Virus record (IMG/VR): IMGVR_UViG_3300020056_000156
Coordinates: 1-24,782 of that record
From: a virus
Reading direction: 5' to 3' (one strand)
Length of the DNA stretch: 24,782 nt
How positions within the stretch are numbered: position 1 is the first letter of the stretch; every line of letters begins with the position of its first letter. This document shows, one piece after another, positions 1 to 24,782 of this stretch. The notes beneath the pieces are model-generated. The model saw only the letters and a program-made list of their open reading frames with translations, was not told the origin of the DNA and ran no database searches. The position numbers and the translations under genes were made by a program.

Positions 1-1
1 C

Positions 2-274
2 GGAGGCTTTTCGCTGGGTCTCAACCCCAACGCCACCGGCACCGTGCTGTACTGCCCGACGAACTCGCTGTTCGAATTCGTGTGGGTTCATCAGGGCTAC
101 GCGAGGACCGAGCTCAAGGCCGGAAGTATCAAGATCAACGGGAGCTCGGTTTCCCGCAACGCGGACATCCTGGACTCGGTGCGGGGAGCCAAGAGCTTTG
201 ACGAGTTCAAGAAGAATCTGGTTGAGCGGCTTGAGGCGCGGGAGAAGGAAGTAGTCGAGGCAGAAGATGAATGA
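2..274 (+). CDS. C-terminal part of an unidentified phage protein (5' end outside window)
   Basis: An open frame enters from the left edge and runs to TGA at 272-274, giving 90 residues. The first in-window ATG at 44 is probably not the true start, because the frame is open and protein-like upstream of it (GGFSLGLNPN...). The visible part has a hydrophobic, aromatic patch (LYCPTNSLFEFVWVHQGYAR), a short beta-like stretch with SIKINGSSV, and a charged helical tail ending in EVVEAEDE. I do not recognise the family. The position just before a small membrane protein and the appendage genes suggests a structural or appendage protein, but this is inference. The stop codon overlaps the next ATG as ATGA. 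Confidence 0.6.
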   Translation, partial: GGFSLGLNPNATGTVLYCPTNSLFEFVWVHQGYARTELKAGSIKINGSSVSRNADILDSVRGAKSFDEFKKNLVERLEAREKEVVEAEDE

Positions 275-438
275 TAGATCCCCGAGTAATCACAGCGATT
301 GGTGTGTTCTTTGCGCTGGGATTGATGCTGATTCTGACTCCGCTGGTAGATAAGCAGGTTGACGAAGCCGCATTGTCAGGGTTCTTTGCACTACTTGGCG
401 CTGCCCTTGCGTATGTATTTACGGGGAGCGGTAAATAA
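271..438 (+). CDS. 55-residue two-helix membrane protein, holin candidate
   Basis: ATG at 271 overlaps the preceding stop as ATGA and the frame ends at TAA 436-438. The product has two hydrophobic segments, about residues 6-26 (VITAIGVFFALGLMLILTPL) and 35-51 (LSGFFALLGAALAYVF). A short acidic and basic loop (DKQVDEA) separates them and the tail is a small polar GSGK. That hairpin topology and size match small class II-type holins, which open the membrane for endolysin release. The lysin gene lies about 3.3 kb downstream on the same strand, with appendage genes between, so it is not an immediate lysis cassette. It could instead be another small phage membrane protein. The membrane nature is clear; the holin role is inference. 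Confidence 0.6.
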   Translation: MIDPRVITAIGVFFALGLMLILTPLVDKQVDEAALSGFFALLGAALAYVFTGSGK

Positions 439-440
439 TG

Positions 441-449
441 TGCTATAAT
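441..449 (+). promoter_or_regulatory. Extended -10 promoter for the appendage-lysis genes
   Basis: TGCTATAAT is a perfect extended -10 element (TGnTATAAT), just after the stop codon of the membrane-protein gene. No clear -35 lies 16-18 bases upstream, which extended -10 promoters can tolerate. Transcription should start near 456, giving a leader of about 17 bases that contains the GGGAGG ribosome site (458-463) for the ATG at 474. Three further copies of the motif occur at unit boundaries in this window, each preceded by A/T-rich sequence. Confidence 0.65.
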
Positions 450-473
450 GTAGACATGGGAGGACACCGCTAA

Positions 474-1553
474 ATGGGAAGTTGGGTATTTCAGCCGCAG
501 CCTGGTCCTGAGGGGTCTGACGGCAAGAGCGCCTACGAGGTTGCTGTTGAGAACGGCTTTTCGGGCACCGAGCAGGAGTGGCTGGACTCGCTTGTTGGAG
601 CAGACGGCCCTCCCGGCGCTGACGGCGCTGACGGCGCTCCCGGCGATCCCGGCGATCCCGGCGATCCCGGCGCTCCCGGCGCTGATGGCAACGTCGCGGC
701 GGCTCCGTACGAGCAGATTGAGCCAGTTGGCCCGACGCTTGAGCTTGCAGATTCCACTTTTGGTCACCTGCTGCCTAACACGGCTCACTTTGACCAGATT
801 GAGATGTTTCCGGTTGGCATGATTATTTCATGGACGGGCACTTACGGGCAGGTGCCTAACGGCTGGCTGCTTTGCCACGGACAGAACCTCACAGGCTACG
901 AGACTAAGCTTATGCGCCTGTACCAGATGATTCCCGACTTTCACGGCGTCGGGTTCTTCCATACTCCCGACTTCCGGGGCCGGTCGCCTATCGGCACAGG
1001 CAACATCGGAGATGACGATTACGGCCCGAACAGCCCAGCGACCATGCCGATTGATCTGGGGCTTAGGGCAGGCGACAAGCGCGTAGGCGACCATATGCAC
1101 CAGATCGTTTCAAACCACAACGCGCAACTTTATGCCGACACCGGCCCGGTAACCGGATCCGGAAACATCGTTCAGATAGAAACCGGCCCGAAAGGCGGAT
1201 CATCGGCGACCACGGCGGGCCTGAATGAGTTTGTGGCAACAAGCGCCATACGCCGTGGGGCGTATCCGCCCTCTGGCGGCCTCGGTTCCCACCTTTACGA
1301 CCAGCCAAAACGGTGGAATGCAATGCCTCACGGCTACGGGGGAAACATTCACCCGGTCACGGGCGTCAACTTCCTGATCTACTGCGGACAGGATACTTCT
1401 GAGATGAAGGATCTGGACAACCTTGGCAACGTACCTGAGGTCACTACGCGCATGATGATTGAATCGCGGCTGGCCGAGGCGGGCATTGACCCAGAGGAAG
1501 TCAAGATGCTCAAGGAACAGCTTGAGGCGCTTAAGACCACGGAGGCGAAGTAA
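474..1553 (+). CDS. Tail fibre protein with collagen-like stalk and tail-collar domain
   Basis: This 359-residue virion appendage protein probably binds the host surface. Residues 16-41 (SDGKSAYEVAVENGFSGTEQ and following) form the motif often seen before collagen-like phage repeats. Residues 42-72 are ten Gly-X-Y triplets (GPP, GAD, GAP, GDP), expected to form a triple-helical stalk. A phage tail-collar domain follows at about 112-175, with PVGMI, VPNGWLLCHG and TPDFRGRSPIGTG. The end region with INFLIY-like VNFLIYCGQ closes the fold. The last 36 residues are a charged helix (TTRMMIESRLAEAG...TEAK) that is repeated in the gene starting at 2306. The ATG at 474 has GGGAGG upstream and a promoter at 441. 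TAATG overlaps the next gene. The fibre and collar assignment is strong; the receptor is unknown. Confidence 0.85.
   Translation: MGSWVFQPQPGPEGSDGKSAYEVAVENGFSGTEQEWLDSLVGADGPPGADGADGAPGDPGDPGDPGAPGADGNVAAAPYEQIEPVGPTLELADSTFGHLLPNTAHFDQIEMFPVGMIISWTGTYGQVPNGWLLCHGQNLTGYETKLMRLYQMIPDFHGVGFFHTPDFRGRSPIGTGNIGDDDYGPNSPATMPIDLGLRAGDKRVGDHMHQIVSNHNAQLYADTGPVTGSGNIVQIETGPKGGSSATTAGLNEFVATSAIRRGAYPPSGGLGSHLYDQPKRWNAMPHGYGGNIHPVTGVNFLIYCGQDTSEMKDLDNLGNVPEVTTRMMIESRLAEAGIDPEEVKMLKEQLEALKTTEAK
597..689 (+). repeat. Collagen-like 9-bp tandem repeat inside the fibre gene
   Basis: Short in-frame repeats (GGCGATCCC, GGCGCTGAC, GGCGCTCCC) encode ten Gly-X-Y triplets. Three GGCGATCCC units are consecutive and nearly identical at the DNA level, so copy number could change by slippage and alter stalk length. 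This is part of the 474-1553 coding sequence, not a separate element. Confidence 0.85.
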
Positions 1554-2305
1554 TGCAGTGGACTACTAACGGCAACAGTATCACACTGCCCTACGTCGCA
1601 CCTGAGGACGACCTACAGTCAACGCCTGCTACGATCAAAGCGTTGGCCGAGGCTATTGTGGTTGAACTAGAGGCTACGTCTTCAAGTTCATTGCCGGTGG
1701 GCACCATTATTCAGGCTGTCGCACAGCCAAGCGACCTGTGGATTCTCTGCGACGGCGGCATGTACGCGAAGGACGACATTGGCGAGAGGCTTTATGAGGC
1801 CCTTGACGAGTACTGGTCGCACGGCGAGATTTCAGTCCCGGACGGCGACCCGATGCCTGTGCCCGACCTCCGGGGCCGCGTCGTGATCGGCGCGGGCGCC
1901 GACGGGCACCCAGCAAACACCGTTGACCGCCCCATTGGCAGGCGCGGCGGCGATACTCGCGAGCAACGGCACACCCACCAGCCTGCAGGGGCAACTCTGA
2001 GCACCCTGTATCAAAACGGCGGATCGCCGTTGCACGGCTGGAACCCTCCGGGCATTGACGCAGCCTCTCCACAGACAAGCTTCGCAGGCGAGGGTTACTC
2101 CGGCAACATGCCGCCCTACGCCGTGATCCCGTCGTTCATCTACGCCGGGAAGCCCGGTCCCTTTACGAAGGTCGGGGACATCAAGGACACCTATCCGGCA
2201 CCTAACCCGTCGCCCGCCAGCACGCTCGACATTGAAGACGGCAAGATTCCGGTGCCCCCCGACGTTGAGAACAACTCACCCGACGGATACTGGGAGGCTT
2301 CATAA
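1553..2305 (+). CDS. Tail-collar domain protein 2
   Basis: This 250-residue appendage protein starts at an ATG overlapping the previous stop (TAATG). A GGAGG ribosome site is embedded in the last codons of the upstream gene. The N terminus (SITLPYVAPEDDLQSTPATI, then KALAEAIVVELE) resembles the start of the collar protein at 12208, suggesting a common attachment module. A tail-collar domain covers about residues 47-120: LPVGTII, LWILCDGGMY and VPDLRGRVVIGAG. A HTHQPAG His-x-His motif follows at about 140, and NMPPYAVIPSFIYAGKPG marks the usual end of the fold. The Pro/Asp-rich tail (PVPPDVENNSPDGYWEAS) is unlike its neighbours and lacks the TEAK helix. It is probably a fibre or receptor-binding subunit; its partner is unknown. 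Confidence 0.8.
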   Translation: MQWTTNGNSITLPYVAPEDDLQSTPATIKALAEAIVVELEATSSSSLPVGTIIQAVAQPSDLWILCDGGMYAKDDIGERLYEALDEYWSHGEISVPDGDPMPVPDLRGRVVIGAGADGHPANTVDRPIGRRGGDTREQRHTHQPAGATLSTLYQNGGSPLHGWNPPGIDAASPQTSFAGEGYSGNMPPYAVIPSFIYAGKPGPFTKVGDIKDTYPAPNPSPASTLDIEDGKIPVPPDVENNSPDGYWEAS

Positions 2306-3190
2306 ATGGCAGTTGAGTACGACCCAAACGGCACACCGATTCTCACTAATGACTCGCTCATTAGTGACGTGCCTCCGTACACCCAGGCCCTTGCGGCAAC
2401 CGGTGTTGGCGGTGGTGTCAGCGGTATCAAGGACTCTAAGTTCAACGACCTGCAGCCCGCCGATCCTGTGACGCAGTACCCCGTTGGGGTTGTTCAGATG
2501 TGGTCGGGCTGGTACGTCGAACGCTTTGATGACTACCCGTGGAGTCAAACCGTTGTGCCGGTCCCCAACGGGTGGTTGCTGTGTGATGGCCGGACTTATG
2601 ACCCGGACTATTTCACCGCGCTACACGAAGTCTGCCCTGCGTTCAAGGGCGGCTCCACCTTCCGCGTCCCCGACCTCCGGGGCCGGATGCCGGTGGGTAT
2701 GACGTTCGGCCTGGAGTGGGACGGCGATTACGACCGTCCCATCAAGGCCATCTACACCCCCGGCGAAATGCACGGCGATTGGCGACTACAGCGCCACATG
2801 CACTACGTTGAGCCGACCGCGAAGTCCAACGAGTTCAACCCTAGTGGTGGCGACGATTGGTACTGCACATTCACGCCTAATGGCAACGGCCTGATCTATC
2901 CCCCGGAGAAGCACCGGACCACCTACAACATCCCGGCGAAGGATGGTGCCTACGGCCTCGGAGAGAACATGCCTCCGTACACCGCAATCAACTTCATTAT
3001 CTACACGGGCAAGCCGACACTGGATGAGAACGGCGACATCCTCCCCGAGTGCGGGCAGGGCCCGGAGGAACCATACGCCACGACGCGCCAGATGATCGAA
3101 CAGCGGCTTGCGGAGGATGGCATTAGCGAGGATGAAGTTACGATGCTCAGGGAACAACTCGAGGAAATCAAAAAGACGGAGGCCAAGTAA
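2306..3190 (+). CDS. Tail-collar domain protein 3
   Basis: This 294-residue appendage protein begins directly after the previous stop, with GGGAGG a few bases upstream. Its first 30 residues (MAVEYDPNGTPILTNDSLIS...) match those of the next gene at about 20 of 30 positions, which suggests a shared docking peptide. The tail-collar domain spans about residues 57-135: YPVGVVQMWSG, VPNGWLLCDGRTYD and FRVPDLRGRMPVGM. RHMHYVEP carries the His-x-His turn, and NMPPYTAINFIIYTGKPT ends the domain. The last 36 residues are a helix (TTRQMIEQRLAEDGI...TEAK) identical at 25 of 36 positions to the end of the 474-1553 protein. It is likely a receptor-binding fibre subunit. The gene ends TAATG into the next one. 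Confidence 0.82.
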   Translation: MAVEYDPNGTPILTNDSLISDVPPYTQALAATGVGGGVSGIKDSKFNDLQPADPVTQYPVGVVQMWSGWYVERFDDYPWSQTVVPVPNGWLLCDGRTYDPDYFTALHEVCPAFKGGSTFRVPDLRGRMPVGMTFGLEWDGDYDRPIKAIYTPGEMHGDWRLQRHMHYVEPTAKSNEFNPSGGDDWYCTFTPNGNGLIYPPEKHRTTYNIPAKDGAYGLGENMPPYTAINFIIYTGKPTLDENGDILPECGQGPEEPYATTRQMIEQRLAEDGISEDEVTMLREQLEEIKKTEAK

Positions 3191-3741
3191 TGGCTGTTGA
3201 GTACGATCCAAACGGCATTCCAATCCTGTCTGGGGAGTCAATGCTGTCTGACGTGCCTACCTACACGACCGAGGTTGCATCGTTTTTGGGGTTGGATCAA
3301 ATCGTTCCGAAGTTTGCTGGTCCTTACCATCACAACTTTGGGAACCTCGCCGCTGGTGCCGGTACCACATCTCTGACCGCTTTCAGATTTAATGGCGAAG
3401 TCGGCGACGTTTGGACAGGCTCGTTCAATTTCGGCATCGGCAGTGTGGGCGGGACCGGTGGACTTGGCACTTGCAAGGTAAAACTGCAACTTGCTTCGGG
3501 TATCCAGCTTAATAGCGGCGCAAATGGTGGACTTACATTCGATATGGCGACAGGTGGTATGACGGTATCCCACGCGACTTTTACGTGGCGGGCCACTCAA
3601 GCGAACGACCATTTGATCTTTCAGGTCGTTGACAATGCATACGGAACTACAGACACCCAACTTAAAGCGTCCGCCATCAACCACGGGAATCTCTCGGCAA
3701 CAACCAGAATGAAAAGGGAAAGGACGAAGGATGCCAAGTAA
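3190..3741 (+). CDS. Appendage protein sharing the fibre docking N terminus, novel C-terminal domain
   Basis: This 183-residue protein starts at an ATG overlapping the previous stop. Residues 1-30 (MAVEYDPNGIPILSGESMLS...) are the same module as at 2306. No collar domain follows. Instead about residues 45-165 are Gly/Thr/Ser-rich with alternating hydrophobics (GDVWTGSFNFGIGSVGGTGG, VKLQLASGIQLNSG), which suggests a beta-sandwich or jelly-roll head. The end (SATTRMKRERTKDAK) looks like the TTRM...TEAK end of its paralogues with the middle helix missing. It is probably an alternative receptor-binding tip on the same docking site. The structure and receptor are unknown. Its last codons overlap the lysin start at 3731. 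Confidence 0.7.
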   Translation: MAVEYDPNGIPILSGESMLSDVPTYTTEVASFLGLDQIVPKFAGPYHHNFGNLAAGAGTTSLTAFRFNGEVGDVWTGSFNFGIGSVGGTGGLGTCKVKLQLASGIQLNSGANGGLTFDMATGGMTVSHATFTWRATQANDHLIFQVVDNAYGTTDTQLKASAINHGNLSATTRMKRERTKDAK

Positions 3742-4594
3742 CGCAGAGAAAGTACTGACCGAAGCCCGCAAGTGGCTTGGTCACCGGGAGCGCGAGCCGC
3801 AGCGAGACAATCGCGGCACGGGCAACCCGCCCACCAGCAGCGCTGGTAGTTGGATTGTCAACAAGTGCTGGCAGGAGGGTGGCTACACCTCGCCTCAGCC
3901 CTGGTGTGGGTGCTTCGTAATTTTCGTGGCGAACCGCTGTGGGTACAAGAACTACCAGCCCACGTCTAAGGGCGGGGTCGGGCACGGTTATACCGGGACC
4001 ACGTACTCGGAAGCCCAGAAGCGCGGCTGGCTTAAGTCGAAGCCTGTCTCTGGCGCGTTGATGATTAAGAACGGCAAGCACGTCGGGATCGTAGACCACG
4101 TTTACTCAGACGGCTCGTACAGCACCATTGAGGGGAACTCCAACGACGCTGTGAGCGCCCGGCGGCGAAGCCCCAGTGAGGGCTGGTCGTTCGTGGTGCC
4201 ACCGGACCTTGGTGGAGTGGGGGCTACCTCTGACGTAACCATGTACGCATTTGAGCGGCTGGACGTGAAGATTTACGGCGGCTGGGGCACCAAGGAAGCC
4301 CGCGACGGCCAGATGGCAAGTTTCAAGAACGGGCGACCGGACTACTGGACTCGCGCTATCAAGACCACTAAGGCCGCGCCCTACAGCTTTGAGGCAGGGC
4401 CTCCCGGCACCTACGGGAAGCCGACTCAGTACGGTGGCTGGTCCAGCAAGGAGACTAGGGACCAGCAGCTGGCGCAGTTCCAGGCCGCTAACCCCGGCAT
4501 CCCGACGCGCACCTATAACTACAAGAAGACGGTCGCGGGCCCGCCGCCCAGCGACTCCACGCCCACTACCGGTGGGCCCGACAAGACCACTTAA
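3731..4594 (+). CDS. Endolysin with CHAP-like amidase/peptidase domain and two C-terminal wall-binding-like repeats
   Basis: This 287-residue cell-wall hydrolase should degrade host peptidoglycan at lysis. An N-terminal CHAP-type domain covers about residues 5-157. The catalytic Cys59 lies in PWCGCFVIFVANRCG, the catalytic His117 in KHVGIVDHV, and the acidic/amide residues Glu134 and Asn136 in STIEGNSN. Two similar C-terminal repeats follow at about residues 178-211 and 231-265. They share YGGW-x-x-KE-x-RD-x-Q-x-A-x-F, presumably for wall binding. A Pro/Ser/Thr tail ends the protein. There is no signal peptide, so export would need a holin (candidate at 271). The ATG at 3731 overlaps the preceding gene, with GAAGG just upstream. 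The exact bond cut is not visible from sequence. Confidence 0.85.
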   Translation: MPSNAEKVLTEARKWLGHREREPQRDNRGTGNPPTSSAGSWIVNKCWQEGGYTSPQPWCGCFVIFVANRCGYKNYQPTSKGGVGHGYTGTTYSEAQKRGWLKSKPVSGALMIKNGKHVGIVDHVYSDGSYSTIEGNSNDAVSARRRSPSEGWSFVVPPDLGGVGATSDVTMYAFERLDVKIYGGWGTKEARDGQMASFKNGRPDYWTRAIKTTKAAPYSFEAGPPGTYGKPTQYGGWSSKETRDQQLAQFQAANPGIPTRTYNYKKTVAGPPPSDSTPTTGGPDKTT

Positions 4595-4602
4595 GGAGCA
4601 TC

Positions 4603-4827
4603 ATGGAATCACAGCAGCTGACACCTGAGGAAATCGTAGACGAAGTTGACGACCCGCGTGACGCTCCGCCGTCGGCTACGGTTGTGCGTTTTCAGTGGCT
4701 TCGGTGGCTTCTAGAGAAGACGCCGGGTCTTCTTGAGGATAACCCGAACGTGACTGAGCTCAAGACTCGCATTCACGACTACCAAATCGAAAGGGGCGAG
4801 CGTGCCGCTGGACCCGAGGAAGTGTAA
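4603..4827 (+). CDS. Small acidic hypothetical protein
   Basis: This 74-residue protein follows the lysin by 8 bases, with a strong AAGGAG site before ATG. The N-terminal third is acidic (TPEEIVDEVDDPRDAPPSA), followed by an aromatic, basic helix (VVRFQWLRWLLEKTPGLLED) and a charged helix. No known domain is recognised. The end overlaps the HNH gene by 26 bases, so the two are probably translationally coupled. The same TTAAGGAGCATCATG gene junction is used before 12963, which supports this start. The position between lysin and packaging genes gives no clear role. Confidence 0.65.
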   Translation: MESQQLTPEEIVDEVDDPRDAPPSATVVRFQWLRWLLEKTPGLLEDNPNVTELKTRIHDYQIERGERAAGPEEV

Positions 4828-5152
4828 GACCTGCGGCAAGGAGTTTGTTCCTATCCGCAAGACAGCTAAGTTTTGCTCGGATAAATGCCGCTACCACGCT
4901 CACCTGGCTAACAAGAAGCGTATTACGATCCCGCGCGACCTGCGCTGGTCTGTGCTCAAGCGCGACGGGTTTATGTGCCGCTACTGCGGTGCTAAGCCCG
5001 CCGAGCGTGAGCTTCGCGTGGATCACCTCACGTCTGTCAAGGACGGTGGGGCTTTGACTGCTATGAACAATCTCGTCACGGCCTGTGACCCCTGTAACTC
5101 TGGTAAGGGTGAGCGCAGTCTGACGATGGACGACGTGCCGCCTCTTGACTGA
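4802..5152 (+). CDS. HNH endonuclease with N-terminal zinc knuckle
   Basis: This 116-residue nuclease starts at GTG 4802, with AAGGGG 5 bases upstream. A zinc knuckle sits at Cys8, Cys11, Cys25 and Cys29 (CKTCGKEF...FCSDKC). The HNH fold follows: WSVLKRDGFMCRYCG with Cys59/Cys62, the catalytic-type Asp74-His75 (LRVDHLTSVKDGG), Asn90, and the closing CDPCN pair Cys95/Cys98. The last His of the classical triad is replaced in the CNSGKG turn, as in many phage HNN-type variants. HNH proteins next to terminases are known to help the large terminase cut DNA ends. The gene directly precedes the terminase genes, so that is the most likely role. A free-standing homing nuclease is the alternative. The overlap with the next TTG start suggests coupling. 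Confidence 0.85.
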   Translation: MPLDPRKCKTCGKEFVPIRKTAKFCSDKCRYHAHLANKKRITIPRDLRWSVLKRDGFMCRYCGAKPAERELRVDHLTSVKDGGALTAMNNLVTACDPCNSGKGERSLTMDDVPPLD

Positions 5153-5921
5153 CGAAGAGACAATACCGGGTGAGTGCGTAGTCTGCGGGACTTATTTCCA
5201 GCAGAGTAAACGCGGACGCCGTAAGCTCTACTGCTCTAACAAGTGCAAGGAGCTCGCTGCGTCTGAGGGGCTGGAAACTCCGCGCATCCAGAACATCAAG
5301 GAACAACGCAAGAAGATGAAGGAACTCGCGTTCGCAAACATGCAGGATGACGTGCGCGAGATTATGCGCCAAGAGATTCGGGAAACTATTGGCCAGCATG
5401 TCAAGGATAACGTGCTTGGCGCAGCTGAGGTTATGACCGAGATGCTGCCTACCGCGCTTGCCGCTATCAAGCAGGACCTAGAGTCTGAGGACTGGATGGC
5501 TCGCTCGCGTGCGTACGCGCTTCTGATGAAGTACGTAATGACGTTTAAGGACCAAGACCCAGAAGCCGCTGGCAACCAGAACATCGTGGTCGTGTCTGGT
5601 GTGCCCACTCCCGACACACCCCTCGGTCACGCTGTTGTCGAGCAGTTCGACCAGCTGCAGGAGGGCGTTGAGGAGTTTGAGCAGGACTGGCCTAAGTGCA
5701 GCGTCTGCCATCAGCGAAAGCCAGAGAGCAACATGCGACAGTACGGCGGCCCCGACAGGATTATATGTACTTCATGCTCCATCACTCAGAGCTATAAGAG
5801 TGGTAAGCACGGTGCGCCAGACACGTTGATTGAACGTGATCCGCTGTTTGGTGACGGGGTTCCCCGTGAGGCCCCATCTAACGAGCATAACAAGCGCACC
5901 GCTGCAAGGAAGGTGAACTAA
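5145..5921 (+). CDS. Probable terminase small subunit with two zinc ribbons
   Basis: This 258-residue protein probably recognises phage DNA for packaging and feeds it to the large terminase encoded next. The start is TTG 5145, which overlaps the HNH stop; no ATG or GTG is available in the open frame before the first zinc ligands. An N-terminal knuckle (Cys11, Cys14, Cys30, Cys34; YCSNKCKE) resembles that of the HNH protein. Residues 46-135 are mostly helical and charged (REIMRQEIRETIGQHVKDNV, then MLPTALAAIKQDLES), which fits a small-terminase oligomer core. A second zinc ribbon lies at Cys185, Cys188, Cys208 and Cys211, followed by a basic tail. The assignment rests mainly on position, size and the helical core; sequence-level homology is not obvious to me. 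Confidence 0.6.
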   Translation: MTDEETIPGECVVCGTYFQQSKRGRRKLYCSNKCKELAASEGLETPRIQNIKEQRKKMKELAFANMQDDVREIMRQEIRETIGQHVKDNVLGAAEVMTEMLPTALAAIKQDLESEDWMARSRAYALLMKYVMTFKDQDPEAAGNQNIVVVSGVPTPDTPLGHAVVEQFDQLQEGVEEFEQDWPKCSVCHQRKPESNMRQYGGPDRIICTSCSITQSYKSGKHGAPDTLIERDPLFGDGVPREAPSNEHNKRTAARKVN

Positions 5922-5924
5922 TCA

Positions 5925-7400
5925 ATGGAGGTAAACTTTGTTTACGATCCATTCGACGTACACCTGCCTTTTCACAAGACAGCGGCAAGGGAGAAGGCCG
6001 CTATCGGCGCCGTGGGCAGCGGCAAAACTATCGCACTCTGCGCCGACGCTATCAGCCTGGCCCTAACCCAGCCCGGCAGCCGCATCATGGTCGCCCGTCA
6101 GACTATCCCGGCGCTGCGCGACACTACTGAGACTGAGTTCGTCAACCTGCTTACGCAGCGAGAAGACGATGATGACGAAGGTAAGACACTGTGGGAGCTG
6201 TGCGAAGCCAAGCGCATGGCGGGGCACATTGACCGTATCTACTTTCCCAACGGCTCAGAGGTGATGTTCCGGTCGCTGGACGACTGGCGCAAGCATATGT
6301 CCCTTAACTTGGCGGCTGTGTACATTGACGAGGCGTCTGAGGTCGAGTATGACGCTTTCAACGGCCTCAAGACACGCCTTAGGCAGCAGCAGCCCACCGC
6401 TCAGGCGCGTAATATGGGCTACACATGGGACAAGAACAACGTAAGACAGTTGGTTGCGCTGGCTACGAACCCCAACGGCCACGACTGGATTTGGGACCAC
6501 TTCGTAAACCAGGACGTACAGGGCCGCAGGTACTTTAGGTCCACGTCATTCGACAATCCGACGCTCTACAAGGACGATGGGCGACCGTCTGACTACCTAG
6601 AATCGCTACTCGCCATGCCTGAGATGTGGGTGAGGCGCTACGTGCTGTGCGAGTTCGACGCATTTGAGGGCCAGATTCTTGAGTTCTCCCCGGCGGACCA
6701 CGTTGTTAACCATTTTGACCCGCCGAAGGACTGGGAACGGGCGATGGGGCTGGACTGGGGGCTCAGAAACCCCACGGCGGTCGTGTGGTGGGCGCGGAAA
6801 CCCGGCACAATGCGCTGGTATCAGTACCGAGAGTGGCAGACCTACGACCCGACGGACGCCACTTCGCGTGAATCCTACGTGACCATGAGCGTTCACGACA
6901 TTGCCCGCACGATTAAGGCGCTTGAGGGCGATGAAAAGATCAAATACCGCGCGGCAGACCCGGCAATCCGCAATCGCATGGGCGAATCCACGAAATCTGT
7001 GCAGCATTGGTTCTCAACCCACGGTATTGACTTCCAGCTGGGCAGCAAGGACTACTCATCGCGCATTAACGCCCTGAATCAGCTGCTTGTCAGGGGGGAA
7101 CTGGTGCTTTCTACCGAATGCCCCATGACATCGGTGGCATTCCAACAGTATCGGTGGGCGGCTATCCAGGTATCGCGCGAAACTGACGGGCAGGAGAAGC
7201 CTCGTAAGAAGGATGACCACCTTGTAGACGCTGCTCAGTACATTGCCACGCTATTTTACGGCGAGGCCCCGGCTCCTACGCCTGAAAAGCCCGTAAAGAC
7301 CTTCAATGACGAGATATGGGGCCAAGTTAATAAGCAAATCAAGGCTCAACAGGCAAGAATCCGGCATTCACCGGAATATGCTAGAAATAGTATGATATAA
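5925..7400 (+). CDS. terL: Terminase large subunit (packaging ATPase-nuclease)
   Basis: This 491-residue motor pumps DNA into the procapsid through the portal and cuts the concatemer. Walker A is GAVGSGKT at residues 28-35, Walker B AVYIDE at 131-136 (Asp135, Glu136), and the coupling motif ALATNPNGH is at about 178-186. The RNase H-like nuclease carries Asp277 in MGLDWGLRNPTAVVWW, Asp345 in RAADPA, and Asp431 and Asp435 in KKDDHLVDAAQY. Length and motif spacing are normal. ATG 5925 has AAGGAAGG upstream. The last codons (ATG ATA TAA) lie inside the promoter motif at 7393-7401. Confidence 0.95.
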   Translation: MEVNFVYDPFDVHLPFHKTAAREKAAIGAVGSGKTIALCADAISLALTQPGSRIMVARQTIPALRDTTETEFVNLLTQREDDDDEGKTLWELCEAKRMAGHIDRIYFPNGSEVMFRSLDDWRKHMSLNLAAVYIDEASEVEYDAFNGLKTRLRQQQPTAQARNMGYTWDKNNVRQLVALATNPNGHDWIWDHFVNQDVQGRRYFRSTSFDNPTLYKDDGRPSDYLESLLAMPEMWVRRYVLCEFDAFEGQILEFSPADHVVNHFDPPKDWERAMGLDWGLRNPTAVVWWARKPGTMRWYQYREWQTYDPTDATSRESYVTMSVHDIARTIKALEGDEKIKYRAADPAIRNRMGESTKSVQHWFSTHGIDFQLGSKDYSSRINALNQLLVRGELVLSTECPMTSVAFQQYRWAAIQVSRETDGQEKPRKKDDHLVDAAQYIATLFYGEAPAPTPEKPVKTFNDEIWGQVNKQIKAQQARIRHSPEYARNSMI

Positions 7401-7401
7401 T
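7393..7401 (+). promoter_or_regulatory. Extended -10 promoter before the portal-capsid genes
   Basis: TGATATAAT overlaps the terminase stop codon. It is preceded by AAATAGTA, identical to the sequence before the 17267 copy. There is no recognisable -35 at normal spacing. The predicted start of transcription is around 7407-7409, at or next to the ATG at 7409, so this transcript would be leaderless or nearly so. Confidence 0.65.
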
Positions 7402-7408
7402 GGGGACC

Positions 7409-7753
7409 ATGAGTAAATATACCGAGATGGCACAGTATCACGCCCACAATCCCGACCCTCGGGTTGCGGGCTGCCTAAACACTCTGAGGGACGAGCAGGG
7501 TGTCGTGTTTCCCGGCATTGAGCCGGACACATCGGCCTTCTGCTTCGTAGGTGAGTCCAGCATTCTTGCGGCTTGCCACGTTATCTGGGGAGCCGACGTG
7601 CGAAAGCTGCGCGACTACCTTGAAGGTAAGGAAGACGACAAGACCGCTGCGTATGAGGCGCGGATTGTCGAGCTTGAGAAGGAACTTAAGAAGTATGAGA
7701 ACTTCATTGATGCCGCTGAGGACGCTGGCATCTTTATTCCTGCAATTAGCTAA
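7409..7753 (+). CDS. Small hypothetical protein with C-terminal coiled coil
   Basis: This 114-residue protein sits between terminase and portal. An in-frame ATG at 7400 is possible but falls in the promoter -10 hexamer. ATG 7409, with GGGGA 4 bases upstream, is preferred. The N-terminal part has YTEMAQYHAHNPDPRVAGCL and a compact hydrophobic stretch (FCFVGESSILAACHVIWGAD). The C-terminal part is a strong heptad-like helix (AAYEARIVELEKELKKYENF). I do not recognise the family. Its position suggests a head or packaging accessory role, but it may be non-structural. Confidence 0.65.
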   Translation: MSKYTEMAQYHAHNPDPRVAGCLNTLRDEQGVVFPGIEPDTSAFCFVGESSILAACHVIWGADVRKLRDYLEGKEDDKTAAYEARIVELEKELKKYENFIDAAEDAGIFIPAIS

Positions 7754-7761
7754 GAGGTCCA

Positions 7762-9633
7762 ATGGCAGATACTTCTGACGCTACACCTAAACTGGATATC
7801 ATGGAGCTGCAGCAGCGCAAGGAGTATGCGCGTAAGTCGCGGCGTGTCTGGGAGGGTGAGTGGTGGGCTAACCTCGCTTATGTGAACGGCGAGCAGTACG
7901 TCAAGTGGGATCTTAACACAAACCGCTTGATTGAGATGCACCAGGTGCCGGGTAGCGAGCGCGTTATCCGCAACATCTGCATGCCCATCACGCGACGTGA
8001 GCGAGCCAAGATTCTTAAGACTATCCCGACGGTTGAGGCCCTGCCTAAGACTGAGAAGGAAGACGACCAGTACATTGCCAAGGTGATAAACGCTCAGTTC
8101 CGTGACTGGCGCAAGAAGTGGAAGATGGACCGCCGCCTTCGGAACGCATCGTTCTGGGTCGTCACTACTGGTAACGTCTGGATGAAGTGGTACTGGGATA
8201 GCGCGAATAAGTGCGTGCAGACGGCGGTTGTCCCACCGTTTGACATTTACCCCGACCCTTATGCCAAGTCCATGCTGGACTGCCGCTGGGTCATTCAGAC
8301 GCAGTTCCTTGACCTGCAGACTGCTAAGGAGCGTTACGGCAAGGACTTCAAGGCGATGGAGATGGACGCCCTTGCAGGTCTTGAGGGCAGGCTGTACGCG
8401 AACTACGCGGACGCCTTCTCCGCAAACCTGCCCGGTGTGGTTGTGAACGAGTACTGGGAGCCGCCGAGCGCGACGCGACCCAAGGGCGCGTACGTGGTGT
8501 GGGCCGGTCACGAGATGGTCCATGAAGGTCCGTTCCCGTACAAGCATGGTAAGCTGCCGTTCACCCACATCGGGCACATTGAGCGTGCGAACACTAAGTG
8601 GTACGCATCGGTCATGGACTACATCCGAGGCCCGCAGGAGGAGCTTAATCGTGTCGAGTCGCAGATTTTGGAGAACCGGAACCTCGCCAATGGCAAGTGG
8701 TTCATCCCTCACACGCTTGAGCTTGAAGCGGACCCGGACGCCAGCCCGCGCCAGATTCTTCGCGCGTCGGGAGGCCCGCCGGACGCGGCTCCGCAGTTCA
8801 TCGAGATTTCCGCGCTCCCGTCGTGGGTAGCGAACGAGTCTGACCGTATTACCATGTTCGCTCAGGATATGGCGGGTCAGCACGAGGTAAGCCGGGGCGG
8901 CGTGCCCGGTCGTGTGGAGGCCGCGCAGGCTATCCAGCTGCTGCAGGAGACCGATGACGAGGTGCTTAAGGACACCATTCACTCAATGGAAGAGGCGCTG
9001 TCGGAAGGCTACTGGCAGTGTGCCAACCTGCTCAAGCAGTTTGGCAACCCGAAGCAGATTCTTAAGGCGTACGACGACGAGGGCCGCGTTGAGGTCATGG
9101 AGTTCATGGTACAGGACCTGCCCGACGGAAACGACCTGCAGATTACTACTCAGACCACCACCGGCCTGCCTCAGAGCATCGCTGGCCGTTGGGACCGGGT
9201 GCTGAACCTGTGGCAGTACAAGATTATTGAGGACCCGAAGCAGGCTATGGAGCTTCTGAACCTCGCGCCTGAGAACCCTGACCTGCTGCCCGAGGCTCAG
9301 GACAAGGCACAAGCTTACCGGGAGAATAAGCTGATGAAGGGCGAGCTTGACGGCGAGCCCCGGCCTATTGAGCCGTATCAGTGGAACAATCACCCGGTCC
9401 ATATGGAAGAGCACCGCCGTTACATGAACTCAGAAGAGTACCGGCAGCTGGACCCTCAGACCCAGCAGTTCTTCCATTTCCACCTTGAGCAGCACGAGCA
9501 GATGCACTTGGAAGAGGTGCAGAAGCAGGCTACAATTGAAATGACTGCTCAGGGACAACCGCCTATGCCTCCTGAGGGGGGCGGAGGCCCAATGCCACCG
9601 GGACCCGGTGGACCAGCGCCAGTACAGGCATAG
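7762..9633 (+). CDS. Portal protein
   Basis: This 623-residue protein forms the dodecameric ring at one capsid vertex through which DNA is packaged and ejected. The size and order (after terminase, before scaffold and capsid) match P22-like podovirus portals. Supporting text includes the N-terminal YARKSRRVWEGEWWANLAYV, which resembles the opening of portal proteins. VIRNICMPITRRERAKILKT and VVPPFDIYPDPYAKSMLDCR (clip/wing-type) follow. MDYIRGPQEELNRVESQILE, a long helical region, lies at about residues 285-310. The C-terminal tail is Gln/His-rich and then Pro/Gly-rich (PPMPPEGGGGPMPPGPGG), which suggests a flexible barrel end. The ATG has AAGAGG upstream. Confidence 0.9.
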   Translation: MADTSDATPKLDIMELQQRKEYARKSRRVWEGEWWANLAYVNGEQYVKWDLNTNRLIEMHQVPGSERVIRNICMPITRRERAKILKTIPTVEALPKTEKEDDQYIAKVINAQFRDWRKKWKMDRRLRNASFWVVTTGNVWMKWYWDSANKCVQTAVVPPFDIYPDPYAKSMLDCRWVIQTQFLDLQTAKERYGKDFKAMEMDALAGLEGRLYANYADAFSANLPGVVVNEYWEPPSATRPKGAYVVWAGHEMVHEGPFPYKHGKLPFTHIGHIERANTKWYASVMDYIRGPQEELNRVESQILENRNLANGKWFIPHTLELEADPDASPRQILRASGGPPDAAPQFIEISALPSWVANESDRITMFAQDMAGQHEVSRGGVPGRVEAAQAIQLLQETDDEVLKDTIHSMEEALSEGYWQCANLLKQFGNPKQILKAYDDEGRVEVMEFMVQDLPDGNDLQITTQTTTGLPQSIAGRWDRVLNLWQYKIIEDPKQAMELLNLAPENPDLLPEAQDKAQAYRENKLMKGELDGEPRPIEPYQWNNHPVHMEEHRRYMNSEEYRQLDPQTQQFFHFHLEQHEQMHLEEVQKQATIEMTAQGQPPMPPEGGGGPMPPGPGGPAPVQA

Positions 9634-9641
9634 GAGAGCAA

Positions 9642-9923
9642 ATGGATATTACTAAGGCAGCCGACCAGGCTACCAACGCACTTTCGACAATCGTGATGAT
9701 CGCTCAGCAGGCAGGCGACGAGGAAATCGCCAAGGCCGCTGAGAACATGATCCGAGCGGTTGGTGAGATTCAGCAGCGACTCGGTGTCCCTGCTGAGGGG
9801 CAGGCACAGCAGCCGGGAGCACCGACTGCACAGCCTCCCGCTATGTCGGGAAACCCTGACATGGCAGCAGCCGCTGCAGAAGCAACGGCTATGATGAATC
9901 AACCTACTACGCCTCCCATGTGA
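9642..9923 (+). CDS. Small Ala/Gln/Pro-rich protein between portal and scaffold
   Basis: This 93-residue protein starts 8 bases after the portal stop, with AGGAGAG upstream. Residues 1-48 are an amphipathic helical region (TNALSTIVMIAQQAGDEEIA, then ENMIRAVGEIQQRLG). The rest is low-complexity Gln/Pro/Ala (QAQQPGAPTAQPPAMSG) ending in Met-rich EATAMMNQPTTPPM. No known domain is recognised. The tail is similar in composition to the portal C terminus. It may be a scaffold accessory or minor head protein; this is inference from position only. Confidence 0.65.
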   Translation: MDITKAADQATNALSTIVMIAQQAGDEEIAKAAENMIRAVGEIQQRLGVPAEGQAQQPGAPTAQPPAMSGNPDMAAAAAEATAMMNQPTTPPM

Positions 9924-9936
9924 GGCAAGGAGAACC

Positions 9937-10785
9937 ATGAGCGAGACAGCAGAGGCACAGGCAGGCGACGGCGGACTTGAGGTTTCCCCGGAGGATGTTG
10001 CTCCGAAGGAGTCAAAGTCTGCTGGAAGCAAGCCCAAGACCGAAAGCAAGGAGAAGTCGTCACAGCCCAAGTCTGAGGCAAAGAGTTCTGACGAGAAGTC
10101 TGAGCCGAGGCAGGAGGCCAAGGAGGACGGAACCGCTCCGTGGGCCAAGGACCTTGCGGATCGTGGTCTTAACGACCCCAACTTTGACAGCTATCTTCGT
10201 GAAGTCTGGCAGCCGCGCATGACGCAGTTCGAGCAGGACCTGGGCAACTGGTCCAACCTGTTCGGTGGCGATATGGAGCGAGCCCAGATTATGGCGGGAC
10301 TGGCAGATGCGTTGGAGCAGGACCCGGAAGGTACTTATCAGCAGATCGGGGAACTTCTCGGTTTGCTGACTGACAGCGAGGAAGGCTCCCCTGTGGGAGA
10401 GGACCAGCTTGCAGGTGATGGCACGGATGAGACAGACGGTACAGAGCCGGATGAGTACCGGCAGTGGGTTATGTCCAAGATGCAGGAGGAACAAGAGGCA
10501 AAGCAGGACGCCGCATATGAGGACCTTCTTGCTGAGCTTGAGACTGCACACCCCGGATTTGACCGTGAGCTGTTTCATGCAGCCATCGTCGCCTTTGATG
10601 GCGACCCCGATCAGGCGCTTACGTGGTACATGAAGTACCACCGGGCACCTGAGCCAGCAGCTGAGATGGACGGCCCGGACCCAGTGGGTGAGGGCAATCC
10701 CGTTCCTCCTACTCAGGAGACTTACTCGGGAATTGGCGACGCGATTGCAGCCTTTATGTCGGAAGACAAGACTGCACGCTCGTAA
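9937..10785 (+). CDS. Scaffolding protein
   Basis: This 282-residue internal assembly protein is expected to direct capsid subunits into a procapsid and then leave. It lies between portal and major capsid protein, the standard position. The N-terminal 70 residues are disordered and highly charged Lys/Glu/Ser (ESKSAGSKPKTESKEKSSQP). The centre contains SYLREVWQPRMTQFEQDLGN and acidic helices (LADALEQDPEGTYQQIGELL). The C-terminal part (WVMSKMQEEQEAKQDAAYED, then FDRELFHAAIVAFDGDPDQA) is helical and likely contacts the capsid. There is little sequence conservation in this family, so the call rests on position, charge and helix content. ATG has AAGGAGAA upstream. Confidence 0.82.
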   Translation: MSETAEAQAGDGGLEVSPEDVAPKESKSAGSKPKTESKEKSSQPKSEAKSSDEKSEPRQEAKEDGTAPWAKDLADRGLNDPNFDSYLREVWQPRMTQFEQDLGNWSNLFGGDMERAQIMAGLADALEQDPEGTYQQIGELLGLLTDSEEGSPVGEDQLAGDGTDETDGTEPDEYRQWVMSKMQEEQEAKQDAAYEDLLAELETAHPGFDRELFHAAIVAFDGDPDQALTWYMKYHRAPEPAAEMDGPDPVGEGNPVPPTQETYSGIGDAIAAFMSEDKTARS

Positions 10786-10804
10786 CTAATCTAGGAGAAA
10801 TCTA

Positions 10805-12124
10805 ATGGCGGATACCGCTAGTTTCAGCGCAGCGATGAAGACCAAGTTTATTGGGCCGATTCGTGACCAGCTGAACTCAAACAAGATTCTTCTCTTCGGT
10901 CTGCGTACCCGTGACGGTGACGACAAGCAGGACATGCCTCACGCCTCGCGCGACTTTAGGGGAATCGTTGCAGACTCGACCGGCATTGACTTTGTTGGTA
11001 ACGAGTTCCGCATCCCGCTCCGCACTTCGCGGAATCAGGGTACTGGTGCCCGAGCTGAGAACGCTATTCTTCCGGCTCCGGGGAACCAGGGTTACAAGTA
11101 CATCAGCGAGGCTCTTCGCTACTTCTACGGTCTGTTCAACATCACTGGTCAGCTTCTTAAGGCCAGTGCCACGAACGAGGGTGCGTTCCGTCGCGCCCTG
11201 CAGGCTGAGATGGAGGGCCTTACGGACGACCTTAAGCGCCACGTCAACATCCAGGCTTACGGCCTCGGTGACGGCGTGATTGCCACGGTCGCTTCGACTA
11301 CTGTTGACGCGAAGGGCGACGCCCTTCCCGCTAACACTGTTCAGCTTGACTCGACCGTCTACTTTCAGGGTGGCGAGTACGTGGACTTCTACGCGGCTGC
11401 TAACGTGCCGGGTAGCGCTCCGCTGAACGCGACTGCTGTGTACGTGACGCAGATTGACCGTGAGCGTGTCACGGTGACGTTCAGCGCGGACCCCTCGGGT
11501 TACGTCGCTGACGGCCAGGTCATTGTCCGCGCATCGTCTGACTCGACTCAGGCTGTGCCGAACAACGACTACATGGACGCGATCAACGGTCTGCGTAACA
11601 TCATTGACGACACCGAGGCGCTGCATGGTCTTGACCCTGCTAACGCTGGTGAGTCTTTCTGGCGCTCGTCTGTGGTGGACGCGGAGGGTAACACGGTTGG
11701 TGATGACCTGCTTCGTCGCTTGAAGGACGCTGTGGGCTTTGAGTCCGGCTCCGACGAGGAGATGATTCTCATTACTACTCGTGGCATTCGTAACCGCTAC
11801 GCGCAGGAGCTCGTGGCCTACAAGCGCTTCAACGACGCTCAGTCGGTGAAGCTGCGCGGTGGGTTCACGGCGCTCATGTTTGACGAGACTCCGATGGTTT
11901 ACGACGACCACTGCCCCTCCGGGCACCTGTTCGCCGTGAACACGGACGCCATGTTCTGGTCGCAGATGAGCGACTGGGAGTGGATGGAGGAGGACGGCGA
12001 GGTTCTTAAGTGGGAGCCGCGCTATGACCGTTACGTCGGTATCCTGTTCAAGTACTGCAACCTCGGTACTTGGGCGCGTAACCGTCACGGTAAGATCGTC
12101 AACGCTGAGGATGACGTTAAGTAG
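10805..12124 (+). CDS. Major capsid protein
   Basis: This 439-residue protein is the probable HK97-fold shell subunit. It follows scaffold, has a strong AGGAGA ribosome site at 10793-10798, and is closed by a strong hairpin terminator, as expected for the most abundant product. The N-terminal arm (TKFIGPIRDQLNSNKILLFG) is followed by FVGNEFRIPLRTSRNQGTGA. An E-loop-like region and a long helix (EGAFRRALQAEMEGLTDDLK) come next. A Thr/Val-rich beta domain (about 185-265) may be an inserted or protruding domain. The A-domain-like C terminus includes MILITTRGIRNRYAQELVAY and GGFTALMFDETPMVYDDHCP. No protease gene or cleavage site is visible. Confidence 0.9.
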   Translation: MADTASFSAAMKTKFIGPIRDQLNSNKILLFGLRTRDGDDKQDMPHASRDFRGIVADSTGIDFVGNEFRIPLRTSRNQGTGARAENAILPAPGNQGYKYISEALRYFYGLFNITGQLLKASATNEGAFRRALQAEMEGLTDDLKRHVNIQAYGLGDGVIATVASTTVDAKGDALPANTVQLDSTVYFQGGEYVDFYAAANVPGSAPLNATAVYVTQIDRERVTVTFSADPSGYVADGQVIVRASSDSTQAVPNNDYMDAINGLRNIIDDTEALHGLDPANAGESFWRSSVVDAEGNTVGDDLLRRLKDAVGFESGSDEEMILITTRGIRNRYAQELVAYKRFNDAQSVKLRGGFTALMFDETPMVYDDHCPSGHLFAVNTDAMFWSQMSDWEWMEEDGEVLKWEPRYDRYVGILFKYCNLGTWARNRHGKIVNAEDDVK

Positions 12125-12148
12125 CCTTAGCTGGTAGCGGGAGCAGGT

Positions 12149-12180
12149 CGGGGTGGGGTCTGAAATACGGCCCCACCCCG
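12149..12180 (+). terminator. Strong hairpin terminator after the capsid gene
   Basis: The arms CGGGGTGGGG (12149-12158) and CCCCACCCCG (12171-12180) are perfectly complementary. The stem can extend by a C-G and a G-U pair around an 8-base loop (TGAAATAC). No run of T follows, so it may be leaky, act as an mRNA 3' stabiliser for the capsid message, or terminate by a tract-independent route. It lies just before a promoter, which fits separating the capsid unit from the next one. Confidence 0.8.
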
Positions 12181-12189
12181 CTATCAATG

Positions 12190-12198
12190 TGATATAAT
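12190..12198 (+). promoter_or_regulatory. Extended -10 promoter before the connector genes
   Basis: TGATATAAT starts 10 bases after the capsid terminator hairpin and lies 9 bases before the ATG at 12208. No -35 is recognisable; the spacer region is the terminator stem. The AGGAG at 12199-12203 falls between -10 and the predicted start of transcription, so it could serve only read-through mRNA. Transcripts from this promoter would be nearly leaderless. Confidence 0.65.
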
Positions 12199-12207
12199 AG
12201 GAGCCCA

Positions 12208-12954
12208 ATGCCTGAGACACCAATCTTTAATATTCCGTGGACCGAGGATGACGATTACGTCAAGGAATGGCCCGCGCTTTCTAAGGCCATTGCCGAGGCT
12301 GTCGAGGCCGCGTGCGGCATCGCCACGTCTGTGCCTCAGGTCACCCCACCGGGCGCAATGACTCAGTTCGCGGGTGATAAGGCGCATATCCCGGCAGGCT
12401 GGCTTGTCTGCGATGGATCGTCCTACTCGTCTAACCCAGCAGGGCTTTATTACAACCTTTACAAAGCTATCTCAACTCGCTTTGGTTCGGACGGCGCCGG
12501 ACCAGATGGATTTGATCGGTTCAAGGTTCCTAACATGAACGGACTCTTTCCGCGTGGTGTGGTAAATGACCTTGGTATCGGTGACGCTGGTAAGGGCGGC
12601 TCGGATAACGCAGTCGTCGTGAGCCACACTCACTCAGGATCAGGCACCACGAGTTCTGCTGGTCACCACAGCCACCACATGGATCTCGCTGGTCATCACT
12701 CGCATACTCAGCATCGAACTTACTCCGCAAACTATGTCTATGGGCTTTCATCGGGTCCGGGTCAGTACGCGGTGAACTATGGCGAATACGCGCAGGTGCT
12801 GGATTATCAGGGCAATCATAGCCACGGCCTCCACGGAGCCGGTGACCACACTCACACTTTCAGTGTAACTACCGGCGGTGCAAGCGGTGAGTCGGATGGC
12901 ATCGGTAAGAACGTCCCGGCCTACATGCCAATGTACTACATCATCAAGATTTAA
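12208..12954 (+). CDS. Tail-collar domain protein 4 with multiple His-x-His motifs
   Basis: This 248-residue appendage protein is probably a collar, head or short tail fibre, given its place between capsid and connector genes. The N terminus (FNIPWTEDDDYVKEWPALSK, then AIAEAV) resembles that of the collar protein at 1553. The tail-collar domain lies at about residues 47-118: PPGAMTQFAG, IPAGWLVCDGSSY, FKVPNMNGLFPRG. Five His-x-His sites follow: His140/142, His154/156, His164/166, His204/206 and His214/216. In known phage fibres such motifs bind metal ions along a trimer axis. The end NVPAYMPMYYIIKI is the typical closing strand of collar proteins. The two GHHSH units are adjacent near-repeats. 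The domain call is strong; the location on the virion is inferred. Confidence 0.83.
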   Translation: MPETPIFNIPWTEDDDYVKEWPALSKAIAEAVEAACGIATSVPQVTPPGAMTQFAGDKAHIPAGWLVCDGSSYSSNPAGLYYNLYKAISTRFGSDGAGPDGFDRFKVPNMNGLFPRGVVNDLGIGDAGKGGSDNAVVVSHTHSGSGTTSSAGHHSHHMDLAGHHSHTQHRTYSANYVYGLSSGPGQYAVNYGEYAQVLDYQGNHSHGLHGAGDHTHTFSVTTGGASGESDGIGKNVPAYMPMYYIIKI

Positions 12955-12962
12955 GGAGCATC

Positions 12963-13355
12963 ATGCTTGTTACTCAGCTACCAGAAGGACTTAAGCTTGC
13001 GAACGACTCAAAGATGGTATTCGTTGAGTCTGACCTGTATGGTATTGTGGAGCGCCTGCAGGAGCTTGATCCGAACCTGTACGTCGTCTTCCACGAGAAG
13101 AACGAGAAGCCCTTTACGGTAATGGAGAAGTGCGCCGATGGCGTGCTTCGCTTCGTGGCTCGCTACGAGGAGCTTGACGCGCGAGTCATTGAGCACATGC
13201 AGTACATCTTGAAGGTGCCGTTCGAGGAGCGGCTTAAGAAGGTTGAGAAGGAAATTGACGAGGCGAACGCGCTGTACGAGAAGCCGGACGAGGAAATCCT
13301 GGACTGGCTCGCTACGGAGATGCGACGTGACATGCTAAAGTATGGGATTGTATAA
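12963..13355 (+). CDS. Hypothetical protein, charged alpha/beta
   Basis: This 130-residue protein lies 8 bases after the collar protein, with the same TTAAGGAGCATCATG junction seen at 4592. The first half looks mixed alpha/beta (MVFVESDLYGIVERLQELDP, LYVVFHEKNEKPFTVM). The second half is a long charged helix (KVPFEERLKKVEKEIDEANA). No family is recognised. Its place between capsid and adaptor genes suggests a head-completion or assembly role, but nothing in the sequence shows it. The stop overlaps the next ATG (TAATG). Confidence 0.7.
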   Translation: MLVTQLPEGLKLANDSKMVFVESDLYGIVERLQELDPNLYVVFHEKNEKPFTVMEKCADGVLRFVARYEELDARVIEHMQYILKVPFEERLKKVEKEIDEANALYEKPDEEILDWLATEMRRDMLKYGIV

Positions 13356-14278
13356 TGCCACTACGTGACCCAAGAATTGCTCCCATCAGGGATAGCCGAG
13401 GCGACAGGCATGAAGACCACCGTTACACGGGCTACGGGAACGAGCACGAGGTTCGAGATGAAGGGAAGTATCTCGGTGACAACTTCCACAGGGACTCGTT
13501 CCTGTTTCAGATAGACCCTCCGCCGTACGCCGCTGACGACAATCAGGACCATATTAATTATTACGGGAAAGACACGGGCGTTCACGCACGCGGGATGAGC
13601 CCGGACGGCTACCCCCACGGTAAGGAGCCTTATCCGGGGAACGACAGTAACCAGCAAAGGCTTTTCGGGGACAGTGATCTTCCCGTTCCTGACCCGTTTA
13701 AAGAGTGGGGGGTTCAGGAGTTCAAGTCCAAGTACCCGCCGGGGAAGAAGGAGAACAGGCAGTGGTACGCGAGCCACATCTACGGACGGCTTGATCCGAG
13801 CGGGCACAGGCGCTTCGGTGACACTCTGGGCAAAGGCGGCATGGACTCCATTGACCGCTGGTGGAACGTGAGTGACTTGATTGGTCACGGATTGATGGAT
13901 GAGCTGCAGAAGCCCGGCGACGACGACGGCATGTCGGATGAAGCGTGGCAGCGCAAGAAGATGAAGAAGGCGCTTTACATGCAGAAGCAGACTCGCCCCG
14001 ACGGCACTGAGACTGACGTAGCTGATCTTTACGGCGCGAAGGATAAACTGCCCTCCCAGATGGAGCGCCACGACCCGGAGCTGTTTGAGTCTCTTGAACT
14101 CTCGCCGGGCGACAACCCGCAGTACGAGCTTGGCAAGCCCTCCGCTCGGGAGCGTGCTACTAAGAAGTTTGCCGCCAAGCAGGAGAAGGCAGAAGAGGAT
14201 TACGCTAAGAAGGGCGTTACCGGCCTAAATGACATGCTGGCCTCTGCACTTGGCCTTGGTAAGAAGAAGAAGGGCTAA
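13355..14278 (+). CDS. Hypothetical hydrophilic virion-associated protein
   Basis: This 307-residue protein is strongly hydrophilic and rich in Asp, Gly, His, Arg and Tyr in its N-terminal half (DRHEDHRYTGYGNEHEVRDE), which looks disordered. A more ordered centre follows (YASHIYGRLDPSGHRRFGDT, WWNVSDLIGHGLMDEL). The C-terminal part is lysine-rich and helical, ending in ASALGLGKKKKG. I recognise no domain. It is placed between the collar protein and the adaptor-like protein, so a connector or head role is possible. It starts with TAATG overlap and ends with TAATG overlap, so expression is coupled to both neighbours. Confidence 0.7.
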   Translation: MPLRDPRIAPIRDSRGDRHEDHRYTGYGNEHEVRDEGKYLGDNFHRDSFLFQIDPPPYAADDNQDHINYYGKDTGVHARGMSPDGYPHGKEPYPGNDSNQQRLFGDSDLPVPDPFKEWGVQEFKSKYPPGKKENRQWYASHIYGRLDPSGHRRFGDTLGKGGMDSIDRWWNVSDLIGHGLMDELQKPGDDDGMSDEAWQRKKMKKALYMQKQTRPDGTETDVADLYGAKDKLPSQMERHDPELFESLELSPGDNPQYELGKPSARERATKKFAAKQEKAEEDYAKKGVTGLNDMLASALGLGKKKKG

Positions 14279-14970
14279 TGGGGCCCACCGTCACACTTGA
14301 GCAGCTGGTTGACCGCTGCCTTACCTACGGGTACGGCACGGTTGACCGCGACACTTTCCGTACGCACATCAATCAGGCGTACATGCAGGTCGCCAATTCG
14401 TTCAAGTGGGACTGGCTGCAGGCTCAGGCTCTGGTGAAGACGCTTCCCGGTATCCCGGTAAGTGACCTGCCAGCTGACTTCAAGCTATTCGGGCGGCTGC
14501 AGCCGGTCACTGGCACCGATAATTGGTACGTGCCTGAGTACATGGATGAGATGGACTTCCGGTCCTACTCCCCCTTGAAGAAGGCGTCCGTGAATCTGCG
14601 GGCTCAGCCGCAGTTCTTTAGCCTGTGGGATGGCCAGATTCGCTGGAAGCCCGTACCGGACGACGAGTACGTGTATGGACTGTTCTACTGGGCAGCGCCA
14701 CAGCACCTTGAGCAGCCGGACGTGACGCGCATTCCTGACCACGACGTAGACGTGCTGGTTGTGGGAGCGCTCCGCAACGCCGCCATGCGAGAGAACAACC
14801 TGCAGAAGCAGTCGCTGTACTCTACACAGTACGAGGCCATGATGGAGCAGATGATGCGGAACCAGAAGGCAAAGCAGATGCAGAAGCGGTCTAGGGTGGA
14901 CATGCCGGAGACTTACGCTGGCCAGTTTGACGAGGATATCCACGGCGTTAGGCGCTGGTATCGTCGTTGA
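14278..14970 (+). CDS. Head-tail adaptor (tail tubular A / gp4-like) protein
   Basis: This 230-residue protein probably forms the ring joining portal and tail nozzle. N-terminal helices (VTLEQLVDRCLTYGYGTVDR, HINQAYMQVANSFKWDWLQA) match the usual start of podovirus adaptor proteins. A beta-rich middle follows (VKTLPGIPVSDLPADFKLFG, YVYGLFYWAAPQHLEQPDVT). A C-terminal helical region (LVVGALRNAAMRENNLQKQS, then MMEQMMRNQKAKQMQ) resembles the portal-hugging arm. Size and placement immediately before the nozzle-like gene agree. The start overlaps the upstream stop and the end overlaps the next TTG start. Confidence 0.75.
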   Translation: MGPTVTLEQLVDRCLTYGYGTVDRDTFRTHINQAYMQVANSFKWDWLQAQALVKTLPGIPVSDLPADFKLFGRLQPVTGTDNWYVPEYMDEMDFRSYSPLKKASVNLRAQPQFFSLWDGQIRWKPVPDDEYVYGLFYWAAPQHLEQPDVTRIPDHDVDVLVVGALRNAAMRENNLQKQSLYSTQYEAMMEQMMRNQKAKQMQKRSRVDMPETYAGQFDEDIHGVRRWYRR

Positions 14971-17264
14971 GTAAGCTCATCAACATCCCTTTCCCCGAGG
15001 GTGTCAATAGCGACGCCCCTGTATCCAAGCTGGAAGATTCCGAGTCGCCCATCATTCGGAACGTGATGACTCGCTACCTGCCGACCCAGGTGATCCCGCG
15101 TAACGGTATCCCTGTGGTCACGTCATGGTCGCTTGCGCTTGACGGCACGGACCAGTGGGCGGAGGCCGACGGCTGGTTTCCCTACTTCGCCGCACCCTCG
15201 CACGACGGACGTACATTTCTTATCGGCACCACCGACGGGACGTGCAAGTGGGCACCGTACTACCAGCCTACTGACTTGCCAGATTATAAAGATGACTTCC
15301 TGTACAAGAAGGGGTACGGGTTCATTGAGGTTGACCTTACGATTGAGCCCGACCCAAATGACCCCTACGACCCATCGTACAATATGTCTTACGGTACGTG
15401 GAAGTCCGGTGGAGATAAGGGGATTCAGGCTAACTTCTGGGGGCAGTGGGCGCATTATGACGGTATGACGTTTATCTGCGCTGCGGCTGATACCGTCAAT
15501 GGCACCGCTACCGTCAAATACGCAGCTAAGTTCTCTGACCCGGCTAGCACAACTAAGGGGCAGAGTCAGAGCTGGAATTACGCGGCCCTGCCCGGAGCAG
15601 AGAACATTCTGCCGCTTGCATTCCTGCAGGCTTGGTCCGGGCGTGTCACTATTAGTGCTAGTACCTCGCGTAACGAGTCAGTGACTATTACACCAACGGC
15701 AGAGGAAAATAAGTACAGCACAAAGATCAGTGCCGTAGACTCTAAGTACGTCGGTCGCATTGCGTGGCACGCAGCCGGTACGGCTAAGCCATTGACTCAC
15801 TACGAATACAAAATCAAGTCAACCACTCATTTTGAGCGCCCGTACCTGTTGGGGCTAAAGAAAGATGAGGGCCCTACCTCAACAAATATGATTGGTGAGT
15901 ATGCTCCTGTCGTCCACGCCCCCATCGGCTCGCACACGCTGGCTGTGTTCCGCGAGCGCGTGTTCGGCGCACGAGGTCATATCAGTCAGACGTGGGCCGA
16001 TACCTTGCATCAGGGGTTCCCTGAGGCCATTGAGGGCGTGGGTGGGTACTACGGTAACGCAGTGGTGTGGAGCCAGCCAGGCGCTCCTACCAAGTGGCCC
16101 ACCACTAACTACGCCATCGTAGACAACGACGACGCCGATCCTATTACCGCCATGTACGCAATGGACGACGCGCTGTACATCTTCAAGGCGACGCGCACCT
16201 ACCGCATGGTCGGCTACGACGAAGAATCATTCTCGGTCGAGAAGGTGTCTAACGTGGTGGGCTGTCCGTATCCTAACGGTGTGACTGCATACGAGGGTAC
16301 AATGTATTTCGTGTCAGACGATGCAGTGTATTCCATGACGAACGGCGAGCTTGAGAACCTAACCGTGACGGGCTCGGGCAAGGGCATCTCCAACCTGCTT
16401 GCTGAGCGCCCGTGGGCGCTGCACAAGAGCAGGCAGCAGGAACTGCAGGGGACCCCGATGTATGAGCACTACTGGCCCACCGTGGCAGTCACGCCGGACG
16501 GCCACCTGCTCATGTGCTGCCAGGACATCAAGGGCGGCTACGACCCGCTCAAGCTTACGGATAACTTCTGCTACGACATTGCGACTGGGACGTGGAGCGA
16601 GTGGGGTTACTACAACAAGGCACTCAACCCAATGCGCGTGCTGCAGGGTCCGACCGGGCGCGTCTACGGCATTCACCACTCGTTTATGACTGAGCTTACC
16701 GACGTATGGAACCCGACGGCCAAGCAGCTGCCCGTGTACGATGAGGTGCCTAACCTCACCCCCGAGTACCTGCACTGGTACGAAGCGCCCGATATGTACA
16801 CAGGGGACATCTGGATCGGTAGGCAGTGGCAGATGGAGATGCTTAAGTCGGCCCTCACGAGGACGCCTGTGCCCGTACAGATGGACGTGTATGTGTCGTC
16901 GCCGGGCTCGACAACCCGCATCAATGAGATGCAGATTGACCACGGCATCTACGCTGAGGCTGAGTACATCAAGCCTACGTGGCAGGTGTCGTTCGCATCC
17001 GACCCGGATATGCGTGAGGTCATTGACACGCACACCATCAAGCCCCGCGTCAAGGGCAAGGCAGACACAGTAGGACTGGATGAATACCATTTCAGCGACC
17101 GGCTGCTTAACACGTTCCAGCGTGAGGGCCAGACTATCCGTATTGTGTTCACCTGTCTTACCGATATTACTGATAATCCGCCGGAATCTTACAGACTGTA
17201 TAACGTCTTTATGGTCGCTGAGCAGGTCAGAACGCTCGGCGTTGACAATTCACCTACCAAATAG
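14967..17264 (+). CDS. Tail nozzle / stabilisation (tail tubular B / gp10-like) protein
   Basis: This 765-residue beta-rich protein should form the tube end below the adaptor. The start is TTG 14967, overlapping the adaptor stop (TTGA); no other start lies before the conserved-looking SKLINIPFPEGVNSDAPVSK opening, which is typical of this class. Repeating blade-like strands occur throughout (GDDALYIFKATRTYR-like DDALYIFKATRTYRMVGYDE, TMYFVSDDAVYSMTNGELEN, VTPDGHLLMCCQDIKGGYDP), consistent with a beta-propeller. The C-terminal region has LLNTFQREGQTIRIVFTCLT. The family assignment rests on length, fold-type repeats and position between the adaptor and the internal proteins. Confidence 0.8.
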   Translation: MSKLINIPFPEGVNSDAPVSKLEDSESPIIRNVMTRYLPTQVIPRNGIPVVTSWSLALDGTDQWAEADGWFPYFAAPSHDGRTFLIGTTDGTCKWAPYYQPTDLPDYKDDFLYKKGYGFIEVDLTIEPDPNDPYDPSYNMSYGTWKSGGDKGIQANFWGQWAHYDGMTFICAAADTVNGTATVKYAAKFSDPASTTKGQSQSWNYAALPGAENILPLAFLQAWSGRVTISASTSRNESVTITPTAEENKYSTKISAVDSKYVGRIAWHAAGTAKPLTHYEYKIKSTTHFERPYLLGLKKDEGPTSTNMIGEYAPVVHAPIGSHTLAVFRERVFGARGHISQTWADTLHQGFPEAIEGVGGYYGNAVVWSQPGAPTKWPTTNYAIVDNDDADPITAMYAMDDALYIFKATRTYRMVGYDEESFSVEKVSNVVGCPYPNGVTAYEGTMYFVSDDAVYSMTNGELENLTVTGSGKGISNLLAERPWALHKSRQQELQGTPMYEHYWPTVAVTPDGHLLMCCQDIKGGYDPLKLTDNFCYDIATGTWSEWGYYNKALNPMRVLQGPTGRVYGIHHSFMTELTDVWNPTAKQLPVYDEVPNLTPEYLHWYEAPDMYTGDIWIGRQWQMEMLKSALTRTPVPVQMDVYVSSPGSTTRINEMQIDHGIYAEAEYIKPTWQVSFASDPDMREVIDTHTIKPRVKGKADTVGLDEYHFSDRLLNTFQREGQTIRIVFTCLTDITDNPPESYRLYNVFMVAEQVRTLGVDNSPTK

Positions 17265-17266
17265 TA

Positions 17267-17275
17267 TGATATAAT
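17267..17275 (+). promoter_or_regulatory. Extended -10 promoter before the internal virion protein genes
   Basis: TGATATAAT lies just after the nozzle stop, preceded by AAATAGTA exactly as at 7393. A perfect TTGACA occurs at 17242-17247, but its spacing to the -10 is 22 bases, too long for a normal promoter. Predicted transcription starts near 17282, giving a leader of about 8 bases before ATG 17290. AGGGG at 17276-17280 would lie outside that transcript. Confidence 0.65.
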
Positions 17276-17289
17276 AGGGGCAGTTTACA

Positions 17290-17478
17290 ATGCTAAACAC
17301 TATGCTAAACCGATATGGACGCCACTATGGCACGGAGGGACAGCGCACGACGATGCTCGATTCCGCACGTCGCATGATGACTAAGCAGACAGGCGTGACG
17401 CCTGAGGTCCCTGCTGCTCCGGGGCTGTCCTCACGCATTAGCCCCGGCACTGTTCCTATGAAGAAGGAGATGCGGTAA
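17290..17478 (+). CDS. Small basic hypothetical protein
   Basis: This 62-residue protein is Met- and Arg-rich at its start (MLNTMLNRYGRHYGTEGQRT) with a Pro-rich middle (VTPEVPAAPGLSSRISPG). No domain is recognised. An alternative ATG at 17299 would remove three residues. AGGGG lies 9 bases before ATG 17290, which supports that start. Its stop overlaps the next ATG (TAATG). It opens the internal virion protein unit, so it could be a minor structural or assembly protein. Confidence 0.6.
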   Translation: MLNTMLNRYGRHYGTEGQRTTMLDSARRMMTKQTGVTPEVPAAPGLSSRISPGTVPMKKEMR

Positions 17479-18212
17479 TGGCTGATAACCTTAGCTTCCA
17501 GCATTGGTTTAAGGCTTACAAGAAGCTCAAGGGCAAGCGCAAGGACGGCGTTGCCTACAAGAACGCGAAGATTGACGAAACCTCACGCAACGCTTACTGG
17601 AAGTGGCGTTCTAACAAGGGCGCTCCGGTCTACGGCTCACCTCAGAACCCCAAGGACATCGCTGAGGACACGCCTGTTCCGCCGCCTGCGTATGACCCGA
17701 ATGCCTACAGGGACACGGAGTACTTGAACGCCGAGCGCGATCTTAACACCCAGCTTAATCAGGACCAGACCGCGCTTGATGAGGAGCACCGGAACTACCT
17801 TATTGAGACATTTGGTAGCGACTTCGTTAACAAAGCAGGGGCCGGACGCCCGGCGCTCAACATTCAGAAGAACGCTGCCGGGACTTTTGACAACGCTCAG
17901 ATTGAGCAGTTCGGTGGTCAGTTTGCCAACATGCGGGAAATGCGCGACCAGGGGTATAAGAACACGCTGAACTCAAGCGCTCAGCGCGGGATGCTCAGGT
18001 CCGGTAACAACACCGTGCAGCGTAAGCGGACTACTGACCAGTACCAGCAGAACACGCTGGACGCGCTTAGAGGGTACAACAACAATGCCACAACGTACAA
18101 CCGTAGGTACTCAGACAACCTCACTAATCACACCAACTCAATGCAGAGCCTCCAAAGCACGGCTCAAGAGCGAGCCAAGCGTAGGTACAACGAGCGCTGG
18201 GGGATTAGCTAA
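17478..18212 (+). CDS. Probable internal virion protein, small (244 residues)
   Basis: This protein is hydrophilic, mostly helical and rich in Asn, Gln and Arg. An N-terminal basic segment (FKAYKKLKGKRKDGVAYKNA) is followed by a helix around residues 78-112 (YLNAERDLNTQLNQDQTALD). A block with NSSAQRGMLRSGNNTVQRKR lies at about 165-184. The RG-M-L-x-SG motif followed by a long helix resembles small virion proteins common near the tail genes of actinobacterial phages; that comparison is from memory. It precedes two larger helical proteins, like the gp14-gp15-gp16 order of T7-type internal proteins. The role is inferred. Confidence 0.65.
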   Translation: MADNLSFQHWFKAYKKLKGKRKDGVAYKNAKIDETSRNAYWKWRSNKGAPVYGSPQNPKDIAEDTPVPPPAYDPNAYRDTEYLNAERDLNTQLNQDQTALDEEHRNYLIETFGSDFVNKAGAGRPALNIQKNAAGTFDNAQIEQFGGQFANMREMRDQGYKNTLNSSAQRGMLRSGNNTVQRKRTTDQYQQNTLDALRGYNNNATTYNRRYSDNLTNHTNSMQSLQSTAQERAKRRYNERWGIS

Positions 18213-19579
18213 TGTCTACTAATAACAATAGCCTTGACAACCCACGGCACAAGAAGCGACTTAAGAACTCCAACAAGCGCCGTGGCGTCGGCACAATGGG
18301 CCGGAAGTACGGCAAGGCGCAAATCCGCTGGGATAAGCAGAAAAAGAGGTACGTTGTATATAACTACTGGGCCGATGACCTGAAAGCTTCTAAGCCCGCC
18401 GAGATTCGCACTGCGTACAGCGGAGAAATTAAGGATTACGAAGACTACCTCAAGAGCAAGGGCATCAGTGTCCCTAGTGCTGGGTCAGCGACTGGCTCGC
18501 CCGGCTCCCAACAGGGAACCACTCAGGCAGCCAGTACGGCAACCGGCAGCTCGTCCTCGTCGGACGATGTAAAGACAAGCTCACCATTCAAGGGGTACAC
18601 GCCCGACAGCAAGAAGACTATTGATAACTTCTTCCATGATATGTTTGCCCCCGCGCGGCGCAGCCTCGCCCGTGAGCGCAGGCGTTTTGATGAGCGTAAG
18701 GCAGCGTCGGAAGGTGCGTGGGGGAGCTACAACACTTGGCTTGAGTCTCAGCGTACGAAGTATAACCAGCAGGCAGCAGCGATTGCTAGCGAGAACAAAA
18801 CTCGGGCAGAGGACCTTCACGGTCAGACGACCAGCATGGTTGCAAAGTTTGCCGACCAGGGATTCGTTGACGCCTCGCTGCAGAGCGGTACTACAGCAGC
18901 CGCTGCTGACACCGTTGCTGGCCAGTCGGAGACTTCCAACGCAGCTCAGAGCGCCCTTGATAAGATCAACCAGGACTACCATAACGCCCAGTTGAACATT
19001 GATAGCATGGCAAGCGCTGAGGCTAGGTCTGGTCTTGACGCAGCGTACATGAAGGGCATTGACGAGCTCGCGGGTAAGGAAGCCGAGCTGAACGAGAAGA
19101 TCGCTGCGGCTAAGCTCGACCGCTTCTACAAGGACCGGCAGTACGGTCTTGACAAGGAGGCCGCTGAGTGGCTTAGGTCGTCGCAGGGTCGGGCGCTTGA
19201 CCAGAAGGACGAAGAGATTAACGCTTCTAAGGCATCATCTGCTGCTACCGCAGCCAAGGACGCTCGCAAAGCTAGGATTGACGCAGCGAACGACTTGGTT
19301 AAGAACAACAAGACCGTCCAAGAAGGCATGAGGACAGCTGTTGAGGAGCTTAATAAGATGAAGACCGACAGGCAGTGGGGGACCGACGCGCTTGATGCGG
19401 GGGGCGAGGGTGACGTTATGCGGCAGGCCGCTCGTCACCTCAGGGCCATCTACTATAACCTGCTCGGCAACGAAGAGGTTGCCAAGCGGATTATGACCAG
19501 CGTGTTCCAAGACCGCTTTAGGAACCAGCCTGCGGCTGTCAAGGAGTTCTCTGACATCTGGAACGGGCGTAGGGAATAG
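18212..19579 (+). CDS. Probable internal virion protein, medium (455 residues)
   Basis: This protein starts with TAATG overlap. Its N terminus is basic (HKKRLKNSNKRRGVGTMGRK), followed by a Ser/Gly/Thr/Ala low-complexity linker at about residues 88-120. Long alpha-helical, probably coiled-coil stretches run from about 135 to 440 (RRSLARERRRFDERKAASEG, ELAGKEAELNEKIAAAKLDR). A Q-G-F-x-DASLQSG segment at about 216-226 resembles the RGM-LRSG block of the preceding protein, so the two may be related. There is no catalytic motif. By position and helix content it is a candidate ejection or internal core protein. The stop overlaps the next GTG start. Confidence 0.65.
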   Translation: MSTNNNSLDNPRHKKRLKNSNKRRGVGTMGRKYGKAQIRWDKQKKRYVVYNYWADDLKASKPAEIRTAYSGEIKDYEDYLKSKGISVPSAGSATGSPGSQQGTTQAASTATGSSSSSDDVKTSSPFKGYTPDSKKTIDNFFHDMFAPARRSLARERRRFDERKAASEGAWGSYNTWLESQRTKYNQQAAAIASENKTRAEDLHGQTTSMVAKFADQGFVDASLQSGTTAAAADTVAGQSETSNAAQSALDKINQDYHNAQLNIDSMASAEARSGLDAAYMKGIDELAGKEAELNEKIAAAKLDRFYKDRQYGLDKEAAEWLRSSQGRALDQKDEEINASKASSAATAAKDARKARIDAANDLVKNNKTVQEGMRTAVEELNKMKTDRQWGTDALDAGGEGDVMRQAARHLRAIYYNLLGNEEVAKRIMTSVFQDRFRNQPAAVKEFSDIWNGRRE

Positions 19580-22500
19580 TGGCCAAGTCCCAAAACATTG
19601 TTGGGGTGCTTGATGCGCTTCGCAAGGAATACGGACTAGAGCAGGAAGTAAACGATTGGCCAGACGCTTACCGTAAGTACTACTCAAAGCCGTTTATCCC
19701 GTCTGCTACCCCGGACTTTTACAAGGGGCTCGGAGGCGGTGACGACGGCATTAGTATTGGCGACGTGTTTTCTCCGTTCAAGAGCGTTGGAATGGCCGCG
19801 CTTAATACCCTGTCGGTGCCGCAGGCCATCGCGTTCACGCTTGCGTCCAAGGGTATCGAGGGCGTAACCGGGCGCGAGGGGATGGACTGGTCCGACTTGG
19901 CCGGTGGATTTAGTGAGGACTACCAGGGCTTCAAGGAAATCTTGGAGCAGTCCGGCGTGCCAGAGGACTCTAAGTGGTCTACTTGGGCTGGGCTCGCGGG
20001 TGACATTGCGCTTGACCCGCTTTGGTTTGCGGCCCCCGTTAAGGCTGTTCGTACAGCCGCCAAGACGCCGATGGATGTTGCCAAGGCGTTTAGGAGCATG
20101 CGCGATCCGCGAGCTATTGCCGCAGCTCGGAAGACGGGTGAGGAGGCTGGCCCCACGGAGGGCTGGAAGGAAGCCCTTGGTAAGTTTGCTGCAACTGGGA
20201 GCCCCGAGGTCCGTGCTCAAGCAAGGGTCTTTGATGACTACGTTGCCGCAGCGGCCCCGGCGGCTGTCCCTGCTGCAACGGGGTCGGCTAACGACATAGC
20301 TTCTGCGCTTGCCAGTCTGGCTGACCCGACGGCTATCGCAAGCGCGGAGCGAGTCGGGACGCGGGACGCACTGTCTAAGGGCCTGCCTGATATGTGGAGC
20401 GGTAAGGTATCCGACGATGTTAAGCCACCGCCGGGCGAGGTTGCAGTCAAGCAGGACATCGTTGATATGTCTGATGAGATGTATGACGGCTGGGACTACG
20501 TTGACGAGAATGGTGTTGTCGGTGGGCTCCGTGACGAGCAGGGGCTGATTACCCCGGTTGCCGCTGAGCGAGCCGGAGCAGAGAAAAGCGGCAGGGTCGG
20601 AACCACGTTCAAGACTGAGGATGATGAGACTCTTATTGGAGAGCTTGGTAGAAGGCTGCGCGGAGAAAAGAAGCCCGAGCCTAAGTGGGTAGACAAGGAC
20701 GGCAAGCGACACCTCATGCAAGGGGAGACTGAGAACAGGGTGGCCATAAGCATTGGTCTGGCACCGTGGAAGCAGTCGAGCAGGTTCAATAAGCAGATTG
20801 CGTTCGGCCCCTCCTGGGCACGACACATTGACAGCAGCAGCTGGTTCAGCCGCAAGATTCGCGGCATTGTGATGCTGCCTGTTGAGAAGGGTATGCACCA
20901 GCTGGGTAGGTCAGCTCGTGAGCAGCGAGGAGACAACGCGACGGCTATTCTTAAGCAGCAGGAGGACTTTGCGGCGCGAGGAAAGGACCTCGCTGAGCGA
21001 CGCTCAAGGGTTGGGAGGACCGACTGGGAGGGCAAGACTGCGGCGGAGATTATGGACATTCGCTCAACAGCTATGTCTTTGGTTTCCGGTGCCAGAAACC
21101 TTGCTACTGACTCAGAAAGCGTTAAGAAGCTGGCCGAGTTTGAGAAGAATATGATTGATGAGATGATCCTTACTACCGACGATATCAAGCTTATTGATTA
21201 CTACAACGCAAGGTATCTTGCTGAGTATCGGCTGGCTAACGGTGGTAAGATGCCCGACCAGGGCGGTGTCGCTATCGGTGCCTACGCGCCGCAGGGACCG
21301 GACCCGAAGTCTCTGTCGCTTCTTAGGCTTGAGGGCCGTATGAACGCCGAGAATAATGTTGGTCGTGGTAACAGGACACAGACTGATATGAACTCGGAGA
21401 AGCAGCGCCAGTTTGGTTCTGTCTTTAACTACATGACAGGACGCCAGTTCACTTCTCACCTCACCGACATGGGCATGAGTCAGGCAACGGCTAACAAGAT
21501 GATGCAGATTATCAAGGATTCTATTCCCAAGGAGTACGGTAAGGAACTTTCCCAACGGCTCAAGGGCAAGAGTGCAGACGAGTTCTTGGGATTTGCCCCG
21601 ACGGAGAGGCAGCTTAAGATTGGCGGTGTCGCTGAGCCGATCAACCCCGAGCTTAACTTCTTCTCTTTGGTCAAGCGTAAGAACGAGGACATGATCGAGG
21701 CGCGGCTTGATCGCCACATTATGATGCTGCTTGAACAGAACGGCCTAATCAAACGGACGGTTGACGAGGACGGCAAGACCACGTTTACGGGAGTGGTTGA
21801 TAAGAGCCCCCCGATGAAAACTCGTGAAGGCATTAAGATGGAGGGCGACCCGTCCTACTGGACTAGGCGCAAGGAGGAGTTCATTAAGAACGAGCGCCTT
21901 CTGTACGACGATACTGCCGACCTCGGTAGGATCGCGCTCAGTACATTCAGGTTTATGAAGCTGGCCTTCACGCAGCCGTGGCCAATGCACTACTGGAACA
22001 ACATGCTCGGTGACTTCTTTAACTCAATGGTGAACGCCGGGCCCACCGCTGCGGGTAAGGCAACTAAGTCGTCGTTTACTATTGCAGGTCGAGGGCGCAA
22101 GGAGGGAGAGTTCTCAATTCCAACCTTGCGTTACGGAGACAAGTACGCCCGCGCCGCTGCTATGGAGCGTGGCGTAATGGATGAAGTGTTTGAGGTGGGT
22201 GGTGTTAAGTACACGGGTGACCAGCTTACCGCGCTTGCTCACCTCACCGGGCTTGGGCGAGGGTTCACTGGTGAAATTGGAGAGAACCTTGGGGACCAGC
22301 TTGCAAGAGAGCTCGGCCACACAACCAAGATGTTCGAGGCTGCTAAGGCCCCGTGGACTACATACTTTAGGTTTATGCAGCGGCAGAACGTTACCCGAGA
22401 GGACGCGATGCGTTTCCGCACCTGGGTCAACCACATGGAGGACGGTAAGAATCCTATCGAAGCATCGCTGACAACCATTGACGGCGTGTTCGACTACGGT

Positions 22501-23283
22501 GCCCTGTCTCGGTTTGAGAAGGTCTGGATGCGTAACATCCTCATGTTCTACACTTGGATGCGACTCAACACTCCCTTCCAGTGGCGAGCGATGCTTAAGA
22601 ACCCCGGCCTTTACGCTTCTTACGGAGCTATCGAGCGCGACCGACCGAAGAGTCCTAATGAGCCGGGCTACGTCAGTGAGCTGGGGCTGCTGCCTATCCC
22701 CCTTCTTGGTAACGTGTCCATCGGTGCGCCGTGGGCTGACCTCCACAAGAGCTACCTGCCGTTCACCAGCGACACCGATACGGTTCAGTCGTATACTTCT
22801 GACTACCTGTCCGCACTGAACCCCATTGCAAAGATTCCTTTCGAGCTTGCTACGAACAAGAACATCTTTACTGGTGCTCCTGTTCGACAGTTCCCCGGAC
22901 AGAAGAAAGAGATGCCGTTTGGTCCTCTTAACAAGCCAATTGTAGAGTCTGGGATTCTGGGCCCGTTGGTTGGCTACCAGCGGCAGCGCAAGGGCGGGGA
23001 GCTTGTGCCCGCAATGAATGCTCGCGTTGACCACGCCTTGGGCAGCTTCCTCGGTCCGTTGGCGACGCTAGGCGATAGGTTCCCGGCCAACTTTGGTGGC
23101 CCGGAGGCTAGGCCGCAGAACGATACGTGGAGTATCATAACCCAGATTGCTGGCGTCGGTCGTACTGTTGAACCTAGCCCGTACTGGGCAGACGCCGCCA
23201 AGGTGCGTGAGGCACGTAAGAAGGCGGACCTTACAAGGCTGCGTAATGCAGAAGCACTGGTCCCTAACTACACCGGAGGCTAA
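19579..23283 (+). CDS. Very large internal virion / DNA-ejection protein (1234 residues)
   Basis: This is the longest gene in the window. GTG 19579 overlaps the upstream TAG. The N-terminal region includes GDIALDPLWFAAPVKAV, a phrase typical of large podovirus virion proteins. Two related segments are centred on DP(R/T)AIA at residues 176 and 249, with 11 of 24 aligned positions identical. Charged regions at about 340-700 follow. The stretch FMKLAFTQPWPMHYWNNMLG lies near residue 800, and a helical block with WMRNILMFYTWMRLNTPFQW near 980. No lysozyme or protease active site is evident. The gene order before a peptidoglycan hydrolase and after two helical proteins suggests an internal core protein that leaves the capsid with the DNA. 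The function is inference. Confidence 0.75.
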   Translation: MAKSQNIVGVLDALRKEYGLEQEVNDWPDAYRKYYSKPFIPSATPDFYKGLGGGDDGISIGDVFSPFKSVGMAALNTLSVPQAIAFTLASKGIEGVTGREGMDWSDLAGGFSEDYQGFKEILEQSGVPEDSKWSTWAGLAGDIALDPLWFAAPVKAVRTAAKTPMDVAKAFRSMRDPRAIAAARKTGEEAGPTEGWKEALGKFAATGSPEVRAQARVFDDYVAAAAPAAVPAATGSANDIASALASLADPTAIASAERVGTRDALSKGLPDMWSGKVSDDVKPPPGEVAVKQDIVDMSDEMYDGWDYVDENGVVGGLRDEQGLITPVAAERAGAEKSGRVGTTFKTEDDETLIGELGRRLRGEKKPEPKWVDKDGKRHLMQGETENRVAISIGLAPWKQSSRFNKQIAFGPSWARHIDSSSWFSRKIRGIVMLPVEKGMHQLGRSAREQRGDNATAILKQQEDFAARGKDLAERRSRVGRTDWEGKTAAEIMDIRSTAMSLVSGARNLATDSESVKKLAEFEKNMIDEMILTTDDIKLIDYYNARYLAEYRLANGGKMPDQGGVAIGAYAPQGPDPKSLSLLRLEGRMNAENNVGRGNRTQTDMNSEKQRQFGSVFNYMTGRQFTSHLTDMGMSQATANKMMQIIKDSIPKEYGKELSQRLKGKSADEFLGFAPTERQLKIGGVAEPINPELNFFSLVKRKNEDMIEARLDRHIMMLLEQNGLIKRTVDEDGKTTFTGVVDKSPPMKTREGIKMEGDPSYWTRRKEEFIKNERLLYDDTADLGRIALSTFRFMKLAFTQPWPMHYWNNMLGDFFNSMVNAGPTAAGKATKSSFTIAGRGRKEGEFSIPTLRYGDKYARAAAMERGVMDEVFEVGGVKYTGDQLTALAHLTGLGRGFTGEIGENLGDQLARELGHTTKMFEAAKAPWTTYFRFMQRQNVTREDAMRFRTWVNHMEDGKNPIEASLTTIDGVFDYGALSRFEKVWMRNILMFYTWMRLNTPFQWRAMLKNPGLYASYGAIERDRPKSPNEPGYVSELGLLPIPLLGNVSIGAPWADLHKSYLPFTSDTDTVQSYTSDYLSALNPIAKIPFELATNKNIFTGAPVRQFPGQKKEMPFGPLNKPIVESGILGPLVGYQRQRKGGELVPAMNARVDHALGSFLGPLATLGDRFPANFGGPEARPQNDTWSIITQIAGVGRTVEPSPYWADAAKVREARKKADLTRLRNAEALVPNYTGG

Positions 23284-24372
23284 ATGGCCGTCCCTAATCT
23301 AGAAAGCTTTAGGAAGTCCCTTAAGGGCACACCCATGTACTCGGAGGCTGCCGCCATCTACGACGTGGCGATGCGTAACGGTGTGAACCCTGCGTTCGTG
23401 TCGGGGCTGGCCAAGGCTGAGTCGTCCTACGGCACCGCCGGGTTCGCGCGGGGGCGGAAGAACCCTTACGGCTACGGCGTGTTCAGCGGCGGGCCGAACA
23501 ACGGGTATGGGTCGTATGCCGATGCAACGGAGGCCATGACCAAGGGGCTTCGTGGGAACCTGTACTACGGTGCTGGCAAGCGCTCCATCGCAGACGTGAT
23601 GAACACCTATTCACCGCCGAGCTCGAACAACACCGGCCAGCACATTCAGAACATCATCAACGCAGGCCGGGCCACAGGTGGCGACGCCTCGCAGGTGTTC
23701 CTTGACGGCCCGACAGGCTACGAGGGAACTGCTGGCGACGACAACACTGCGGCTGCCAAGAAGGCGCTGTCGCCGTCGGGTTCGGGTGACCCGATGCAGC
23801 AGGCCATCGCCCAGAGCATCACCAGCGGCGACGATGAGGACGACGAAAAGGAGTCGCTGTTCAATACCGTTATGAACGTGGCGATGAAGCAGGCGATGCA
23901 GGGCCAGACCGAGCCACAGTCTGACGGTCACGAGGGCCACGATCACGGGGACGGAGGCGGAGGCGTCGGCATCCTTGCGAACGACGGCACCCAGCCGGGC
24001 CTGTCGAAGTGGGGCGGGCCACACGACCACGGCAAGCGGGCGCTCGGCAACTGGCAGTCAGACACGGCGTGGGACCTCGGCGGGCCCGCAGGCACAGCGA
24101 TCTACTCGCCGTTGCCGGGCCGGGTTGTGAAGGTCAGCGACTGGGACGACCGGGCGCAGTTCCGTGGGCAGGGCGTCACGATTGACCACGGCAATGGCAA
24201 CCTTGCGTTCTACAAGCACCTCGGCAATGTCGCAGTCAAGCCAGGGCAGCAGGTGGGTCCGGGCACCCTGCTCGGCGGGCTGGCCGACGGCACCGGGGGC
24301 GGGCCTCACCTGCATCTCGGCGGCTCGTCTAACTCATTCCTAGAGAGCCTAATCGGCTACTATCTAAGGTAG
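23284..24372 (+). CDS. Virion peptidoglycan hydrolase: lysozyme-like domain plus M23-like peptidase
   Basis: This 362-residue protein probably opens the host wall locally at infection. Residues about 18-130 resemble a lysozyme/transglycosylase fold: a putative catalytic Glu46 in SGLAKAESSYGTAG, then RKNPYGYGVFSGG. An Asp/Gly/His-rich linker runs from 140 to 250. The C-terminal M23-type peptidase has WDLGGPAGTAIYSPLPGRV (Asp264), the catalytic-type His312 in YKHL, and HLHL (His342, His344). The usual first zinc-ligand His aligns with Asp260 in QSDTAWDLGG. It starts one base after the preceding stop. Its place in the virion structural block rather than next to the holin candidate points to entry, not lysis. 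Confidence 0.8.
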   Translation: MAVPNLESFRKSLKGTPMYSEAAAIYDVAMRNGVNPAFVSGLAKAESSYGTAGFARGRKNPYGYGVFSGGPNNGYGSYADATEAMTKGLRGNLYYGAGKRSIADVMNTYSPPSSNNTGQHIQNIINAGRATGGDASQVFLDGPTGYEGTAGDDNTAAAKKALSPSGSGDPMQQAIAQSITSGDDEDDEKESLFNTVMNVAMKQAMQGQTEPQSDGHEGHDHGDGGGGVGILANDGTQPGLSKWGGPHDHGKRALGNWQSDTAWDLGGPAGTAIYSPLPGRVVKVSDWDDRAQFRGQGVTIDHGNGNLAFYKHLGNVAVKPGQQVGPGTLLGGLADGTGGGPHLHLGGSSNSFLESLIGYYLR

Positions 24373-24381
24373 GAGTAATAT

Positions 24382-24528
24382 ATGTATGACGGTATTATGG
24401 TGCGGGCATGGTACGACTGCCCTTGGATTCTGTACCCTAACTGGTTCACTTGGAAGCTAGGGCAGCGATGCCCTGAGCTCATTGGGTTCAGGGATCTTGA
24501 CACCATCCACGTCAGTCTGCCAGCCTAG
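24382..24528 (+). CDS. 48-residue hypothetical protein
   Basis: A short frame from ATG 24382 to TAG 24526-24528 has AGGAG at 24371-24375, 6 bases upstream. The product is Trp-rich with two Cys (WYDCPWILYPNWFTWKLGQR). It has no known domain and is the last rightward frame, overlapping the end of the leftward ORF by 17 bases. The ribosome site and position right after the hydrolase support translation; function is unknown. Confidence 0.5.
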   Translation: MYDGIMVRAWYDCPWILYPNWFTWKLGQRCPELIGFRDLDTIHVSLPA

Positions 24529-24757
24529 CACGCCACCCATGTAGGTCGAAGATCGGGCAGTAGACCCCCGGCGGGTGGCCCATGTTCTTGTTCAGCATGT
24601 CCTCGCACGGGCGACAGTAGCTGCTGCGTCCGTACAGGCCGTGCTCGTGCTGGCGGAGGGTGACCAGCAGTACCTGTTCCCCGCAGAACGTACACACACG
24701 GTGTGTACGTTCTGCGGGGGTCTTCGGTATGGGGATATTACGTTCGTCTATCGGCAA
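24512..24757 (-). CDS. Zinc-ribbon hypothetical protein on the opposite strand
   Basis: This leftward 81-residue frame starts at TTG (24755-24757), just after a TAG, and ends at 24512-24514. It has two CxxC pairs, VCTFCGE at about residues 21-27 and YCRPCED at about 47-53, a spacing that fits a small zinc ribbon. A lone Cys and several His lie further on. A perfect 19-bp inverted repeat falls in its first third. The weak start and lack of an obvious ribosome site keep confidence moderate. If real, it marks the start of a leftward, probably early, gene block converging on the late genes. Confidence 0.5.
   Translation of the reverse strand: MPIDERNIPIPKTPAERTHRVCTFCGEQVLLVTLRQHEHGLYGRSSYCRPCEDMLNKNMGHPPGVYCPIFDLHGWRARLAD
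24679..24719. repeat. Perfect 19-bp inverted repeat with 3-base loop
   Basis: The arms CCCCGCAGAACGTACACAC (24679-24697) and GTGTGTACGTTCTGCGGGG (24701-24719) are exact reverse complements around ACG. A stem this long and perfect is far beyond chance in this window. There is no T tract on either side, so a classical terminator is unlikely. It lies in the convergent region and inside the leftward zinc-ribbon frame. Confidence 0.9.
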
Positions 24758-24782
24758 CTACATCGCGCAGGTGCCGTCAACG

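Follow-up and report, generated by a model that had tools for sequence, protein, structure and literature searches.

Why does a long, perfect palindrome lie inside a protein-coding gene at the very point where the late genes of a phage run into a leftward reading frame? The question is raised by the right end of a viral DNA stretch of 24,782 nucleotides (IMG/VR record IMGVR_UViG_3300020056_000156; the whole stretch is hereafter called the window). Positions 24679–24719 read CCCCGCAGAACGTACACAC-ACG-GTGTGTACGTTCTGCGGGG, i.e., two exactly complementary 19-nt arms (24679–24697 and 24701–24719) around a 3-nt loop. An earlier note on this DNA had described a 41-bp perfect palindrome with two 19-bp arms, a 3-base loop and no T tract, which proved exact on re-reading the sequence: neither strand has a T tract after the hairpin, the rightward tail being GTCTTCGGTA and the leftward tail AACAGGTACT. 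With a folding energy of −36.7 kcal/mol on the weaker strand, the palindrome is the top-ranked hairpin of the window, whose runner-up has 10-bp perfect arms, and it is the longest perfect short-loop inverted repeat among the 891,847 bases of phage DNA compared (19 versus 16 for the next). Its RNA folding is likewise exceptional on both strands (z = −7.2 leftward, −4.9 rightward; 0 of 200 shuffles equally stable). The arm has no second copy within the window at up to 3 mismatches, the exact 19-mer found no match in a scan of IMG/VR from which the window's own record was possibly excluded, and Rfam gave weak, chance-level matches only, mainly to microRNA models.

The rightward late genes of the window comprise terminase, portal, capsid, SU10-type adaptor and M23 peptidase. 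The M23 peptidase gene (23284–24372, + strand) is the last large one and is followed by a last rightward ORF of 48 aa (24382–24528, + strand), which is 83% identical in one relative and has no convincing match beyond it. From the other side comes an 81-aa zinc-binding (treble-clef/zinc-ribbon-like) ORF with a TTG start (24757–24512, − strand), which carries a CxxC...CxxC pattern and a weak, below-cut-off Pfam match to zf_C2HC_14; a 34-residue stretch of it has a 56% match in a 322-kb phage contig. Its 3′ end overlaps the 48-aa ORF by 17 nt. Only the last codons (VDGTCAM-stop) of the leftward gene upstream of it fall within the window (24758–24782, − strand); the relative's counterpart is the ribonucleotide reductase (RNR) large subunit, ending in TDGACAL-stop, and the RNR stop and the zinc-binding ORF start lie 0–1 nt apart. 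The palindrome occupies codons 14–27 of the zinc-binding ORF: on the leftward strand the right arm forms the first half of the hairpin and codes for PAERTH, and the left arm forms the second half and codes for VCTFCG(E), including the first CxxC. Both the convergent setting and the zinc-ribbon coding location that the earlier note had assigned to the palindrome agree with this gene layout.

The palindrome lies only 63 bp from the contig end, a point on which the earlier note was silent and which could suggest an assembly or amplification artefact. The only close relative in viral and genome collections is G007 (L067; IMG/VR 3300028829_003755), an independent 43-kb contig with the same gene order around the palindrome and a two-unit plan, in which leftward early genes on the left are followed by the rightward late genes and then, at the right end, by the leftward zinc-binding ORF and RNR. 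Its zinc-binding ORF aligns through the palindrome unbroken, on both sides, at 88% identity. The 38 nucleotide differences are distributed 7/5/26 over codon positions 1/2/3, that is, mainly at third positions, and the residues encoded by both arms are those expected from the relative. The same codons form a quasi-palindrome in G007 with 17 of 19 positions paired (16 Watson-Crick and one G-U; −26.3 kcal/mol), which ranks second among the 23 hairpins of its genome. With the genes shared, the frame intact across the site and a quasi-palindrome at the equivalent codons, G007 argues for a genuine palindrome rather than an assembly error, and we consider a contig-end artefact extremely unlikely. No further relatives of the zinc-binding ORF, the 48-aa ORF or the M23 protein were found in the viral and genome collections beyond G007; two candidates, L070 and L071, were dropped, their matches being short, chance-level or domain-only. 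The region was unmatched among GenBank phages and plasmids by DNA and among phages by protein, and an RNR search returned 43 other distant phage RNRs, none of them followed by the zinc-binding ORF.

To what extent could the protein itself dictate such symmetry? We sampled synonymous codons according to the phage's own usage while keeping the amino acids fixed. The residues PAERTH and VCTFCG do predispose the arms to some pairing (on average 13 of 19 pairs under the null), but the 19 pairs, the energy or the 19-nt arm of the window were reached in 0 of 3000 trials. In the corresponding test on G007, 5 of 3000 samples attained its 17 pairs and 2 of 3000 its energy; this result is not independent of the first, since the outer stem is common to both by descent. 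Protein sequence and codon usage therefore do not account for the palindrome. Both arms code for conserved protein in an intact frame and are complementary beyond what protein and codons need. Perfect inverted repeats whose two arms code for conserved protein are also found in the mitochondrial genomes of Nematomorpha (PMC6649704), where they are numerous and up to 284 bp long, whereas the window has a single one, at a transcription-unit boundary.

Between the window and G007 there are three differences per arm and two in the loop, and the exact arm sequence is not kept. The earlier note had proposed that the arms should be conserved as a pair in close relatives. This holds only in part: 17 of 19 pairs are kept in the one close relative, but not above codon chance. 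With the amino acids and unchanged codons fixed, at least 17 pairs arise in 23% of codon choices (P = 0.23), and thus this pair of sequences is by itself no proof that the structure was selected. One double change (C-G to A-U), considered as proof of structure through compensatory evolution, was dropped for the same reason.

The main rival starts from this pair of sequences. A fortuitous, functionless coding quasi-palindrome might have been perfected by polymerase template switching (quasi-palindrome correction): PAERTH and VCTFCG permit near-complementary codons, and a strand switch would then have copied one arm onto the other. The repeat is indeed imperfect in one relative and perfect in the other, one event could yield three differences in one arm, and arm homogenisation of short inverted repeats is documented, also within genes, and was first proposed in phage (PMC8604942 and references there). 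However, the differences affect both arms and the loop, so a single event from a relative-like ancestor would be insufficient. Mutation clustering was also considered as proof of template switching and was dropped, as 8 differences in 22 nt are unexceptional against a gene maximum of 9. Nor would the process explain the excess of the G007 hairpin over its codon null. We regard this account as rather unlikely for the palindrome as a whole; it could account for the final gain of two pairs, from 17 to 19, which is compatible with a terminator. Selection rather than mutation would, in our reading, have made the arms perfect.

We therefore turned to the position of the hairpin in other phages. Relatives identified by capsid and portal similarity were the Arthrobacter phages Jasmine, Casserole and Adat, Microbacterium phage Shocker, Cellulosimicrobium phage DS1, and the environmental phages ctEqG8 and ctLwi270; because the named ones infect Arthrobacter, Microbacterium and Cellulosimicrobium, the host of the window phage is probably an actinobacterium. 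Hairpins were ranked per genome by weaker-strand energy and the best one in the 400 nt that follow the last late gene was taken, with junction coordinates from the record annotation or, for G007, from homology. This junction hairpin ranks first in the window, Adat and Shocker, second in G007, Jasmine and DS1, third in Casserole and fourth in ctEqG8. Five of six lineages (the window's, Jasminevirus, Shocker, DS1 and ctEqG8) thus have a top-four hairpin no more than 400 nt from the last late gene; in ctLwi270, the most distant phage tested, no top hairpin was found within that span. With one genome per lineage, the enrichment at the junction gave approximate Fisher p-values of 5.8e-5 (six lineages) and 3.5e-4 (without the window), for a 400-nt span chosen once the junctions of Jasmine and Shocker were already known; for DS1, ctEqG8 and ctLwi270 the junction regions were set before their hairpins were viewed. 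The hairpin sequences are unrelated among lineages and U-poor, with the exception of Jasminevirus, which has TTTT rightward. Template switching leaves these top hairpins at the junctions of other lineages unexplained, and the recurrence of position sets the palindrome apart from known quasi-palindrome correction.

Jasminevirus, Shocker and DS1 each carry the junction hairpin in an intergenic stretch downstream of the late genes. In ctEqG8 (L075) it is a perfect coding palindrome with 14-nt arms (14001–14039) at the late/early junction, inside a leftward HNH_3 gene and over the residues HPYEIVSHKDG, and 0 of 1000 codon-null trials reach it. The junction hairpin hence lies in the coding sequence of two unrelated genes, the zinc-binding ORF and HNH_3.

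Among the four options offered in the earlier note, position speaks for the terminator-type "bidirectional transcription barrier", as relatives, too, have a high-ranking hairpin past their last late gene. Going by sequence comparison, the palindrome is real and non-random, and it is most likely a hairpin of terminator type, unusual in lying within coding sequence. More specifically, we give somewhat better than even chances to a U-poor 3′-end or termination hairpin of the late operon (24679–24719), made from synonymous codons of the gene that runs towards it. At the convergent late/early junction, a strong RNA hairpin would define where the rightward late transcripts end, whether it stops RNA polymerase as a U-poor, "I-shaped" terminator or blocks 3′ exonucleases. 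Codon choice would have accommodated it within the leftward zinc-binding ORF because there is next to no intergenic space, this ORF and the last rightward ORF overlapping at their 3′ ends. The rightward RNA would be untranslated antisense at the palindrome, and the hairpin could therefore fold at once. The leftward mRNA would be translated from the preceding gene straight into the zinc-binding ORF, and ribosomes would thus hold the hairpin open. We infer both the termination or 3′-end protection and its dependence on direction.

How does the palindrome compare with known terminators? It is GC-rich, as is the hairpin of a canonical intrinsic (Rho-independent) terminator, but lacks a U tract directly 3′, and a terminator scan found no canonical T-tract terminator at the window's junction. 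U-less terminators are on record for mycobacteria, members of the phylum that also includes the hosts of the named relatives, although the class is contested (reviewed in PMC12288462). The palindrome resembles these "I-shaped" terminators (Unniraman 2001 and Ahmad 2020, as cited in that review) in having a GC-rich stem and no poly-U where a transcription unit ends, and in that the named relatives of the window phage infect Actinobacteria. It differs from them in lying 150 nt past the last rightward stop (from 24528 to 24679) instead of within about 50, in its location inside convergent coding sequence, and in that its terminating activity is presumed. According to Czyz 2014, as cited in the same review, mycobacterial RNA polymerase requires a U tract. 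The absence of a U tract, the 150-nt distance, the lack of such a hairpin in ctLwi270 and the non-significant pair retention with a single close relative all count against a terminator.

Bidirectional intrinsic terminators at convergent gene ends offer another comparison, as they too place one hairpin, similar on both strands, between converging units. Canonical ones are intergenic and have T tracts on both sides, whereas the palindrome has a T tract on neither side and lies inside coding sequence.

Alternatively, a hairpin on the leftward RNR/zinc-protein mRNA might serve RNA processing or translation control, for instance through RNase III cleavage or ribosome slowing at codons 14–27, in keeping with a perfect 19-bp duplex that begins 38 nt after the first base of the start codon and with a start that adjoins the preceding stop. 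Yet the junction hairpins of Jasminevirus, Shocker and DS1 lie outside the early mRNA, and cleavage would destroy the ORF that contains the hairpin. This function appears improbable to us, although an RNA processing hairpin, as the earlier note had also envisaged, is not separable from a terminator-type one on sequence alone.

The remaining options of the earlier note, an operator or a recombination or replication site, found no support. A DNA palindrome acting as such a site, or in packaging, would fit the perfect dyad symmetry and the ability of either DNA strand to fold alone (−24.3 kcal/mol). Still, the arm is unique in the window, its sequence is not exactly kept in G007, the junction hairpins of the relatives are unrelated in sequence and no promoter-like site adjoins the palindrome, which makes a DNA site very improbable.

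If the palindrome is indeed a 3′-end hairpin of the late operon, compact phage genomes can place the border between transcription units within a gene that is being translated, and the passage of ribosomes would by itself give one palindrome an effect in one direction and not the other. Tentatively, we extend this to a possible capacity of a lineage of actinobacteriophages to embed the terminator of the late operon in the coding frame of any convergent gene that holds the junction. One DNA segment might then serve as a leftward protein code and a rightward stop hairpin, with translation picking the active face, and this arrangement would have had two or more origins, one in the zinc-binding ORF of the window's lineage and one in the HNH_3 gene of ctEqG8. 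The junction hairpins of Shocker, Jasmine and DS1, which are named, culturable phages, would provide a natural test set for the disputed U-less stopping by actinobacterial RNA polymerases.

Further hairpins and motifs were observed elsewhere in these genomes. A strong hairpin, mostly without a T tract, lies directly 3′ of the major capsid gene in the window (12149–12180, + strand; the window's second-strongest hairpin, without a T tract), in G007 (27242–27272) and in related phages (L072 11760–11795, L073 13668–13694, L074 11727–11760, L076 11663–11696 and ctEqG8 1234–1263). In the window it is followed by the promoter-like motif TGTGATATAAT. An extended −10-like motif, TG(A/C)TATAAT, recurs just before genes on the transcribed strand with no evident −35, in the window at 441, 7393, 12190 and 17267 (+ strand) and in G007 at 12540, 16151, 22310 and 32209 (+ strand) and at 43061 and 4563 (− strand); by their placement these are probably the phage's promoters, one of them ahead of the leftward RNR gene. 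The early region of G007 has strong U-less hairpins at 9462–9496, 11106–11147, 11413–11453 and 4649–4695, one of which has 19-nt arms (89%) and a 3-nt loop, and one canonical T8 terminator at 10319–10353 (− strand). By eye, positions 474–3190 of the window contain three consecutive, similar tail-collar-like genes, the first with a collagen-like repeat.
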